Below, piece after piece: positions 1 through 64,000 of a stretch of DNA of 64,000 bases. The notes beneath the pieces are model-generated. The model was not told the origin of the DNA. It worked only from the letters and a program-made list of their open reading frames with translations, and did no database searches. The stretch covers positions 1 to 64,000 of the forward strand of contig CAIYRR010000072.1 in the NCBI GenBank assembly GCA_903928745.1. Reading direction: 5' to 3'. Within the stretch, counting starts at the first letter, position 1, and every line of letters starts with the position of its first letter. The position numbers were made by a program, and so were the translations under genes. Source of the DNA: an uncultured Actinomycetes bacterium (GTDB taxonomy: Bacteria; Actinomycetota; Actinomycetes; Nanopelagicales; Nanopelagicaceae).

Positions 1-2
1 AA

Positions 3-179
3 TCAGAGGATGTAAAGATTGATGCGCCAATAACTTTTGGATCATCAACAGAACTTCTTGAGGCAATCTCCGGAATTAAATCTGATGCCCCTCTATGTAT
101 GACATGCGGAGTCAAGATGCGTGCATCTGGCGCTTGCTATGTCTGCGAAGGCTGTGGCAATACTTCAGGTTGCAGTTAA
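3..179 (+). CDS. nrdJ: Vitamin B12-dependent ribonucleoside-diphosphate reductase, C-terminal end (partial)
   Basis: Only the last 58 residues are in the window; the gene begins to the left. The fragment ends in a Cys-rich tail with cysteines at fragment positions 32, 35, 45, 48, 51 and 57, and the run CYVCEGCGNTSGCS. That tail is characteristic of class II (adenosylcobalamin-dependent) ribonucleotide reductases, where a C-terminal zinc-ribbon and mobile cysteines re-reduce the active-site disulfide. The enzyme makes deoxyribonucleotides in the cytoplasm without needing oxygen. A strong hairpin terminator follows 50 bases after the stop. The identity rests only on the tail, but this tail is distinctive. 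Confidence 0.85.
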   Translation, partial: SEDVKIDAPITFGSSTELLEAISGIKSDAPLCMTCGVKMRASGACYVCEGCGNTSGCS

Positions 180-228
180 TCTGAGGCAAAAATCGCTGAG
201 CCAAAAACTCAGGTTTTCTAAGATTAAA

Positions 229-268
229 GAAATGGTGTCGACCCACTGGGTTGGCACCATTTCTCTTA
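229..268 (+). terminator. Rho-independent terminator after nrdJ
   Basis: A 15-bp imperfect stem (229-243 with 249-263, a few wobble or mismatched pairs) has a five-base loop and is followed by a pyrimidine-rich tract with several T runs. It lies downstream of the nrdJ stop at 179 and upstream of the next promoter. Confidence 0.7.
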
Positions 269-324
269 TTTCTCCTATTTCTCTTATTTCTCAGGCCTAA
301 GACTCTTAGGAGGAGAGTGTCCAT

Positions 325-353
325 TTGCACTTGCATACCCCCAGGGGTATGCT
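325..353 (+). promoter_or_regulatory. Sigma-70-type promoter with a CsoR-type palindromic operator between -35 and -10
   Basis: A -35 box TTGCAC (325-330) and a -10 box TATGCT (348-353) are separated by exactly 17 bases. The near-perfect 20-bp palindrome GCATACCCCCAGGGGTATGC (333-352) fills the spacer and runs into the -10. The pattern ATACCCC..GGGGTAT is the known form of operators for CsoR-family repressors (copper and related metal or sulfur sensors). The normal 17-bp spacer argues against a MerR-type activator, which needs a 19-20-bp spacer. No csoR gene is in this window, so the regulator is inferred. Confidence 0.7.
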
Positions 354-407
354 TCATCCAAGAGGAGCGGCTCCTCAAGTAAAGTCAGGAAATGGTAGGA
401 AGTACTT

Positions 408-578
408 ATGTGCAGTAGAACCACTTGTCGCAAGTGCGGAAAAGCATCATGGTCTGGATGTGGCCAACACGTGGCTCAGGTCATGAAAGGCATTCCAAAG
501 TCTCAACAGTGCCAGGGCCACCAGAATGATCCAAAAGAGCCTGGCGTATTTTCACGACTATTTGGCAAGAAGGCTTAA
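408..578 (+). CDS. Cys-rich mini-protein 1 (possible metal-binding)
   Basis: This 56-residue protein starts at an ATG with an AGGA Shine-Dalgarno about 9 bases upstream. It has cysteines at 2, 7, 10, 18 and 35 and histidines at 21 and 38, in the arrangement MCSxxxCxKCGKAxWxGCGxH. That spacing suggests a small zinc- or copper-binding fold. It has no signal peptide or membrane segment, so it is probably cytoplasmic. It is the first gene behind the CsoR-type operator and is paralogous to the next gene. I believe short proteins of this type are widespread but uncharacterised; I know no assigned function. Metal buffering or delivery is inference from the cysteines and the operator. Confidence 0.75.
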   Translation: MCSRTTCRKCGKASWSGCGQHVAQVMKGIPKSQQCQGHQNDPKEPGVFSRLFGKKA

Positions 579-580
579 CA

Positions 581-727
581 ATGTGTAGCGCTGTCCGATG
601 CAATAAGTGCGGGAAAGCCACTTGGGCTGGTTGTGGCAATCACATCGATGAAGCACTTTCCCGATTCTCTGAGAGCGAAAGATGTCAATGCAATAGTGAT
701 CTTTCTTCTTGGGTTCCTGGTAAGTAA
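581..727 (+). CDS. Cys-rich mini-protein 2 (paralogue of the preceding gene)
   Basis: This 48-residue protein begins two bases after the first mini-protein's stop. It shares the N-terminal pattern, with Cys 2, 7, 10 and 18, Trp 15 and His 21, and adds a CQC pair at 35-37. The first protein has a longer basic tail; this one ends soon after the CQC. The two look like a tandem duplication that has diverged. Its stop codon TAA (725-727) is directly followed, in the same reading frame, by the TTG start of the methyltransferase gene, so the three genes are almost certainly cotranscribed and translationally coupled. The function is unknown. Confidence 0.75.
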   Translation: MCSAVRCNKCGKATWAGCGNHIDEALSRFSESERCQCNSDLSSWVPGK

Positions 728-1510
728 TTGACGCAAACCCCTGCTGGAAATCGCTGGCGCGAATCTTTAGAAGCGTGGGCAATTCCCAAAGAGATTCTTG
801 ATCAAGCGCCAGAGAATCCTTGGATTCATCCACCAGTGATGTTCCAAATTCCTGCACACATTGAGGATTCCATTTCTCATCAACGCGCTCGTGAGGCGTT
901 GCCAAAGGGTGGCTCAATTCTTGATATTGGTTGCGGGGGAGGTATTGCCGCTTTTGCGGTTGTGCCAGAGGCTGCGCACGTGATTGGCGTGGATCACCAG
1001 AGCGAGATGCTTGAGATGTTTGCTGAAAATGCCATAGAACGTGGCGTAACTTCGGAAGTTTTTGAAGGTTTCTGGCCGATGTTGGCCGGTGAAGTTCCCG
1101 TTGCAGATGTTGCGGTAGCCCATCACGTTCTTTATAACGTTGCAAGAATCGAAGAGTTTGTACTTGCGATGAGTTCTCATGCCAGGAAACGTGTTGTGAT
1201 TGAGATTCCTCAAAGACATCCACTTACAACAGCGACACCACTCTGGAAACATTTTTGGAACTTAGATAGACCAACACAACCAACTCCAGAAGATCTGATG
1301 GCAGTCTTGGAAGAGTTGGGAATCACGGCCCACCTGGAAATGTGGGATGGCTCGATGCGAACCGAAGCAGATCTTGAATCCCAAGCGTATTTTTCTCGTA
1401 TTCGACTCTGTTTACCTGAGTCACGTGAAAGCGAAGTATGCGATTTCTTGTTATCTCAACCAAAGGTCGCGATAAGAAATCTTGCAACCATTTGGTGGGA
1501 TGTCAGTTAG
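728..1510 (+). CDS. SAM-dependent class I methyltransferase
   Basis: This 260-residue protein carries the SAM-binding motif I LDIGCGGG at about residues 65-72, followed by an acidic GVDHQSEML motif II. The rest fits a Rossmann-fold methyltransferase. The substrate is not evident. The N-terminal region (WRESLEAWAIP) resembles what I recall of a group of actinobacterial methyltransferases, supporting a start near here. The TTG start codon abuts the stop of the preceding Cys-rich gene in the same frame. Being third in an operon behind a CsoR-like operator, it may act in a metal or thiol stress response, but that is inference. Cytoplasmic. Confidence 0.8.
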   Translation: MTQTPAGNRWRESLEAWAIPKEILDQAPENPWIHPPVMFQIPAHIEDSISHQRAREALPKGGSILDIGCGGGIAAFAVVPEAAHVIGVDHQSEMLEMFAENAIERGVTSEVFEGFWPMLAGEVPVADVAVAHHVLYNVARIEEFVLAMSSHARKRVVIEIPQRHPLTTATPLWKHFWNLDRPTQPTPEDLMAVLEELGITAHLEMWDGSMRTEADLESQAYFSRIRLCLPESRESEVCDFLLSQPKVAIRNLATIWWDVS

Positions 1511-1549
1511 TAGCTAGTAATTCAAAGTGAGCGTTAATTCCAACCTGAA

Positions 1550-2869
1550 TTAACTTCTCCCGAGCATTTTGCGGATCTGCTCAAGCGCCACTTTTACACG
1601 TGCTTCATAACCATGAGTTGTTGGGCGGTAATACTGCGCACCAACGAGTTCATCGGGCAGATATTGCTGGCAGGCAACGCCTAATTCCACATCATGCGGA
1701 TAAATGTAGGAGGCAGATTCTCGAGCTTTGCTGACTTGGCTATCTCGGAGTGCGCCCGAATTTGGATCACGCAAATGTGGTGGTACTGCGCCACTTTTAC
1801 CAGCACGTACATCTGCTATCGCTGATTCAATCGCCATGTATGCCGCATTGGATTTCGGTGCACATGCAAGATAAGTAACCGCCTCCGCAAGAATGATGCG
1901 TGCCTCAGGCATGCCAACAAGTGCAACTGCTTGCGCTGCTGCAACGGTTAAACCAAGAGCACTGGGATCGGCGATGCCAATATCTTCACTGGAGCTAATC
2001 ATTACTCGACGGGCAATGAAACGTGGATCCTCACCTGCTTCCAACATCCGCGCTAAATAGTGCAGCGCAGCATCTACATCAGAGCCTCGGATGCTTTTAA
2101 TAAATGCGCTAGCAACGTCGTAATGATTATCGCCACCTCTGTCATACGTTGCGATGACTCGGTCTACTGCACGGCCAAGTACATCGGCTGTAATTTCACC
2201 AGTTGCAGCACCGGCGGCGGCTTCAAGATATGTAAGTGCTCGACGTGCATCCCCTGCTGCGAGTCTGACAAGAGAGCCCAGGGCCTCTTGGGAAATGGTG
2301 ACTTCATTGTTGAGTCCGCGAACGTCTGTGATTGCTCTATTGATGAGCGTTGCAATATCGGAATCAGGAATTGCACGAAGAGTCAGAACAATAGAACGTG
2401 AAAGGAGAGGGGAAATGATGGAGAAAGATGGGTTCTCGGTAGTAGCAGCAACAAGTGTGACCCATCTATTTTCTACTCCGGGAAGGAGTGCATCTTGTTG
2501 TGCTTTGGAGAAACGGTGAACCTCGTCGATAAAGAGAACGGTTTCTTTCTTCTCTTTTTCTAGGCGCTCTTGCGCTTCGGAAAGGACTTCGCGTACTTGG
2601 GCGACACCTGAACTTACTGCTGAGAGTTCTACAAAGGCGCGCGAGTCAGAATGCGCGATCATTTTGGCGAGTGTTGTTTTTCCACTTCCGGGTGGGCCAT
2701 AGAGCAAGACGCTGGTGATGTGTTTTTCTTGCCCCTGAATTAAACGCTCTAGGGGAGAACCAGCTTGCAAGAGGTGGTGTTGGCCAAGAAGTTCTTGGAC
2801 GCTTGCAGGTCGAAGTCTGACGGCAAGTGGCGCCGTGAGATCCCGCGCATTTGTTGCTTCCATTTTCAT
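1550..2869 (-). CDS. rarA: Replication-associated recombination protein A (RarA/MgsA AAA+ ATPase)
   Basis: The 439-residue protein has a Walker A GPPGSGKTT at 58-66 and a Walker B LFIDEVHRF around 112-120, followed by the sensor region and the C-terminal MgsA/RarA domain typical of the family, at the usual length. RarA is a clamp-loader-like ATPase that acts at stalled replication forks in the cytoplasm. The start is the first ATG; a second ATG lies two codons on. The gene precedes nothing on its strand, and its 3' end faces the methyltransferase gene. The identification is secure. Confidence 0.93.
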   Translation of the reverse strand: MKMEATNARDLTAPLAVRLRPASVQELLGQHHLLQAGSPLERLIQGQEKHITSVLLYGPPGSGKTTLAKMIAHSDSRAFVELSAVSSGVAQVREVLSEAQERLEKEKKETVLFIDEVHRFSKAQQDALLPGVENRWVTLVAATTENPSFSIISPLLSRSIVLTLRAIPDSDIATLINRAITDVRGLNNEVTISQEALGSLVRLAAGDARRALTYLEAAAGAATGEITADVLGRAVDRVIATYDRGGDNHYDVASAFIKSIRGSDVDAALHYLARMLEAGEDPRFIARRVMISSSEDIGIADPSALGLTVAAAQAVALVGMPEARIILAEAVTYLACAPKSNAAYMAIESAIADVRAGKSGAVPPHLRDPNSGALRDSQVSKARESASYIYPHDVELGVACQQYLPDELVGAQYYRPTTHGYEARVKVALEQIRKMLGRS

Positions 2870-2884
2870 CCCAACTTGATGTGA

Positions 2885-3499
2885 CTAGTGAAGGATGTAA
2901 TTTCCATACTTGGCCATGATGGCAATCGCCAAGGCCGAGAATATGCCGGCAACAACAACGGTGTCCCATCCGCTCATCATGCGTCGGGTGAGAGTTGCAG
3001 TGAGTTTCTCACTGAATGGGAGGTTTCCATCCAAAACGTTGATTCGGAACATGCTGGAAAAGACGGTGATTGTGGAGGTCGTTACGAGCAAGCACCATGG
3101 GCAGAAAGCACCGATAACAAAGTAGCTCTGGGAAAATAACCAACCAGCAAAGAGCAGGCCAACAAAGTAAACAGAGAGAGCGATTCGCATAAACCAGCGC
3201 GGGAATTTTGCGCCACCGAGGGCAGATATTGCCAAGGTGATGACAACGGGTTCGCAGATGAGTCCGAGAAATGAATTAGGAAAACCTAAGAGATTTGATT
3301 GCCAGGAGACGCCAACTTTGCCGCAAGAAATCACGGAGTTGATATTGCAACTCAGTGCAGAGTCGGGATTCTTTGCGAGTGCAATTGCATCGATAGAAAG
3401 AACAAGAGAGGCGGTGATGGAGATTAAAGATGAGACCAGCATGGTCCAATACGCCTTAACGTGATTTGTCGCCGATACTCGCTCTTGCGTCATACTCAT
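2885..3499 (-). CDS. Vitamin K epoxide reductase (VKOR) family membrane protein
   Basis: The 204-residue integral membrane protein has four or five hydrophobic segments. It carries the VKOR signature: paired cysteines at about 51 and 59 (the LSCNINSVISCG region) and the redox motif CPWC at 133-136. In bacteria, VKOR homologues re-oxidise DsbA-like thiol oxidases outside the membrane, passing electrons to quinone. No DsbA partner is in the window. I chose the ATG at 3499, which has AGGA upstream, over a TTG 24 bases earlier that lies inside a short tandem repeat. It precedes rarA on the same strand by about 15 bases. Confidence 0.88.
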   Translation of the reverse strand: MSMTQERVSATNHVKAYWTMLVSSLISITASLVLSIDAIALAKNPDSALSCNINSVISCGKVGVSWQSNLLGFPNSFLGLICEPVVITLAISALGGAKFPRWFMRIALSVYFVGLLFAGWLFSQSYFVIGAFCPWCLLVTTSTITVFSSMFRINVLDGNLPFSEKLTATLTRRMMSGWDTVVVAGIFSALAIAIMAKYGNYILH

Positions 3500-3511
3500 T
3501 AAGAACGTCCT

Positions 3512-3533
3512 ATCTGTTATCAATCTGTTATCA
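3512..3533. repeat. Two perfect tandem copies of an 11-bp unit upstream of the VKOR gene
   Basis: The unit ATCTGTTATCA occurs at 3512-3522 and again at 3523-3533, just upstream of the chosen VKOR start. It may be an operator for a protein binding on one face of the helix (11-bp phasing), or chance. No function is assigned. Confidence 0.6.
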
Positions 3534-3596
3534 ATCCTTGCGCAGAGTCTACCCGTGCCTCAAAAGTGAGCAAATGTAGGGATAAAGCCCCCGTTG

Positions 3597-3602
3597 TATA
3601 GT
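3597..3602 (+). promoter_or_regulatory. -10 box of a probable leaderless promoter for modA
   Basis: TATAGT ends six bases before the ATG at 3609, placing the expected transcription start at or next to the A of the start codon. No Shine-Dalgarno is needed if the mRNA is leaderless. No clear -35 box is seen. Confidence 0.55.
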
Positions 3603-3608
3603 TCACGC

Positions 3609-4364
3609 ATGCCAAAGAGCCTTAGGAAAATCCTCTCAGCGCTCTTGGCTCTGTCGTTTTTAGCTCTAACTCCTGCTGGATATGCCTCCCAGAAAACTAC
3701 AATCACAGTTTTTGCAGCATCTAGCCTTGCAGATAGTTTCACGTACCTTGGGAAAGCATTCGAAAAATCACATCCCGGAACATCTGTTCTTTTTTCTTTC
3801 CTGGCATCACCCAGTCTTGCTACACAGATTAATGCGGGGGCCCCGGCCGATGTCTTTGTTTCAGCATCCGGTAAAGATATTCAAAATGCCTCTGATCGAG
3901 TGCCTATTTACCAGGGCTATGTTTTTAATCGTGTAGTCCTAGCTGTACCCGTGAAGAACCCTTTCAAGATTGTGCGTATTCGCGGATTAAATACACCTGG
4001 CGTTAAATGGATTCAGTGCGCACATGAAGTGCCTTGTGGAGTGGCAGCCGACGCCGCCCTTTCATCCGATGGCACCGTGACTTCAAAGCCTGTCTCGCTC
4101 GAACCCAAATCGGCTAGCGTGATTGCCAAGCTATTGCTCGGAGAAGTAGATGCGGCAATTGTTTATCACACAGATGTTGTTAAGAATAGAAAAGCACTTA
4201 AGGAAATTGTCTTTACGGATCGCTTAGCTTCCTCGACGCGATATGCAATAGGTGTTGTGAGTGACACCAAACAGAAAGCCTTAGCAACGTCATTTATGGA
4301 CTATGTGCAAGCGCCTAAAGCAATCCTTTATTTGAGGCGAAGTGGCTTTGGAGTTATTTCTTGA
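3609..4364 (+). CDS. modA: Molybdate ABC transporter, substrate-binding protein
   Basis: The 251-residue precursor has an N-terminal signal peptide (basic MPKSLRK, then a hydrophobic stretch, cleavage probably near the AGYAS site). The mature part is a ModA-type periplasmic binding protein: the VFAASSLADSF opening and NAGAPADVFVSA region are standard oxyanion-binding elements. It captures molybdate or tungstate outside the membrane and hands it to ModB. The start is the ATG at 3609, directly behind a -10 box; a TTG five codons earlier overlaps that box and is unlikely. It is the first gene of a nine-gene operon through moaA. The neighbouring cofactor genes support a molybdate substrate. Confidence 0.92.
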   Translation: MPKSLRKILSALLALSFLALTPAGYASQKTTITVFAASSLADSFTYLGKAFEKSHPGTSVLFSFLASPSLATQINAGAPADVFVSASGKDIQNASDRVPIYQGYVFNRVVLAVPVKNPFKIVRIRGLNTPGVKWIQCAHEVPCGVAADAALSSDGTVTSKPVSLEPKSASVIAKLLLGEVDAAIVYHTDVVKNRKALKEIVFTDRLASSTRYAIGVVSDTKQKALATSFMDYVQAPKAILYLRRSGFGVIS

Positions 4365-5152
4365 CCTTGCATAAGGTTGATAAATTAACTGGCACGTTAG
4401 CCGTCCTTGCAAGTTTTTTCATTATTGCCCCCATGTTTGCTCTCTTAGTAAAAGTCCCTTGGGGATCTTTCTTACATGACCTTGCACAAACACAATCTAA
4501 GCAAGCGATCACATTGGCGCTCTGGACTTCGATTCTTGCCGCGTGCATCTGTGTTCTCTTGGGCGTTCCATTGGCATGGGTGTTGGCACGTGGAAATGAA
4601 CGAGTAACAAATATTCTGCGGCCAATAGTTTTAGCCCCAATCGTTTTACCGCCTACCGTTGCCGGGATCGCATTACTGGCGCTATTTGGTAGAGATGGAC
4701 TCCTTGGTAAGTATCTTTACCAAGCAACAGGGTGGTCAGTTCCTTTCACGAGTATTGCCGTTGTCATCACCGGGGTGTTTGTGGGAATGCCCTTTCTGGC
4801 ATTGATTGTGGAATCAAACTTTCGCCATATTCCCAAGGATTTAGAAGATGCAGCGGTGACTGATCGTGCATCACGTCGTGAAGTATTTTCACTTGTTGCG
4901 TTGCCACAGATTCGAAATGGAATAGCCACTGGTGCCGTGCTCGCTTGGGCGCGTGCGTTGGGGGAGTTTGGCGCCACCATGATGTTTGCAGGTTCATTAC
5001 CCGGGCGTACTCAAACTTGGGCGATGGAGGTTTATATGCAGATGGATTTGGATATGGGGACGGCCTACACACTCAGCGCAGTCATGTTGGTGATTGCTGT
5101 TGCCGTTGTATTTGCTCTTCGTAAACCACTCACGCAGGCATTTTCCTCATGA
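4361..5152 (+). CDS. modB: Molybdate ABC transporter permease
   Basis: The 263-residue protein has several membrane spans and the ABC permease EAA loop (ARALGEFGATMMFAG), which contacts an ATPase subunit. GEFGAT is typical of ModB. It starts with TTG overlapping the modA stop by four bases, and its own stop overlaps moeZ by four bases, so it is translationally coupled on both sides. No ModC ATPase gene lies here or elsewhere in the window, which is unusual; the ATPase must be encoded elsewhere or shared. It would import molybdate across the cytoplasmic membrane. Confidence 0.92.
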   Translation: MTLHKVDKLTGTLAVLASFFIIAPMFALLVKVPWGSFLHDLAQTQSKQAITLALWTSILAACICVLLGVPLAWVLARGNERVTNILRPIVLAPIVLPPTVAGIALLALFGRDGLLGKYLYQATGWSVPFTSIAVVITGVFVGMPFLALIVESNFRHIPKDLEDAAVTDRASRREVFSLVALPQIRNGIATGAVLAWARALGEFGATMMFAGSLPGRTQTWAMEVYMQMDLDMGTAYTLSAVMLVIAVAVVFALRKPLTQAFSS

Positions 5153-6294
5153 AGATCGCGCCTTTGGTCGAACCTGGCCCAGAGCTCAGCGCAAGTGAAA
5201 TACGCAGGTATGCCCGACATCTTGTCCTGCCAGGAGTGGGAAATCTTGGACAGAGACGATTAGCAAATGCAAAAGTGCTCTGCGTCGGAGCAGGTGGATT
5301 GGGCTCGCCCGTGTTGATGTATTTAGCGGCTGCGGGAGTTGGGACACTAGGTGTAGTTGATTTTGATCTTGTCGATGAAAGTAATTTGCAAAGGCAAGTT
5401 ATTCATGGCCAGGCAGATATTGGCATGAAGAAAGTAAAGAGCGCTGAAGCGAAAATCGCGGAGATCAATCCGTATGTGAAAGTTAATACTCACGATTTTC
5501 GATTGAATCGCGAAAATGTATTGGACCTTTTCAGCCAATACGATCTCATTGTTGATGGGACGGATAATTTCTCGACGCGTTACATGATTAACGATGCGTG
5601 TGTCATAACAAATAAGCCATGCGTGTGGGGCTCTGTTTATAGATTTGATGGGCAGGTAAGTGTTTTCTGGCCCTCACACGGCCCTTGCTACCGTTGCCTG
5701 CACCCCGTGCCACCGGCGCAAGGACTTGTTCCCAATTGCGCAGAAGGCGGAGTCTTAGGTTCGCTCTGCGCGAGCATTGGATCCATACAGACAACGGAGA
5801 CAATCAAGATCATTACCGGGACTGGTACGGCGCTCATCGGATCGGTACTTATTTATGATGGTTTAGAGACCACATTCGACAAGATTACTGTTTCGAAAGA
5901 TCCCTCATGCGTCATGTGCGCAGATCCTTCAAGTGCACAATTGCTCGATGACTATGACGAATTTTGCGGGACACTGACGTACTCAAGTGAAATCACAGCA
6001 GAGGAATTAGCAGGTCGAATTCGAAGCGGTGAGAATTTTCAACTCGTCGATGTTCGTGAGCCGCACGAGTGGAATGAAGGTTACATAGAAGGAGCTGTGT
6101 TGATTCCGCAGGCTGAATTTTATGATGGACGAGCTCAGGAAAAGATTTCAAAGAAATTACCCGTTGTCTTGTACTGTCATTTAGGTATTCGATCTGCGCA
6201 TGCCCTGAGCGCGCTCAAACACAGTGGTTATGAAAATGCATCACATCTCTTAGGTGGGATTGTTTCTTGGGATGAGTACATGAGAAATGGCTAG
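5149..6294 (+). CDS. moeZ: Adenylyltransferase/sulfurtransferase MoeZ (MoeB domain fused to rhodanese)
   Basis: This 381-residue two-domain enzyme has a ThiF/MoeB E1-like domain (about 15-260) with nucleotide loop GAGGLGS at 47-53, zinc cysteines 180, 183, 254 and 257, and a conserved Cys 197. A C-terminal rhodanese domain (about 280-380) has active-site loop CHLGIR with Cys 343. MoeZ adenylates the C-terminal glycine of MoaD and transfers sulfur to form the thiocarboxylate used by molybdopterin synthase; in mycobacteria it also serves other small sulfur-carrier proteins. It overlaps modB and mobA. The fused form is common in Actinobacteria. Confidence 0.93.
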   Translation: MKIAPLVEPGPELSASEIRRYARHLVLPGVGNLGQRRLANAKVLCVGAGGLGSPVLMYLAAAGVGTLGVVDFDLVDESNLQRQVIHGQADIGMKKVKSAEAKIAEINPYVKVNTHDFRLNRENVLDLFSQYDLIVDGTDNFSTRYMINDACVITNKPCVWGSVYRFDGQVSVFWPSHGPCYRCLHPVPPAQGLVPNCAEGGVLGSLCASIGSIQTTETIKIITGTGTALIGSVLIYDGLETTFDKITVSKDPSCVMCADPSSAQLLDDYDEFCGTLTYSSEITAEELAGRIRSGENFQLVDVREPHEWNEGYIEGAVLIPQAEFYDGRAQEKISKKLPVVLYCHLGIRSAHALSALKHSGYENASHLLGGIVSWDEYMRNG

Positions 6295-6853
6295 CAATTG
6301 GAGTGCGCTCATCTTGTCGGGTGGAACAAGTGGGAGATTTGGTTCTGATAAGTCAGAGGCAAAACTAGAAGGTCGTGCGTTGATAGATCTCGTTCTTGAC
6401 GCAATTCCTGGAGATGTTCCTGTCGTGGTCGTGGGTCCCAATCGCTTGGAATTCGATTCGCGTGTACAAGTTATTCAAGAGCAGCCGCCATTTGGTGGGC
6501 CAGTGGCAGGTATAGCTGCAGGAATTAGCCTGGTGAAAACAGAGCTTGTTGCTATCTTGGCAACGGATATGCCTTATGCGCCTTCAATTCTTCCTCTATT
6601 GATCGCGAATCTGGATGAGGAGATAGATGCGATCTTGCCGTTGGATGACAGTGGATTCCTTCAACCATTTTCTGGAATCTATCGAAGGTCTGCATTGGCT
6701 GCTGCTTTGGAAAAACTTGCCACGGTGGATGGTGAATCCATGCGCAATTTGGTGGCAGACCTTCGAGTGAAGAGTTTTGAACTTGCGGGCGATGCTCGTG
6801 CACTCTTAGATATTGATACCCAGGATGATTTGCAGAGAGAGGTCAAGGCATGA
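6287..6853 (+). CDS. mobA: Molybdenum cofactor guanylyltransferase
   Basis: The 188-residue nucleotidyltransferase has the N-terminal loop LSGGTSGRFGSDKSEAKLEG and the metal-binding region ATDMPY. It transfers GMP to molybdopterin-bound molybdenum to make the bis-MGD form used by DMSO-reductase-type enzymes. Its start overlaps the moeZ stop by eight bases and its stop overlaps moeA by four. It is short and lacks any MobB fusion. Related MocA-type cytidylyltransferases share this fold, so GTP versus CTP specificity is not proven by sequence. Confidence 0.85.
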   Translation: MASNWSALILSGGTSGRFGSDKSEAKLEGRALIDLVLDAIPGDVPVVVVGPNRLEFDSRVQVIQEQPPFGGPVAGIAAGISLVKTELVAILATDMPYAPSILPLLIANLDEEIDAILPLDDSGFLQPFSGIYRRSALAAALEKLATVDGESMRNLVADLRVKSFELAGDARALLDIDTQDDLQREVKA

Positions 6854-8013
6854 GCCACGTATTACGCGAAGCTGAATGGTCTCTTGCACGCGAGGCAGCA
6901 GTATTGAGTGCGAAAGTTTTATCTGCCGAAACCTTGCCGCTATCTCAATGTACTGATCGGACTCTAGCTTGCGATGTTGCCGCACTCGTTGATCTTCCTA
7001 CTTATGAAACATCTGCAATGGATGGCTTTGCGGTAGCCGGGCGTGCACCGTGGAAAATTGTTGGGGATGTAAAAGCTGGTACGCCGATGCATGAAGAACT
7101 TCTCGAAGGCACAGCAGTGCGCATTGCCACCGGCGCAGTTATTCCGGCGGGAACTTTTGGCGTAATAAGGTGGGAAATTGCCGAAGTGGTAGATGGCATG
7201 CTCACTGGCGAAGTTCTAGCAAGGGGAGATATTCGACCTGCAGGAGTTGAATCTCGGAAGGGCGAAATCATCGCCCCCGTAGGAACAACTTTATCCCCGG
7301 CATGGATTGGCTTATTAGCATCTGCGGGCCATGACGAACTTCAAGTTACCCGTAGGCCGCGTGTTGAAATTATTTTGCTCGGTGATGAAATCCAACTCGA
7401 AGGAATACCGACAGATGGATTAGTCCGCGATGCATTGGGACCCCAGCTTCCTGGTTGGTTAACACGGATGGGTGCTGAAGTTGTCTCTCTAAATTACGTT
7501 GAAGATGAACTTTCATTAGTCGTTGATGCTATCGGCGAAGCCTCCCAACGTGCCGATGTAATTCTTACTACAGGCGGCACTGCAGATGGGCCGCGTGATC
7601 ATTTACATGAAGCGATTGCTCAACTAGATGGCGAAATTATTGTTGATCGCGTAAAAGTACGTCCGGGTCATCCAATGTTGTTAGCGCGCGTTGGGGGAGT
7701 ATCACTACTGGGTCTTCCTGGTAATCCGCAGTCGGCAATCGTTGCTCTCATGACTTTAGGAGCGCCAGTTATCGATTCATTGCTGGGCAGAACTGTAAAG
7801 GAGCTTGAAAAAGTAACGACCCGCAATGAGATTAAGGCTCGTGAGGATTTCACTCGATTGGTTTTGGGCAATGTGCGCGGAGGGATATTTGAGGAAGGCG
7901 AACATCTAGGTTCTGCCATGTTGCGCGGATTAGCTCATTCCTCGGGCTTTGCTGTGGCCACGCAACCCACGTGCGCAGCAGGATCTATCGTGGCGTGGTT
8001 ACCGCTTCCCTAA
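6850..8013 (+). CDS. moeA: Molybdopterin molybdenumtransferase MoeA
   Basis: This 387-residue protein shows the MoeA signatures PTYETSAMDGFAV near residue 50, TTGGTADGPRDH in the MoCF-like domain, RPGHPMLLA, and LPGNPQSA. It inserts molybdate into adenylated molybdopterin. The length is close to, slightly below, the usual 400. The ATG overlaps the mobA stop. It continues the molybdenum cofactor operon, with moaC starting 16 bases after its stop. Confidence 0.93.
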   Translation: MSHVLREAEWSLAREAAVLSAKVLSAETLPLSQCTDRTLACDVAALVDLPTYETSAMDGFAVAGRAPWKIVGDVKAGTPMHEELLEGTAVRIATGAVIPAGTFGVIRWEIAEVVDGMLTGEVLARGDIRPAGVESRKGEIIAPVGTTLSPAWIGLLASAGHDELQVTRRPRVEIILLGDEIQLEGIPTDGLVRDALGPQLPGWLTRMGAEVVSLNYVEDELSLVVDAIGEASQRADVILTTGGTADGPRDHLHEAIAQLDGEIIVDRVKVRPGHPMLLARVGGVSLLGLPGNPQSAIVALMTLGAPVIDSLLGRTVKELEKVTTRNEIKAREDFTRLVLGNVRGGIFEEGEHLGSAMLRGLAHSSGFAVATQPTCAAGSIVAWLPLP

Positions 8014-8029
8014 CGTAGGATTCAGGATT

Positions 8030-8509
8030 ATGACAACTGAGAATTCATTCACACATCTAGATGACAAAGGCCAAGCCCACATGGTTGATGTCACCGATCG
8101 CGATGTCAGCGTTCGTACCGCCACTGCATCGGGCTCAGTAAAACTTTCCCACGCTGTTGTCGCACTACTGCGCGAGGGCGGAATTCCTAAAGGAGATGTG
8201 TTGGCCACTGCGCGCATCGCTGCGATCATGGGTGCCAAACGCACTCCAGATCTCATTCCTTTGTGTCATCCCATTGCACTTCACGGCGTGGATGTAGAAC
8301 TCGAAATTATTGAGTCCGGAGTTTCTATTCGCGTATCTGTGCGTACCGCAGATCGCACGGGTGTGGAAATGGAAGCGCTCACTGCTGTTTCTGTCGCGGG
8401 GCTAACGGTGATTGACATGGTGAAAGCTTTGGATCCTGGCGCATCAATGTGCGATGTTCGGGTGGAAGCTAAATCAGGTGGTCGAAATGGTGACTGGGTT
8501 CGGGATTGA
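8030..8509 (+). CDS. moaC: Cyclic pyranopterin monophosphate synthase MoaC
   Basis: The 159-residue protein has MVDVTDRDVSVRTATASG near the start and the LIPLCHPIAL and KALDPGASM elements that define MoaC. It converts the 3',8-cyclo-GTP product of MoaA into cyclic pyranopterin monophosphate. The reading frame stays open further upstream into moeA, but the ATG at 8030, preceded by a CAGGA Shine-Dalgarno, gives the family's normal length. Its stop overlaps the next gene by four bases. Confidence 0.94.
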   Translation: MTTENSFTHLDDKGQAHMVDVTDRDVSVRTATASGSVKLSHAVVALLREGGIPKGDVLATARIAAIMGAKRTPDLIPLCHPIALHGVDVELEIIESGVSIRVSVRTADRTGVEMEALTAVSVAGLTVIDMVKALDPGASMCDVRVEAKSGGRNGDWVRD

Positions 8510-8988
8510 CCAGTTATAGCGCGCAGGTAATCACCGCGAGCAATCGCGCATCACAAGGTGTCTATGAAGATCTCAGCGGAAATATTCTTGCCGAAGGTTT
8601 GCGCGCATTGGGATATGAGGTTGCCTCCGTTGTCGTTGTGCCTGATGAGGGTGCACTTATTGCGCTAGAAATCTCGAGAGCACTTGCATCTTCGATCGAT
8701 CTGATTGTGACAACGGGTGGCACAGGTGTGTCTCCAACAGATGTCACTCCTGAAGCCACAGCCCCATTCATCGAAAAACTTATCCCTGGATTTGGCGAAG
8801 CGCTACGTGCACAATCGCGCGATCGAGTACCAACTTCAGATCTCACACGCGGTTTGGCTGGCACGCATGGAACATCCCTGATTATTAATCTCCCAGGATC
8901 TCCTGGTGGAGTAAGAGATGGCCTTGTCATCATTGAACGCCTTGCAGGTCATATCTTGGAGCAAACGCGTGGAGTGGATCATTCGTGA
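8506..8988 (+). CDS. mog: Molybdopterin adenylyltransferase (MogA/MoaB family)
   Basis: The 160-residue MoCF-domain protein has the motif TTGGTGVSPTDVTPE, the family's molybdopterin-binding loop, and a PGSPGG turn. It activates molybdopterin by adenylation before metal insertion by MoeA. The start is a TTG that overlaps the moaC stop, and the stop overlaps moaE. MogA and MoaB are hard to separate on sequence alone, so the exact symbol is uncertain. Confidence 0.88.
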   Translation: MTSYSAQVITASNRASQGVYEDLSGNILAEGLRALGYEVASVVVVPDEGALIALEISRALASSIDLIVTTGGTGVSPTDVTPEATAPFIEKLIPGFGEALRAQSRDRVPTSDLTRGLAGTHGTSLIINLPGSPGGVRDGLVIIERLAGHILEQTRGVDHS

Positions 8989-9398
8989 TTAGCGCGCTTG
9001 TCACGCAAGAGCGCATTGAAGTATCTACCTTCTCTGATGCGGTGAAGTCTGATGTTTATGGCGCAGTTGTCACATTCGCAGGAGAAGTTCGCGATAACGA
9101 CCAGGGCAAGAGAGTTACGTCTTTGACCTATGAAATTCATCCATCGGCACAAGAGGTTTTACTAGAAATCGTCACTGAGGTCGCGGCTAAACATGATTTA
9201 GGAAATGTTGCAGTGGCTCACCGATATGGTGCAATCGAAATAGGGGAGAGCGCATTTGTAGTTGCTGTTTCCTCGGTTCATCGAGGACCTGCATTCGCTG
9301 CTTGCTCTGAGCTTGTTGATGAGGTCAAAGCACGATTGCCCATTTGGAAATATCAAGTCTTTGCCGATGGCACTGATGAATGGGTTAACTGCGCATGA
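8985..9398 (+). CDS. moaE: Molybdopterin synthase catalytic subunit
   Basis: The 137-residue protein has the MoaE core: VTFAGEVRDND, a YEIHP segment, VAHRYGAIEIGE, and the C-terminal PIWKYQ with its conserved lysine. It forms a heterotetramer with MoaD and converts cyclic pyranopterin monophosphate to molybdopterin by adding two sulfurs. It starts with GTG overlapping mog by four bases and its stop overlaps moaA by four. Its partner moaD is not in this operon but lies convergent just beyond moaA. Confidence 0.92.
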   Translation: MISALVTQERIEVSTFSDAVKSDVYGAVVTFAGEVRDNDQGKRVTSLTYEIHPSAQEVLLEIVTEVAAKHDLGNVAVAHRYGAIEIGESAFVVAVSSVHRGPAFAACSELVDEVKARLPIWKYQVFADGTDEWVNCA

Positions 9399-10396
9399 GC
9401 GCTTTAATAGATTCCTATGGGCGCAGACACAAAGACTTACGCGTTTCGCTCACTGATAGATGTTCTCTTCGTTGCACTTATTGCATGCCCCATGATTTTT
9501 CCGATTGGTTAAAGTCCGATCACCTTCTCGATACCGATGAACTAATGAGCGTTATTAGCGCAGCAGTGTCGGTTGGTATTGAGGAGATTCGCTTAACGGG
9601 AGGAGAACCGCTCTTACGTGCCGACATCGTCGACATCGTTTCTCGGATTGCGGGTCTGACCAACGCCCCCAAACTTTCGTTGACTACCAACGGATTAAAG
9701 CTCAAGGAACTGGCTAAATCATTGGCTGATGCTGGCCTTGAGCGAATCAATGTGAGCCTAGATACTTTGCGAAGAGATCGTTTTGTAGCCCTAACCCATC
9801 GCGACAGAATTGATGATGTGTTCGCAGGTCTTGAGGCCGCACTTCAGGCTGGACTGGCGCCAATCAAAATCAATTCGGTCCTACTTCGTGGCATCAATGA
9901 TGATGAAGCCCCAGCACTGTTGAAATGGGCGATGAGCGAAGGGTTTTCTCTGCGCTTCATTGAACAAATGCCATTGGATGCGGGTGGAATTTGGGATCGC
10001 ACCACAATGGTTACCGCGCAGGAAATGCTTGCATCATTGTCAGATCATTTTGAGTTGTCTCCAGTACCAGATCGTGGCTCTTCACCAGCAGAGGAATTTT
10101 ATATTGACGGCACGATAGAAACAGTTGGCATCATTGCCAGCGTTACCCAACCTTTTTGTGGTGCGTGTGATCGTTTACGTTTAACTTCTGATGGCCAATT
10201 GCGTTCGTGTCTATTTTCCTTAGAAGAGATGGACTTGCGAAAAGTGTTACGCAATCCCGATCTTTCTAACCAAGAGATTGCAGAAGAGATTGCCGACCGA
10301 TTCTATAAAACAGTTGCTGGCAAGTTACCTGGTCATGGAATTAACGATCCAAGTTTCATTCAACCACGTCGTCCGATGTCAGCGATCGGCGGATAA
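9395..10396 (+). CDS. moaA: GTP 3',8-cyclase MoaA (radical SAM)
   Basis: The 333-residue enzyme has the radical SAM cluster motif CSLRCTYC (Cys 23, 27, 30), the LTGGEPLLR SAM-binding segment, a C-terminal second cluster motif CGACDRLRLTSDG with a further Cys, and the terminal Gly-Gly needed for activity. It starts molybdenum cofactor synthesis by cyclising GTP. It is the last gene of the operon that starts at modA, overlapping moaE by four bases. Its stop is two bases from the stop of convergent moaD. Confidence 0.95.
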   Translation: MSALIDSYGRRHKDLRVSLTDRCSLRCTYCMPHDFSDWLKSDHLLDTDELMSVISAAVSVGIEEIRLTGGEPLLRADIVDIVSRIAGLTNAPKLSLTTNGLKLKELAKSLADAGLERINVSLDTLRRDRFVALTHRDRIDDVFAGLEAALQAGLAPIKINSVLLRGINDDEAPALLKWAMSEGFSLRFIEQMPLDAGGIWDRTTMVTAQEMLASLSDHFELSPVPDRGSSPAEEFYIDGTIETVGIIASVTQPFCGACDRLRLTSDGQLRSCLFSLEEMDLRKVLRNPDLSNQEIAEEIADRFYKTVAGKLPGHGINDPSFIQPRRPMSAIGG

Positions 10397-10398
10397 AG

Positions 10399-10641
10399 TT
10401 AGCCTCCAGCGAATTTAGGAAGTACATCAATCTGACTTCCGGCTTTGATCAGCAATTCACGATCATGATTGGCTACACCATTCACCAAGAACGAACATTG
10501 CGGAATAATGCGTTCGAGTTCTGGATAAGTAGTAATACATTTGTTGAGAATGTCCTGCAGAGTTGCCGAGGCAAGGTTGAGGCTCTCAGTTTTAGCAGCA
10601 GCCCTTGCAGCAGCGAAGAAGCGAACTTCAACAGTTTCCAT
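10399..10641 (-). CDS. moaD: Molybdopterin synthase sulfur carrier subunit
   Basis: This 80-residue ubiquitin-like protein ends in Phe-Ala-Gly-Gly. The terminal glycine is adenylated and thiocarboxylated by MoeZ, and the protein supplies sulfur to MoaE. The VEVRFFAAARAAAK start and the SFLVNG turn fit MoaD. It is on the opposite strand, convergent with the moa operon, and follows the dioxygenase gene by 17 bases on the minus strand, so it may be expressed separately from its partner moaE. A related ThiS-like role is less likely in this context. Confidence 0.88.
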   Translation of the reverse strand: METVEVRFFAAARAAAKTESLNLASATLQDILNKCITTYPELERIIPQCSFLVNGVANHDRELLIKAGSQIDVLPKFAGG

Positions 10642-10658
10642 AAGGCAATTATGACCGA

Positions 10659-11435
10659 CTAAGCAACCAAAATCGATCGCTTAGAGAGCCCCATGAAGTA
10701 ACCATCGATGAGAGTTTTCGAAGGTGCATCTACTTGGGCTCCTGTACCTAGGGCAACAAATAGTGGTGTGAAATGCTCGACTGTTGGATGTGCATAGGGC
10801 ATACCAGGAGCTAATTCTTTAAATTTGGAGAGAGTATCAACATCACCGTTGGCTAAAGCTTCCGCCGCCCAAGTATCAAATTCAGATGACCAACCGGGTG
10901 CTTGTGCATTTGGGCTCCATTCGCGCAAATAGCGAAGACCATGTGTCATAAATCCAGAACCAATGATGAGGACACCTTGATGACGAAGCGGTGCAAGACG
11001 CTTGCCTAGCTCCATCAACTTAATGGGATCATGAGTCGGCATCGACAATTGCAAAACAGGAATATCGGCATCGGGATACATCACACGAAGTGGAACCCAT
11101 GCGCCATGATCCAATCCGCGATTGCTCTGATGTACGGGCTCAGTAGTGGGCATCAAAGATGCGACCAATGTGGCAAGTGCTGAAGCGTCGGGGGAGTTGT
11201 ATTCCATCTCGTAGAACTTTTGATCAAAGCCACCGAAGTCATAAATCAATGGTGTATTGGCACCAGTAGCGCTCAAAGTGATCGGCTCTGATTCCCAATG
11301 TGCAGAGACAATCAGAATCGCTTTTGGTCGGGGTAAATCCGCAGCAATTGAGCGCAGTTGGCTCGTCCATAGGGCGTCATCGAGCAACATAGGGGCGCCA
11401 TGGCCAATGTATAGAGAGGGCATCAATAAACTCAT
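10659..11435 (-). CDS. DODA-type extradiol aromatic ring-opening dioxygenase family protein
   Basis: About 258 residues. The opening SLYIGHGAPM and the internal HGAWVPLRVMYP and GSGFMTHGLR stretches match the YgiD / 4,5-DOPA dioxygenase family, with histidines expected to bind a divalent metal. The in vivo substrate is unknown; homologues act on catecholic compounds. I place the start at the ATG at 11435; a GTG two codons upstream and an ATG four codons downstream are alternatives. moaD follows after 17 bases. Confidence 0.85.
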   Translation of the reverse strand: MSLLMPSLYIGHGAPMLLDDALWTSQLRSIAADLPRPKAILIVSAHWESEPITLSATGANTPLIYDFGGFDQKFYEMEYNSPDASALATLVASLMPTTEPVHQSNRGLDHGAWVPLRVMYPDADIPVLQLSMPTHDPIKLMELGKRLAPLRHQGVLIIGSGFMTHGLRYLREWSPNAQAPGWSSEFDTWAAEALANGDVDTLSKFKELAPGMPYAHPTVEHFTPLFVALGTGAQVDAPSKTLIDGYFMGLSKRSILVA

Positions 11436-11502
11436 ATGCACATCTTATGGCAATATAGTTGAAAGTTCAACTACCTTTAGCCTCGATGACACCAGCGACC
11501 TA

Positions 11503-11508
11503 TAAGGT
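11503..11508 (+). promoter_or_regulatory. -10 box of a probable leaderless promoter for the DinG-like helicase
   Basis: TAAGGT (within TATAAGGT) ends seven bases before the ATG at 11516. There is no Shine-Dalgarno at usual spacing. Confidence 0.45.
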
Positions 11509-11515
11509 TGCCTGC

Positions 11516-13513
11516 ATGAGCGATATCTCCCAGCAGGTGCGAAAAGCGCTCGATGCTGCAGTAGAGGCTATTGGTGGCTCACCGCGCGAGGGTCAGATTG
11601 AGATGGCTGAGGCGGTAGCTAACGCACTCTCTGACCGCCACCATTTGATGGTTCAAGCCGGTACTGGCACAGGTAAATCGTTGGCTTACCTTGTTCCAGC
11701 GCTCGTGCATGGCAAGAAAGTTCTTGTTGCAACAGCCACCTTGGCACTTCAACGCCAGCTCGTAGAACGAGATCTTCCGCGAATCGTTCCTGCGCTCGAA
11801 AAAGTTTTAAATCGTGAAATCACCTATGGGGTCTATAAGGGCGTGGGTAACTACATCTGTTTGCAGAAGATGAATAGTGAAACCTCTGATCCCGACGGAG
11901 ATGTGTTGCTGGAAGTTTCCAGTTTGGGACAAGATGCCAAACGTCTACAAGCCTGGGCAAAAACTCCTGGCATAAGTGGCGATCGAGATGACGCCCCTGA
12001 TGTCGACCGCAGAGTCTGGATGGCCAATTCCTTATCGGGACGCGAATGCGTGGGCGCTGATGTCTGCGCATATGGGACGCAATGTTTTGCAGCGGCAGCA
12101 AAAGCTAAGGCGGCGCTCGCAGATGTTGTCGTCACCAATCACACTTTGCTTGCAATTGAAATCGTTGAGTCGCATCCCATCTTGCCCGAACGCGATGCAG
12201 TAATTTTGGATGAAGCCCACGAATTCATGGATCGAACGACACAAGCAGTGACTGAGGAACTCACTGGTCCACGTGTTTCTCGGGCAGCAGCGATGGCGCG
12301 AAAACATTTACCAGGCAAACTCTCTGATGCTTTTACAAAGGCCGCCGATGCATTCGATGATGCCATGGATGAACACGGTCAAAGCGTTCGTTTTGATACT
12401 TCGCTACAAGGCCGCTTGAGCGATATTCCATCCGGGCTAGAAGCGCCGATTCGCAAAGTTCGAGAGAGCGCTCAAGCAATTGTTAACTCAATCTCTGCCG
12501 ATGAAGAAATAGTTGATTCCGATGCAATTGCCGAACGAGCACGTGTAAAAGGCGCCGTCAACGAAGTTTCCACAACCGCAGGAAAATTGCTCAAACTCGG
12601 CAAGGGACAAGTACTTTGGTATGAGCCAACTTTTTCCACATTGCACTTGGCGCCACTGAGTGTCTCTGCAGTGCTTCGCGCCAATTTATTAACGAAGACT
12701 CCCGTTATTGCCACTTCTGCAACACTGACAGTCGGTAAAGGCTTTGACGCCATGGCACGCAACATCGGGTTTGTCGTTGGTGATGAAGCCGATGCTGAAG
12801 TTGAAGCCGGTGATATCGATCCGGCTAATGTTCAAATGCTCGATGTCGGATCTCCTTTTGATTTCGCAAACCAAGGAATGCTGTATTTGCCTAAACACCT
12901 TCCTGAACCAGGTCGCGATGGTCCTAGCGTTGAGGCTCTCACCGAACTCGGCGAACTCATTGACGCAGCTGGTGGTCGTACTTTGGCGCTCTTTTCATCG
13001 TGGCGTGGAGTTGAAGCAGCAGATGCCCATTTGCGCAAAGTGCTCGCAGAATTACCCATCAAGATTATTACTCAAAAACGTGGCGATGCAGTCGGACCAC
13101 TAGTGGAGAGATTTGCCAAAGATGAAACATCTATTTTGCTCGGCACATTGAGCTTGTGGCAAGGCGTAGATGTACCCGGACCTGCATGCATTTTGGTTGC
13201 TATTGATCGCATTCCATTTCCGCGGCCCGATGATCCCGTGATGTCTGCCAGGGCTGCCGAAGTCGATGCAGGGGGCGGGAGTGGATTCATGCAGGTCTCC
13301 ATGCCGCGTGCAGCGCTTATGTTGGCCCAAGGTACGGGACGACTTATCCGATCCATTGATGATCGAGGCGTCGTCGCCATCTTGGATTCGCGCATTGTTA
13401 CGAAGCGATACGGGTCGGTCTTGTTAAATTCGATGCCACCACTATGGCGCACCTCTGATGAGAAAATTGTAAAAGAGTCACTACGCCGCCTCGATGAATC
13501 CATGACAAAATAG
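11516..13513 (+). CDS. dinG: DinG/XPD-like ATP-dependent DNA helicase
   Basis: The 665-residue superfamily 2 helicase has Walker A GTGTGKSLAY near the N-terminus, the DEAH box ILDEAHEF, and a C-terminal helicase domain with LSLWQGVDVPG and an AQGTGRLIRS motif VI. Between Walker A and DEAH are four cysteines (CLQKM, GRECVGADVC, TQC) placed as in the iron-sulfur domain of XPD/DinG helicases. It would unwind DNA at R-loops or damaged forks. The frame is open 19 codons further upstream, but the ATG at 11516 sits correctly behind a -10 box. The TetR gene follows four bases later. Confidence 0.88.
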   Translation: MSDISQQVRKALDAAVEAIGGSPREGQIEMAEAVANALSDRHHLMVQAGTGTGKSLAYLVPALVHGKKVLVATATLALQRQLVERDLPRIVPALEKVLNREITYGVYKGVGNYICLQKMNSETSDPDGDVLLEVSSLGQDAKRLQAWAKTPGISGDRDDAPDVDRRVWMANSLSGRECVGADVCAYGTQCFAAAAKAKAALADVVVTNHTLLAIEIVESHPILPERDAVILDEAHEFMDRTTQAVTEELTGPRVSRAAAMARKHLPGKLSDAFTKAADAFDDAMDEHGQSVRFDTSLQGRLSDIPSGLEAPIRKVRESAQAIVNSISADEEIVDSDAIAERARVKGAVNEVSTTAGKLLKLGKGQVLWYEPTFSTLHLAPLSVSAVLRANLLTKTPVIATSATLTVGKGFDAMARNIGFVVGDEADAEVEAGDIDPANVQMLDVGSPFDFANQGMLYLPKHLPEPGRDGPSVEALTELGELIDAAGGRTLALFSSWRGVEAADAHLRKVLAELPIKIITQKRGDAVGPLVERFAKDETSILLGTLSLWQGVDVPGPACILVAIDRIPFPRPDDPVMSARAAEVDAGGGSGFMQVSMPRAALMLAQGTGRLIRSIDDRGVVAILDSRIVTKRYGSVLLNSMPPLWRTSDEKIVKESLRRLDESMTK

Positions 13514-13517
13514 ACCC

Positions 13518-14102
13518 ATGCCTCGAATTAACACTGCAACTCTTTCCGAGCATCGTGATTGGCGACGCCAGCAACTTATTTCAGCGGCGTCGGCGATTGC
13601 GTTGCAGGAGGGGGGAAATGCTGTAACTGTCGCAGCGGTTGCAGAGAAGGCAGGACTTTCCCGTACCTCCGTGTACGAATACTTTGCGAGTAGCGCTGAA
13701 CTTGTGGCAGACCTCGTGATTGAAGAGCTGACTGTTTTTGCACATTCACTTGAGGATGCGGTGGCACTTACATCAAATCCCTACGATGCAATTGATTCAT
13801 GGATAAGTGCTGCGCTTCGATATATCGGCGATGGTCGCCACCTCTTGGCTAAAGCGCTGAGCTCTACTTCTATGCCCAAGGATCGAGCGGGAGACATTGG
13901 AGCGGCACACCGCGCGCTACTTGCACCGATGTATCAGGCCTTAAAAGAACTCGGAATTGCTGATATTGCCCAAGCGCTTACATTAATTCAAGGCGTAACA
14001 GATGCTTCCACTAAGAGAATAGAAAGCGGAAGCGATGCAGAGTTAGAGAGCATCACTGCCACCCACTTCTGCATCGCTGGAATCCGCGCTTTAGTTCCTT
14101 AA
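13518..14102 (+). CDS. TetR-family transcriptional regulator
   Basis: The 194-residue protein has an N-terminal helix-turn-helix at about residues 30-60 (VAEKAGLSRTSVYEYFASSA), typical of TetR repressors, and a helical ligand-binding C-terminal part. The ligand and targets are unknown. It begins four bases after the helicase stop, so it is probably cotranscribed, and its stop overlaps the convergent secreted-protein gene by four bases. It could regulate itself or the adjacent heme locus; nothing in the sequence decides this. Confidence 0.85.
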   Translation: MPRINTATLSEHRDWRRQQLISAASAIALQEGGNAVTVAAVAEKAGLSRTSVYEYFASSAELVADLVIEELTVFAHSLEDAVALTSNPYDAIDSWISAALRYIGDGRHLLAKALSSTSMPKDRAGDIGAAHRALLAPMYQALKELGIADIAQALTLIQGVTDASTKRIESGSDAELESITATHFCIAGIRALVP

Positions 14103-15073
14103 ACTATTTTTAGAGTTACCTTTGAAGCAAGAGCCCCCCAAAGTGCGGGTTGGGCAGGAGCCGTTAATGAAATTAAACAGGACCCGATTTTCTTGCCCAC
14201 AACTATGGTCTTTGTTACTGAACAAATATCAGGAGTGGTTGTCGTATAGGTAACGACATTTCCGAAGTTGCTCTTGGCGGGCATGAAGTAACGTGCACCA
14301 ACTTTGGCAGAACCCGCAATGGTCCGGATACTTTGAACTCCTGTGGTTAATGCAAATGGGTAGTGAGAGGTCACTGCCTGATAGCTCAAACTTCCAGGGG
14401 AACTCAATGCGAAATCGCAATAACCAGTGGCTTTGAGAGCAGTAATGACGCTCTTTGTTACGGTGCAATCAGGCGTCGATGACTTAATGGAAACAAGGGC
14501 ACCAGAAGCACTGGTTGCGCTGATGGCAAGTGTTGCGTGGTAGCCAAGTGTTCCGGGGATAGATCCGCTGATAACAGCATTATTGATCTTTGCCGTGATG
14601 ACATCGGTTGGTTTAACGACTGTGACAGAGGCGCCAGCAAAGCTGATATTAATCGCCTGGTCTTCCGTACGATCAGTTGGTTTTGTGTGGTCATAGGTAA
14701 GAAAGATTTCGCACTGATCAACGCCACAGGTCTTGCCTTGGACTGTTCCTGTTACTGCTAGAGCGACGTCACCGATGGGTGATGCTGAAGCACCAGCTGC
14801 GTATGAGACCCACATCTGATGCGCGGTATCGCATGAAGCGGTGAGAGAACCAGCAGATGCACTTCGCAAACATTCGAGAATGTAGAGACCACCCGTTGAT
14901 GGGAAATTACTCAGGGCAATATGAACTGTGTCTCCTGCAGGATTGAGATTTGTTGTCGGACCACCTTGGAATTTTGTCAATGCAATTGCGCTGGTGGGTG
15001 TGAGTAGTAAGGCCGCCATGGACAGCGCAAGTACTGGCTTGATGATGCGACGGAGGTTTACTGCTGATTTCAT
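14099..15073 (-). CDS. Secreted protein of the heme-uptake locus, with neocarzinostatin-like N-terminal domain
   Basis: The 324-residue protein has a signal peptide (MKSAVNLRRIIK, hydrophobic core, SAIA cleavage region). The first domain (about 40-155) contains a GGLYILEC strand and a terminal pattern DRTEDQAINISF, matching the neighbouring secreted gene. The rest (about 160-324) has two repeats of an Ig-like element with Cys-containing TPDC/TPDIC and SC/YC motifs, as often seen in actinobacterial surface proteins. I infer an exported or wall-associated protein that helps heme capture, because it lies next to hmuTUV. A GGGAG Shine-Dalgarno precedes its ATG, and it follows the other secreted gene by ten bases. 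No membrane or sortase anchor is visible. Confidence 0.7.
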   Translation of the reverse strand: MKSAVNLRRIIKPVLALSMAALLLTPTSAIALTKFQGGPTTNLNPAGDTVHIALSNFPSTGGLYILECLRSASAGSLTASCDTAHQMWVSYAAGASASPIGDVALAVTGTVQGKTCGVDQCEIFLTYDHTKPTDRTEDQAINISFAGASVTVVKPTDVITAKINNAVISGSIPGTLGYHATLAISATSASGALVSIKSSTPDCTVTKSVITALKATGYCDFALSSPGSLSYQAVTSHYPFALTTGVQSIRTIAGSAKVGARYFMPAKSNFGNVVTYTTTTPDICSVTKTIVVGKKIGSCLISLTAPAQPALWGALASKVTLKIV

Positions 15074-15083
15074 GTACTACTCC

Positions 15084-15626
15084 CTATTTCTTTGGTGTTG
15101 TAAAAGTGATGGGTAGGAAAATGTCATAAGAGCGATCGCCTTCTCGCAGATGGTCGGCGCGAACGGTAAGAGCACAGGCGACTTTTTTGCAATCAGCTAG
15201 AACTTTTCCATCAGGAGTTTTGATCACTGAAGATAAGTGCATGCGTTTGGTGAATCGTCCACCTGCAAGAAATGGCGCCGCGAGTCCTTCACCGTATGGC
15301 GGTGGATTTGATGAAATCCAATAGGAAGCATCGCCAGCGCCGCTCATATTTACCCCGCCCCCACATGGAGTCGGAATTGCACCAGTAGGTGGAACCACGC
15401 AGAAAGCTAGGTAGATCCCAACTGTTTCATCGAAATTACTGCCACGCACAGTGATACCAGAACCCGATGCAATTTTGACGCTTGAAGAAGTTAAGAGTTC
15501 TCCGTGAGTGCCTTTTGCAGAAAGAACCGATGTTGCTGCGTAAGCAGACAGGCTAGATAGGGAAGTGATCGCCGCCGCAAAGAGTGCAACTCCTATAACT
15601 CCTATAAAGCGGCGGGACTTATTCAT
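15084..15626 (-). CDS. Secreted protein of the heme-uptake locus (HtaA-associated-type domain)
   Basis: The 180-residue protein has a signal peptide (MNKSRRFIG, then a hydrophobic core, SAYA cleavage site). The mature part contains ITVRGSNFDETVGIYLAFC, a WIS segment, and ends DHLREGDRSYDIFLPITF. From memory, similar C-terminal DRSxDxxxP(I/V)xF ends occur in HtaA-type heme-associated surface proteins of Actinobacteria. The paralogous end is present in the downstream secreted gene. It starts behind a -10 box on the minus strand, divergent from hmuT. A role in heme binding or relay at the surface is inference from context. Confidence 0.7.
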   Translation of the reverse strand: MNKSRRFIGVIGVALFAAAITSLSSLSAYAATSVLSAKGTHGELLTSSSVKIASGSGITVRGSNFDETVGIYLAFCVVPPTGAIPTPCGGGVNMSGAGDASYWISSNPPPYGEGLAAPFLAGGRFTKRMHLSSVIKTPDGKVLADCKKVACALTVRADHLREGDRSYDIFLPITFTTPKK

Positions 15627-15632
15627 GCCGAA

Positions 15633-15638
15633 ACCTTA
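15633..15638 (-). promoter_or_regulatory. -10 box of a probable leaderless promoter for the secreted heme-locus genes
   Basis: On the minus strand TAAGGT ends six bases before the ATG whose first base is 15626. This would drive both secreted genes. Confidence 0.5.
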
Positions 15639-15661
15639 AACCCATGACCTGAGAAAGTTAG

Positions 15662-15686
15662 CCGACAGGTTTACTCATCTTGTCGG
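15662..15686. promoter_or_regulatory. Inverted repeat between the secreted gene and hmuT
   Basis: CCGACA (15662-15667) and TGTCGG (15681-15686) form a 6-bp dyad with a 13-bp spacer, in the 84-bp divergent intergenic region of the heme locus. It could be an operator controlling both directions. It does not match the DtxR/IdeR iron box, so no regulator is named. Confidence 0.35.
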
Positions 15687-15710
15687 TGAATTATTTGGCA
15701 CACTACGGCG

Positions 15711-16664
15711 ATGAATATCCGTGCGGGGAAAACATTGCGTATCGCGATTTTTCTACCTATTTCTCTGATGATACTCACAGGTTGCTCATCCTCGTCGGTT
15801 TCAAAGAATTCCGTTTCTGACAAATTGGTGACTATTTCTGCGAAAGATATTTCGGGTATATCAATAGAGACTTCAGAGGTCCCCTCGAAAAAGCGCGTTG
15901 TTGCTCTGGCAAATGGAAGCGCTGAGATTATTTATGCAATGGGACTTTCATCAATTCTCGTAGGGCGCGATGTCGCAAGCACGATGCCAGGAATTGCAAG
16001 TGTTCCCATTGTGACATCTGGCCATCAAGTCATTCCCGAGAAGATCATTTCTCTTAATCCGGATGCTGTCTTGATTGATGCATCAACGGGTCCGAGTAGC
16101 GCTTTAAGCGTTCTTACCTCTAGCGCGCAAGAGGTGGTCCTTATTCCTGAGGCGTGGTCGCTTTCAGATATTGAGAAGAAAGTAACCGCTGTCGGAGTTG
16201 GCATCGGGGCACCAAAGAGTGCGACAGCTTTGAATCTTGCCTTAAGCAAAGTGGTAATCGATTCTAAAATCCTCCGCAAGCCCGCTATAAAAGTGGCATT
16301 TCTCTACGTGCGCGGAACCAGTTCGATATTTCTTTTAGGTGGACCAGGCTCTGGTGCCGATTCACTCATTAGCGCAATCGGCGCAGTTGATGTCGGTGCG
16401 CAGACTTTGCCCCATCCATTTAATGCACTCACGAGTGAAGCGTTAGTGAAGGCAAATCCGGATGTATTGCTTGTAATGTCCAAAGGAATGGAATCCGTTG
16501 GGGGCATTGAAGGTTTATTAGCTCTACCTGGAGTTGCTCAGACTTCGGCGGGGATAAACAGACGTGTTATCGCAGTAGATGACTCTTTGCTACTTTCCTT
16601 TGGACCCAGAACACCTGGTTTAGTTGGAGAACTTTCGCGCGCACTTACGAAAGTGATGGCGTGA
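15711..16664 (+). CDS. hmuT: Hemin ABC transporter substrate-binding lipoprotein
   Basis: The 317-residue protein has a lipoprotein signal peptide with lipobox LTGC (Cys 25). It is a class III binding protein with the segments FLYVRGTSSIFLLGG, GSGADSLISAIGA, KGMESVGG and LSFGPRTPG, which are typical of hemin-binding HmuT. It would bind heme at the outer face of the membrane and deliver it to HmuU. It overlaps hmuU by four bases and is divergent from two secreted proteins probably involved in the same uptake. Iron control is expected from the family, but no iron box is recognised. Confidence 0.9.
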   Translation: MNIRAGKTLRIAIFLPISLMILTGCSSSSVSKNSVSDKLVTISAKDISGISIETSEVPSKKRVVALANGSAEIIYAMGLSSILVGRDVASTMPGIASVPIVTSGHQVIPEKIISLNPDAVLIDASTGPSSALSVLTSSAQEVVLIPEAWSLSDIEKKVTAVGVGIGAPKSATALNLALSKVVIDSKILRKPAIKVAFLYVRGTSSIFLLGGPGSGADSLISAIGAVDVGAQTLPHPFNALTSEALVKANPDVLLVMSKGMESVGGIEGLLALPGVAQTSAGINRRVIAVDDSLLLSFGPRTPGLVGELSRALTKVMA

Positions 16665-17662
16665 TGAAACGTTGGCTTACTTGGATTTATATCAGCGTGT
16701 TACTGCTAGCGATATTGCTAGCGCTTTCAGTTGGGGCCTCACACCTAGAACATTTGTGGCAAGTTCTATTTCATCCTTCGGCGAGAACTTTCCTTGGCGA
16801 TCACAACATCCTTTGGCAGATACGAATACCCAGAATTGTTACAGCCATACTTGTTGGAGCCTCACTCGGAGCTGCTGGAGTTATGGCCCAAGGCGCTTGC
16901 AATAATCCACTTGCCGAACCTGCAATTGTCGGCACTTCTGCCGGTGCGGCTTTCGGCGTAGTCGCAGGTTTGCTCGCAAACATTGTCACCATTGGTTCAC
17001 TCGGAGCAATAGGTTGTGGAATAGCCGGAGGACTCATTGCCTCGCTCTTGACTCTTCATCTTGCAAGAAATCGAGATGCACAGGCATCTGTCGTTTTGAT
17101 TATTGTCGGAATCGCAACATCGGCCACTATCGCGGCATTGGTCGGCATAACGACCTCCATGATTTCGCGAGCCGATGCCCGTTCTGTTTCTTTTTGGGCG
17201 TGGGGCTCCTTGGCGCTGACAACAGGGAAAGATTTATGGGTTCTCTTTCCAGTAGTCGTTATCGGAATCGGCGCAGCGTGGTTTATTGCACCTGCACTAG
17301 ATGTTCTTTCGTTGGGAGATTCCACCGCACGACATATTGGTATGGACCCAGTCAAGACGAGAAGGATTGCTTTAATTGCCTTGTCCGTACTTGTCGCAGG
17401 CTCCGTGAGTACAGTCGGAACAATCGCTTTTCTTGGCTTGGCAGCCCCGCATATTGCTCGATTAGGTTTTGGCCCGCGCCATAGACCACTCGTTCTTCAT
17501 AGTGCGCTCATCGGCGCAGTTATTTTGCTCATTGCAGATACGGGTGCGCGCACCGTTGCCGCTCCGAGTGAATTACCGATTGGACTAATTACCGCGTTGA
17601 TTGGCGCTCCAATATTGATCACTCTGGTTCGCCGAAATATCGATGTCTGGAGAGTCCAATGA
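16661..17662 (+). CDS. hmuU: Hemin ABC transporter permease
   Basis: The 333-residue FecCD-family permease has about ten hydrophobic segments, the N-terminal IRIPRIVTAILVGASLG motif and PLAEPAIVGTSAGAAFG, and near the C-terminus a GTIAFLGLAAPHIAR coupling segment. It forms the membrane channel of a heme or iron-complex importer. It overlaps hmuT and hmuV by four bases. Substrate specificity comes from HmuT; on its own it could be a siderophore permease. Confidence 0.9.
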   Translation: MMKRWLTWIYISVLLLAILLALSVGASHLEHLWQVLFHPSARTFLGDHNILWQIRIPRIVTAILVGASLGAAGVMAQGACNNPLAEPAIVGTSAGAAFGVVAGLLANIVTIGSLGAIGCGIAGGLIASLLTLHLARNRDAQASVVLIIVGIATSATIAALVGITTSMISRADARSVSFWAWGSLALTTGKDLWVLFPVVVIGIGAAWFIAPALDVLSLGDSTARHIGMDPVKTRRIALIALSVLVAGSVSTVGTIAFLGLAAPHIARLGFGPRHRPLVLHSALIGAVILLIADTGARTVAAPSELPIGLITALIGAPILITLVRRNIDVWRVQ

Positions 17663-18273
17663 TTAGCGCAAGGAAACTTTCACTTGTTCGCGGTGAGAAA
17701 ATTGTGCTGGAAAACTTTTCAATAGATATTCAACTGGGTCAAATAACCGCGATCCTGGGGCCAAATGGTTGCGGCAAGAGCACTCTTCTGGCTGCACTTT
17801 CTGGTGATTTACAACCGGCTACGGGAGATATTTCTCTTGATGATCGCCCCATAAATGAATATTCAATTGCACAATTGGCGCGAATCAGGGCCGTGTCATC
17901 GCAGAGCCAAAGATTTTCCCTTGCATTCACAGTTGAGCAGATCCTGGAAATGTCGTTGTTGCGTTCGGGTAATGAAGAAAGTACGAGCAATGCAATACAA
18001 GCGCTAAATATCGCCCACCTTCTGGGGCGAAAAGTCACAACTTTGTCTGGCGGCGAGCAGCAAAGAGTTGGAATAGCGATGGCTATTGCTCAGGCAACTC
18101 CTTATCTATTTCTTGATGAACCCTTCGCTGCCCAAGATCTTGAAAGCATCACGCGCATTCAAAAATTCTTACGAGAATTAGCCGTGCAAGGAGTTGGCGT
18201 AGTTGTGGTTGCTCACGCCCAAGAAGATTCGCTGGATTGGTGCGATGTGAAAGTTCGTTTGCCGATTCGATAA
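17659..18273 (+). CDS. hmuV: Hemin ABC transporter ATP-binding protein
   Basis: This 204-residue ABC ATPase has Walker A GPNGCGKST, signature LSGGEQQR, Walker B YLFLDEPF and the H-loop VAHAQ. It powers HmuU. It is on the short side: typical HmuV proteins are about 250 residues, and here the region between Walker A and the signature and the C-terminus are trimmed. All catalytic motifs are present, so it is probably functional. Its stop lies one base from the stop of the convergent Nudix gene. Confidence 0.88.
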   Translation: MISARKLSLVRGEKIVLENFSIDIQLGQITAILGPNGCGKSTLLAALSGDLQPATGDISLDDRPINEYSIAQLARIRAVSSQSQRFSLAFTVEQILEMSLLRSGNEESTSNAIQALNIAHLLGRKVTTLSGGEQQRVGIAMAIAQATPYLFLDEPFAAQDLESITRIQKFLRELAVQGVGVVVVAHAQEDSLDWCDVKVRLPIR

Positions 18274-18274
18274 T

Positions 18275-18733
18275 CTAGAAATCGCGCAGGAGGATTGCGT
18301 GAACAGCAGGCCATGATTTTGCAAAACTTGGATGCAAAGACATCGAATCAATTTCATCCCAAGGTACCCATCGCAATTCCTGCGATTCGTGGTTCATTTC
18401 ATGGGGAACTAATTCTTCGGTGACGCTGGCAATGATGGTGTCGTAGCGCCAATCACCATGGTCATCAGTATGCGTTGCAATGATGGTTACGTGCACTGGT
18501 TCGATACCAGTTTCTTCGATCGCTTCTCGGATGGCCGCCTCTGGTGGTGTTTCATGAGAATCTCGAGCCCCTCCAGGAATGCCCCAGGTATCTCCATTGT
18601 GAACCCACTCGGCGCGATGTTGAAGCATGAGCGTCTTTCCTCGCACCATCAGCAACCCTGCGGCGCCGTGAAGTCCCCAGTGCTTATTGCCACATTGGCA
18701 TTGCACCCAGCCATCCCCGTCGCGCGCGCTCAT
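18275..18733 (-). CDS. Nudix hydrolase with N-terminal zinc-ribbon-like segment
   Basis: The 152-residue protein has the Nudix box GGARDSHETPPEAAIREAIE (about 54-73), completed by ETGI, which binds metal and hydrolyses nucleoside-diphosphate-linked substrates. Before it is a short CQCGNKHWGLHG segment, which I recall from a common actinobacterial Nudix subgroup. The substrate is unknown. The ATG lies behind a minus-strand -10 box. It is divergent from the PKD protein. Confidence 0.87.
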   Translation of the reverse strand: MSARDGDGWVQCQCGNKHWGLHGAAGLLMVRGKTLMLQHRAEWVHNGDTWGIPGGARDSHETPPEAAIREAIEETGIEPVHVTIIATHTDDHGDWRYDTIIASVTEELVPHEMNHESQELRWVPWDEIDSMSLHPSFAKSWPAVHAILLRDF

Positions 18734-18739
18734 GAGTCC

Positions 18740-18745
18740 ACCTTA
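18740..18745 (-). promoter_or_regulatory. -10 box of a probable leaderless promoter for the Nudix hydrolase
   Basis: TAAGGT on the minus strand ends six bases before the ATG (first base 18733). Confidence 0.5.
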
Positions 18746-18810
18746 CGGCTATCGCTCACGGCTTTCCACAGGATTACTCGCCGCCAAGAGAGTGATTTCC
18801 AACAAAGTTT

Positions 18811-18816
18811 TACTCT
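18811..18816 (+). promoter_or_regulatory. -10 box of a probable leaderless promoter for the secreted PKD protein
   Basis: TACTCT ends seven bases before the ATG at 18824. Confidence 0.5.
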
Positions 18817-18823
18817 GCCAAGC

Positions 18824-19585
18824 ATGCAAACACTTTTACCCACCCGCGTATTTTCAATACTTCTCATCTGTCCAGTGCTTCTTCTTGCCTCATTGGCCCA
18901 ACCTGAGAAAGCCGTAGCCGCCGATTGCACCGATAGTGCGTGCATTGATGTTTATGTACTTGATGGTCGACTCGTCATTGAAGCGCATAAGGGGAGCGCG
19001 AGCGCATCTTCAAAAACTTCTTCCTCGACCCCAAAACCAGTAGTAAAAACAACCAGGATCCCTAAGCCGAAAGTTACCGTTCATGCAGTTGCAACAAAGA
19101 AAGCAGCAGTGAAGAAAATCGTTATTCGTAAACCCGTTGTTCGCAAAGCAATTCCCACGCTTGCTCCTGGCGTTTCCCTTAATGACAAATTAACAAAACT
19201 CTTGCCGACTGCGTCCATCGCAAAGCAGCCAACGGGAAATGTTCTGGCAGATGTTGCCGTTATTTATTGGTGTAATTTGCCAAGAGTTTTTAATACGAAA
19301 GTTGCGATCATCGGCGAAGTCATTGATGTGACCATGCGCGCCTCATTCATATGGAGTTTTGGTGATGGCGGGTTTTACACAACGACCACTCCCGGTGGCC
19401 CTTACCCGAGTCAAGAGATTATGCACACCTATACCAATCCGGGGACATATTTAGTAACGATGCTCGCGACATGGGGAGGGACATGGACGCACAATGGAGT
19501 TGCTCGTGCAATCTCGGGTGAAGTTCGAAAAATCTCAGTAAAGACTATTCATGTAGTGAGTGCTCCGACCGTTGTTGCAAATTAA
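18824..19585 (+). CDS. Secreted PKD-domain protein with Lys/Pro/Val-rich linker
   Basis: The 253-residue protein has a signal peptide (MQTLLPTRVF, hydrophobic core, cleavage near KAVAA). Then come a short segment with two cysteines (DCTDSACID), a basic low-complexity linker (about 60-115) rich in Lys, Val, Pro and Ala, and a C-terminal PKD-like beta-sandwich. That domain has SFIWSFGDGGFY and the HTYTNPGTY motif that usually closes PKD domains. The linker may span or bind the cell wall. No enzyme domain is visible, so its role is unknown; a structural or adhesive surface protein is plausible. The frame is open much further upstream, but that part overlaps the Nudix gene and lacks a signal peptide. 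Confidence 0.75.
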   Translation: MQTLLPTRVFSILLICPVLLLASLAQPEKAVAADCTDSACIDVYVLDGRLVIEAHKGSASASSKTSSSTPKPVVKTTRIPKPKVTVHAVATKKAAVKKIVIRKPVVRKAIPTLAPGVSLNDKLTKLLPTASIAKQPTGNVLADVAVIYWCNLPRVFNTKVAIIGEVIDVTMRASFIWSFGDGGFYTTTTPGGPYPSQEIMHTYTNPGTYLVTMLATWGGTWTHNGVARAISGEVRKISVKTIHVVSAPTVVAN

Positions 19586-19623
19586 TCACCGTTCATTCTT
19601 TCTCCACAACATCATTTCTAGCA

Positions 19624-20271
19624 ATGAAATTTCGTCAGTACCTCCATGCAGGCTCTGCACTTATGACAACAAATACAGATCACCAGAAAGGTTTACCTAT
19701 GTATTCACAGGATGCTGATTCAATTTCAATAGCGCAATCAATCTCCCCCCTCGCCCTCAGTACAGATGCAGTTTTTCTCGCGCAAGTAGCAAAGCGGAGT
19801 AAATCGACAAAAGTTGGAGCCGTATGCGTCATAGATTTAGCTTCACATTTCATTTCCGGCACAATTGGTAATGATTTAGTTGCCGATCAAGAGTTATCTT
19901 CACGAGTCATTTCATCAATGCGCGATATTCAAGTGCGAGATTTTGCACTCGGGTCTCACTCTGAAGCAACGTTGCAGATTTACTCGATGATGTGGAAGTA
20001 CCTATTGCGAATTGCGCCGGCTGGGTATGTGGCTCCCATTGCCTGCGTTCTGGCAGCCCTGTCCTACGAGAATGGCGATGTGCCCCTTGCTCAGAGTTGC
20101 CTGGATCGGGCATATGCCGATGAGCCTTCTTACTCATTGGCTGCTCTCTTGCGACGAGTCTTTAGCTCAAGTTGGCCTCCCGAGGCTTTCTCTCAAATGC
20201 GCAAAGAATTACATCCCAAAGTCTGCGCATCTATATTCGATGGCGCCGAGGAGCTTTCTCTTGCTCAATAA
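19624..20271 (+). CDS. DUF4192-like protein, short form
   Basis: Up to 215 residues. The C-terminal half resembles the end of DUF4192 proteins (RIAPAGYVAPIACVLAALSY, then SCLDRAYADEPSYSLAALLRR). As I recall the family, these proteins are usually around 330-400 residues, so the N-terminal half seems reduced. No nuclease or other catalytic motif is evident, and the function is unknown. The start is uncertain: ATGs at 19624, 19663 and 19699 are all possible, and the last has an AAAGG upstream. The region just upstream has no clear promoter. The SAM-IV riboswitch begins 40 bases after its stop. Confidence 0.6.
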   Translation: MKFRQYLHAGSALMTTNTDHQKGLPMYSQDADSISIAQSISPLALSTDAVFLAQVAKRSKSTKVGAVCVIDLASHFISGTIGNDLVADQELSSRVISSMRDIQVRDFALGSHSEATLQIYSMMWKYLLRIAPAGYVAPIACVLAALSYENGDVPLAQSCLDRAYADEPSYSLAALLRRVFSSSWPPEAFSQMRKELHPKVCASIFDGAEELSLAQ

Positions 20272-20311
20272 AGTTATTTCACATACGTAGGTTCATCGCG
20301 TAGAATTGCCA

Positions 20312-20428
20312 CCAGGTCACGAGTTCCAGGTATCAGCCCCGGCTTACTGGACGGCAACCCTCCATCGCGGCGGGGTGCTCTGGGTGAAGACCAGGTCGGC
20401 AGTTCTACTGCCCGGCAAGTGCGGAAGG
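20312..20428 (+). promoter_or_regulatory. SAM-IV riboswitch upstream of metX
   Basis: The segment carries, in order, a GGTCACGAGT opening, AGCCCCGGCTTACTGG, ACGGCAACCCTCC, CGGGGTGCTCTGGGTGA, a closing GACC pairing with the opening GGTC, and then a short hairpin (GGCAGT/ACTGCC) followed by CGGCAAGTGCGG. This order, including the extra 3' hairpin and GGCAAG, matches the SAM-IV class known from Actinobacteria. Binding of S-adenosylmethionine should shut off methionine synthesis. The metX Shine-Dalgarno GGAAGG (20423-20428) lies at the 3' end of the element, suggesting translational control. Confidence 0.9.
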
Positions 20429-20435
20429 CTTTTTA

Positions 20436-21524
20436 ATGGCAAATTCTCTATCTCCAGATGTAACTGGTGCATGGCTGGAGAGTGATGACCCAGGTGATCG
20501 TAAATTCTTGAAAATCGGATCACTTCTTTTAGAAAATGGCGAAATCCTCGAAGATGTAACGATCGCTTATCAAAGTTGGGGCACACTCAATGCCGCACGC
20601 GATAACGCAGTCCTGATTAATCACGCTCTGACGGGATGGTCGGATGTTCCAGGGTGGTGGCCATCCATGGTCGGTCCAGGATTGCCATTTGATACAGATA
20701 AATTTTTCATTCTCTGTCCCAATGTTATTGGCGGATGCCAGGGGAGTACTGGACCATCGAGCATTGCACCCGATGGGAAAAGATATGGCTCACGTTTTCC
20801 AACATTGACGATCAGGGACATGGTTGCTGCAGAGGTTGCATTTAGCGATGCCATGGGAATTGATCGTTATCGCTTAGCCGTTGGTCCTTCTCTGGGTGGA
20901 ATGCGAGCACTGGAATGGGCGATCACTTTGCCTGAGCGCATTGGGGCAATTTGTACGATCGGATCATCTGCAGTTGCAACAGGCGATCAAATTGGCACCG
21001 CCTCTATTCAAATTCGCGCAATCAAAAGTGATCCCAATTTCAAAGGTGGCGATTATTACGAAAGCAAAAATGGCCCCCTTGATGGCCTCGGAATTGCCCG
21101 CAGAATCGCGCATCTGACCTATCGGACAGAGGCGGAGATGGATGTGCGCTTTGGCCGTGAGTTACAAGGTGATGACACAGGTCGCTATGCGGTGGAGTCC
21201 TACCTAGATCACCAGGCAAGCAAGCTGGCCCATCGATTTGATGCCAATACCTACATCTCATTGACGGAGGCCATGAACTCTCATGATGTCGGCAGGGATC
21301 GCGGCGGAGTTGCTCGGGCGCTCGCATCGATCACGGTTCCGGTCGTTGTTGTTTCCATTGATACCGATCGACTTTTTCCACCACGTTTGCAGGCAGAAAT
21401 CGCTGATTTGGTTCCGAGCGCCCTTGCGCTCACGACCATTGCCTCGCCTTTTGGACATGATGGCTTTTTAGTAGAAGTAGAGGCTGTCGGAGAGGTAATT
21501 CGTCACGCTCTCACGCTGGGGTAG
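20436..21524 (+). CDS. metX: Homoserine O-acetyltransferase
   Basis: The 362-residue alpha/beta-hydrolase-fold enzyme has the nucleophile elbow GPSLGG (Ser 152), the NHALTGWSDV region and a C-terminal catalytic His in PFGHDGFLVE. It acetylates homoserine with acetyl-CoA as the first committed step of methionine synthesis. The ATG follows the SAM-IV riboswitch by seven bases. The usual partner metY is not adjacent on either side, which is unusual for this riboswitch. MetX enzymes may use acetyl- or succinyl-CoA; sequence alone does not settle it. Confidence 0.9.
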   Translation: MANSLSPDVTGAWLESDDPGDRKFLKIGSLLLENGEILEDVTIAYQSWGTLNAARDNAVLINHALTGWSDVPGWWPSMVGPGLPFDTDKFFILCPNVIGGCQGSTGPSSIAPDGKRYGSRFPTLTIRDMVAAEVAFSDAMGIDRYRLAVGPSLGGMRALEWAITLPERIGAICTIGSSAVATGDQIGTASIQIRAIKSDPNFKGGDYYESKNGPLDGLGIARRIAHLTYRTEAEMDVRFGRELQGDDTGRYAVESYLDHQASKLAHRFDANTYISLTEAMNSHDVGRDRGGVARALASITVPVVVVSIDTDRLFPPRLQAEIADLVPSALALTTIASPFGHDGFLVEVEAVGEVIRHALTLG

Positions 21525-21579
21525 AGAGTTTCGGGCTCAAAACGGGCTTTTCGATGTGCATTTACCCCTGTGGATAATT

Positions 21580-21585
21580 TATAAT
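21580..21585 (+). promoter_or_regulatory. -10 box of a probable promoter for rpoD
   Basis: A perfect TATAAT lies 66 bases upstream of the GTG at 21652, in a 127-base gap after metX. A -35 at the expected distance is weak (TGCATT). The leader ends with AAGGA ahead of the start, so this mRNA is not leaderless. Confidence 0.5.
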
Positions 21586-21651
21586 ATAGCCATCGCTTCT
21601 TCGCGATTGGTCGGTCAAGATTAATCGGGGAAGCCAAAACAAAGGACTGCT

Positions 21652-23274
21652 GTGGCTGCAACGAGTGCGCTCAAAAACAAGGCAACTGCTAAAAAAGCAG
21701 CACCAGCCAAGAAAGCAGTAGCGAAAAAAAGCGCGCCCGTTAAGAAAGCGCCCGTAAAAGCGGTGGCAAAAAAGGCAGCAGTGAAGAAAGTTGCTAAGAA
21801 GGCGGCCCCAGTAAAGATTGCTTTGAAGAAAGATCTCACCGCTGCAGATGTTCGTTTGATTATTAGCGCGAAAGAAGCAGTTCATCGTCAAAAAGAATTA
21901 AATGAAGAACTTGCAGAGCGCGGTGTAACAAGTCTTAACCGCATTCCCAAGAAACTTGATAAGCCATTAGTTGATGAAGCGCGTGAACTCGTCGCATCTG
22001 TTCCTGTACTCGTAGAAAAACTTCACAAGATGGGTCTTGGTAGCCCTAATCGCATTCTAAAGAAGTCCGAATACGCACTTGTTGCACCCGTTGTTGTAGT
22101 TCCTGCGGTTGATGCAAAAGCGGCAAAGGCAGACGCATCAGTTGCAAAGATCGATGGCGAAGATGTTGAACTCGAAGAAGTAGAACTTGAAGACCTAGAA
22201 GCACTTGTTGCGGAAGTTTCATCAGATGAACCCGCTGAAGAAAAGGGCACAACTCCTCGCGTCGTTAACTTGGCTGAGGAAAGCAACGGTAATGAGGCCG
22301 ATGCATTTACATTGAAGGCATCTGAAGAAGATGATGCGCCGGCTCAGACAGTTATGACTGCTGGTGCAACCGCTGACCCTGTTAAGGATTACCTTAAGCA
22401 GATCGGTCGCGTTGCTCTCTTGAATGCAGAACTCGAAGTAGAGCTTGCTACACGTATCGAAGCTGGCCTCTTTGCTGAGGAAAAGTTAGCAACAGAGAAG
22501 AAGTTAGAGAAGAAACTTAAGCGCGAACTTGAGTGGATTGTTGAAGATGGAAAACGTGCGAAAAACCACCTACTAGAGGCTAACTTGCGTCTTGTTGTCT
22601 CACTAGCAAAGCGTTACACCGGCCGTGGCATGTTGTTCTTGGACCTTATTCAAGAAGGAAACCTCGGTTTGATTCGCGCCGTTGAAAAGTTTGACTACAC
22701 CAAGGGTTATAAGTTCTCGACCTATGCAACATGGTGGATCCGCCAAGCAATTACTCGCGCGATGGCAGACCAGGCCCGCACGATTCGTATTCCTGTTCAC
22801 ATGGTTGAAGTCATCAATAAGTTGGCTCGTGTTCAACGCCAGATGTTGCAAGACCTAGGTCGCGAACCCACACCAGAGGAGCTTGCTAAAGAACTTGATA
22901 TGACCCCTGAAAAAGTTGTTGAAGTTCAAAAGTATGGCCGCGAACCAATCTCGCTTCACACCCCATTGGGAGAAGAAGGCGACTCTGAGTTCGGAGATCT
23001 CATTGAAGACTCTGAAGCAGTAGTACCTGCCGATGCTGTCTCTTTCACATTGCTCCAAGAGCAGTTGCATGCGGTCCTAGATACGCTTTCTGAACGTGAA
23101 GCCGGCGTAGTAGCAATGCGCTTTGGTCTCACCGATGGTCAGCCAAAGACTCTTGATGAAATCGGCAAGGTCTACGGCGTTACTCGTGAGCGCATTCGCC
23201 AGATCGAATCGAAAACAATGTCCAAGCTTCGTCACCCATCACGCAGCCAAGTTCTGCGCGACTACCTCGATTAA
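21652..23274 (+). CDS. rpoD: Principal RNA polymerase sigma factor (RpoD/HrdB/SigA type)
   Basis: The 540-residue sigma-70 has a Lys/Ala-rich N-terminus (about 1-60), two related ~25-residue segments (83-107 and 120-144), an acidic stretch (about 165-205), and then regions 1.2 to 4. Region 2 contains [19 protein letters not shown]. Region 4 ends [20 protein letters not shown], the DNA-binding helix-turn-helix. It directs housekeeping transcription. The GTG start follows AAGGA. Lys/Ala-rich N-termini are common in actinobacterial principal sigma factors. The CDGSH gene begins 13 bases after the stop. Confidence 0.95.
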
Positions 23275-23287
23275 TAGTTATTTAAAA

Positions 23288-23491
23288 GTGGCTAACCCAA
23301 CTATTTTCATCAACCCCGTAAGCGGCTCTATCAAGATCTTGGGGGCGGTGGATTTTGTCGATGCAGAGGGCAACGTTCTAGAAACTAAAGAGAACGTGAA
23401 GTTTTGTGGCTGCAGTTTAAGTAAAGATAAGCCGTGGTGTGATGGCAGCCATAAGGCAATTACCCAGAAAAACAGTGCTCCGAGCGCTTAA
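23288..23491 (+). CDS. CDGSH iron-sulfur domain protein
   Basis: This 67-residue protein contains CGCSLSKDKPWCDGSHK, the complete CDGSH motif (C-x-C-x2-S-x3-P-x-C-D-G-S-H), in which three Cys and one His hold a 2Fe-2S cluster. Such small proteins handle electrons or clusters; the partner is unknown. The start is a GTG 13 bases after the rpoD stop, so it is probably cotranscribed. A longer in-frame extension into rpoD exists but would overlap the sigma factor gene and is rejected. Confidence 0.85.
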   Translation: MANPTIFINPVSGSIKILGAVDFVDAEGNVLETKENVKFCGCSLSKDKPWCDGSHKAITQKNSAPSA

Positions 23492-23498
23492 CAAGTAG

Positions 23499-23717
23499 TT
23501 AAATAACTGAAGGTGTCTCCACAAGCTTCTCGGTCTCATCTTGAATGTGAGACACGACAGGCTTAAGTTTTTCAGCATATTCCTTGGCGTGATGGCCACA
23601 GAAAAGTAACTCTCCACCCGAAAGCATTACTGCACGAACGTATGCCTGGGCTCCGCAACGATCGCAACGATCGACGGCGTTGAGGGGAGTGGTCTCAAGG
23701 ATCAATTGTTCAGTCAT
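23499..23717 (-). CDS. DUF7455-type small zinc-ribbon protein
   Basis: The 72-residue protein has CDRCGAQAYV near residue 20 and LLFCGHHAKEY near 40, giving a CxxC...CxxH zinc site. I recognise the form as an actinobacterial family of unknown function (DUF7455). I chose the ATG at 23717 because GAGGAGAG lies seven bases upstream; the frame is open 19 codons more. It converges on the CDGSH gene. Confidence 0.8.
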   Translation of the reverse strand: MTEQLILETTPLNAVDRCDRCGAQAYVRAVMLSGGELLFCGHHAKEYAEKLKPVVSHIQDETEKLVETPSVI

Positions 23718-23948
23718 TGCGCTCTCCTCACAGTGTGGGACCCTCGATTGGGTCTCTGTACTAGGGAACATCAAACCATGTATTACTTATTCCCCGCTCG
23801 TTAAAGAATATTTATTTTTTCGCGGTGGGATATATCACGCATGAATTCCACGCTTCACAGACGATATTCACAGCAAATATTCAATATATGAGACGACTAC
23901 GGCGCGTTTACCGTTGCATATGCCATTACGTGGCTAATCTTTGCGCCC
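23718..23948. other. Divergent intergenic region between the zinc-ribbon gene and parE
   Basis: This 231-base AT-rich region has the control signals of both flanking genes. A 7-bp hairpin (23737-23756, GACCC/GGGTC core) lies in the presumed leader of the zinc-ribbon gene. The middle (about 23810-23910) has several AT runs but no coding potential I can support. A -10 box for parE is at its right end. Confidence 0.5.
23935..23940 (+). promoter_or_regulatory. -10 box of a probable leaderless promoter for parE
   Basis: TAATCT ends eight bases before the GTG at 23949. A TTGCAT at 23914-23919 could serve as -35, with a short 15-base spacer. Confidence 0.45.
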
Positions 23949-26024
23949 GTGGCCAGTAAACAGAGTGAGACGATTGACGCAAGCTATACCGCCAAAGATT
24001 TAGCGGTGCTTGAGGGCCTAGATGCCGTACGCAAACGCCCAGGTATGTACATCGGTTCCACTGATTCGCGTGGACTCATGCATTGTTTGTGGGAGATCAT
24101 CGATAACTCAGTGGATGAAGCACTTGCTGGACATTGCAAGAAAATTGAAATTAATCTTGAATCAGATGGTTCTGTTGAAGTACATGATGATGGTCGCGGA
24201 ATTCCTGTAGATAAAGAACCAAAGACTGGCCTTACGGGTGTCGAAGTTGTTCTGACGAAACTTCACGCCGGTGGAAAATTTGGTGGAGGTTCATACGCAG
24301 CATCAGGTGGTTTGCACGGTGTAGGTGCATCTGTTGTTAATGCACTTGCTTCACGCCTTGATGCTGAAGTGGATCGCGATGGAAAGATTTACTGGATGTC
24401 ATTCCAACGCGGCACCGCGGGCATCTTTGATGGTGAGGGACCTAAAGCGCCGTTCACTCCCGCTTCGGGCTTGCGCATCGTTGGAAAGGTTGCGCATAAA
24501 GTAACCGGAACCCGCATTAAATGGTGGAGCGATAAGCAGATCTTTCTTAAAGAGGCCGAGCTGGAGCTTGAAGAGATTTACGCTCGTGCACGTCAGACTT
24601 CCTATTTGGTACCAGGGCTAACACTCATCGTCAATGACAATCGCACCAAAACAAAGACCACGGAGACTTTCTTTCACAAGGGCGGAATCGCTGAATACTG
24701 CGCATTCTTGCAACCAGATGAAGCAGTCGGCGATGTTATTCGTTTAACCGGTAGCGGTCATTACGCCGAGACAGTTCCTGTTCTTGATGACCAAGGACAT
24801 ATGGTCTCCACCGAAGTCGAACGTGACATGGGCGTTGATATCGCGATGAAGTGGGGCAATGGTTTTGATACGACCATGCGCTCTTTCGTCAACATCATTG
24901 CTACGCCAAAAGGTGGAACACATATTCAAGGTTTCGAACGTGCGATTACGAAAGCGTTTAACGAAGCGCTTCGATCGACAAAGACTCTGAAGAATTCTGA
25001 GATCGATGTAATTAAAGATGACATCATGGAAGGCCTTACGGCAGTTGTGACCGTGCGAATGTCTGAGCCACAGTTTGAAGGTCAGACGAAAGAAGTTCTG
25101 GGTACTGCTGCTGCTACCCGCATCGTTGCCGCCGTTGTAGCCGAGGAGATGAAAGCTTTCTTTGCAACAACCAAACGTATTGATAAAGCTAATGGTCGTC
25201 TCATTCTTGAAAAAGTTGCAGCGGCATCACGAACCCGAATCTCTGCACGTGCACATAAAGATTTGCAACGTCGAAAAAATGCTTTAGAAAACTCCTCTTT
25301 GCCAACCAAACTCTCTGATTGCCGAAGTGAAGATGTATCTCGCACAGAACTCTTTATTGTTGAGGGCGAATCTGCTTTGGGTACTACAAAAGCGGCACGT
25401 AATTCTGAATTCCAGGCCATCTTGCCCATCCGCGGAAAGATCCTTAACGTTCAGAAAGCGTCGCTGTCGCAGATGCTCGATAACACCGAATGTGCATCCA
25501 TCATTCAGGTAATCGGCGCTGGTTCTGGGCGCTCCTTCGAACTCGATGATGCACGTTATGGCCGAATCATCTTGATGTCGGATGCAGACGTTGATGGCGC
25601 TCATATTCGCTGTTTATTGCTGACTTTGCTCTATCGCTACATGCGCCCATTGATTGATGCAGGTCGCGTATTTGCTGCGATCCCACCCCTCCATCGCATT
25701 GAAGTCATGGGATCGGGCGGCAAGAAGGGCGACTTCCACTACACATATTCTGATGACGAAATGAAGAAAGTTTTAGCTGATCTCACTAAGGCTGGCAAGA
25801 AATGGAAAGAACCTCTTCAGCGCTATAAAGGTCTGGGCGAAATGGATGCGCACCAGTTGCGTGACACAACCATGGATCCTGACCACCGCACATTGCGCCG
25901 TGTAACGGTTTCTGATGCTGCCGCTGCAGATGCCATGTTTGAACTTCTCATGGGAAATGATGTTGCACCGCGCAAGGAATTTATATCTACTGCAGAGATT
26001 GATCGCGATCGGATTGACGCCTAA
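23949..26024 (+). CDS. parE: Type IIA topoisomerase subunit B (ParE / second GyrB)
   Basis: The 691-residue protein has the GHKL ATPase signatures (KRPGMYIGST, DNSVDEA, HDDGRGIPV, GLHGVGASVVNAL), a transducer domain, and the TOPRIM region (VEGESALG and MSDADVDGAHI) that binds Mg for strand cleavage. With ParC it would form topoisomerase IV, which separates linked chromosomes. The GTG start follows a -10 box. Its partner parC lies 9 kb away on the other strand. Whether it acts as topo IV or a second gyrase cannot be read from sequence. Confidence 0.92.
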   Translation: MASKQSETIDASYTAKDLAVLEGLDAVRKRPGMYIGSTDSRGLMHCLWEIIDNSVDEALAGHCKKIEINLESDGSVEVHDDGRGIPVDKEPKTGLTGVEVVLTKLHAGGKFGGGSYAASGGLHGVGASVVNALASRLDAEVDRDGKIYWMSFQRGTAGIFDGEGPKAPFTPASGLRIVGKVAHKVTGTRIKWWSDKQIFLKEAELELEEIYARARQTSYLVPGLTLIVNDNRTKTKTTETFFHKGGIAEYCAFLQPDEAVGDVIRLTGSGHYAETVPVLDDQGHMVSTEVERDMGVDIAMKWGNGFDTTMRSFVNIIATPKGGTHIQGFERAITKAFNEALRSTKTLKNSEIDVIKDDIMEGLTAVVTVRMSEPQFEGQTKEVLGTAAATRIVAAVVAEEMKAFFATTKRIDKANGRLILEKVAAASRTRISARAHKDLQRRKNALENSSLPTKLSDCRSEDVSRTELFIVEGESALGTTKAARNSEFQAILPIRGKILNVQKASLSQMLDNTECASIIQVIGAGSGRSFELDDARYGRIILMSDADVDGAHIRCLLLTLLYRYMRPLIDAGRVFAAIPPLHRIEVMGSGGKKGDFHYTYSDDEMKKVLADLTKAGKKWKEPLQRYKGLGEMDAHQLRDTTMDPDHRTLRRVTVSDAAAADAMFELLMGNDVAPRKEFISTAEIDRDRIDA

Positions 26025-26028
26025 TTCT

Positions 26029-27585
26029 TTACCGCTTTGGAATCTGCAGAACAATATTTCTATCTTCTGGTCCGCCTTGGGCCCATGCATCTACATCTTC
26101 TAATCCTGGGGCTGGGCGCTTTTGCCAGGCATTGGCGCTGAGTACTCGAGAGAGCGCAGCAATCTCTACGGGAGTTTTCGCCTCGGAATAATCGGCGCCA
26201 CCTGCATGATCGACAACTGTGAGTCCAATGTAGATATCGCCTTTGTCATCTCGTACTACTTCAACCGTGCGACTTTGTTGTGGCCAGTCCACATGAGATG
26301 CAGTCTCCACTTGCCACAGACCCGTATTGCTTTCTAGGTCGCCAATCCATTCCACGTGATGTCGATGTTCGTGACCTGCAAGCCAGAGTATGACCTTGGG
26401 ATATTTGACCAACATGACTTCAATTTCTTCTCGGCACACTCGATGCCCAACGGGGGCGTAGTCATTGAACATTTTGGTGAGTGGATGATGTGAGGCAAGT
26501 ACAACATAGCCATCGGCTGAAATGATCTGAGCCTCAAGCCATTGGAACTGTTCTTCATCCAAGGATCCTTGCCAACCACCAAAGTGATTGACGCTATCAA
26601 TGACAATTAAGCGGACAGATCCGACTTCTGTTGCGTAGTACATATTTTTATCTCGTGCATTTTGATCAGTAAAACCATGACCTTTAGGCAAGCCAGGAGA
26701 TTGAAGATGTAGCGCAGCAAATTCACCGCGCTCTACTGCCCGGCGTTCTAGGTCGGCAGTTACGGTGACGTAGGGCGCATCACTCGATGGCGGATAGTCC
26801 GCGGGCCCAATTTCATTGAAGGCCGCAAGTGTTTGTTCGAGTGTCATGGTTGATGGCAAAGTTTCGTATCGCTTGTCAGCAATCATGGCCGCTTGCGTTC
26901 CAGCGTTTGGAGTTACTGTTCCCTGTAATAGTGCATCGTGATTTCCATGAACGGCATACCAAGGAACATTAAGTCCCGTTGCGTTAAAGGGCGCGCGGCA
27001 CGAATCAAGCAAACCCGCGACAACGGGGAAACCGTACCGAGCACGTGCTTGGTCATCTTCTTTTCCTGCAGGGGTTCCATGAGGATGCCAATACTTCACG
27101 TCATAGTGGTCGGCGCCATCATCCATCACGCCTTCATAGCGATCAAATGTGCCAGAGTCCGGGCGAACACTTTGACCATCGAGCAATGCGAGATACCAAT
27201 TGACTTCATTGACTTGCGCGTTATCTGTTGTATCTCCCGTGACGATTGCAGCATGAACGCTATGCCCCGAAAGCGGCCCGCGATTTACTTTGTTGAGTGA
27301 TTGGACCATCGCTTCTACAACGTGCGCCGAGAGCATTGAGTGAGCACGATAAGTGCCGATAACGCCCACTTGCTCACGGTAGGGACTGTCAGGGTCGGCC
27401 CATCTGTCTAAAAACTCTGGACGAATAGGAGATTGCGCATCGCACACGTGGAGATCTGACAAGTGATGCATCACGAGAAGGGGAGTGCTATGTGGCGGAA
27501 AAGTTAAACCAATGTGCACTTCATCGGGTGCCTCTTCGAGATTGCGCCACCCTTTTTCATTCGGTTTGCCGCGTTTGAAGGCCAC
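26029..27585 (-). CDS. Metallophosphoesterase (calcineurin-like)
   Basis: The 518-residue protein has the dimetal phosphoesterase motifs HLSDLHVCDAQ, VTGDTTDNAQ, VHGNHDAL and GHEHRHH. Length and pattern fit an actinobacterial family that I recall as TIGR03767 (PPA1498-like). The substrate is unknown. No signal peptide is seen, so it is probably cytoplasmic. The GTG start lies behind a minus-strand -10 box. Its stop is a few bases from the convergent parE stop. Confidence 0.82.
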   Translation of the reverse strand: MAFKRGKPNEKGWRNLEEAPDEVHIGLTFPPHSTPLLVMHHLSDLHVCDAQSPIRPEFLDRWADPDSPYREQVGVIGTYRAHSMLSAHVVEAMVQSLNKVNRGPLSGHSVHAAIVTGDTTDNAQVNEVNWYLALLDGQSVRPDSGTFDRYEGVMDDGADHYDVKYWHPHGTPAGKEDDQARARYGFPVVAGLLDSCRAPFNATGLNVPWYAVHGNHDALLQGTVTPNAGTQAAMIADKRYETLPSTMTLEQTLAAFNEIGPADYPPSSDAPYVTVTADLERRAVERGEFAALHLQSPGLPKGHGFTDQNARDKNMYYATEVGSVRLIVIDSVNHFGGWQGSLDEEQFQWLEAQIISADGYVVLASHHPLTKMFNDYAPVGHRVCREEIEVMLVKYPKVILWLAGHEHRHHVEWIGDLESNTGLWQVETASHVDWPQQSRTVEVVRDDKGDIYIGLTVVDHAGGADYSEAKTPVEIAALSRVLSANAWQKRPAPGLEDVDAWAQGGPEDRNIVLQIPKR

Positions 27586-27591
27586 CGAGGG

Positions 27592-27597
27592 AGTGTA
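27592..27597 (-). promoter_or_regulatory. -10 box of a probable leaderless promoter for the metallophosphoesterase
   Basis: TACACT on the minus strand ends six bases before the GTG (first base 27585). Confidence 0.5.
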
Positions 27598-27624
27598 CCC
27601 TCGCCTTATTCGTGGAGGTGAAAT

Positions 27625-28350
27625 TTGCTGCAGTTCTTTCTCGTTGTCCTGACGGGATTTATCGTCGGAACAATCAACGGCATGGCCGGTGGGGCTTCAC
27701 TTATTTCATTTCCTGTTTTGTTGGCCATGGGTCTGAACCCAGTGAGTGCAACGGTCACAAATGCGGTGGGAGTAACGAGTGCAAATCTCTTCGCCGTGCG
27801 GGCAAGCCAGTACAGAGCGAGAGACTTGCTACGGCAATATCGATTTCACATAGCTCTATCTGCCGTCTTCTCAATTACTGGCGCGATTCTCCTACTGGCT
27901 CTGCCATCAAAAGTATTTGAGAGCGTCGTTCCGTATCTTTTATTGGGAGCAACTCTGACGATTTTGTTGCCAGCAAAGGCACGTTCGGGCATCAAATCTA
28001 AGATCACTGAATTCGTGGCTATAGGCGCCAGCGGGCTTTATTGCGGATATTTTGGACCAGGCCAGGGTGTCATGGTTATTGCAACTTTGGCCCGGGATAA
28101 GAATCGAGATCCCGCTACTGTCAATGCCGCAAAGAATGTAATTACTGGAGTGACCAGCATTCTCTCCAACCTCATCTATATTTTTAGTGGCCGAGTTGAT
28201 TGGCTTTTTGCGGGTGCGCTTTTCCTCGGTTCAAGTTTCGGGGGAACTCTTGGTGGTCGCTGGGCCAATGTGATGCCCCGAATTTTCTACAAGTCTTTAG
28301 TTTTCGCTGTTGGAATCGTCGCCTCGATCTGGCTCTTTGTCCGTGGCTAA
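27625..28350 (+). CDS. TSUP-family (TauE/SafE) membrane permease
   Basis: This 241-residue protein has about seven to eight hydrophobic segments, with GTINGMAGGASLISFPVLL and the internal repeat GLYCGYFGPGQGVM that mark the TauE/SafE family. Members export or import sulfite, sulfoacetate or other small anions; the substrate here is unknown. A GGAGGTG Shine-Dalgarno five bases before TTG 27625 decides the start. It is divergent from the metallophosphoesterase. Confidence 0.85.
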   Translation: MLQFFLVVLTGFIVGTINGMAGGASLISFPVLLAMGLNPVSATVTNAVGVTSANLFAVRASQYRARDLLRQYRFHIALSAVFSITGAILLLALPSKVFESVVPYLLLGATLTILLPAKARSGIKSKITEFVAIGASGLYCGYFGPGQGVMVIATLARDKNRDPATVNAAKNVITGVTSILSNLIYIFSGRVDWLFAGALFLGSSFGGTLGGRWANVMPRIFYKSLVFAVGIVASIWLFVRG

Positions 28351-28367
28351 TATCCTTCGGAAGGCAT

Positions 28368-28373
28368 TAACCT
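28368..28373 (+). promoter_or_regulatory. -10 box of a probable leaderless promoter for the polyamine operon
   Basis: TAACCT ends six bases before the ATG at 28380. It would drive the amidase, amidohydrolase and potBCD genes. Confidence 0.5.
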
Positions 28374-28379
28374 AAGGGC

Positions 28380-29363
28380 ATGTCGATGAATTCTGATTTC
28401 AAGATCTATGCAGCAATTGGGGAAGACCAACTCGAATCTCTAGCTCCGCTACCTCTGGGTGATTACTCCAGAGAATCATTGCGCGTGGCTCTTGTGCAAG
28501 ATTCGTGGCACGGAAGCTTGGATGCGCAGATGCAATCGTTGGAAAGCGCAATCGAAGCCTGTGCGCAATATCAACCCGATCTCATAGTTTTGCCAGAACT
28601 GACCCTTTATCCATATGCATGTTGGGAACCCAATTCCGAAAGCTCCACTTTTCATTCTGAAGACCTCATGGACGGACCCTCGTTTGCCTTTGCTCAGAAG
28701 ATGGCGCGTTTGAGCAAGGCGACCGTTGTTATTTCCTTGTACGAAAATGGCGATGAAGAAAGTGACCTCGGATATAACACCGCAATTACGCTCTCACCTA
28801 CAGGCGAACTTCTCGTGCGCACCCGTAAAACACATTTACCTCAAACTGCCGGTTACTACGAAAATACGTATTTCTCTTGCGGCAATGATGGAACTCCGGC
28901 AGCAATTGTGGGAGAAGCAATCGTTGGAATTCCTACCTGCTGGGATCAATGGTTTCCAGAGTTGGCTCGCGCCTATGCTCTCGATAGCGCAGATGTTCTT
29001 ATTTATCCGACTGCAATTGGCTCAGAACCAAATTTCCCAGACTTTGACACTGCCCCGTTGTGGAAAGCAACAATGGTGGCTCACGCCATTGCCAATGGTC
29101 TATTTGTAGGAGCCGTCAATCGAATTGGCACTGAAGGTCCAAACACTTTTTATGGTTCATCTTTTATCGCCGATCCATTTGGACGCACCTTGGTTGAAGC
29201 CGGCAGAGACGAGCAAGCTATTTTGATTGCAGATTGCGAACTTGATCAGCGAAGAGATTGGCTGACGCTTTTCCCATTCTTTAAGACACGACGACCAGAG
29301 ATGTATACAACTCTTGCCCTTATGGCAGATCCAGAAGCTGCAGAAAATGGAGAAGAAGAATGA
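28380..29363 (+). CDS. aguB: Carbon-nitrogen hydrolase, N-carbamoylputrescine amidase-like
   Basis: The 327-residue nitrilase-superfamily enzyme has the catalytic triad Glu 73 (LPELTLYPY), Lys 150 (RKTHLP) and Cys 187 (GIPTCWDQWFPE). The CWDQWFPE string is typical of N-carbamoylputrescine amidase, which releases putrescine, CO2 and ammonia. It heads an operon with an amidohydrolase and the potBCD polyamine transporter, consistent with polyamine metabolism. No agmatine deiminase is nearby, so the upstream step is unexplained. It overlaps the next gene by four bases. Confidence 0.8.
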   Translation: MSMNSDFKIYAAIGEDQLESLAPLPLGDYSRESLRVALVQDSWHGSLDAQMQSLESAIEACAQYQPDLIVLPELTLYPYACWEPNSESSTFHSEDLMDGPSFAFAQKMARLSKATVVISLYENGDEESDLGYNTAITLSPTGELLVRTRKTHLPQTAGYYENTYFSCGNDGTPAAIVGEAIVGIPTCWDQWFPELARAYALDSADVLIYPTAIGSEPNFPDFDTAPLWKATMVAHAIANGLFVGAVNRIGTEGPNTFYGSSFIADPFGRTLVEAGRDEQAILIADCELDQRRDWLTLFPFFKTRRPEMYTTLALMADPEAAENGEEE

Positions 29364-30982
29364 CAACAGTTTTTACTAATGGGACCATTTGGACAGGAGT
29401 CCAGGAAAACCTGATTGTTGATGCCTTGGCTATCGATGGAGAAAGAATCGTCGCTGTTGGCCATGACGCCAAGCAATTGCTTTCATCGGACGCAACAGTC
29501 ATTGACCTCAAAGGTGGAATGTTGTTGCCAGGTTTTGGTGATGGACATGCTCATCCGCTCTTTGGGGGACTTGAGTCGATCGGACCACAAATCAAAGGTG
29601 CGCCCTCCATGGAGGTGTTGTTAGAAACTGTTCGAGCATTTGCGCAAGCCAACCCTGATAAAGAGTGGATCGTCGGGGCCTCTTATGAATCCTGGCATGC
29701 GCCTAATGGTGAGTTTGATGCGCAGTGGCTTGATGCCGTCGTCTCTGATCGTCCTGTTGTCTTGCGCGCGAATGATTACCACACGATTTGGTGCAACACG
29801 AAAGCCCTTGAAGTTGCTGGTGTAACAAAAGATACGCCGCAGCCTCCTTTGGGAATGATTGTGCATCGCCCAGATGGAACCCCGATGGGGACTATGCGCG
29901 AATGGGGCGCGGTGAATTTGATTATGGATCACCTACCCGAAAATTCACGCACTGAATTTCGTGAAGGATTTCGCGTTTCAACACAAACTCTTGCTGAATC
30001 AGGAATTACCTGGGTGCAAGATGCATGGATAGATCCAGGAATGCCTGAGTCATATTTAGATGCACTGGCTAATGATTTATTGGGTGTTCGCTACAACTTG
30101 GCTCTTCGTGCCGATCCTTTTAATTGGCGAAATCAGATGGAGTGGTTTGCATCAGCTCGCGAACTCGTGGGCGTTCATAGTCATCTCACCTGCAAGACGA
30201 TTAAGTTCTTTGCAGATGGTGTAATCGAAGGCGGGACCGCCGCGCTGAAGACTCCATATCTGGATGCTCCAGATTCCAAGGGAATGCCGTGTTGGGATTG
30301 GCAAGAACTCAAAGAGGCGGTTACTGCCATCGATGCGATGGGTTTCCAGCCACACATTCATGCCATTGGAGATGATGGCATTCATGCTGCGCTCAACGCC
30401 ATTGAATACGCCCAATCAATCAATAAAGAGAAATCGCACCCACGTCCTGTTATTACTCATGTGCAACTTCTGGACCCAGTAGACCTTCCTCGTTTTGCCA
30501 AACTCGGAGTGGTTGCCAATTTCGAACCGTTGTGGGCATGTAATGATTTACTCCAAAGCGAACTCACCACCCCACGACTCGGTGATGATCGCGCCTCATG
30601 GCAGTATCCGATCAAATCTCTCTTGGATGATGGGGCTGCGGTCTCCTTTGGATCTGATTGGCCTGTAACCACACAGCGGCCTTTGGATTGCCTCACCATC
30701 GCAATAACCAGGACGCATCAACTTGCTGATCATCCAACCGCCTGGATTCCCGATCAACGGATCACTATTGACCAAGCGCTGAGCGCCTACACGGCAGGTC
30801 CGGCCTTTCAAGCTGGCGATGAAGGCGTTCGTGGCACATTGCAACGCGGTTTCCACGCCGACCTTGTTTGGCTGGATAAAGACATTCGAGGGATCGATCC
30901 GGCGCTAATTCCGTCGGCGAGGATACTTGGCACCTGGTGCTTAGGTAAGAGAGTATTCACGCATACCGATTCTGCGAACTAG
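29360..30982 (+). CDS. Amidohydrolase family protein (YtcJ-like)
   Basis: This 540-residue metal-dependent hydrolase has the opening LPGFGDGHAHPLFGG (HxH metal ligands), a central metal-binding histidine region (QPHIHAIGDDG) and a late GSDWPV aspartate motif. This is the YtcJ/exoenzyme-regulatory type amidohydrolase subgroup. The substrate is unknown. Its place between an N-carbamoylputrescine amidase-like gene and potBCD suggests an amide or carbamoyl compound related to polyamines, but this is inference. Cytoplasmic, with no signal peptide. Confidence 0.85.
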   Translation: MTTVFTNGTIWTGVQENLIVDALAIDGERIVAVGHDAKQLLSSDATVIDLKGGMLLPGFGDGHAHPLFGGLESIGPQIKGAPSMEVLLETVRAFAQANPDKEWIVGASYESWHAPNGEFDAQWLDAVVSDRPVVLRANDYHTIWCNTKALEVAGVTKDTPQPPLGMIVHRPDGTPMGTMREWGAVNLIMDHLPENSRTEFREGFRVSTQTLAESGITWVQDAWIDPGMPESYLDALANDLLGVRYNLALRADPFNWRNQMEWFASARELVGVHSHLTCKTIKFFADGVIEGGTAALKTPYLDAPDSKGMPCWDWQELKEAVTAIDAMGFQPHIHAIGDDGIHAALNAIEYAQSINKEKSHPRPVITHVQLLDPVDLPRFAKLGVVANFEPLWACNDLLQSELTTPRLGDDRASWQYPIKSLLDDGAAVSFGSDWPVTTQRPLDCLTIAITRTHQLADHPTAWIPDQRITIDQALSAYTAGPAFQAGDEGVRGTLQRGFHADLVWLDKDIRGIDPALIPSARILGTWCLGKRVFTHTDSAN

Positions 30983-30996
30983 GAGCGTATAAAGAG

Positions 30997-31920
30997 ATGA
31001 CTTTGGATTTATCGTTGCCGACAACGCACGATGACTCCCAGGCACCTGGTAAGACAAGCAAATGGCTAGCAGTTGTGCCGATGGCATTTTTGTCTATGAC
31101 CGTTGCTATCCCGTTAATTATTATTTTTGTTTATTCATTCTTGGCCAGGCCTTCATTGGGAGCTGGTGTAGTTTGGAAATTTGACCCGACTCACTATGTG
31201 AAGATCTTTATCCAAGATCGTTTGGATGGAACTCGTAGTTTTGATACACGGTATTTGAAAGTTATTTGGAACTCTTTTCTTTACTCAGGGATTACAACTA
31301 TCGCCACCTTAGTTCTCGCGATTCCCGTTGCTCTCTGGATTGCAACAAGGGATCCACGCAAGAGAGTTCTGCTGGTATTTCTCGTGACTTTGCCATTTTG
31401 GACAAGTATTTTGATTCGCACATATGCGATTACAGAATTGCTCGACGAGAAAGGCGTCCTTGGTAAAATTGCGACAGCAGTTGGATACAACGGTCACTTC
31501 CAAATTCTTTACACGCCAACGGCAACGATTCTGGGATTGATTTATACATTCCTCCCATTCATGATTTTGCCTATTTATTCATCGGCAGAACGTTTTGATT
31601 TCAGGTTTGCCGAAGCAGGATATGACTTGGGTGCACGAAAAATGACCGTCCTCTTTAGGATTGTTCTCCCACAGATTGCTCCAGGAGTCATGGCCGGTGT
31701 CGCGCTGGTATTTATTCCGGGTCTTGGTTCTTTCCTTCAGCCAGATATGTTGGGTGGCGGAAAGACGAATATGATCGCAAACGTAGTTGCTAATAATTAC
31801 GGTCAAGCCCGTAACTGGCCCTTTGGCTCTGCGCTCTCGGTGCTTCTTTGCGTCATCACTTTGATTGCGACATTGATGCTTTCGGTGGCAGCACGCAAGC
31901 GGAAGGCTTCTAGGTCATGA
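30997..31920 (+). CDS. potB: Spermidine/putrescine ABC transporter permease, PotB-type
   Basis: The 307-residue membrane protein has six predicted spans and the EAA-type loop EAGYDLGARKMTVLFRIVLP typical of ABC permeases. With PotC it forms the channel of a polyamine importer. It starts 14 bases after the amidohydrolase stop behind AGGAG, and overlaps potC by four bases. Substrate specificity is inferred from the cluster; related permeases carry other cationic amines. Confidence 0.87.
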   Translation: MTLDLSLPTTHDDSQAPGKTSKWLAVVPMAFLSMTVAIPLIIIFVYSFLARPSLGAGVVWKFDPTHYVKIFIQDRLDGTRSFDTRYLKVIWNSFLYSGITTIATLVLAIPVALWIATRDPRKRVLLVFLVTLPFWTSILIRTYAITELLDEKGVLGKIATAVGYNGHFQILYTPTATILGLIYTFLPFMILPIYSSAERFDFRFAEAGYDLGARKMTVLFRIVLPQIAPGVMAGVALVFIPGLGSFLQPDMLGGGKTNMIANVVANNYGQARNWPFGSALSVLLCVITLIATLMLSVAARKRKASRS

Positions 31921-32738
31921 CCACCGTGATAGCGCCTAGACGCAAACGTCTTGTTAATTTGCGCAACTTTCCATTTTTTACATCCATCTCTTATTTTGTT
32001 TTCTTTATTTTGTATGTTCCGCTTGCTTTGGTTATCGCTTATTCGTTTAACGAAAATCGAACTGCTCAAATCTGGACGAAATTTTCTACTCGCTGGTACA
32101 CCGATGTATTTCATAATACGGACGTTGTTAGATCCCTAAAAAACTCACTTATTGTTGGCTCGGCTGCCACAGTTCTGTCAACGATTTTGGCAATTGCTGC
32201 GGCCCTAGGTCTCTTGCGGATGGGGCGAAAGGGCAGCACTTTTGCCATTGGCCTGCTCGGAGCGCCCTTGATCATTCCGGAGATTGTTTCGGCGGTAGGT
32301 ACTCTCGGATTCTTCTTATTTGTAGGGATACCACTCGGGCACTTTGGTTTGATTTTGGCACACACCGCTTTCTGTGTGCCTTTCGCGATGTTGCCTATTC
32401 GCGCGAGGCTAGTCGCCCTTGATCGCAGCTCCTTTGAGGCTGCAGCAGACTTGGGCGCTAACGAATGGAAGATTTTTACCTGGATTACGATGCCGCTTCT
32501 GGCCCCTGGAATTATGGCTGGCGCTCTTTTGGCCTTTGCTATTTCCCTCGATGATTTCATAACATCGTTCTTTATAGCCGGGCCAGGCTCCACCACATTG
32601 CCGGTCTATATCTTCGGAATGATTCGCTCTAACGTGACACCGGCAATTAATGCCTTATCAACCTTGTTGTTACTGGTTTCAGGACTTACTCTAATCCTCT
32701 CATACACCCTTTCGTCGAGAACCCAAGATAGGAAGTAG
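31917..32738 (+). CDS. potC: Spermidine/putrescine ABC transporter permease, PotC-type
   Basis: The 273-residue permease has six hydrophobic spans, FNENRTAQIW near the N-terminus, the EAA loop EAAADLGANEWKIFTWITMP, and a SLDDFITSFF segment that is characteristic of PotC. It pairs with PotB. Its start overlaps the potB stop, and potD follows three bases after its stop. Confidence 0.87.
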   Translation: MTTVIAPRRKRLVNLRNFPFFTSISYFVFFILYVPLALVIAYSFNENRTAQIWTKFSTRWYTDVFHNTDVVRSLKNSLIVGSAATVLSTILAIAAALGLLRMGRKGSTFAIGLLGAPLIIPEIVSAVGTLGFFLFVGIPLGHFGLILAHTAFCVPFAMLPIRARLVALDRSSFEAAADLGANEWKIFTWITMPLLAPGIMAGALLAFAISLDDFITSFFIAGPGSTTLPVYIFGMIRSNVTPAINALSTLLLLVSGLTLILSYTLSSRTQDRK

Positions 32739-32741
32739 TCA

Positions 32742-33848
32742 ATGAAATTCTTTACCCCCAAGGTCGGTATGGCGATTGCTCTTGCCGCCGCAGTAAGTCT
32801 TGGACTTTCTGCATGCAGCAGTAGTTCATCAACGACATCTGCATCATCGAGCACAGAATTTCCTACAGCAAAAGGTGGAGAGCTCAATCTTTACAACTGG
32901 ACTAACTACATTGATCCAGCTCAACTCAAAGCTTTCACCGCCGAAACTGGCATCAAGGTAAACCTCGACACATTTGATTCCAACGAAACTCTTCTTGCTA
33001 AGTTGCAAGCCGGAGCAACAGGCTATGACGTCATCGTTCCAAGTGACTACATGGTTGCTCAGATGGTGACTCTTGGCTTGTTGGAGAAAGTTGATGTCGC
33101 ATCTTTCCCAAATGGAAAAAACATTGATCCTAACTTCATGGATGTCTACTGGGACAAGGGTCGCCAATACACAGCCCCATACATGTACGGCACCACGGGA
33201 ATTGGCGTCAACATGAAGGATCCAATCGCCTCGAAGATCACTTCATGGAAGGATTTCTTTGCAGCTGCAAAGGGAACTTCCGTTGACGTTCTCAAAGATC
33301 AAACAGAAGTTGTCTCCGCCGCACTTCGTGCAACAGGCGTAGCAGCTGCAGATCTTTGCACCGAGGATAAGAGCAAGTACGCAGCAGCGCAGAAGCTTCT
33401 TGATACATTCAAGCCAAAGGTTATTAACTCCGATGGTGGTATCGAGCGCATGGTGAAGGAATCCAGCATGGTCCGTATGGCATGGAATGGTTCCGTACAC
33501 CGCATGACCGTTGATAATCCAAACATCAAGTATGTCTTCCCATCAGAGGGCTTGAACTTCTGGGCAGATAACTTGGCAATTGCTAAGGGTGCCAAGAATC
33601 TCGATAACGCCAAGATCTTCATCAACTGGATGTTGGATCCAAAGCAAGGCGCCGTGGCAACCAACTTCACAGGTTATGCCAACGCAGTCCTAGGTTCTGG
33701 TCCATTCATGGACGAGGCAATCAAGAACGATCCTGCGATTAACACAACACCTGAGAACGCAAAGTTGGCTACACCAACTCCAAACTGCTCTACAGCAGCT
33801 CGCGATCTCTACACCGAAGTCTTTACCAGCTGGACTTCATCTCAATAA
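32742..33848 (+). CDS. potD: Spermidine/putrescine-binding lipoprotein, PotD-type
   Basis: The 368-residue precursor has a lipoprotein signal with lipobox LSAC (Cys 25). The mature protein has LYNWTNYIDP, AGATGYDVIVPSDYMV and YMYGTTGIGVN, which are standard PotD segments. It binds polyamine outside the membrane and passes it to PotBC. It is the last gene of the operon and ends just before a strong two-way terminator; the ATPase gene potA is on the far side, on the opposite strand. Confidence 0.9.
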   Translation: MKFFTPKVGMAIALAAAVSLGLSACSSSSSTTSASSSTEFPTAKGGELNLYNWTNYIDPAQLKAFTAETGIKVNLDTFDSNETLLAKLQAGATGYDVIVPSDYMVAQMVTLGLLEKVDVASFPNGKNIDPNFMDVYWDKGRQYTAPYMYGTTGIGVNMKDPIASKITSWKDFFAAAKGTSVDVLKDQTEVVSAALRATGVAAADLCTEDKSKYAAAQKLLDTFKPKVINSDGGIERMVKESSMVRMAWNGSVHRMTVDNPNIKYVFPSEGLNFWADNLAIAKGAKNLDNAKIFINWMLDPKQGAVATNFTGYANAVLGSGPFMDEAIKNDPAINTTPENAKLATPTPNCSTAARDLYTEVFTSWTSSQ

Positions 33849-33860
33849 TCAGTAAAGAAG

Positions 33861-33902
33861 AAAGAGGGCGGTCGCTAATACAGCGGCCGCCCTCTTTCTT
33901 TT
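33861..33902. terminator. Bidirectional Rho-independent terminator between potD and potA
   Basis: A 16-bp, GC-rich stem with one wobble pair (33861-33876 with 33882-33897) has a five-base loop. T-rich tracts follow on the plus side (CTTTT) and, on the minus strand, CTTCTTT. It terminates both convergent genes. Confidence 0.85.
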
Positions 33903-33910
33903 AATATCTT

Positions 33911-34978
33911 CTATGAGGCGAGAATTCGAATCGTCGCATCGATGGCATCAAGTTGCACTTGCGCGCCACGCTCTGGAACCGAGACTCCATGAGAGGGGAG
34001 AACAGCGACGATTTCTTCGGTGCCAATCATGACGTGCACACGAACGGCACTACCGGTGAAAATCACATCTCTCACGACTCCGGCAAGAATTCCTTGACTC
34101 TGAGAAATCACAAGATCTTCTGGTCGAATAGCTACAACGGAAGATCCGTTATCACCAACGACTGCGTTGCCGGCTAACAACCGTGCAGGGATTTCGTCTC
34201 CGTTGATTGAGACCACGCCCGAGTGAATTTCGCAGGGGAATAGATTCGTTTCACCAATAAAGTCGGCAACAAAACGGTTTGCAGGATTTCGATACATTTC
34301 GCGGGGAGTGTCCAGCTGAACAACTTCGCCATCACTAAAAACGGCGATGCGATCTCCCATAGACATCGCTTCCTCTTGATCGTGAGTCACGAAAACGAAG
34401 GTGATTCCTGTGTCTTGCTGCAATCTCTTGAGTTCTACTTGCATTCCTCTGCGCAATTTCAGATCTAGAGCCGAGAGTGGCTCATCGAGAAGCAACACCC
34501 GTGGGCCTTTAATAAGGGCGCGCCCTAAGGCAACTCTTTGTTGTTGACCACCAGAGAGTTGAGAAGGTTTGCGTCTCCCGTACCCTGTTAATTTAATTTG
34601 TACGAGTGTCTCTTCAACCCGCCGTGCAATTTCTTCTTTGCCAAGTTTTTCCATCTCGAGGCCAAAAGCGATATTTTCGGCAACGCTCATGTGCGGGAAA
34701 AGTGCGTAGGACTGGAAGACGGTATTTACTGGGCGGGCATAAGCGGGTTGATCATCAATGCGTTTTCCATCGAGCAAGATTTCGCCGCTATCGGGATATT
34801 CAAGGCCCGCAATTGTCCGAAGCAGCGTGGTTTTGCCACATCCTGATGGGCCTAGCAAGACGATGAATTCTCCTTGTGCGATGTCTAAAGAGACATCTTT
34901 TAAGGCTTCGACTGTTCCGCCTTCGGGGGTTACATAAGTCTTGCTGATGTTGCGAATCTTCAGAAGTGGCTCGGCCAT
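33911..34978 (-). CDS. potA: Spermidine/putrescine ABC transporter ATP-binding protein
   Basis: The 355-residue ATPase has Walker [10 protein letters not shown], signature LSGGQQQR, Walker [12 protein letters not shown], and a C-terminal TOBE domain after residue 280. The [13 protein letters not shown] and [15 protein letters not shown] stretches fit PotA. I placed the start at the ATG at 34978; the frame is open 31 codons upstream, overlapping parC, but the shorter start gives the usual family N-terminus. It would energise PotBCD, which is convergent to it across a shared terminator. Confidence 0.88.
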
Positions 34979-35021
34979 AGGGGATTTCACTTGTCCATTA
35001 TTGACATCGCGCGCTCGGAGG

Positions 35022-36563
35022 TCAAGATTGTGAGATCTTTGTCTTTCGAGGTGTTGCGAAAGATTTGCCAACGGCGGTCAGTTCTTCGCTGACCTGGGCC
35101 TTGATGTTCTCCTCGCTTTTGAGCAAGGTCGCTAAGGCCGAAATCGTAGATTTGAGATCCTTTTGCTCGGATTCCAATTCCAATTTAGACATCTTGGTCA
35201 ATCGCCGAAGCGGCATATCCAGAATGTAGGTGGCTTGCTCATCATTGAGTTTGAATCCCTTGATGAGTGCTTCCTTTGCTTGCGCAGCATCATCGCTGCC
35301 ACGGATAATCTTGATGACCTTGTCGATATCAATAATCGCTTTAAGTAATCCATCGACCAAGGTGAGTCGAGCAGTTGCTTTGGCCTTGCGGAATTCAGAT
35401 CTGCGACGTACTACCTCGATACGGTGGGCGATGAAGACCTGGAGTAGCTCTTTGAGCCCCAATGTTTGTGGCTTACCTTTGACAAGGGCCACTGCATTGA
35501 TGGCAAATGCATCTTCCATCGGGGTGAGTTTGTAGAGCTGTTCGAGAACGGCTTCAGGTTCAAAACCATTCTTCAATTCAATGACAACGTTTGTGCCCGT
35601 CTTGCCATCGGTTAGATCAATGATGTCTGAGATTCCTTGAATCTTCTTAGCTTTAGCTAAATCCGCAATACGTTCAACAACTTTTTCAGGTCCGATTGTG
35701 AAAGGGAGTTCTTTAATCGTGATTCCCATTTTGCGAGAAGTGACTTTGCTGATTTCAACAGTTGCTCGGACTTTGAAACTACCTTTACCCGTTGCATAGG
35801 CTTCTCTAACGCCTTCAACGCCGACGAGTTCGCCGCCTGTAGGGAAATCTGGACCAGGGATGAATTTCATAAGTTGTTTCAAAGTTGCCGTAGGGTTTTC
35901 AATCAAGAACTTAGTTGCAGCAATTACCTCACCAAGATTGTGAGGTGCCATGTTGGTGGCCATACCGACTGCGATTCCCGAGCCACCGTTGACGAGCAAG
36001 TTCGGATATGCAGCAGGCAATACAAGAGGTTCCAAAATCTGACCATCGTAGTTAGATCCAAAATCGACCGTATCTTCATCGGCTTCGGCAACCATCGCCA
36101 TTGCCGGAAGCGCCAAACGTGCTTCGGTGTAGCGCATCGCTGCAGGACCGGCATCGAGTGAACCGAAGTTTCCATGTCCATCGATGAGGGGTAAACGCAT
36201 GGAGAAGGATTGAGCCATGCGCACGAGCGCGTCATAAATTGCGCCATCACCGTGCGGGTGCAATTTACCCATGACTTCACCGACAACACGCGCGCTCTTA
36301 ACGTGGCCACGTTCTGGACGAAGCCCCATATCTGCCATCTGATGAAGGATTCTGCGGTGAACGGGCTTGAGGCCATCTCGCGCATCTGGAAGTGCACGGG
36401 AGTAAATGACCGAATAGGCATACTCAAGAAAAGATTCTGACATTTCTGAGGAGACATCAATATCGACGATCTTGCCAGGAAATTCTCCTGGCTTGGGACC
36501 AATAGGTTTCTTACCTTTGGTCGCGCCTTTTTTTGCAGTCGTTGGTGTTTTCGCAGTAGCCAT
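35022..36563 (-). CDS. parC: Type IIA topoisomerase subunit A (ParC / second GyrA) lacking the C-terminal propeller domain
   Basis: The 513-residue protein has a Lys-rich start, a winged-helix region with [18 protein letters not shown] and [17 protein letters not shown], the catalytic Tyr 145 in RYTEARL, a tower, and a long coiled coil ending around [17 protein letters not shown]. It stops about 50 residues later. GyrA/ParC proteins normally continue for 250-300 residues as a DNA-wrapping beta-propeller domain, which is missing here. It forms the DNA-cleaving subunit with ParE. Only 43 bases separate its stop from potA, so no lost C-terminus is hidden downstream. A minus-strand CATAAT lies seven bases before the ATG. 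Confidence 0.9.
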
Positions 36564-36589
36564 GGCGGTGATTATGCCAAGGTCCTACC

Positions 36590-37483
36590 TTAAATCGCGG
36601 TAGTGACCTGCGGTCTGGCCCCAACGATTGCAACACAGCGGGCCGCTACCTGGATTGCTGCCAATATTGCGGTTTCAACTTCCTGATTCTCTATCCATGA
36701 TGCTATGTATCCACCAGCAAATGAGTCTCCAGCACCGGTGGAGTCAACGAGCACCGCTTTTGCTGCGGGAAATCTGCAAACAGAGCCTCCTCGTGATTTG
36801 CCGATCGCACCTTGCGCCCCGCGTTTGATAATCACTGTCGGGGTTGATTGCAACAAAATATCCAAAGCTTTCTCGATATCGATTTCTTGAGAGAGATACT
36901 TTGCTTCCTCTTCATTCATAATTAAAGTGGACATGGATGTGAGCCAGGAGAGTATTTCTTCAGTCGGAACTTGTGCCATCGCACCAATTGTCGTGGGGTC
37001 ATAAAAAATTGGCAGATGTGCACGATTAATCGCTTCGACCATTTCTAGAACGCCAGCACGCGATTGGCTATTGAGCAGGGCATATCCAGAGAGATAGACC
37101 GCATCGAAATTACTTAATTCTGGAAGGTCATTGAGTGTGAGTCCTGCATTAGCTGCAGTTTCTGGAAACATTGTGCGCTCTCCACTTGGGTCAACCAAGA
37201 TAACAACAACTCCTGTTCGAACCCCATCAATAACTTTATTTCCATGCTCAACACCAAGACGATCCAAGTCAGAAAGCACAGCAACGCCAGCGGGATCGTT
37301 TCCGACTCGGGCCAGTACATAGGAGCTCACTCCCGAGTCCTTGATCCAGGAAGCAACGTTTCCTGCAGCTCCTCCGCTATGAGTAGATACCTGCGAAGGC
37401 GTATCGCTCCCGTAGTTGATTGAGTCTGGAACCAGAGCGATGACATCAAGCATGACATCGCCTATACAAAGGACTCTGCTCAT
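36590..37483 (-). CDS. psuK: PfkB-family carbohydrate kinase, probable pseudouridine kinase
   Basis: This 297-residue ribokinase-like protein has the N-terminal GGAAGNVASW motif, and near the C-terminus DSTGAGDSFAGGY with the catalytic Asp and anion-hole glycine. It begins five bases after the psuG stop, so the two form an operon. PsuK phosphorylates pseudouridine to pseudouridine 5'-phosphate, the substrate of PsuG. The fold is shared with many sugar kinases, so the assignment depends on the psuG neighbour. Confidence 0.82.
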   Translation of the reverse strand: MSRVLCIGDVMLDVIALVPDSINYGSDTPSQVSTHSGGAAGNVASWIKDSGVSSYVLARVGNDPAGVAVLSDLDRLGVEHGNKVIDGVRTGVVVILVDPSGERTMFPETAANAGLTLNDLPELSNFDAVYLSGYALLNSQSRAGVLEMVEAINRAHLPIFYDPTTIGAMAQVPTEEILSWLTSMSTLIMNEEEAKYLSQEIDIEKALDILLQSTPTVIIKRGAQGAIGKSRGGSVCRFPAAKAVLVDSTGAGDSFAGGYIASWIENQEVETAILAAIQVAARCVAIVGARPQVTTAI

Positions 37484-37488
37484 GAAAT

Positions 37489-38403
37489 CTATTGGGCGCT
37501 AGCCATTGCGATATCGGCAGCAAGGGCCGAATTGGATTTAATAATTTCGATATTTACCGCTAGTGATTCACCGTCGCTGGCCTCGTGAAAATGCTCGAGC
37601 AAAAATGGAGTAACAGCTTTGCCCACGATATTTGCTTCTTTGGCTTTGCGTAATCCACTCGCCAAAATCGCATCATGTCTTGCGTGATCCATCTCTTTTT
37701 CGACAGGATTTGCAACAATGAGAGCGCTTCTATTTGTCTGGATAAGCGCCCGTGCATGAATGATTGCGGCAATTTCATCGGCGCTCTCAACTCTATGTTC
37801 GAGCGAGAACCCCGAGTCAGTGAAATAGAAACCGGGGAAGTGGCTGGTTCGATATCCGACTACAGCAATAGCCAGAGTTTCTAATCTCTCTAGCGTTGCC
37901 TCAATATCCAAGATGGATTTAACTCCGGCACAGACAACAGTGATGTCTAGTTGGGAAAGCGCAGTGAGATCGGCTGATTCATCGAATGACTCATGAGCTC
38001 CTCTGTGGACACCGCCTAAACCACCTGTGGCAAATACTTTTATCCCCGCCAAGGAGGCAATGTGTGCAGTAGCAGCGACTGTTGTTGCTGCGCTCTTTCC
38101 TTGAGCAACGACTACTGCAAGATCGCGACTCGATGCTTTTACGATGTCATCTCTTGTCGCAATCGCGATGAGATCTTTATCGGAAAGCCCCACGTGGATT
38201 TTTCCATCAATCACAGCGATGGTCGCAGGGGTTGCACCATGGGCTCGGACGATGGCTTCAACTTCGCGTGCCACGAGAAGGTTTTGCGGCCTTGGCAGGC
38301 CATGACTAATTATTGTGGACTCGAGAGCAACTATCGGAGTTCGCTTTTCGCGTGCTGTTTTTACTTCGTCTGAATAAATTACAGGAGAATTACTTTCACT
38401 CAT
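37489..38403 (-). CDS. psuG: Pseudouridine-5'-phosphate glycosidase
   Basis: The 304-residue enzyme has LESTIISHGLPRPQN, a SSRDLAVVVAQGKSAATTVA stretch, FATGGLGGVHRGAHE and the C-terminal ANPVEKE segment, all typical of PsuG. It cleaves the C-glycosidic bond of pseudouridine 5'-phosphate to uracil and ribose 5-phosphate, recycling the modified nucleoside released by RNA decay. It precedes psuK, the kinase supplying its substrate. The ATG sits six bases behind a minus-strand -10 box. No nucleoside transporter is adjacent. Confidence 0.92.
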   Translation of the reverse strand: MSESNSPVIYSDEVKTAREKRTPIVALESTIISHGLPRPQNLLVAREVEAIVRAHGATPATIAVIDGKIHVGLSDKDLIAIATRDDIVKASSRDLAVVVAQGKSAATTVAATAHIASLAGIKVFATGGLGGVHRGAHESFDESADLTALSQLDITVVCAGVKSILDIEATLERLETLAIAVVGYRTSHFPGFYFTDSGFSLEHRVESADEIAAIIHARALIQTNRSALIVANPVEKEMDHARHDAILASGLRKAKEANIVGKAVTPFLLEHFHEASDGESLAVNIEIIKSNSALAADIAMASAQ

Positions 38404-38409
38404 GGCGCC

Positions 38410-38415
38410 ACGATA
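38410..38415 (-). promoter_or_regulatory. -10 box of a probable leaderless promoter for psuG-psuK
   Basis: TATCGT on the minus strand ends six bases before the ATG (first base 38403). Confidence 0.5.
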
Positions 38416-38440
38416 GTGGATTTAATGGGATGATTGCACA

Positions 38441-39541
38441 GTGCATTTAGCAGATATCGGGTCATCAATATTTTCTAGCTTGGGGCTAGCCGATACCCGT
38501 GACGTGATTGGTTGCGGGGAAAGTCCCGCAGGTCGTGAGTGTCTATTCCTCGTTGATGGCTTAGGTGCTGATGTAATCGCTACATATGCGGATTTGATCC
38601 CTACGCTTTCTAATCTGAAATTCTTTGCACCCGTTGAGACCGCCTTTCCCTCAACAACTGCTACAAGTCTGACCACGCTCTCTACGGGAGTAATGCCAGG
38701 CATGCATGGAATGTTGGGGTACACCGTTCGTGTTCCCCGTAGTGGTGGCCGAATTCTCAATTCGATCAAGTGGGATGAGAGAGTTGATCCGGTGATGTGG
38801 CAATCAGTACCAACGCTCTTTGAACGCGCGATGAATCAAGGAATTTCGGTATCCCATGTGGCAGCTAAGCGATATGAAAATACGGGGTTCACTCAAGCAA
38901 CGTTCCGCGGTGCAGATTACAAAGGCGCCAACGTCCTTGCAGATATGGTGGCCCAAACTAAGAGCGCACTCAAAGGTGCCCCATCGTTTGCGTATGTTTA
39001 TGTAAATGAACTAGATGTTGCAGGACATAGCGATGGAGTGGGTTCAGAAAAGTGGATCGCGGCTTTGAAGTATGTAGATCAAGTTGCTCACATGATTATT
39101 TCCCAACTTCCACGCGGAACGAGATTTTGGATTACAGCTGATCACGGAATGATCAATGTTCAAGAGAAGATTATTTTGGGGAAAGATAATCCTCTGTTGC
39201 AGGGTGTTGCGCTGTTAGCAGGGGAGCCTCGTGCTCGCCATATTTATCTGGATGAGGATCACTTGGCAGAGCCAGAGAAAGTTGTAAGCATTTGGCAGGA
39301 ATTCTTGGGTGAACGCGCCACTGTGCTTTCTCAAGCTCAAGCAATCGAGGCAGGCTTGTTCGGCGGTGTTGTGACTTTAGATTCTCGTGATCGAATGGGC
39401 GATGTCATTGCCATTGCGCAGGAGAACGTGATTTTAATTGACCCCGATCGTGAAGATATGGAGTCAGCAATGGTCGGACATCATGGCGGAGTTACCGATA
39501 CAGAGCGATTGATTCCTTTGGGGCTACTGGAGACTGCTTAG
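38441..39541 (+). CDS. Type I phosphodiesterase / nucleotide pyrophosphatase-like enzyme
   Basis: The 366-residue alkaline-phosphatase-superfamily member has VDGLGAD (metal Asp 39), the nucleophile loop FPSTTATSLTTL (Thr near 72), a central VNELDVAGHSDG segment, ITADHGMINV and GHHGG metal ligands. It would hydrolyse phosphodiesters or phosphoanhydrides; the substrate is unknown. No signal peptide is visible, so it appears cytoplasmic. It starts at GTG in the short divergent gap with psuG and converges with sepH, overlapping it by four bases. Confidence 0.85.
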   Translation: MHLADIGSSIFSSLGLADTRDVIGCGESPAGRECLFLVDGLGADVIATYADLIPTLSNLKFFAPVETAFPSTTATSLTTLSTGVMPGMHGMLGYTVRVPRSGGRILNSIKWDERVDPVMWQSVPTLFERAMNQGISVSHVAAKRYENTGFTQATFRGADYKGANVLADMVAQTKSALKGAPSFAYVYVNELDVAGHSDGVGSEKWIAALKYVDQVAHMIISQLPRGTRFWITADHGMINVQEKIILGKDNPLLQGVALLAGEPRARHIYLDEDHLAEPEKVVSIWQEFLGERATVLSQAQAIEAGLFGGVVTLDSRDRMGDVIAIAQENVILIDPDREDMESAMVGHHGGVTDTERLIPLGLLETA

Positions 39542-40323
39542 TTTTCGTCGTCCTTCTTGGGTGTTCCAAACATAATTTCATCCCAACTGGGGACTTTGGC
39601 TCTTGCAGTCACACCATCTTTAGATGATTCCTCATCAGGAGTCTCGCGAATAGAGACCAATCGCGGACCTTCTCGACCAATCGTTGCTTCGGGCGCACGA
39701 CTTGCTGTTGGGTGATTTCCGTAAATAATTCCACGATCAAGAGGGGCGCGAGTTGGAGCGACCTCCTCACCTAGCATCCAATGGGCACCTTCATCTAGAG
39801 AGGTGAGTGCTTTGCGTGGAAGATCAAAATTCCAATCTGCACTGCCGACGCCTTCGCGATTGGGATATTCAATACGAATAATCCAGGAACCATCTTCAAG
39901 TCGCCAGGTAGACCATTCAACAGAATTCATATCAACATGACGTGGAGCCAAACGTGCAGTGACAATCTCATTAAAGGAAAGTGCTTCCTTGCCATTTTCT
40001 TTTCGAAGCAGCACGTTTTGCGCCAATCCAACAATGTACGCGCGCTCTTGAACAATAGGCCCGGCAAAACGTTCGATTTTCTCTAAAGGACAATTAGCAT
40101 CTCGAGCAATAGATTCGGCACGTTCACCAGAGCGCAATCGGGCTTGAATCTCCCTCACCGAAATGGATTCGCCCTCATCGGTCCTTACGGCGGTAAGGCG
40201 AGGTTGATTGACCGTCGCGCGAAGTGAATCGCTGATGCGAAGCGTGTATTCGCCCTCATGTGTATCGGCCAGAGTCAGATGTGTTCCATCTTCGCTCTTA
40301 CCAGTAAGTCGTAGCTCGGTCAC
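39538..40323 (-). CDS. sepH: Septation protein SepH (DUF3071)
   Basis: This 261-residue protein has an N-terminal SepH/DUF3071 domain (about 1-175) with LTGKSEDGTHLTLAD, a helix-turn-helix-like SVREIQARLRSGERAESIA segment, and a conserved WSTWRLEDGSWIIRIEY region, then a low-complexity tail. SepH binds FtsZ and aids division-ring assembly in Actinobacteria. The GTG start overlaps the MFS transporter stop by four bases on the same strand. A minus-strand TACGCT (40331-40336) seven bases before the start could be an internal leaderless promoter. Confidence 0.87.
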   Translation of the reverse strand: MTELRLTGKSEDGTHLTLADTHEGEYTLRISDSLRATVNQPRLTAVRTDEGESISVREIQARLRSGERAESIARDANCPLEKIERFAGPIVQERAYIVGLAQNVLLRKENGKEALSFNEIVTARLAPRHVDMNSVEWSTWRLEDGSWIIRIEYPNREGVGSADWNFDLPRKALTSLDEGAHWMLGEEVAPTRAPLDRGIIYGNHPTASRAPEATIGREGPRLVSIRETPDEESSKDGVTARAKVPSWDEIMFGTPKKDDEN

Positions 40324-41531
40324 AGGGTCGAGCGTAATCTATTCCAGGTGCGAAAGTAGGGAAGAGACATTGTGATGGCGCCGATAAGGCAGGCAAGTGG
40401 AACCCAGAAACCTCTTTCTGCGCCGTAATTATCAATGACCCAACCACCAATTGCACTAGCAACTGCCCCGCCAAGTGGCATTCCCGCAACGACCCAAGCG
40501 AGAGTCTCAGTTATTTGTGCGGGCGGAACTGCGGATTCTGCAACTGCGTACGCTGAAACAATCAGGGGTGCGATAGCCAGCCCATTGCAAAAGAGTGCAA
40601 TACAGAGCACCGTCAAGTTATGAACAAAAAGCAAGGGAATGGTGAGTATGGTCAGTGCAAAGAGAAATATCCAAAATCTTTGCGCGTAATTCATTTTCCA
40701 TTTGATGCTACCGGTAATGATGGCTGCAACCGCGCTACCTAAAGACCATACTGCGAGCAACCATCCCGTTGAAGGCATTGCATGATGTTCTTGGGCAAAT
40801 GCCACAACAACTATTGCAACTGCGTTGAAAAATCCTCCAAGAAAGAATGTGGTAAGAACAACTGCCTGCACTGAAACGTTGCGCATCACGGGTGGATGGC
40901 GCAGATCCTCATTACGTGGATGTGCAGGTGGTTCGGTCTTGGTTTGTAGCGCGAAGTACGTTGAACCTATTGCCATGAAGATCAATCCAACAACTAATCC
41001 GGCAGCAGGTGCGATAGATGCTGCACATGCGGTGGCAATAACTGGACCAAAAATAAAGACAAACTCGTCCATTAGTCCTTCATAGGAATATGCCGTGTTT
41101 ACTAAATCTTTATTATTTCCCAGAGCCCACAACCAGCGCCTGCGAACAAATCCACCCAAATTAACAACGGTTGATTCGGCGGCGATAATTGCGACGAACC
41201 AGGTCCACCTGGGAGCGTTCAACTGCACGAGCAAAATAAATATTGATACAAGAATGAGGCGAGAAGGGATTGCAAGCATCAACGTCTTACGTTGGCCAAT
41301 CCGATCAGAGACGCGCGACCACAAAGGCAAGACCAACGCCATGACCGTAGCGGCTACAGCAGCGAGCGCCCCTGCCAATGTGTAGGAATGGCTGGCATGA
41401 ACCACGATAAAAATGAGCGCAAGGGAATCCATAGAAATCGACATTCGACCAATAAAGGCTGCCGCTGAGAATCGGAATCCGCCGGGTGTTTGGAAAAGGC
41501 GGTGATACGGCGTCAACATGGGTGTCAGCAT
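40320..41531 (-). CDS. Major facilitator superfamily transporter
   Basis: The 403-residue membrane protein has about twelve hydrophobic segments and the loop WSRVSDRIGQRKTLM between helices 2 and 3, the MFS motif A. It is likely an efflux-type or unknown-substrate transporter. It precedes and overlaps sepH, so the two are coupled; I know of MFS-like genes near sepH in actinobacteria only vaguely, so do not claim function from this. It is divergent from the inositol-phosphatase-like gene, 21 bases apart. Two in-frame ATGs at the start are possible. Confidence 0.85.
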   Translation of the reverse strand: MLTPMLTPYHRLFQTPGGFRFSAAAFIGRMSISMDSLALIFIVVHASHSYTLAGALAAVAATVMALVLPLWSRVSDRIGQRKTLMLAIPSRLILVSIFILLVQLNAPRWTWFVAIIAAESTVVNLGGFVRRRWLWALGNNKDLVNTAYSYEGLMDEFVFIFGPVIATACAASIAPAAGLVVGLIFMAIGSTYFALQTKTEPPAHPRNEDLRHPPVMRNVSVQAVVLTTFFLGGFFNAVAIVVVAFAQEHHAMPSTGWLLAVWSLGSAVAAIITGSIKWKMNYAQRFWIFLFALTILTIPLLFVHNLTVLCIALFCNGLAIAPLIVSAYAVAESAVPPAQITETLAWVVAGMPLGGAVASAIGGWVIDNYGAERGFWVPLACLIGAITMSLPYFRTWNRLRSTL

Positions 41532-41540
41532 ATTCCCGAC

Positions 41541-41546
41541 TAGAGT
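41541..41546 (+). promoter_or_regulatory. -10 box of a probable leaderless promoter for the inositol-phosphatase-like gene
   Basis: TAGAGT ends six bases before the ATG at 41553, in a 21-base divergent gap. Confidence 0.5.
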
Positions 41547-41552
41547 TATCTC

Positions 41553-42326
41553 ATGACAGTCAGCGATTCTCCAGAAGATTTATTAGCCCTAGCCCTTCGT
41601 ATTGCAAAAGAGGCTGGTGATATGTTGATGAAGCGACCTGAAACTTTTGATATTTCCGTGAAATCAACTGCTATCGACTTCGCAACGCAGATGGACCTTG
41701 CTAGCGAAAAACATATAGTTTCAGCTCTCCTTGCCGCACGTCCAAATGATGGAATTATCGGAGAAGAAGGTGCATCCAGGCCTTCGACTTCAGGGATTAC
41801 TTGGGTCATCGATCCAGTCGATGGAACAGTTAATTACTTGTACGCAGTTCCCGGTTGGAATGTAAGTATTGGCGCAAAGGATGAGAGTGGCCGCCTGGTG
41901 GGAGTCGTGCATGCCCCAACGGTGAACTCGACATGGAGCGCCATAAGAGGCAAAGGAGCCTGGTTTAACGGCGCTCCGATCACCTGCAATGACCCGATTT
42001 CTCTGGACCGAGCCTTGATCGGAACAGGCTTTGCCTACGATGTCAGCGATCGCGTGGAGCAAGGTCGGATTCTGGCCAGTTTGCTCCCTCAGATTCGAGA
42101 CCTTCGCCGAATGGGTTCGGCTGCCGTGGACTTGTGTTACGTGGCCATGGGAACCTTCGATGGTTACTACGAATTAGGCCTAAAAGAATGGGATGCCGCA
42201 GCTGGCGCACTCATTGCCCAAGAAGCTGGGGCAATTGTGAGCGTGACCGAGGGCGATGTCACCATATGCGCTGGCCCTACGCTTCACCCTCAATTAGCGC
42301 GTGCGGTAGCCCCTGTGGCAAGATAG
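41553..42326 (+). CDS. suhB: Inositol monophosphatase family protein
   Basis: The 257-residue enzyme has the metal-binding motifs GEEG (70-73) and DPVDGT (87-92), followed by WDAAAGALIAQEAG near the C-terminus. This is the inositol monophosphatase superfamily (SuhB/ImpA/CysQ group). It dephosphorylates inositol phosphate or a related sugar or nucleotide phosphate; the exact substrate is not settled. The gene lies just upstream of rplS, with a 99-base gap containing a likely separate promoter. Confidence 0.85.
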   Translation: MTVSDSPEDLLALALRIAKEAGDMLMKRPETFDISVKSTAIDFATQMDLASEKHIVSALLAARPNDGIIGEEGASRPSTSGITWVIDPVDGTVNYLYAVPGWNVSIGAKDESGRLVGVVHAPTVNSTWSAIRGKGAWFNGAPITCNDPISLDRALIGTGFAYDVSDRVEQGRILASLLPQIRDLRRMGSAAVDLCYVAMGTFDGYYELGLKEWDAAAGALIAQEAGAIVSVTEGDVTICAGPTLHPQLARAVAPVAR

Positions 42327-42425
42327 GCGCCTTAGCAGAGGGTCCTGGTTATTCCTAGCCATGGGCGCGATACAAATTTGGACATATCAACCTGTATGTC
42401 TAACGGATCAGAATGAGGACTCACC

Positions 42426-42872
42426 ATGAACGTGCTTGACGCGGTAGATGCTGCATCACTTCGCTCGGATATTCCAACCTTCCGTGCAGGCGATGAGCTC
42501 AAGGTTCACGTTCGAGTTATCGAAGGCAGCAAGAGTCGTCTTCAGGTTTTCCAGGGAATCGTTATTCGTCGCCAAGGCGATGGAGTTCGCGAAACTTTCA
42601 CCATCCGTAAGGTCTCTTACGGCGTCGGTGTAGAGCGCACATTCCCAGTTCACACACCTGTTATTGAAAAGTACGAAGTAGTCCGTAAGGGCGATGTTCG
42701 CCGTGCGAAGTTGTATTACTTGCGCGACCTACGTGGCAAGGCTGCAAAGATTCGTGAAAAGCGCGGAGCTCAAGAAGAAGCTCAGGCCGCATCATCTGCG
42801 CCAAAGGCAGTAGTGGTTGAGGTTGAAGCACCCGCAGCAGTTGAGGTTGAAGTACCCGCCGAGCAGGCGTAA
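42426..42872 (+). CDS. rplS: 50S ribosomal protein L19
   Basis: The 148-residue protein has the L19 core ([64 protein letters not shown]). Typical L19 is about 115-120 residues; here a tail of about 30 Ala/Val/Glu-rich residues is added. It joins the ribosome's large subunit near the interface with the small subunit. GAGGAC precedes the ATG by about six bases, so it has a leader. It heads the conserved block running to dprA. Confidence 0.95.
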
Positions 42873-42881
42873 CTCAACTAA

Positions 42882-43541
42882 ATGCTACGCAAAGGATCCG
42901 TCCTTCGCGAGTTTCCAATACTCGTAGTTGTTGCACTCCTTGTTTCACTCGTAATCAAAACTTTCTTGGTGCAATTTTTCTACATCCCATCTGGTTCGAT
43001 GGAAACAACGCTTCAGATTAAAGATCGCGTTGCAGTAAATAAAGTCCCCTTTATTTCTGGGCGAATTCAGCGTGGCGATATTGTGGTCTTTCACGATCCG
43101 GCGCATTGGTTACCCGATATTTCACCCAGTGGGGATCCGATTGTTCTGCAAAAGATTCGCGAAGGTCTAGTGCTCGTGGGTGTTTTGCCAGATCCAGCCA
43201 AGCAACATTTAGTAAAGCGCGTAATTGGCGTGGCCGGCGATCACATTGTGTGTTGCGATAACAACAAACTTATTACCGTCAATGGGATCCCTATACAAGA
43301 GAGATACATTTACAAAGGTGATGTTCCCAGTGATATGAATTTTGATGTGACTGTTCCAGCCGGCAAGTTATGGGTGATGGGCGATCACCGAGGTGCCAGT
43401 GCAGATTCGCGCTATCACATGGATGACATCAACAAGGGAATGGTCCCTACCAAATTAGTCGTAGGACGCGTTGTAGCAGTGATTTGGCCCTGGCGAGATG
43501 CCAAGATTGTGACGCGAATAGATGTCGTTAATCGGCTCTAG
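42882..43541 (+). CDS. lepB: Signal peptidase I
   Basis: The 219-residue protein has one N-terminal membrane anchor (about 11-33), the nucleophile serine in SGSM (Ser 39), the catalytic Lys 112 in VKRVIGVAGD, and GDHRGASADSR. It removes signal peptides from exported proteins, such as those encoded elsewhere in this window. It starts nine bases after rplS. A single lepB in this order (rplS-lepB-rnhB) is standard for Actinobacteria. Confidence 0.94.
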   Translation: MLRKGSVLREFPILVVVALLVSLVIKTFLVQFFYIPSGSMETTLQIKDRVAVNKVPFISGRIQRGDIVVFHDPAHWLPDISPSGDPIVLQKIREGLVLVGVLPDPAKQHLVKRVIGVAGDHIVCCDNNKLITVNGIPIQERYIYKGDVPSDMNFDVTVPAGKLWVMGDHRGASADSRYHMDDINKGMVPTKLVVGRVVAVIWPWRDAKIVTRIDVVNRL

Positions 43542-43559
43542 ATCCGTACAAGGTAAGTC

Positions 43560-44174
43560 TTGAAAGTTATTGAGAAGATTCTTGGTGATGCAGGAATCTC
43601 ACCAATTGCCGGCGTAGATGAAGCTGGACGTGGTGCATGTGCTGGGCCGCTCCTCGTTGCTGCGGTAATTCTTAATGACCCTTTTGCCTCTGAACTGGCT
43701 CCTGTGCGTGATTCAAAAGAACTTACAGAAGTGGCAAGAGAGAAAATATTTGATCTCATTGTGGAGCATGCGTTATCAATCTGTGTCATCGAGATTTCGC
43801 CTGAGGAGATTGATGAACGCGGAGTTCATGCGGCAAATCTCGATGGAATGCGCAGAGCGGTTTTAGGCCTTAACCTCATTCCTCAATATGTTTTGACAGA
43901 TGGATATGTAATCCCGGGTTTAGGAATTCCTAACCTTGGAGTCTGGAAAGGTGATCAAGTGGTGCACGCGATCAGCGCCGCATCGATTATTGCCAAAGTG
44001 ACCCGTGATCGCATCATGCGAGACTTTGAAAAAACCTATCCTGGGTATGGATTTGATCGCCACAAGGGTTACATCACTGCGGCACATTCACTTGCCTTGG
44101 AATCCCTGGGAGTACTTCCTATTCATCGCAAATCATTCTCAAACGTTGAGGCGCTTATCAACATAAAGAATTAA
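43560..44174 (+). CDS. rnhB: Ribonuclease HII
   Basis: The 204-residue enzyme has GVDEAGRGACAGPL with catalytic Asp 20 and Glu 21, DSKEL, and later AISAASIIAKVTRDR with catalytic residues. It cleaves RNA in RNA-DNA hybrids, mainly single ribonucleotides in DNA. The start is TTG 43560, 18 bases after the lepB stop. The length and order are typical. Confidence 0.93.
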   Translation: MKVIEKILGDAGISPIAGVDEAGRGACAGPLLVAAVILNDPFASELAPVRDSKELTEVAREKIFDLIVEHALSICVIEISPEEIDERGVHAANLDGMRRAVLGLNLIPQYVLTDGYVIPGLGIPNLGVWKGDQVVHAISAASIIAKVTRDRIMRDFEKTYPGYGFDRHKGYITAAHSLALESLGVLPIHRKSFSNVEALINIKN

Positions 44175-44235
44175 CCCACAACGCTATTTTCGAGATAGCT
44201 CCTTCGTCTTACCCCAGATTTATCGTGCAAGAACT

Positions 44236-44598
44236 ATGACATCACACAATAAATCAACAGGAGCATTCGGCGAAAAAGTTATCGCTGACTTTCTCCTTGC
44301 ACGTGGAGCAACAATTCTCGATCACAACTGGCGAATCAAAGAAGGCGAGATCGATCTCGTTGCTCTGATGCCCACAGGTCGTATTGCTTTCGTCGAAGTC
44401 AAAACTAGACGTTCCTATGCATTTGGCCACCCACTGGAATCCATCACTCACGACAAAGCGCTTCGTTTGCAACGCCTTGCACTTGCTTGGCTAGCAACTC
44501 ATAAATGTTTTGGACGCGAGTACCAAATTGACTGCGTTGGAGTCTTGATCTCCGAAGATGGAAAACATGCGATTGAATACCGAGCAAATGTTCTATGA
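44236..44598 (+). CDS. yraN: UPF0102 family protein YraN
   Basis: The 120-residue protein has GAFGEKVIADFLLARGA, EGEIDLVA and FVEVKTR, the Asp-Glu-Lys pattern of an endonuclease-like fold, at normal length. Its cellular role is not well defined, though it travels with rnhB and dprA in many bacteria. A TATCGT nine bases upstream of the ATG is a possible -10. It overlaps yifB by four bases. Confidence 0.88.
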   Translation: MTSHNKSTGAFGEKVIADFLLARGATILDHNWRIKEGEIDLVALMPTGRIAFVEVKTRRSYAFGHPLESITHDKALRLQRLALAWLATHKCFGREYQIDCVGVLISEDGKHAIEYRANVL

Positions 44599-46115
44599 CG
44601 CTCGGGCGCAGTTTTGGAGTGGCATTAGTTGGACTTGATGGTCATGTCATCAATGTTGAGGCCGACATTGCAGATGGCCTACCCGGTTATACATTGCTGG
44701 GTTTACCAGATGCGGCTCTGACGGAGTCGCGTGATCGCGTGCGTTCTGCGCTAGTTAATTCGCAGGAGGCGTGGCCTAACAAAAAGGTGACAGTTTCACT
44801 CTCTCCTGCCTGGCTTCCCAAGAGCGGTTCTGGATTTGATTTACCAATCGCTATCGCTTTGTTAGCGGCGAGTTCGGAGTTACCGACAGAGCACATTGAG
44901 GGCGTTCTCTTCTTGGGAGAACTAGGACTCGATGGAAATCTGCGATCCATTCGTGGAGTATTGCCTTCCCTCATCGCTGCCTATAAAGCGGGGATACGTA
45001 CCGCTGTTGTCCCGTGGGTTAATCGCCTAGAAGCACAATTGATGAGCGAGATGAATATCATCGCGATGGAAAGCCTTACCCAACTTCTGCGATGGATTCG
45101 ATTGGGAGAGCGCGATGTCCCGCAAGAATTGCCATTAACAACGCAAGAATTGGAAGAGGAATTCGATTTTTCAGATGTCGCAGGTCAAGCACAAGCGCGT
45201 AAAGCTGCCGAGATTTCGGCTGTAGGTGGACATCATCTCTTGCTGATTGGGCCACCGGGTGCGGGAAAAACAATGATCGCGCAAAGACTTCCAGGAATCT
45301 TGCCTGCGCTCTCGCGCGAGGAGGCACTAGAAGTCACGGCAATTCATTCTGTGGCCGGCGGTCTCACGCAGCGGTCGGCGCTCTCCTCCCAAGCACCTTT
45401 TGTTTCACCGCATCACACGGCAACGAGAGTTGCAATGGTGGGTGGGGGAGCACATGTGATTCGACCCGGCGCATGTTCTCTTGCCCATAGAGGGGTTCTC
45501 TTCATTGATGAAGCACCAGAGTGCGGACCTGGTGTTTTGGATTCATTGCGGCAACCTCTCGAATCTGGCTCGATCACTATCGCAAGAAGCGTCGGAAGTG
45601 TTTCCTACCCCGCGCAATTCATTCTGGTGCTGGCAGCAAATCCCTGCCCGTGTGGAAAATTTACGGGCCGAGGGCGAAATTGCACCTGTACTTCAGTACA
45701 AGTTCGCCGCTATTTGAGTCGGCTCTCGGGACCACTTATGGACCGTATTGATTTGCGAGTACATGTGGACTCATTAAGTCGCGTTGAACTTACAGAGACC
45801 GAACTCGGTGAGTCCTCTAAGACGATTCAAAATCGAGTGCGAGAGGCTCGGGCAATTGCAGCAGCGCGATTTAAAGATTTGCCTTGGAGGACAAATGCCG
45901 AAATTCCAAGTCGAGCACTTCGGACCTCATTTTTACCAGAACGTGCAGGCATGAATTTTCTCCATGCCGCACTTGATCGCGAGCAGATAACTGCACGCGG
46001 GTTACATAAAGTCATGCGCACTTCCTGGAGCATTGCTGATTTAGCTGGGCATTCAGTACCAATTTTGGAAGATGTTGAACTTGCTTATGGATTAAGGGAA
46101 GGGATGCCACTGTGA
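44595..46115 (+). CDS. YifB/ComM family Mg-chelatase-like ATPase
   Basis: The 506-residue protein has an N-terminal Lon-like (subdomain ChlI) region, Walker A GPPGAGKT at about 218-225, Walker B VLFIDEAPE, and a C-terminal Mg-chelatase domain. ComM homologues act as DNA branch-migration helicases in natural transformation; other YifB proteins are less characterised. It overlaps yraN and dprA by four bases each, a coupling that suggests shared DNA-processing roles. Confidence 0.92.
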   Translation: MTLGRSFGVALVGLDGHVINVEADIADGLPGYTLLGLPDAALTESRDRVRSALVNSQEAWPNKKVTVSLSPAWLPKSGSGFDLPIAIALLAASSELPTEHIEGVLFLGELGLDGNLRSIRGVLPSLIAAYKAGIRTAVVPWVNRLEAQLMSEMNIIAMESLTQLLRWIRLGERDVPQELPLTTQELEEEFDFSDVAGQAQARKAAEISAVGGHHLLLIGPPGAGKTMIAQRLPGILPALSREEALEVTAIHSVAGGLTQRSALSSQAPFVSPHHTATRVAMVGGGAHVIRPGACSLAHRGVLFIDEAPECGPGVLDSLRQPLESGSITIARSVGSVSYPAQFILVLAANPCPCGKFTGRGRNCTCTSVQVRRYLSRLSGPLMDRIDLRVHVDSLSRVELTETELGESSKTIQNRVREARAIAAARFKDLPWRTNAEIPSRALRTSFLPERAGMNFLHAALDREQITARGLHKVMRTSWSIADLAGHSVPILEDVELAYGLREGMPL

Positions 46116-46972
46116 ACGACCGTGAAGCGCGGGCGATACTGTTTTCAAGTATCGAAGGCGGACATGTTTTTTGGTCCAGAGAAATACTGATGCACGGTCC
46201 AATAGAAGTGATCGATAAAGTTAATTCTGGAATGTATGACCCAGTTAAGTATCAGAAAACGATTCTTAAGATTCGCGGTGCGCATGCAGATGGAGTGCTC
46301 GCCACGATTGATAAAACACATTCTCACTTTTTAACTCCCGAGGATGAAAAGTGGCCACCATCCCTTGATGATCTTGCTTGCCCGCCCATTGCACTCGTTG
46401 TTAAAGGCTGTGTCGACGTATTGCGAATGAAGTCATTGGCAATTGTCGGAACACGAAATCCCACTAACTATGGCGTCCGAGTTGCGGGTGATTTTGCTGC
46501 GGGATTTGTCGATCGAGAATGGGCGATTGTTAGCGGAGGCGCCTACGGAATTGATGCAGCAGCGCATCGTGGAGCGCTAGTGGCAGAGGGCGTGACAATC
46601 GCGGTAGTGGCGGCTGGTATTGATGTTCACTATCCGGCTGGACATGGAAGATTATTTGAGGAGATTGCAGAGACTGGGGCAATGGTTTCCGAAGTCATGC
46701 CCGGAACACCAGCAATACCTGCGCGTTTTCTTACTCGTAATCGCTTGATTGCGGCCCTATCTCAAGCAACATTGGTGGTTGAAGCCGCATTTAGAAGTGG
46801 CTCTCTACGTACTGCACGTGATGCGGCCGAATTAATGAGACCCGTTATGGCTATTCCTGGTCCTATTACATCTCCCACGAGCGAAGGTTGTCATCGTCTT
46901 ATTGGGGAACGAGCGGCAGAGGTTGTCACTTCCGTTGCCGATGCAATGGAGTTTGTTACATCATTTAAGTGA
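46112..46972 (+). CDS. dprA: DNA-processing protein DprA
   Basis: The 286-residue protein has the Rossmann-like DprA core with AIVGTRNPTNYG, SGGAYGIDAAAHRGAL, FLTRNRLIAALSQ and GSLRTARDAAEL. It loads RecA on incoming single-stranded DNA during transformation, or has a related role where competence is unknown. It is shorter than many DprA proteins, with no C-terminal winged-helix domain obvious. It follows yifB by a four-base overlap. Confidence 0.91.
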   Translation: MNDREARAILFSSIEGGHVFWSREILMHGPIEVIDKVNSGMYDPVKYQKTILKIRGAHADGVLATIDKTHSHFLTPEDEKWPPSLDDLACPPIALVVKGCVDVLRMKSLAIVGTRNPTNYGVRVAGDFAAGFVDREWAIVSGGAYGIDAAAHRGALVAEGVTIAVVAAGIDVHYPAGHGRLFEEIAETGAMVSEVMPGTPAIPARFLTRNRLIAALSQATLVVEAAFRSGSLRTARDAAELMRPVMAIPGPITSPTSEGCHRLIGERAAEVVTSVADAMEFVTSFK

Positions 46973-46984
46973 GAGACTTACCCC

Positions 46985-47902
46985 GTGAGTGAATTTCGGT
47001 CAGGTTTCGTTGCCATTGTTGGCCGACCAAATACTGGTAAATCAACATTGGTTAACGCACTCGTGGGTAGCAAGATTGCTATTACTTCTCCACATCCCAA
47101 CACCACTCGTCATGCCATTCGAGGAATAGTCCATAGAGATGACTATCAAGCCATTTTGGTTGATACCCCCGGCATCCATAAGCCAAAAACATTATTGGGA
47201 CATCGACTCAATGCAGTAGTCGGTGAGAGCCTTGATTCTGTAGACGTCATCATGATGTGTATTCCCGCTGATGAGACTTCTGGAGCGGGGGATGATTTCA
47301 TCATTGCCGAAATTGCTAAGCATCCTCGAAGCAAGAAGATCGCAGTCATTACTAAAACCGATTTGGTAAGTAAGACCCATTTAGCCGAACGCCTTATGGG
47401 AATAGTTGCAATGGCTAAAGATTTCACATGGGATGAGATCATTCCAGTTTCTGCAGCTATTCACGATCAGATAGATCTACTTTCGACTTTGATTGGTGGG
47501 TTGCTGAAACCAGGACCAGAGTTTTACCCCAAAGGGATGGTCAGTGACCAGGCGCAGGAGAAATGGATTTGTGAACTCATTCGCGAGGCAGCTCTGCGCG
47601 ATGCAAGAGAAGAACTTCCGCACTCGATTACAGTCACTATCGATGAGATGTCCGAGCGCGACGAAAAGGGAACGCGACCTTTCTATGACATCCACGCGAC
47701 TATTCATATCGAAAGAGATTCACAGCGGGGAATCTTGCTGGGCCACCAAGGTGAGCGATTGAAAGATATTGGCACAAGAGCCCGTGCCGATATTGAAAGA
47801 ATTCTCGAAGCTCGAGTTTTCTTAGGTCTGCATATAAAGGTTTCTAAGGAATGGCAACGCAATCCAAAGTTGCTCGAGCGTTTAGGTTTTGGAGAAAACT
47901 AA
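46985..47902 (+). CDS. era: GTPase Era
   Basis: The 305-residue protein has the GTPase motifs GRPNTGKS (13-20), a DTPG loop (VDTPGIHKPK) and TKTD, then a C-terminal KH domain with ILLGHQGERLKDIG and ARADIERIL. It binds 16S rRNA and helps small-subunit assembly. Its position after dprA is unusual: in most Actinobacteria, as I recall, it follows ybeY and corC. The GTG start is 12 bases after the dprA stop. It converges with the EamA gene and overlaps it by four bases. Confidence 0.92.
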   Translation: MSEFRSGFVAIVGRPNTGKSTLVNALVGSKIAITSPHPNTTRHAIRGIVHRDDYQAILVDTPGIHKPKTLLGHRLNAVVGESLDSVDVIMMCIPADETSGAGDDFIIAEIAKHPRSKKIAVITKTDLVSKTHLAERLMGIVAMAKDFTWDEIIPVSAAIHDQIDLLSTLIGGLLKPGPEFYPKGMVSDQAQEKWICELIREAALRDAREELPHSITVTIDEMSERDEKGTRPFYDIHATIHIERDSQRGILLGHQGERLKDIGTRARADIERILEARVFLGLHIKVSKEWQRNPKLLERLGFGEN

Positions 47903-48762
47903 ACTTCGGTTTTCCTACTAGCAAAATAGGAACCGATCAAGACCATTGGCAAACCGATACCGATTCCCAAAGTTAAAGGTTCTGCCAGAAAGATGACACC
48001 AAGGATTACGGCAAAAGCGGTGTTGAGGTAGGTGACCAGGGAAGCCCTTGCTGCACCGATTTCAGCGATGATTTTGAAGAAGCCGATGAAAGCGAAAGCG
48101 GTGCACACGACGCCCAAGATGAGAAGCGAGAAGATGGCGCTAAATCCGATGTGGTGTTTTGGCCATTGCTTGATTGCGAAAGGCGTGTAAATAACCGTGG
48201 TCATCAACATCGCCACTGCATTGATAGCTATTCCAGAAACCCCCGGCAGCGCGCGCGTCACCATAATGACAGCGAAGGCGTAACCCAAGGCAGATACGAG
48301 AACGAATCCAATTGCCCATATTGGGCTTTTGCCGCTGAAGCTTTCGATACCTACGAGAGCAAGGATGCCAATGAAGCCAATGAGCATTCCTGCAAGTCTT
48401 TTCGCGTGCCAGACTGATTTATCTCCGAGCATCGCCGTGAAGATTGTTGACCAAATTGGCGTGGTAGCAACGAGTAATCCTGTCAGTCCGGAGGATATTT
48501 TTGTCTCGGCTTGGGTTATGAAAAACCAAGGGCCGATTGTTTCGCATAAGGCATAGAGGAAGACGAATTTATAACCCCGCAGAGCGGCGCCTAATGATTT
48601 CTCTCGAATGGCTAGAGGTATCAAGACCAATCCACCAATGGCAACTCGTGAAAAAACGATAAAGGCTGGGCTGAAATCGCGGATTGCTATTCGGATAAAT
48701 AGATAAGGGACGCCCCACATTAAGCCAACGGAAATAAAAAGTATCCAGTTCTTACGTGACAT
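47899..48762 (-). CDS. EamA/DMT-family transporter (first)
   Basis: The 287-residue membrane protein has ten hydrophobic segments arranged as two EamA repeats, with FIRIAIRDFSPAFIVFSRVAIG in the first and a later LVTYLNTAFAVILGVIFL in the second. The family exports amino acids, sugars or metabolites; the substrate is unknown. It follows glgA on the minus strand by 22 bases and converges with era. A second, unrelated-position copy lies at 55329-56177. Confidence 0.85.
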   Translation of the reverse strand: MSRKNWILFISVGLMWGVPYLFIRIAIRDFSPAFIVFSRVAIGGLVLIPLAIREKSLGAALRGYKFVFLYALCETIGPWFFITQAETKISSGLTGLLVATTPIWSTIFTAMLGDKSVWHAKRLAGMLIGFIGILALVGIESFSGKSPIWAIGFVLVSALGYAFAVIMVTRALPGVSGIAINAVAMLMTTVIYTPFAIKQWPKHHIGFSAIFSLLILGVVCTAFAFIGFFKIIAEIGAARASLVTYLNTAFAVILGVIFLAEPLTLGIGIGLPMVLIGSYFASRKTEV

Positions 48763-48784
48763 GAATGTGTTATCCCTTTTCGAC

Positions 48785-49948
48785 TTATTTGTTCAGGAGA
48801 CTGGCGTATAAATTGATGGTAGCTCTGGCAACGCTATCCCATCCGAAATCATTTTGTGCACGTAATCGTCCTGCTTCGCCATATTGAGCAAGAAGTTCAG
48901 GATCTTGCATTAATCGAGTGATGGCTTGAGTCCAACGATTTTCAAATTCGTGAGAGTCGAGGGTGTATTCGATGAGTTCGCCGGTGATGCCATCGTTGAC
49001 AACTTCAGGTATTCCTCCAACTGCAGATGCGAGAACCGCCGTGGAACAACCCATGGCTTCAAGATTCACAATCCCCAATGGTTCATAGATTGAAGGACAA
49101 AGGAATAATTGCGCAGCAGTTAACACGCTGGTGAGTTCATCGTGTGGCATCATCTTTTCAATCCACCAAATGTTCTTGCGAGTACGTTGAAGATCACGTA
49201 TCAGCTCAGCGATTTCCTCGCCGATTGCGGGCTCATCTGGGCTTCCCGCTGCAATAACCAAGCCGTAATCGCTAGGAACATTTCTCCAAGCACGCAGAAG
49301 ATGCGCGAGACCTTTTTGACGAGTTATGCGTCCGACAAAGAGGGCGTACTTACCTGTGATCGCGTACTTATTGAGGGCATCTGCATTGTGGTTGGGCGCA
49401 AACTTGGATGTATCAACGCCATTTCGAATTGTGACTACTTTGGCGGGGTCTATTTCTGGATAGGACGTGAGAACGTCATTTCTCATCCCGTCACTGACTG
49501 CAATGATTGCTGCGGCATTATGAGCAGAAGTTTTTTCGATCCATGAAGAGAGTCGATATCCGCCACCGAGTTGTTCTGCCTTCCAAGGGCGAAGTGGCTC
49601 AAGCGAATGGGCGCTCATCACATGTGGAATCCCGTGTAATTCTGAAGCGATGTGACCGGCCATATTTGCATACCAAGTGTGGGTATGAACGATGTCGACA
49701 TCAGAGAGTTCTTGCGCCATCTCCAAATCGGTTGCCATGGCCTGTATTGCGGGATTTGCATTCTTGAATTCATCTCGAATTGGGAAGCTAGTCGCATCTG
49801 CGCGTGGTTGGCCGAAACAGAAAACATCGACAGCCATTCGTTCATCTTGTCGAAGCGCTTGTGCTAACTGGACGACATGAACACCGGCTCCGCCATAGAC
49901 ATGTGGGGGCCATTCTTTAGTTACGAGTCCCACTTTTATCAATGGCAC
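48785..49948 (-). CDS. glgA: Glycogen synthase, actinobacterial type (GlgA/GlgM)
   Basis: The 387-residue GT4 glycosyltransferase has the opening VTKEWPPHVYGGAGVHV, FVGRITRQKGLAHLL, and PSIYEPLGIVNLEAMGC with the conserved glutamates. This is the Corynebacterium/Mycobacterium-type enzyme, in which characterised members use ADP-glucose to elongate glucan or to make maltose 1-phosphate (GlgM). Which reaction applies here is not decided. A GTG start is preceded by GAGGAGAG. It is divergent from glgC, which supplies ADP-glucose. Confidence 0.88.
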   Translation of the reverse strand: MPLIKVGLVTKEWPPHVYGGAGVHVVQLAQALRQDERMAVDVFCFGQPRADATSFPIRDEFKNANPAIQAMATDLEMAQELSDVDIVHTHTWYANMAGHIASELHGIPHVMSAHSLEPLRPWKAEQLGGGYRLSSWIEKTSAHNAAAIIAVSDGMRNDVLTSYPEIDPAKVVTIRNGVDTSKFAPNHNADALNKYAITGKYALFVGRITRQKGLAHLLRAWRNVPSDYGLVIAAGSPDEPAIGEEIAELIRDLQRTRKNIWWIEKMMPHDELTSVLTAAQLFLCPSIYEPLGIVNLEAMGCSTAVLASAVGGIPEVVNDGITGELIEYTLDSHEFENRWTQAITRLMQDPELLAQYGEAGRLRAQNDFGWDSVARATINLYASLLNK

Positions 49949-50007
49949 GCAACTCTCCTCGCCTCGTTATTTCCCGCTAACACCTAGTCTCGCGTCTTGG
50001 AGAAGGC

Positions 50008-50013
50008 TATCGT
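50008..50013 (+). promoter_or_regulatory. -10 box of a probable leaderless promoter for glgC
   Basis: TATCGT ends six bases before the ATG at 50020. Confidence 0.5.
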
Positions 50014-50019
50014 TAACCC

Positions 50020-51243
50020 ATGGCTCGCCGTGAACTCCCTCTAGGAATCGTTCTCGCTGGAGGAGAAGGCAAGCGATTAATGCCACTGACCGCAGATCGA
50101 GCCAAGCCCGCAGTTCCGTTCGGTGGCTCCTATCGCCTCGTCGATTTTGTTCTTTCCAATCTCGTAAATGCCCAGATGCTCAAGATCGCGGTATTAACAC
50201 AGTACAAATCGCATTCTCTCGACCGTCACATCACAACAACGTGGCGCATGTCCACTCTGTTGGGCAACTACGTAACACCGGTGCCGGCACAACAGCGCTT
50301 GGGCCCACGTTGGTATACGGGAAGTGCTGATGCGATTTTGCAGAACTTTAATTTAATTCACGATGAAGATCCACGGCACATTTTGGTTTTTGGTGCCGAT
50401 CACGTGTATCGCATGGACCCTAGTCAAATGTTTGATCATCACCTAGAGACGGGCGCTGGAGTAACAGTGGCTGCCATTCGAGTGCCTCGCGCCGAGGCAA
50501 GTGAATTTGGAGTAATCGAATTAGCCGATGATGGCGTGACGATTAAAGCATTCCACGAGAAGCCTGCAAATCCGCCACCGATGCCAGGCTTTCCAGATTT
50601 ATGTTTAGTCTCCATGGGAAATTACATTTTCAAACGCGATGTCATGGAAGAAGCACTGATTCTCGATTCTGAAGATTTAGAAAGTCGTCATGACTTGGGT
50701 GGAAATATCATTCCGATGTTGACCGCCAATGGATCTGCGAAAGTTTATGATTTTGCAGATAACGTCGTTCCTGGTGAAACAGAGCGAGATAAAGGTTATT
50801 GGCGCGACGTGGGTTCCATCGACGCGTACTTTGATGCTCACATGGATCTAGTTTCAATTCATCCAATATTTAATCTTTATAACAGAGAGTGGCCTTTGCT
50901 CACGAATCCACCTTCACTGCCTCCCGCGAAATTTAGTGAGGGCGGAATCGCTCACGACTCAATTGTTGGTGCGGGTTCGATTATTTCCGGCGGACATTTA
51001 AATCGGACAGTTGCTTCTTACGATGTCCATATCGGTACGGGTGCATCTGTTGAAGGATCTGTCTTAATGCCATCTGTTCGTATTGGAGATCGTGCCGTGA
51101 TTCACCGTGCCATTCTCGATAAGAATGTAATCGTTGAATCCGGGGCGCAAATCGGCGTTGATCTCGAGCGAGATCGCGAACGTTTCACGATTTCCCCGAG
51201 TGGAATTGTTGTTGTCGGCAAGGGCGTGCGCGTAACACCGTAA
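50020..51243 (+). CDS. glgC: Glucose-1-phosphate adenylyltransferase
   Basis: The 407-residue enzyme has [20 protein letters not shown], the glucose-1-phosphate region [30 protein letters not shown] and a C-terminal left-handed beta-helix domain. It makes ADP-glucose from ATP and glucose 1-phosphate, the committed step of glycogen and maltosyl-phosphate synthesis. It is divergent from glgA across 71 bases. The length is normal. Confidence 0.94.
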
Positions 51244-51359
51244 ACGTCGATATTGGTGAAATTCCGAGCCCTTGGGTAGGCTTACAGCACAGTCAAAGTT
51301 GACCAAAACATGGGCTTACATTGCCCGATTTCTTATGAGAAGCGTTGGAGCAAAGTGCG

Positions 51360-52385
51360 ATGCGTATAGGTGTCCTCACTGGTGGCGGAGACTGCCCCGG
51401 ATTAAATGCTGTTATTCGTGCAGTAGTACGTAAAGGCGTCAAAGAATATGGGCACGAATTTGTTGGCTTCAGAGACGGATGGCGCGGTCCACTTGAGGGC
51501 CTCACAATGCAATTGGATATCGCAGCTACTCGCGGAATTTTGCCAAGGGGCGGAACAATTCTTGGATCATCGCGTACAAATCCTTTTAAAATTGAAAATG
51601 GTGTCGAGCGCATCAAGGAAAACCTTGCAAATGCTGGAATCGATGCACTGATCGCTATTGGCGGAGAAGACACACTAGGAGTTGCCACCAAGCTCGATAC
51701 ATTAGGCGTGAAAGTTATCGGCGTTCCCAAGACCATCGATAATGATCTCAACAACACTGATTACACCTTTGGATTTGATACAGCAGTAAATATTGCCGTC
51801 GAGGCAATTGATCGTCTGCACACAACTGCTGAGTCTCATCACCGTGCACTGATCGTTGAAGTCATGGGACGTCACGCAGGATGGATTGCATTGCACTCTG
51901 GCTTAGCAGGAGGAGCTGCTTGTATTTTGATTCCCGAGCAAACATTCTCTATCGAGAAAGTGTGTGAGTGGGTTGAATCGCGTTTCAAAACTAATTATGC
52001 GCCCATCATTGTTATCGCCGAGGGAGCAATTCCTCAAGAAGGTGACATGGTTGTTAAGGATGCAACGCTAGATTCCTTCGGACATGTAAAGCTTTCAGGA
52101 ATTGGCGAATGGCTTGCTCAAGAAATTGAAGCCCGCACAGGCAAGGAAGCTCGCACATCCGTACTGGGGCACATTCAACGCGGAGGTAGCCCAAGCGCAT
52201 TTGATCGCGTGCTTGCTACGCGCTTTGGACTTCATGCAATCACAGCAGCGCATGAGGGCGATTGGGGCAAAATGGTCGCATTGCACGGAACCGACATCGT
52301 GCGAGTGCCATTAATTTCCGCTACCGAGAAACTCAAAACAGTTGATCCTGCTCTCTACAAGGAAGCAGAAATCTTCTTCGGTTAG
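51360..52385 (+). CDS. pfp: 6-phosphofructokinase, probably pyrophosphate-dependent
   Basis: The 341-residue protein begins MRIGVLTGGGDCPGLN. At the positions that separate ATP from PPi enzymes it has Asp 104 (GGEDT, where E. coli has Gly 104) and Lys 124 (PKTIDND, where E. coli has Gly 124). Known PPi-dependent enzymes such as that of Amycolatopsis carry this Asp-Lys pair. It phosphorylates fructose 6-phosphate in glycolysis, or reverses the reaction if PPi-linked. The ATG has GGAG upstream; a TTG five codons earlier is in frame. The gap after glgC (116 bases) has no gene. Confidence 0.9.
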   Translation: MRIGVLTGGGDCPGLNAVIRAVVRKGVKEYGHEFVGFRDGWRGPLEGLTMQLDIAATRGILPRGGTILGSSRTNPFKIENGVERIKENLANAGIDALIAIGGEDTLGVATKLDTLGVKVIGVPKTIDNDLNNTDYTFGFDTAVNIAVEAIDRLHTTAESHHRALIVEVMGRHAGWIALHSGLAGGAACILIPEQTFSIEKVCEWVESRFKTNYAPIIVIAEGAIPQEGDMVVKDATLDSFGHVKLSGIGEWLAQEIEARTGKEARTSVLGHIQRGGSPSAFDRVLATRFGLHAITAAHEGDWGKMVALHGTDIVRVPLISATEKLKTVDPALYKEAEIFFG

Positions 52386-52422
52386 AAGGAGAAATACCCT
52401 GCGCCCTCTCCAATAAATTCTC

Positions 52423-52428
52423 TACGCT
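52423..52428 (+). promoter_or_regulatory. -10 box of a probable leaderless promoter for aroG
   Basis: TACGCT ends eight bases before the ATG at 52437. Confidence 0.4.
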
Positions 52429-52436
52429 AGGACACT

Positions 52437-53789
52437 ATGACCACCTCAAGCATTTTGCAGAATCTCTTCACTCCTGGGTTAGTCGCGGCCCAACAGCCGT
52501 CGTGGCCGGGTGGTCCTGAAGGCGTTGCAGTGAAATCCGCGGTGGCCGAACTCAAGGCGCTGCCTCCATTGGTTTTTGCGGGGGAGTGTGACAATCTCAA
52601 AGCTCGAATTGCAGAGGCCGCGGCAGGTAAAGCATTTTGGTTGCAAGGCGGAGATTGCGCAGAGACTTTTGCTGCAGCAAGTGCTGATTCGATTCGAAAC
52701 CGCATTAAAACGATTCTGCAGATGGCAGCTGTATTGCAGTATTACTCAAGTTTGCCCGTAGTAAAGGTTGGACGTATGGCTGGGCAATTTGCGAAGCCTC
52801 GATCCAACGATAATGAAACACGTGGAGATGTCACTCTTCCTGCTTATCGCGGAGATGCTGTGAACGGGCTTGATTTCACATCCGAATCTCGCACTCCAGA
52901 TCCTCAGCGCTTAGTCAAGGTGTACAACACTTCAGCGGCGACGCTCAATCTCGTGCGCGCGTTTACGCAAGGTGGTTTTGCAGATCTTCGCCAAGTCCAC
53001 GAATGGAATAAAGGTTTCATCCGCGACTCATCCGTGGGAGAGCGGTATGAGGAAATGGCAAAGGAAATTGGCCGCGCTTTAGATTTCATGCGCTCTGCGG
53101 GTATTGATCCTGCCGCCTTCAAGACTGTTGATTTCTTTTCCAGTCACGAAGCACTCATTCTTGAATACGAGAAAGCTCTTACGCGTATTGATTCGCGTAC
53201 GCAGTTGCCTTATGACGTATCTGCGCACTTTGTCTGGATTGGTGAGCGCACCCGTCAAATGGATGGAGCCCACGTTGATTTTGCTTCCAAGATTCGCAAT
53301 CCAATTGGCGTCAAACTTGGACCTAAATCCACAGTCGATGACGCTTTAGCGCTGATCGACAAACTTGATCCTGATCGCGAGCCAGGTCGTTTAACTTTTA
53401 TTACTCGCATGGGCGCTGGGAAAATCCGTGAAATCTTGCCGGCCCTTGTCGATGGCGTTACCAAGTCAGGTGCGCAGGTCTTATGGGTCTGTGATCCAAT
53501 GCACGGCAATACTTATGAAGCACCTAGTGGTTACAAGACGCGCCGCTTTGAGGACGTTCTCGATGAAGTCAAGGGATTCTTTGAAGTACACAAGAAATTG
53601 GGTACTCATCCAGGCGGCATTCATATTGAGTTAACTGGCGACGATGTGACTGAGTGCGTGGGTGGCGGAGAGCAGATTTCTCATGAAGACCTTGCAACCC
53701 GCTATGAGAGCGCCTGCGATCCGCGCCTTAATCATTCCCAATCTTTGGAGCTTGCCTTCCTTGTAGCGGAGATGCTTCGCGATCGTTAA
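52437..53789 (+). CDS. aroG: Class II 3-deoxy-7-phosphoheptulonate synthase
   Basis: The 450-residue class II DAHP synthase has QGGDCAETF, the GRMAGQFAKPRS segment, VGERYEEMAKEI, and WVCDPMHGNT and GGIHIELTGDDVTEC motifs, with metal-binding Cys, His and Glu. It joins phosphoenolpyruvate and erythrose 4-phosphate to begin the shikimate pathway. The class II type is common in Actinobacteria. The ogt gene begins ten bases after its stop. Confidence 0.95.
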   Translation: MTTSSILQNLFTPGLVAAQQPSWPGGPEGVAVKSAVAELKALPPLVFAGECDNLKARIAEAAAGKAFWLQGGDCAETFAAASADSIRNRIKTILQMAAVLQYYSSLPVVKVGRMAGQFAKPRSNDNETRGDVTLPAYRGDAVNGLDFTSESRTPDPQRLVKVYNTSAATLNLVRAFTQGGFADLRQVHEWNKGFIRDSSVGERYEEMAKEIGRALDFMRSAGIDPAAFKTVDFFSSHEALILEYEKALTRIDSRTQLPYDVSAHFVWIGERTRQMDGAHVDFASKIRNPIGVKLGPKSTVDDALALIDKLDPDREPGRLTFITRMGAGKIREILPALVDGVTKSGAQVLWVCDPMHGNTYEAPSGYKTRRFEDVLDEVKGFFEVHKKLGTHPGGIHIELTGDDVTECVGGGEQISHEDLATRYESACDPRLNHSQSLELAFLVAEMLRDR

Positions 53790-53792
53790 TCT
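53787..53792 (+). promoter_or_regulatory. -10 box of a probable leaderless promoter for ogt
   Basis: TAATCT overlaps the aroG stop and ends six bases before the GTG at 53799. Confidence 0.45.
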
Positions 53793-53798
53793 TGCGCA

Positions 53799-54293
53799 GT
53801 GACATTAATTTCCACTGCTACAAAGACACCTATAGGTACGCTTCATCTTATTTCTGATGAGCATGTTCTCTTAGGGGCGACTTTTGGGGGCATTGATTCT
53901 GCAATAGCGAACCTTGATTTGGTTGATGCGACAAGAAAAATTATCACCGCTAAGTCGATTCCAATCGTTTCAGATTTACTTGCGAGTTATTTTGACGGTG
54001 ACATAGAAGCAATCAATGCAATTGTTGTAAGGCAGCCTGGTCCAACATTTTCGCAAGCGGCATGGAAAGCGATGCGCAAAGTGAAGCCAGGGAAAACACT
54101 TTCTTATTCAGATCTCGCTGCGCGAGCTGGATCACCAGCAGCGGTAAGAGCTGCAGGTAGTGCCTGTGCGAAGAATGCAGTAGTTGTCGTAGTTCCCTGC
54201 CACCGAATCGTAAAAACAGGTGGAGCCTTGGGAAATTATGCGTACGGTTTAGATGCTAAAGAATGGTTACTTCGACACGAGGGTGCGCTGTAG
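53799..54293 (+). CDS. ogt: Methylated-DNA--[protein]-cysteine S-methyltransferase
   Basis: The 164-residue protein has VVPCHRIV with the acceptor Cys 134, and upstream GKTLSYSDLAARAGSPAAVRA, the DNA-binding helix-turn-helix. It removes alkyl groups from O6-methylguanine by a one-use transfer to the cysteine. The start is GTG 53799. Its last 27 bases overlap the 3' end of the convergent threonine aldolase gene, so the two genes share sequence at their C-terminal codons. Confidence 0.92.
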   Translation: MTLISTATKTPIGTLHLISDEHVLLGATFGGIDSAIANLDLVDATRKIITAKSIPIVSDLLASYFDGDIEAINAIVVRQPGPTFSQAAWKAMRKVKPGKTLSYSDLAARAGSPAAVRAAGSACAKNAVVVVVPCHRIVKTGGALGNYAYGLDAKEWLLRHEGAL

Positions 54294-55316
54294 AGCATCT
54301 GCAAGTACATCCGCGGCGTATTCCATAGCGGGATCATCTATATTGAGATGAGTGACAAGGCGTGCGAATTTTGGACCAAGTGCGCTAATCAAGACACCCT
54401 CAGTCTTCACCATCGCTGCAAACTCAGTTGCTGAAATCGGCAATTCTGACAAATCCAAGCCAACGATATTTGTATCAACGTGCATTGGGTCCACCACGCT
54501 TGATGAGATGGCGTGACAACGTTTGGCTAAGAATTGCGCACGTCGATGATCATGGTGGAGCAGCGATAGATTTGTGTCCAACGCGTAATGACCAGCGGCT
54601 GCAAGCATTCCGATTTGTCGCATCCCTGCGCCATACCTTTTACGCCACACTCTTGCTTTTACGACATTCTCTTTTGTCGAGAGCATGAGAGAACCTACGG
54701 GCGCACCTAAACCTTTTGAAAGGCAGACACTGACTGTGTCGAAATATTTTCCATATTCTATTAACGGTGTTTCACTCGCGATGTGTGCATTCCAAATGCG
54801 TGCACCATCGAGGTGAAGCGCTAATCCCATTTCTTGAGCGCCTTTATGTAGCGCTTGAATTTCGCTGAGCGGCTGGACCGTACCGCCGCCAAAATTATGT
54901 GTGTTCTCTACGGCAATCGCTTTTGTCGACACAAGGTACGGACCAGAATCTGGTCGAGCCACCGAAAGTGCATCGCTAGCAAAAAGCAATCCTCTCTGTG
55001 CTGGCCATGTGCGCGTTGTTATTCCCGAAAAAACTGCTGCTGCCCCAAGCTCGGCGCGAACAATATGTGAATTCGTTTCGGCGAGTAATTCTTCTCCGGG
55101 GGAGACCAGCATTCGAATACCTAATTGATTTGCAAGAGAACCCGATGGAGTAAATACTGCTGCTTCCTTGCCAAACATTTGCGCAACGCGTTCTTCTAGA
55201 GAATTGACCGTAGGGTCTTCGCCATACACGTCATCGCCAACGGGCGCGTATGACATAACTTCACGCATTTCTTTGGATGGGACTGTGACAGTGTCCGAAC
55301 GTAGATCTACTCGCAT
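54267..55316 (-). CDS. ltaE: Low-specificity L-threonine aldolase (GLY1 type)
   Basis: The 349-residue PLP enzyme has [27 protein letters not shown], and the PLP lysine Lys 201 in [13 protein letters not shown]. It cleaves threonine or allo-threonine to glycine and acetaldehyde, or a related beta-hydroxy amino acid. It is a fold-type I enzyme, so exact substrate preference is not fixed by sequence. A GATACT lies six bases before the ATG on the minus strand. Twelve bases separate its start from the following EamA gene's stop. Confidence 0.9.
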
Positions 55317-55328
55317 ATCTTTAGTATC

Positions 55329-56177
55329 TCACGCCTCTTGCAGAACAATGAGGTACATGGCAGTAACTACAAGTGCTCCGCCAAGCCCCACTTGGAGAGT
55401 CAGTCTTTCGCCACCGAAAAGCACTGCGAAGAACGCGGCAAAAACAACCTCCATCGTCAATATGACTGCAACTTTTGTCGAGGCAATATGTGCTTGTGCC
55501 CAGGTTTGGATAATGAATGCAAATGCAGTGGCAAAGAGAGCGGTGAAGATGACAACCGCCCATACGCCACCGTCAGGAGGTGCCTGGTAACCGGTGCGCA
55601 AAGTGGCAAGCCCTGCAAAGAGTGCACATGTTCCCAGTTGTACGACAGTGAGGGCGTATGCATCGCGGCCCGTACTCCACTTTTCAAGAGAGATGATGTG
55701 TCCGGCATATGCCAGCGCACTTCCTAGAACAAGAATTTCCCCCGTACCAACCGACCATCCATGTAAGGATAAGAAAGCCAAGCCAACCGTTGCAATCGCG
55801 ATGTAAAGCCAGGTTTTTCGTGTGATCTTTTGATGCATAAAGATTGCACCGATTAAGGGGGTGAGAACAACGTATAGCCCAGTGACGAAACCAGTCACTG
55901 CGGCAGTGGTGCGAGCAAGTCCAAAAGTCTGCAAGATGTAACCAGCGGCAAGAAAGCATCCAGAAAAAAATCCTTTAGCAAGAAGATCTTTCGAGAGCAT
56001 TTTCAATACCTGAGGGCGCAGTGCAATGAGCGCAACGACTGCAACGATAAAACGACTAAAGAGGAAGCTACTTACATCTTGACGCCCGATTGCATCTTTC
56101 ATCATAAAAAAGGTGGCGCCCCACAAGGCTGCCACGGCAAGAAGGGCACCAGGGGCTAGGCGTAGATGTTTCGTCAT
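55329..56177 (-). CDS. EamA/DMT-family transporter (second)
   Basis: This 282-residue membrane protein has about ten hydrophobic segments with two EamA repeats, including [18 protein letters not shown] and a later [21 protein letters not shown]. The substrate is unknown. It overlaps nfo (endonuclease IV) by four bases on the same strand, so it is translationally coupled to it, and precedes ltaE. Functional links among these genes are not obvious. Confidence 0.86.
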
Positions 56178-57031
56178 CCTCGAAGTTTTTTCAACAGTGC
56201 TACTTCGCGTCCATGTTCTGGTTCTTGTCCTGGTGTTTCAAGGATCAAAGGTGCATTTGCAATCGCGGGATGTTTGAGGAGTTCTTTAAAAGGATCAACC
56301 CCAATTTCGCCATCGCCAATATTCTGGTGGCGATCTTTCAGAGCGCCGCATACATCCATCGAATCATTAGCGTGAATGAGTTGAATGCGCTCTGCACCTG
56401 CGATGGAAACTAGGAGATCTAGAGTTTCCTTCATGCCGCCCTTTTTTGCGATGTCATGACCTGCTGCAAATACATGGCAGGTGTCTAGACAAATACCAAC
56501 TTTAGGATGATATTCAAGGGCTTCCAAATAATTCGTAAGATCTTCTAGCCGCTTTACCAATGATTGGCCTTGACCCGCTGTAGGTTCGAGCAAGAGCGTT
56601 GGTGAATCATCCGGAAGAGCATTGAGGATAGGCATCATTCCTTCATGGATTTGTTTCCAAGCATTTGCCACATGATTTACATCGACAGCCGATCCTGTAT
56701 GAATGACAACACCAAGTGCACCGATTTCTTTTCCGCGGCGCAAAGAGTAAGCAGTACTTGCGAGTGAATTTTCATATGTTGCAACGGTGGGGGAACCTAG
56801 ATTAATTAAGAATGGCGCGTGAACATAAGTTGCGATATCGAGTTCGGCTGCTTTGCTGGCAAAGGCCGCATCGGCATCAGGATTGCCATCAGGCATTGCC
56901 CACCCTCGAGGATTTGATGCAAAGACTTGTATCGCTTCAGCTTTGACTTCAACGGCATAGGCAATGGAGCGTTTGGCCATTCCTCCAGAAGTAGGAACGT
57001 GAGCACCAATGCGAGGACGTGTGGCAGACAT
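56174..57031 (-). CDS. nfo: Deoxyribonuclease IV (apurinic/apyrimidinic endonuclease)
   Basis: The 285-residue AP endonuclease has IGAHVPTSGGMAK, LEPTAGQGQSL, GICLDTCHVFAAGHD, LIHANDSMD and a late LETPGQEPEH, which supply the three-zinc site of endonuclease IV. It cleaves DNA at abasic sites in base excision repair. It begins four bases after the pknB stop; a TAGGGT six bases upstream that overlaps that stop may be a separate -10. The length is normal. Confidence 0.93.
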   Translation of the reverse strand: MSATRPRIGAHVPTSGGMAKRSIAYAVEVKAEAIQVFASNPRGWAMPDGNPDADAAFASKAAELDIATYVHAPFLINLGSPTVATYENSLASTAYSLRRGKEIGALGVVIHTGSAVDVNHVANAWKQIHEGMMPILNALPDDSPTLLLEPTAGQGQSLVKRLEDLTNYLEALEYHPKVGICLDTCHVFAAGHDIAKKGGMKETLDLLVSIAGAERIQLIHANDSMDVCGALKDRHQNIGDGEIGVDPFKELLKHPAIANAPLILETPGQEPEHGREVALLKKLRG

Positions 57032-57035
57032 TTGC

Positions 57036-58967
57036 CTACCCTACTGTGATGACGACCGTACTGCCACGTTTGACTTTTGTGCCCACGGCTGGAGAAACAT
57101 TAGTTACTGATTTCACCGTGTGCTTTCCAATTTTCTTCACGGTTACCTTGAGATCGAGATCGTTCAGGATTCCTGTGGCTTTCGCTTCGGGAAGTGAGTA
57201 CACATTTGGAATGAAGACAGATTCAGAACCTTGGGAGACCACTAAAGATATTTTGGTTCCTTTATCTGCATTAGTGCCGCCAACGGGATCTTGGCTTATG
57301 ACTGCTCCAATGGGTACTGAATCACTGTAGGTGTATGTAGATGAGACATCAAAACCGGCAGTTGTTAATTCGTTAAGTGCTTGTTCGCCACTTTGACCAA
57401 GATAAGAAGTTAATGGAACTTGTTCTATGCCTTGGCTAATTGTGATGTCGATAGTCGTGTCTCTTTTAACAGTAGTTCCTGTTGCTGGGGAAGTTCCGAC
57501 AACAAGATCTTTCGCAATGTTTGCGTTGAAGACAGGCGTGATATTTCCAATGATTAATGGGCTCTTCAACAATAAAGCTTTTGCCTCATCCACGGTGAGT
57601 CCTTGAAGTTTTGGAATGACATAACGTTCGGGACCTTTGGAAACGATGTAGGCAACAGAACCACCTTGACTTACGCGTCCGCCCCCGCCTGGTTTGGAAG
57701 AAATAATCTTTCCGGCAGGGATATCTTCACTAAATACTTTCTCGCCGACAAGTGAAGTCAAACCCAGAGGAAGCAAGGAAGCGTCAGCCTCCTTGATGCT
57801 CAGACCAGCAACGGAAGGAACTATCACTCGATTTCCCGGGCCAACAAATACGTACCAGCCACCAACTGCGATTGCTATGACAAGGAAAAGCGCAATGGTC
57901 CTATTTCTCTTTACCCGCGCACTGGTACGTCGACGAATTTCACGTGTGTTTTCACTTGTCATTTCACGCACCGGTTTCTTTTCGTTTTCTTCAATCACGG
58001 GCGCCACTGTGCCAGAGGGAGCTGGATTTTTCTCTTGTGAAACCCTGTGAGATTTGCGGGATTTATCTCTAATGGGAAGTGGCGGGAGGTCTAATTCCAG
58101 GCTCATCTGAGTTCTCTTGGGATCAAGTTCACTTTGAATGATGCGAAGTGCCTCTAAGAATTCGTTCGCGGTTGTAGGTCGCTCGTCAGGATTTGGGCTT
58201 GTCGCACTGAAAATCAATGCATCCAGAGAAGCAGGAATTCCCTTTTTCTTGGAAGAGACAAGAGGCACTCTTTCGTTCACGTGCATGTAAGCGATCTGAA
58301 TAGGGGTCTCGCCTTCAAATGGCTTAGATCCCGTGAGCATTTCAAAGGCAACGATTCCCACCGCATAGAGATCACTGCGCGCATCGGCCACACCGCGTTG
58401 CACTTGTTCAGGAGAGAGGTAGGAAACGCTTCCGAGAATGACGCTTGATTCTGCAGTCATGGTGGTACCGAGGAGTTCGCCTTTGGCTAATCCAAAATCG
58501 GCGATCTTGATTCTTCCAGAATTAGTGATCAGAACATTCTCGGGCTTTATATCTCGGTGAATTATTCCTATTTTATGTGCTGCTGAAAGTGCGCTCACAA
58601 TCGGAATGAGATAGCGGACTGTTTCAGCAGGGGATAGGGAACCTTGTTGGAAAAGGTAGTCACGCAAGGTGTGGCCATCAATAAATTCCATCACGATAAA
58701 TACAGCAGGAGTTCCGCCTTGATTCCAACCTTGATCCTGCACGGCGACAATATTCGGGTGCGAGAGAGCTGCGGCTGCTTTAGCTTCCTTTATAAAACGA
58801 TTGACAAATTCTTCGTCGTTAGCAAGGTGTGCATGCATGATCTTAAGAGCAACTTTTCGATCTAGGCGCGTATCTAGTGCCTCATAAATCGTCGCCATTC
58901 CACCACTAGCAACCTGACGCAGAAGTTCGTATCTGCCATCGATGAGTTCGCCTGATAAATCGTGCAC
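57036..58967 (-). CDS. pknB: Ser/Thr protein kinase with four PASTA domains (PknB type)
   Basis: The 643-residue membrane kinase has an N-terminal kinase domain (about 10-270) with catalytic Lys 42, HRDIKPENVL and ADFGLAKGE, a juxtamembrane basic region, a single membrane segment around 355-375 (IALFLVIAIAVGGWYVFVG) and four PASTA repeats outside. PASTA domains bind peptidoglycan fragments, so this kinase senses wall state and controls growth and division. The GTG start sits six bases after a TAGGAT -10 box. A fourth-repeat end right at the C-terminus looks complete. Confidence 0.93.
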   Translation of the reverse strand: MHDLSGELIDGRYELLRQVASGGMATIYEALDTRLDRKVALKIMHAHLANDEEFVNRFIKEAKAAAALSHPNIVAVQDQGWNQGGTPAVFIVMEFIDGHTLRDYLFQQGSLSPAETVRYLIPIVSALSAAHKIGIIHRDIKPENVLITNSGRIKIADFGLAKGELLGTTMTAESSVILGSVSYLSPEQVQRGVADARSDLYAVGIVAFEMLTGSKPFEGETPIQIAYMHVNERVPLVSSKKKGIPASLDALIFSATSPNPDERPTTANEFLEALRIIQSELDPKRTQMSLELDLPPLPIRDKSRKSHRVSQEKNPAPSGTVAPVIEENEKKPVREMTSENTREIRRRTSARVKRNRTIALFLVIAIAVGGWYVFVGPGNRVIVPSVAGLSIKEADASLLPLGLTSLVGEKVFSEDIPAGKIISSKPGGGGRVSQGGSVAYIVSKGPERYVIPKLQGLTVDEAKALLLKSPLIIGNITPVFNANIAKDLVVGTSPATGTTVKRDTTIDITISQGIEQVPLTSYLGQSGEQALNELTTAGFDVSSTYTYSDSVPIGAVISQDPVGGTNADKGTKISLVVSQGSESVFIPNVYSLPEAKATGILNDLDLKVTVKKIGKHTVKSVTNVSPAVGTKVKRGSTVVITVG

Positions 58968-58973
58968 CTTAAA

Positions 58974-58979
58974 ATCCTA
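58974..58979 (-). promoter_or_regulatory. -10 box of a probable leaderless promoter for pknB
   Basis: TAGGAT on the minus strand ends six bases before the GTG (first base 58967). Confidence 0.5.
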
Positions 58980-59031
58980 GGCAAGTGGGCTTGATTTCGC
59001 GGTGGCGGCGCGCGGCAATTTCAGTCAGCTG

Positions 59032-59583
59032 TTAGGTAGTAGACAGGACAAAGTCAGTATTTTCGCGCGTTTTGTCTTGCGAGAAGTGCGCATCCTCATC
59101 CATTTGCCATTGGAGCATCTGTGCAGTAATTGCTTGACCATCTCTTTCAAGTACTCGCTCTAGACCCAATTCTCGATCCACGTCCAACCAAATTGTTGCC
59201 GTGGCATACTCACGCACAATCTCTTGTGCACTCGCTACTCCTTCAAGGATGAGGAGATCGCACGGAGTAATTTCCTTAGAGGAATCAAAAGATTGCGCGG
59301 TCCAGTTGTAGATGGGCAACCACTGAGTTTTCTCTTCGGAAAGCCCTTGCAATAAATCGTGAAGTTTTTCCGTCAGAGAGAAACTCAGTGCGTTCTCCCA
59401 ACCATCATATATTTCATCAAGGTGGATGACGGTCACGGTGCGATCTTGAGCAAGAGCGAGGAAAAGTTCATGTGCCAAAGTAGTTTTTCCCGAACCTGCC
59501 CGACCGTCAATTGCAAAGACGTGAGTAGATCCACATCGCGCTGGCGAAGAAAGCAAATCTTCAAGTGCTCCAACTAAGTGCAT
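59032..59583 (-). CDS. Uridine-kinase-like P-loop kinase in a TPP-controlled operon
   Basis: The 183-residue protein has a Walker A GRAGSGKT at about 27-34, a DEIYDGWENAL segment (usual phosphate-acceptor Asp region of uridine-kinase-like enzymes), PIYNWTAQSF and a later LEGVASAQ and DVDREL. It belongs to an actinobacterial uridine-kinase-like family. It starts four bases after the pnuT-like gene and should be regulated by the same TPP riboswitch. The substrate could be thiamine or a precursor, trapping it inside the cell as NadR does for PnuC; this is inference and a true nucleoside kinase is also possible. Confidence 0.75.
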   Translation of the reverse strand: MHLVGALEDLLSSPARCGSTHVFAIDGRAGSGKTTLAHELFLALAQDRTVTVIHLDEIYDGWENALSFSLTEKLHDLLQGLSEEKTQWLPIYNWTAQSFDSSKEITPCDLLILEGVASAQEIVREYATATIWLDVDRELGLERVLERDGQAITAQMLQWQMDEDAHFSQDKTRENTDFVLSTT

Positions 59584-59587
59584 AGTT

Positions 59588-60172
59588 CTATTCTGCCTTC
59601 TTTAACCATGTCCGCCAGCCAGCAGCGGCAATTCCCACGAAGATAAGATAAAGAAGAGCAGTGAGGTACTGACCACCATGAAAAAATTGATAGGTGTAGA
59701 CGCTATCAACGACAAACCACAGTGGCCAGGCCTCGTATCTTTGTAGGACCATGAGGATTTGGGCGATAGTGCTTCCAACAAATCCAAATGCATCCGTCAA
59801 CGAAGCTGCAGCACCGATTTTTTTGAGAACTGGATAGAGAGCGCCCCAGGCAACTACAAAAGTCACGCCCCAGATAAGGCGTTCCTTCCGAACCAATTTC
59901 GCTGGCGTTGCTCCTTTTGCGCCCCATCCAAACCAACCCCAAATACCACCTGCGATGAAAATGATCTGAAGAGCGGCACTAGCAAAATATTTCTCCTCCA
60001 AAAAGAGAACGCCATAGAGTGCGCTACTTATGTTCCACCAATGCCAAGTTTTACGTGGTCCAAGCACTGCCAATCCAACTCCCATAATCGAAGTTAAGAA
60101 AGCAATCAGTTCCAGGAAAGATAAGTGATAGTTCCATGCAGTAAAAACTGTGAACATGAGATCTATTTTCAT
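59588..60172 (-). CDS. pnuT: PnuC-family transporter, probably thiamine (PnuT-like)
   Basis: About 194 residues from the ATG at 60172, with six to seven hydrophobic segments and the PnuC/PnuT signature WxxW (GGIWGWFGWGAKG) after a GPRKTWHWWNISSALYG segment. PnuC carries nicotinamide riboside; PnuT members carry thiamine. The TPP riboswitch directly upstream points to thiamine. The family works as a facilitator with a cytoplasmic kinase to trap substrate, fitting the next gene. The ATG at 60172 is preceded by GGATG at normal spacing; an ATG three codons upstream, at the riboswitch edge, is the alternative. Confidence 0.85.
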   Translation of the reverse strand: MKIDLMFTVFTAWNYHLSFLELIAFLTSIMGVGLAVLGPRKTWHWWNISSALYGVLFLEEKYFASAALQIIFIAGGIWGWFGWGAKGATPAKLVRKERLIWGVTFVVAWGALYPVLKKIGAAASLTDAFGFVGSTIAQILMVLQRYEAWPLWFVVDSVYTYQFFHGGQYLTALLYLIFVGIAAAGWRTWLKKAE

Positions 60173-60185
60173 GAGAATCATCCAT

Positions 60186-60263
60186 TCCAGGTCCGCATTA
60201 CCGGACCGGTCAAACGGTCGACCTGACGATCAGGTCCTCTCAGCCACGTGGGCTCCCGTGTTT
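60186..60263 (-). promoter_or_regulatory. TPP riboswitch (THI element) upstream of the pnuT-like gene
   Basis: On the minus strand the order is CGGGAGCC, GCC/GGC small hairpin, CTGAGA, an optional extra hairpin (GACCTGA/TCAGGTC), GACCG...GTCCGGTAATGCGGAC and CCTGG. The CTGAGA and the GG-TAATG-CC style loop are the conserved cores of the thiamine-pyrophosphate aptamer. High TPP should turn off the downstream transporter and kinase. The aptamer ends at the candidate start codon, which suggests control of translation. Confidence 0.88.
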
Positions 60264-60265
60264 GT

Positions 60266-60272
60266 TACTCTA
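60266..60272. promoter_or_regulatory. Overlapping divergent -10 boxes for the TPP operon and crtYc
   Basis: The 7-bp TACTCTA reads TACTCT on the plus strand and TAGAGT on the minus strand. On the minus strand it puts the transcription start right at the 5' edge of the TPP aptamer (about 60260). On the plus strand it puts a start about 20 bases before the crtYc ATG. Confidence 0.4.
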
Positions 60273-60297
60273 CCAAGGAATTAGGCAGAATGTCCTT

Positions 60298-60630
60298 ATG
60301 GAAAAGTTTGGCTACCTAGCGATGTTGGTTTTTACTGTCGCTGGTTCTTTCTGGCTTGAAGTAGTTTTGAAGGTCGGCGTACTTCGCAGGTACAAGCGCA
60401 CATTTTTGAGTATCGCACCAGTCGCCATGCTTTTTCTTGCTTGGGATGCATTCGCCATTCACGAGAAACATTGGCATTTTGATAGCAAGCAGATACTCGG
60501 TATTTATGGGCCTTTCTCTATCCCGATTGAGGAATATCTCTTCTTTCTCGTTGTCCCACTGGCCGCCATCATGACTATCGAAGCTGTGAGAGCAGTAAAG
60601 ATCGCTTGGGTTGTTGGGGATGAGAAATGA
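60298..60630 (+). CDS. crtYc: Lycopene cyclase domain subunit, CrtYc
   Basis: This 110-residue membrane protein (ATG 60298) has three hydrophobic segments and the motifs FLAWDAFAIHEKHWHFD and PIEEYLFFLVVP, which are typical of the small heterodimeric lycopene cyclases of Actinobacteria. With CrtYd it cyclises the ends of lycopene to beta-carotene. A longer frame extends 12 codons upstream but overlaps the promoter and aptamer region. It overlaps crtYd by four bases. Confidence 0.88.
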   Translation: MEKFGYLAMLVFTVAGSFWLEVVLKVGVLRRYKRTFLSIAPVAMLFLAWDAFAIHEKHWHFDSKQILGIYGPFSIPIEEYLFFLVVPLAAIMTIEAVRAVKIAWVVGDEK

Positions 60631-60917
60631 CGTACACGATCATTGCCATCACCGCCTTAATGTGTGCAGCGCTAGCGGATCTCTTTCTTTTCAAAACGCG
60701 ATTGTTGCAGCGCAAAGTTTTTTGGACCTCTTATGCCATCATCTTGCCTTTTCAACTCTTGACAAATTGGTGGCTTACCTCGCGCAACATTGTGATGTAT
60801 AGCGATTCGGCAATAATCGGAGTTCGGATTGCATCTGCTCCATTAGAGGATTTGTTTTTTGGTTTCGCTTTGATCCTGAGTGTTCTCGTCGGATGGGTCT
60901 ACCAAGGTAAACGCTGA
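60627..60917 (+). CDS. crtYd: Lycopene cyclase domain subunit, CrtYd
   Basis: The 96-residue membrane protein has three hydrophobic segments, NWWLTSRNIVMYS and ASAPLEDLFFGFALI, the second-half motifs of heterodimeric lycopene cyclases (PxE(E/D) motif shared with CrtYc). It works with CrtYc. Its stop overlaps the 3' end of the convergent crtB by 19 bases. It could instead be an epsilon- or C50-cyclase subunit (CrtYe/f), but no elongase is nearby. Confidence 0.87.
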   Translation: MTYTIIAITALMCAALADLFLFKTRLLQRKVFWTSYAIILPFQLLTNWWLTSRNIVMYSDSAIIGVRIASAPLEDLFFGFALILSVLVGWVYQGKR

Positions 60918-61813
60918 CGAGCTTTTAGCGCTTTTGCGTAGGCAATAGTTGCCACTCGAAGTCTCCTGGCCAAGGATGTCGTTGCTCGTTTATTGAAAAT
61001 GTCATAATCAATCTTTTCTACTTCATCCACTATTCCGCAGTAGAGCTCGCTCGCGGCTTCAATACATGGCCGACTTGTTGGATCCAGAAATGCGATTCCC
61101 GGATCAGCAACAGATTTGAGGTCACGAACACGAGAAATCTGTGCCTTCAGCGCAGAGATAATTTCGGGAGTGAGTTGGCGCTTATAGAGCATTTCCTTAT
61201 CCACGCCATGTTCTTTCAATTCCGCCATGGGTAGATAGATGCGTCCACGATCTAAGTCTTCGCCAACATCTCTAATGAAATTTGCTAATTGGAAAGCAAC
61301 TCCTAAAGTTTCTGCAGGCTTGTAAGCCTCTTGTGTGAGTGCGCCGAGAATTGGAACCATTTCCAACCCGATTACAGCCGCGGATCCGTAAACATATTTC
61401 ATTAAGTCTTCGTAGGTCTCATATTCACTCACTCGCAAGTCCATTTTCATGGAGTTCAGAAAGGCTTCAAAGTGCTCATGCGGAATGGAGAATCTTTGGA
61501 CTGTATCGATCAAAGCTTTGGCAACATGGTCATCGCTTTTTCCAGTTTTTAGACTTTGCAGAACAGAATTACCCCAAAGCTCGAGCTTCTCTTCCTTTTG
61601 GTTTACCGTGAGAGTGGAAGCAAGGTCATCAACGATTTCATCGGCATAGCGTGCAAAGCCATAAAGAGCATGAACAAATGGGCGCTTGGCTTTAGGTAAG
61701 AACAAGGTCGCAAGAAAGTAAGTCTTGCCGTGCAATGAGTTGAGTCTTTTACATTCTGCATAGGAGGCTCGCAATTGCGGGTCAGTAATTCCTGCTGCAG
61801 ATAATTCATCCAT
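60899..61813 (-). CDS. crtB: Phytoene synthase
   Basis: The 304-residue trans-isoprenyl synthase has both aspartate-rich motifs (YADEIVDD and RDVGEDLDRGR) and the phytoene/squalene synthase segment LGVAFQLANFIRDV. It condenses two geranylgeranyl diphosphates to phytoene. It follows crtI with no intergenic space (stop of crtI at 61814, start here at 61813) and is the last gene of the crtE-crtI-crtB operon. Confidence 0.93.
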   Translation of the reverse strand: MDELSAAGITDPQLRASYAECKRLNSLHGKTYFLATLFLPKAKRPFVHALYGFARYADEIVDDLASTLTVNQKEEKLELWGNSVLQSLKTGKSDDHVAKALIDTVQRFSIPHEHFEAFLNSMKMDLRVSEYETYEDLMKYVYGSAAVIGLEMVPILGALTQEAYKPAETLGVAFQLANFIRDVGEDLDRGRIYLPMAELKEHGVDKEMLYKRQLTPEIISALKAQISRVRDLKSVADPGIAFLDPTSRPCIEAASELYCGIVDEVEKIDYDIFNKRATTSLARRLRVATIAYAKALKARQRLPW

Positions 61814-63298
61814 TTATTTCACCGGACCCACGATGCGCTCTGCAGCGAGTCTTCCCGAAATTAAGACCATAGGCACCCCAACTCCTGGTTGAGTGCCAGA
61901 GCCAGCAAAGACGACGTTTTCAAAACCTTGGGCGAGATTTCGCGGGCGAAATGGTCCCGTCTGCATAAATGTGTGTGCACTTGCAAATGGCGCACCGCGT
62001 TCCATGCCTTGTGCTTGCCAATCCAGGGGAGTGGTCATGGATTCGACTTCGATGGAATCCCCAAAACCTGCGTAGCCTCGAGATTCCAAAGTGGCAATCA
62101 TCTTCTTGCGGTATGGCTCTGCTTGCTTAGTCCAGTCAATATCGGCGTCGAGATTTGGCGTAGGAAAGAGAACGTAATAGGAATGTTTTCCTGGTGGTGC
62201 CAGAGTTGGATCATCCTTTGATGGAACCGTCACCAAGACGCTTGGGTCGCTCATCAAAGTTTTCTTATTTATCAGTTCATCGAACACGCCATCCCAGGAC
62301 TCGCCAAAGTGGATGTTGTGATGTGCGGTGTGTGCGTACTCCTTATTAGACCCAACCAGCAAAGTCACACATGATGGAGAGTATTTCAGTTTCTTAATTT
62401 TGTTTGGCACATGTCCTAATAAATCTCTCCATGCAACAGGTAGATCAGGGTTGAGGACTAGAACATCGCATTCAATGCGCTTATCCGTATCTGTGATAAC
62501 TGCGTGAGCGCGACCATTCTTGTAATCAATCTTAGTAACGCTGGTGTTGTAAATAAACGTGACTCCGTGCTTTTCTGCTGCAGCGGCTAGTGCACGAGGC
62601 AGTGCATGCATTCCGCCTTTCGGAAAGAAAACTCCATTAACCGAATCCATGTACGCAATCACTGCATAAATTGCTAGCGCCTGTTGAGGGCTCACGCCCG
62701 CGTACATTGCCTGAAAGGAATAGACCTTCTGCAGACGAGGGTCCTTAAGGAATTGATTTACCTTAGGTGCAAGTTTGCGAAAACCGCCCAGTGCGATCAA
62801 GCGAGCAAGGTTGGGAGTCAAGAGGTTGAACGGAGAATCAATGTTGCGGTCAATAAAATCATTCATCTCGTATTTATATAGTTTGGTGACGAAATCAACA
62901 TATCGCGCATAACCTTGTGCTTCGCTTGGACTGATTGTCCGAGCAATTTCTTCTTGCATTTGTTCAGTATTTGCATGGACATCTAATTGCGATCCATCTG
63001 CATAGAAAGCTCGGTATAGCGGAGTAACGGGCATAAGCTCGAGCCAGTCTTTCAATTCCTCACCCACGCTGTTGAAGGCATCGTTAATCAAGCTGGGCAT
63101 TGTGAGAACAGTGGGGCCAGTATCAAAGGAGTAACCATCTTTAAGTAATAGGCCATTGCGACCGCCTGGCACGCTTTCGCGCTCTATGACGGTTACTTTG
63201 CGACCAGCACCGGCTAATCGAAGGGCAGCGCTTAACCCTGCCAGACCAGCTCCGACTATTACTACATGATCGGTTGGTCCCTTAACTTGAGCAACCAT
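61814..63298 (-). CDS. crtI: Phytoene desaturase CrtI
   Basis: The 494-residue FAD enzyme has the nucleotide-binding motif VIVGAGLAGLSAALRLAGAG (13-32), the ERESVPGGRNG segment, and a C-terminal QPGVGVPMVLISGRLAAE. It desaturates phytoene to lycopene in four steps in the membrane. It follows crtE and abuts crtB. Bacterial-type CrtI; length normal. Confidence 0.94.
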   Translation of the reverse strand: MVAQVKGPTDHVVIVGAGLAGLSAALRLAGAGRKVTVIERESVPGGRNGLLLKDGYSFDTGPTVLTMPSLINDAFNSVGEELKDWLELMPVTPLYRAFYADGSQLDVHANTEQMQEEIARTISPSEAQGYARYVDFVTKLYKYEMNDFIDRNIDSPFNLLTPNLARLIALGGFRKLAPKVNQFLKDPRLQKVYSFQAMYAGVSPQQALAIYAVIAYMDSVNGVFFPKGGMHALPRALAAAAEKHGVTFIYNTSVTKIDYKNGRAHAVITDTDKRIECDVLVLNPDLPVAWRDLLGHVPNKIKKLKYSPSCVTLLVGSNKEYAHTAHHNIHFGESWDGVFDELINKKTLMSDPSVLVTVPSKDDPTLAPPGKHSYYVLFPTPNLDADIDWTKQAEPYRKKMIATLESRGYAGFGDSIEVESMTTPLDWQAQGMERGAPFASAHTFMQTGPFRPRNLAQGFENVVFAGSGTQPGVGVPMVLISGRLAAERIVGPVK

Positions 63299-64000
63299 CT
63301 ATATGCTCCTGCGAATTGCAACGTTAGCGAGTTCGGATAAAAGTGCATGGGCATTCGAATCTATTTCCTCGCGATTGAGGGAATCCATAGCAGTCATCGT
63401 AAGTTTTTCAATAAGTTCTTCCACGTGTGCCTGCGCTCCTGTATCAGCAATAATTGTCCGAATCGCCTCAACACCAGCAAGATCTAAATCAGCATCACCG
63501 AAATGTGTTGCGATAACTGCTTCTTGATGGGCGTCGGCCCGATCATGCGTCATTGCCATGAGCACGGTGCGCTTACCTTCACGCAAATCATCACCTGCTG
63601 GCTTACCTGTTGTTGAAGGATCTCCGAAAACGCCAAGCAAGTCATCTCGAAGCTGGAAGGCCTCGCCCAGTGGTAAACCAAAATCGGAAAGGATTCCAAA
63701 CATGCTTTCACGAAGGTGTGAATCTTCGGTTGCTAGCGCTGCGCCAAAATGTAATGGACGCTCGATCGTGTATTTGCCAGATTTGTAACGAGCAATCTTG
63801 AGTGATCGCGCGACACTTTGCGTTGCAAGAGCTTGCTCATGAATATCAAGGAATTGACCGGCCATTAATTCCACACGCATTTCATCATGGACTGACAATG
63901 AACGCAGCAGCGCCGATGGAGTAATACCTGAACTATGAAACATTTGATCAGACCAAACAAGTGCTAGGTCACCTAACAAGATCGCAGCGGACTGTCCATA
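63299..64000 (-). CDS. crtE: Geranylgeranyl diphosphate synthase, partial
   Basis: The 3' part of a polyprenyl synthase: the fragment opens YGQSAAILLGDLALVWSDQ (first aspartate-rich motif lies beyond the window edge), and has RDDLLGVFGD, the second aspartate-rich motif, and GDDLREGKRTVLM. It supplies geranylgeranyl diphosphate to CrtB. The first residues are cut by the window edge at 64000. The stop is directly before crtI. Being first in the crt operon supports GGPP rather than another chain length, which sequence alone does not prove. Confidence 0.88.
   Translation of the reverse strand, partial: YGQSAAILLGDLALVWSDQMFHSSGITPSALLRSLSVHDEMRVELMAGQFLDIHEQALATQSVARSLKIARYKSGKYTIERPLHFGAALATEDSHLRESMFGILSDFGLPLGEAFQLRDDLLGVFGDPSTTGKPAGDDLREGKRTVLMAMTHDRADAHQEAVIATHFGDADLDLAGVEAIRTIIADTGAQAHVEELIEKLTMTAMDSLNREEIDSNAHALLSELANVAIRRSI

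Follow-up and report, generated by a model that had tools for sequence, protein, structure and literature searches.

The window analysed here, a stretch of 64,000 nucleotides from an uncultured member of the Nanopelagicaceae, carries a gene for a PnuC-type transporter on its reverse strand, a P-loop kinase gene directly downstream and a TPP-type RNA in front of both. The locus raises the question of which compound the kinase phosphorylates. An earlier note on this DNA had proposed thiamine or one of its precursors, brought in by the transporter. We consider it probable that the two genes form an operon for thiamine import and trapping, that a variant riboswitch of the TPP family controls it, and that its kinase is a new thiamine kinase of non-orthologous type. 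The analysis shows the gene content, the conservation of the pair, the patterns of gene replacement, the kinase fold and, by covariation, the RNA structure.

The acI lineage represents the most abundant bacteria of most freshwater lakes (Kang et al., 2017; PMC5301498). That paper describes acI as auxotrophic for thiamine, finds a PnuC-like protein with a THI element in each of the four strains, and reports nearly all enzymes of thiamine synthesis and salvage as missing. The gene content of the window's own genome fitted this description. Among 151 Nanopelagicales (acI) genomes, thiamine-phosphate kinase (ThiL) was present in 149, and thiamine-phosphate synthase (ThiE) was strong in only six. 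The catalytic domain of thiamine pyrophosphokinase (ThiN/TPK, PF04263) was found in none of the 151; the same search detected it in the positive controls (Bacillus, Bacteroides, and others). These genomes thus do not hold the normal thiN with thiE that the earlier note had named as counter-evidence. ThiL acts on thiamine monophosphate (ThMP), which is supplied either by ThiE or by a thiamine kinase. With ThiL but without ThiE or TPK, some 145 genomes must therefore depend on a thiamine kinase, for which there was previously no gene.

ThiK of the E. coli kind (TIGR02721) was considered as the missing kinase and rejected. It was found at cut-off in none of 31 relatives. Sub-threshold matches occurred in genus g1, where they lie divergently beside a large oxidoreductase gene; by sequence they resemble choline kinase, and no such match was found in several complete genomes (G017, G027, G030, and G053).

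The two genes of the pair and the 4 bases between them were as the earlier note had described (Table 1). The transporter of 197 aa matched NMN_transporter (PF04973) at 117.5 bits (cut-off 27.3) and TIGR01528 at 67.4 bits, and its translation likely begins at a conserved ATG rather than at the first position of the ORF. Its linkage to the riboswitch and the auxotrophy of the host suggest that it is specific for thiamine, and PMC5301498 draws the same inference for the acI PnuC-like protein. A second, distant PnuC-like protein of the same genome (G000:C85:3658-4209; 46 bits with the PnuT profile) is possibly a transporter for another vitamin. Two ORFs with lycopene cyclase domains lie next to the pair (60262-60917, +, divergent from pnuT, and 60899-63298, -), and they adjoin phytoene synthase and phytoene desaturase-like ORFs in a carotenoid cluster.

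Table 1. Positions of the features of the pnuT-kinase locus in the window, and of related gene pairs in other families.
Feature	Position	Strand	Basis
Variant TPP-family riboswitch	60168..60261	-	RF00059 39.2 bits; R1 91.3 bits; alignment of 57
-10-like promoter element TAGAGT (TANNNT)	60267..60272	-	76/79 related loci
J3-2 pyrimidine-binding T-loop CTGAGAGG	60236..60243	-	Invariant in 57/57; residues U39-A43
Closed P4/P5 arm ACCGGTCCGGTAATGCGGACCTGG	60187..60210	-	Without U59, G60, C77, G78, A80 of the canonical pyrophosphate sensor
Shine-Dalgarno-like GGAATGG, abutting P4	60182..60188	-	Sequence; putative role
pnuT-type thiamine transporter gene (predicted)	59588..60181, likely start 60172	-	NMN_transporter, TIGR01528; relatives in 135/151 genomes of the order
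Proposed thiamine kinase gene (uridine-kinase-fold P-loop protein, PRK06547-like family)	59032..59583	-	Pfam PRK, NF005115; 145/151 genomes
pnuT + AAA_28 gene pairs with TPP-type riboswitch, families f32/f34	L189:3464-4656; L190:4121-5262; L191:4336-5483		

The kinase of 183 aa belonged to the PRK/uridine kinase family (PF00485; 39.3 bits, cut-off 22). Its structure model had a mean pLDDT of 94.2, and the best PDB matches of the model were uridine-cytidine kinases (TM-score up to about 0.74). The Pfam score and these matches identified it as a P-loop kinase fold with a Walker A motif. It matched NF005115 (the PRK06547 family) at 98.5 bits, under the family cut-off of 173, and it was below the cut-offs of the uridine kinase equivalogs TIGR00235 (46.4 against 220.3 bits) and PRK05480 (48 against 180 bits); ThiK was absent among the 25 NCBIfam matches listed. 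In an alignment of 26 such kinases, Walker A, D56, Y59, G61-W62, W94, E114-G-V, W132, and R147-D148 were invariant. The YDF...HxR stretch of the Thermus uridine kinase was replaced in all 26 by (F/Y)(D/N)W with neither His nor Arg, which argues against an ordinary uridine kinase. The protein therefore has the P-loop fold, Walker A and the EGV and RD motifs in common with the PRK06547 family and the uridine kinases, but it is set apart from them by its score under the family cut-off, its DxxYxGW and (F/Y)(D/N)W motifs and its lack of the uridine-type HxR. A role of the conserved tryptophans in stacking on thiamine is no more than conjecture. To our knowledge, the uridine-kinase fold includes no thiamine kinase.

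The kinase was found in 145 of the 151 Nanopelagicales genomes and PnuT relatives in 135. In all 134 genomes holding both, the two genes were adjacent on the same strand, with a median gap of 10 nt. Within Nanopelagicaceae, most of this adjacency goes back to a single inherited arrangement. A pnuT-kinase pair of the Nanopelagicaceae type was also present on a contig (CALPKA020000091.1) assigned to a Bifidobacterium breve MAG, and this contig was probably misbinned. Nine genomes without PnuT carried ThiB (TIGR01254, 208 bits) together with further ABC genes (ThiBPQ), and the kinase was kept in all nine. Where their loci were read, it occupied its old slot between the carotenoid (crt) genes and pknL, and the canonical TPP riboswitches found in these genomes stood before the ThiB gene. 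Genera g1, g4, and g9 hold both PnuT and ThiB genomes, which indicated several swaps. A tenth genome (G044) had the kinase and a YkoE-type protein (PF09819) linked to a TPP riboswitch.

The four genomes with ThiE in which no thiamine importer was recognised (G035, G060, G111, and G134) had no kinase. Canonical riboswitches stood before their thiE/thiO loci; G035 and G060 also had one before the gene of a CytX-type permease. In G035 and G134, thiE, thiO, and thiG were located between the crt genes and a pknL-like gene (L043 and L044; L043:4973-8259), which is the slot taken by the pnuT-kinase pair in their auxotrophic relatives. The crt-pknL region is a thiamine locus where synthesis and uptake replace each other. 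Three further genomes were exceptions: G133 had no kinase and its pnuT was at a contig edge, G141 was 79% complete and had no kinase, and the kinase of G135 was at a contig edge. The agreement between importer and kinase over the 151 genomes gave a Fisher p of 2e-7, which overstates independence because the genomes are related. With one inherited arrangement and the four kinase-negative genomes in just two genera, the independent events are few.

Another explanation is that the enzyme is a kinase of nucleosides or other small molecules, which lies beside pnuT merely through the conserved crt-pknL region. The kinase does stay in this slot when pnuT is gone, its fold and its closest solved structures are those of uridine-cytidine kinases, and its family is widespread in Actinomycetes outside this setting. 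A class-level genome search detected the family in 227 genomes out of 346 from Actinomycetes, and in most cases neither thiamine genes nor a TPP riboswitch lay close by; in high-GC genomes, where longest-ORF calling made the neighbourhoods poorly readable, tblastn with thiamine proteins was used. As the family is mostly far from thiamine genes, its ancestral role may have been different or broader, and the wider family may include more than one substrate. We nevertheless regard a nucleoside kinase as improbable at this locus. Its presence tracks thiamine import and its absence tracks ThiE without a thiamine importer, the Thermus uridine kinase stretch has lost its His and Arg, and ThiL would be left without a substrate in about 145 genomes. 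Moreover, the pair was also found in another neighbourhood. In two genomes of family f39, pnuT and the kinase gene were adjacent, with a variant RNA in front, next to genes read from their sequence as a short-chain dehydrogenase and a 2-oxoglutarate-dehydrogenase-like protein. The adjacency, the lack of which the earlier note held would count against it, is therefore conserved both within the order and outside its usual setting.

Families f32 and f34 showed a different partner. There, pnuT had a TPP-type RNA in front and was followed by an AAA_28 gene resembling the NadR kinase domain, and in f34 this pair, too, was located directly before a PASTA protein kinase gene. The AAA_28 protein is a non-orthologous replacement of the kinase and unrelated to it. 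It probably represents another thiamine kinase of non-orthologous type, which annotation may now easily assign to the metabolism of nicotinamide riboside. Together with the f39 pair, this indicated that a thiamine-controlled PnuT is partnered by either of two kinases that are unrelated to each other. Synteny alone was rejected as the cause of the adjacency on the basis of the f39 pair elsewhere and the alternative kinase in f32 and f34.

The transporter might also bring in the precursor HMP or thiazole alcohol, which the kinase would then phosphorylate. In two small-genome lineages (G338 and G198), relatives of the kinase stand beside an ABC binding protein of the NMT1/THI5 type, and this favours precursor salvage. 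NMT1/THI5-type proteins are a broad family that includes pyrimidine-precursor binders. Given this breadth and that no TPP riboswitch was found in the G338 kinase-NMT1 locus, the operon there is only suggestive as thiamine evidence. In small actinobacterial genomes, a PRK06547-like kinase was located beside or inside an operon with such a binding protein at L166:1718-3097 and L167:3383-6842. Precursor salvage is very unlikely at the pair studied here. In 145 of the 151 genomes there is no ThiE, by which HMP-PP and thiazole phosphate could be joined, and the genomes that have ThiE and the HMP-type permease CytX are those without the kinase. Since precursors cannot be joined without ThiE, the candidate substrate was narrowed to thiamine. 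Of the earlier proposal, the thiamine part thus gained support from gene content and pairing, and the HMP or thiazole part became very unlikely. It is hardly probable that PnuT imports ThMP or TPP directly or that ThiL accepts thiamine, with the kinase unrelated: this would also explain ThiL without ThiE, but the characterised PnuT transports thiamine (PMC5613172, citing heterologous expression), ThiL would be dispensable under TPP import and yet is kept in 149 genomes, and the pattern of the kinase and the NadR-like kinase by pnuT elsewhere would have no explanation.

For the import-and-trap operon, we infer the substrate and product of the kinase and the direction of regulation as follows. 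PnuT would admit thiamine down its gradient, and the kinase would use ATP to convert it into thiamine monophosphate, which is unable to exit the cell. ThiL, which is encoded elsewhere, would then phosphorylate the monophosphate once more, yielding TPP. The kinase would stand in for ThiK and thiamine pyrophosphokinase, both of which are missing in these auxotrophs.

PnuC-NadR is a system of nicotinamide riboside uptake with a trapping kinase. Like the arrangement proposed here, it combines a facilitator of the same transporter family with such a kinase; the vitamin, the kinase family, and the regulation differ, and in f32 and f34 it is a NadR-kinase-like AAA_28 protein that accompanies pnuT. 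In Bacteroidetes, pnuT is paired with tnr3, whose product Tnr3 is a thiamine pyrophosphokinase (PMC5613172). This operon also has a PnuT gene linked to a TPP riboswitch and followed by the gene of a thiamine-activating enzyme, whereas the partner in the window is a uridine-kinase-fold P-loop protein, ThiL is present, and no pyrophosphokinase was found. The acI PnuT with its THI element in PMC5301498 is of the same lineage, with the same transporter and riboswitch position and with reported auxotrophy; the available text of that paper reports near-total loss of salvage enzymes and describes neither the kinase nor an altered riboswitch. The principle of pairing a transporter with a kinase is thus already known, and what is new is the type of kinase. 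No description of this kinase type or of the altered switch was found in the literature searched. If the proposal is true, one protein of 183 residues would close the previously unexplained route from imported thiamine to TPP in acI auxotrophs, and vitamin B1 would gain a kinase from a fold without a known thiamine kinase. It would also point to a role for some members of a family that, in the majority of Actinomycetes, is labelled only hypothetical protein or kinase, and it would mean that PnuT recruits unrelated kinases.

The RNA in front of pnuT had been described in the earlier note as a clear TPP riboswitch. A TPP-family RNA is indeed present and conserved there, but it is a degenerate variant and not a clear member of the family. 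At Rfam gathering scores, cmscan of the whole window found only a SAM-IV riboswitch (20315-20427) and no TPP riboswitch. The SAM-IV riboswitch was a strong match (95.9 bits, +). The RNA at 60167-60269 (-) matched the TPP model (RF00059) at 39.2 bits, below the gathering threshold of 54.3. Among 19 related loci examined, 18 had a TPP-family match of about 32-44 bits in the corresponding position in front of pnuT. In general, the PnuT genomes of the order had only weak matches (about 28-46 bits), directly before pnuT, and the riboswitches near or above the TPP cut-off were found in genomes without PnuT. Our own model (R1), which was built from 57 such RNAs, scored the copy in the window at 91.3 bits. 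The first idea that the weak score marks a decayed relic was opposed by covariation and by the fixed position of the promoter. In 76 of 79 related loci, a TANNNT element preceded the CGGGAG of the RNA by 6-10 nt, mostly by 8; shuffled sequences gave an expectation of 13.4 such loci and at most 25. This fixed position suggested that the transcript probably starts at P2, with no P1.

The variant RNA apparently has no P1. P2/P3 carry an invariant CUGAGAGG loop, P3a is an additional stem, and the J4/5 internal loop is missing from P4/P5. The T-loop UGAGA of J3-2 was invariant in all 57 variants, and the role of its residues U39-A43 in the TPP riboswitch has been described (PMC3764141). In the canonical riboswitch, U59, G60, C77, G78, and A80 are among the highly conserved residues, and G78 contacts the pyrophosphate directly (PMC3764141). 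The canonical pyrophosphate-sensor motifs were found in none of the 57 variants but in every one of the 14 canonical riboswitches that were read in this order. The P4/P5 internal loop was instead closed by covarying pairs (118 double-change cells in the 57 variants, with 0 of 500 shuffles as high); alignment columns 88 and 106, for example, paired as AU in 36, CG in 9, and GC in 8. The variant therefore shares P2, P3, the invariant CUGAGA T-loop, the L5 UAAU loop, and the place before a thiamine transporter gene with RF00059, but it has lost the five sensor residues to this closed arm and lacks a conserved P1.

The RNA is thus a conserved and probably translational switch with an altered ligand site. 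Its 3′ end abuts the Shine-Dalgarno-like element, and it would lower translation when the thiamine compound that it senses abounds. The variant raises the question of whether a TPP aptamer without the pyrophosphate sensor still works. One speculative answer, which we hold to be rather unlikely, is that the leader senses free thiamine (or ThMP) instead of pyrophosphate; it would then be a naturally re-specified TPP riboswitch that places the importer under the control of the very compound it brings in, with the new-class thiamine kinase pulling that compound to TPP. The same loss of the J4/5 loop was observed before cytX-type HMP transporter genes in family f14 (L192, L193, L194, L196, L206, and L207) and before thiO in family f33 (L199 and L211), which lowers the likelihood that the variant is specific for thiamine alone. 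These sequences suggest multiple losses of the pyrophosphate sensor in Actinomycetes.
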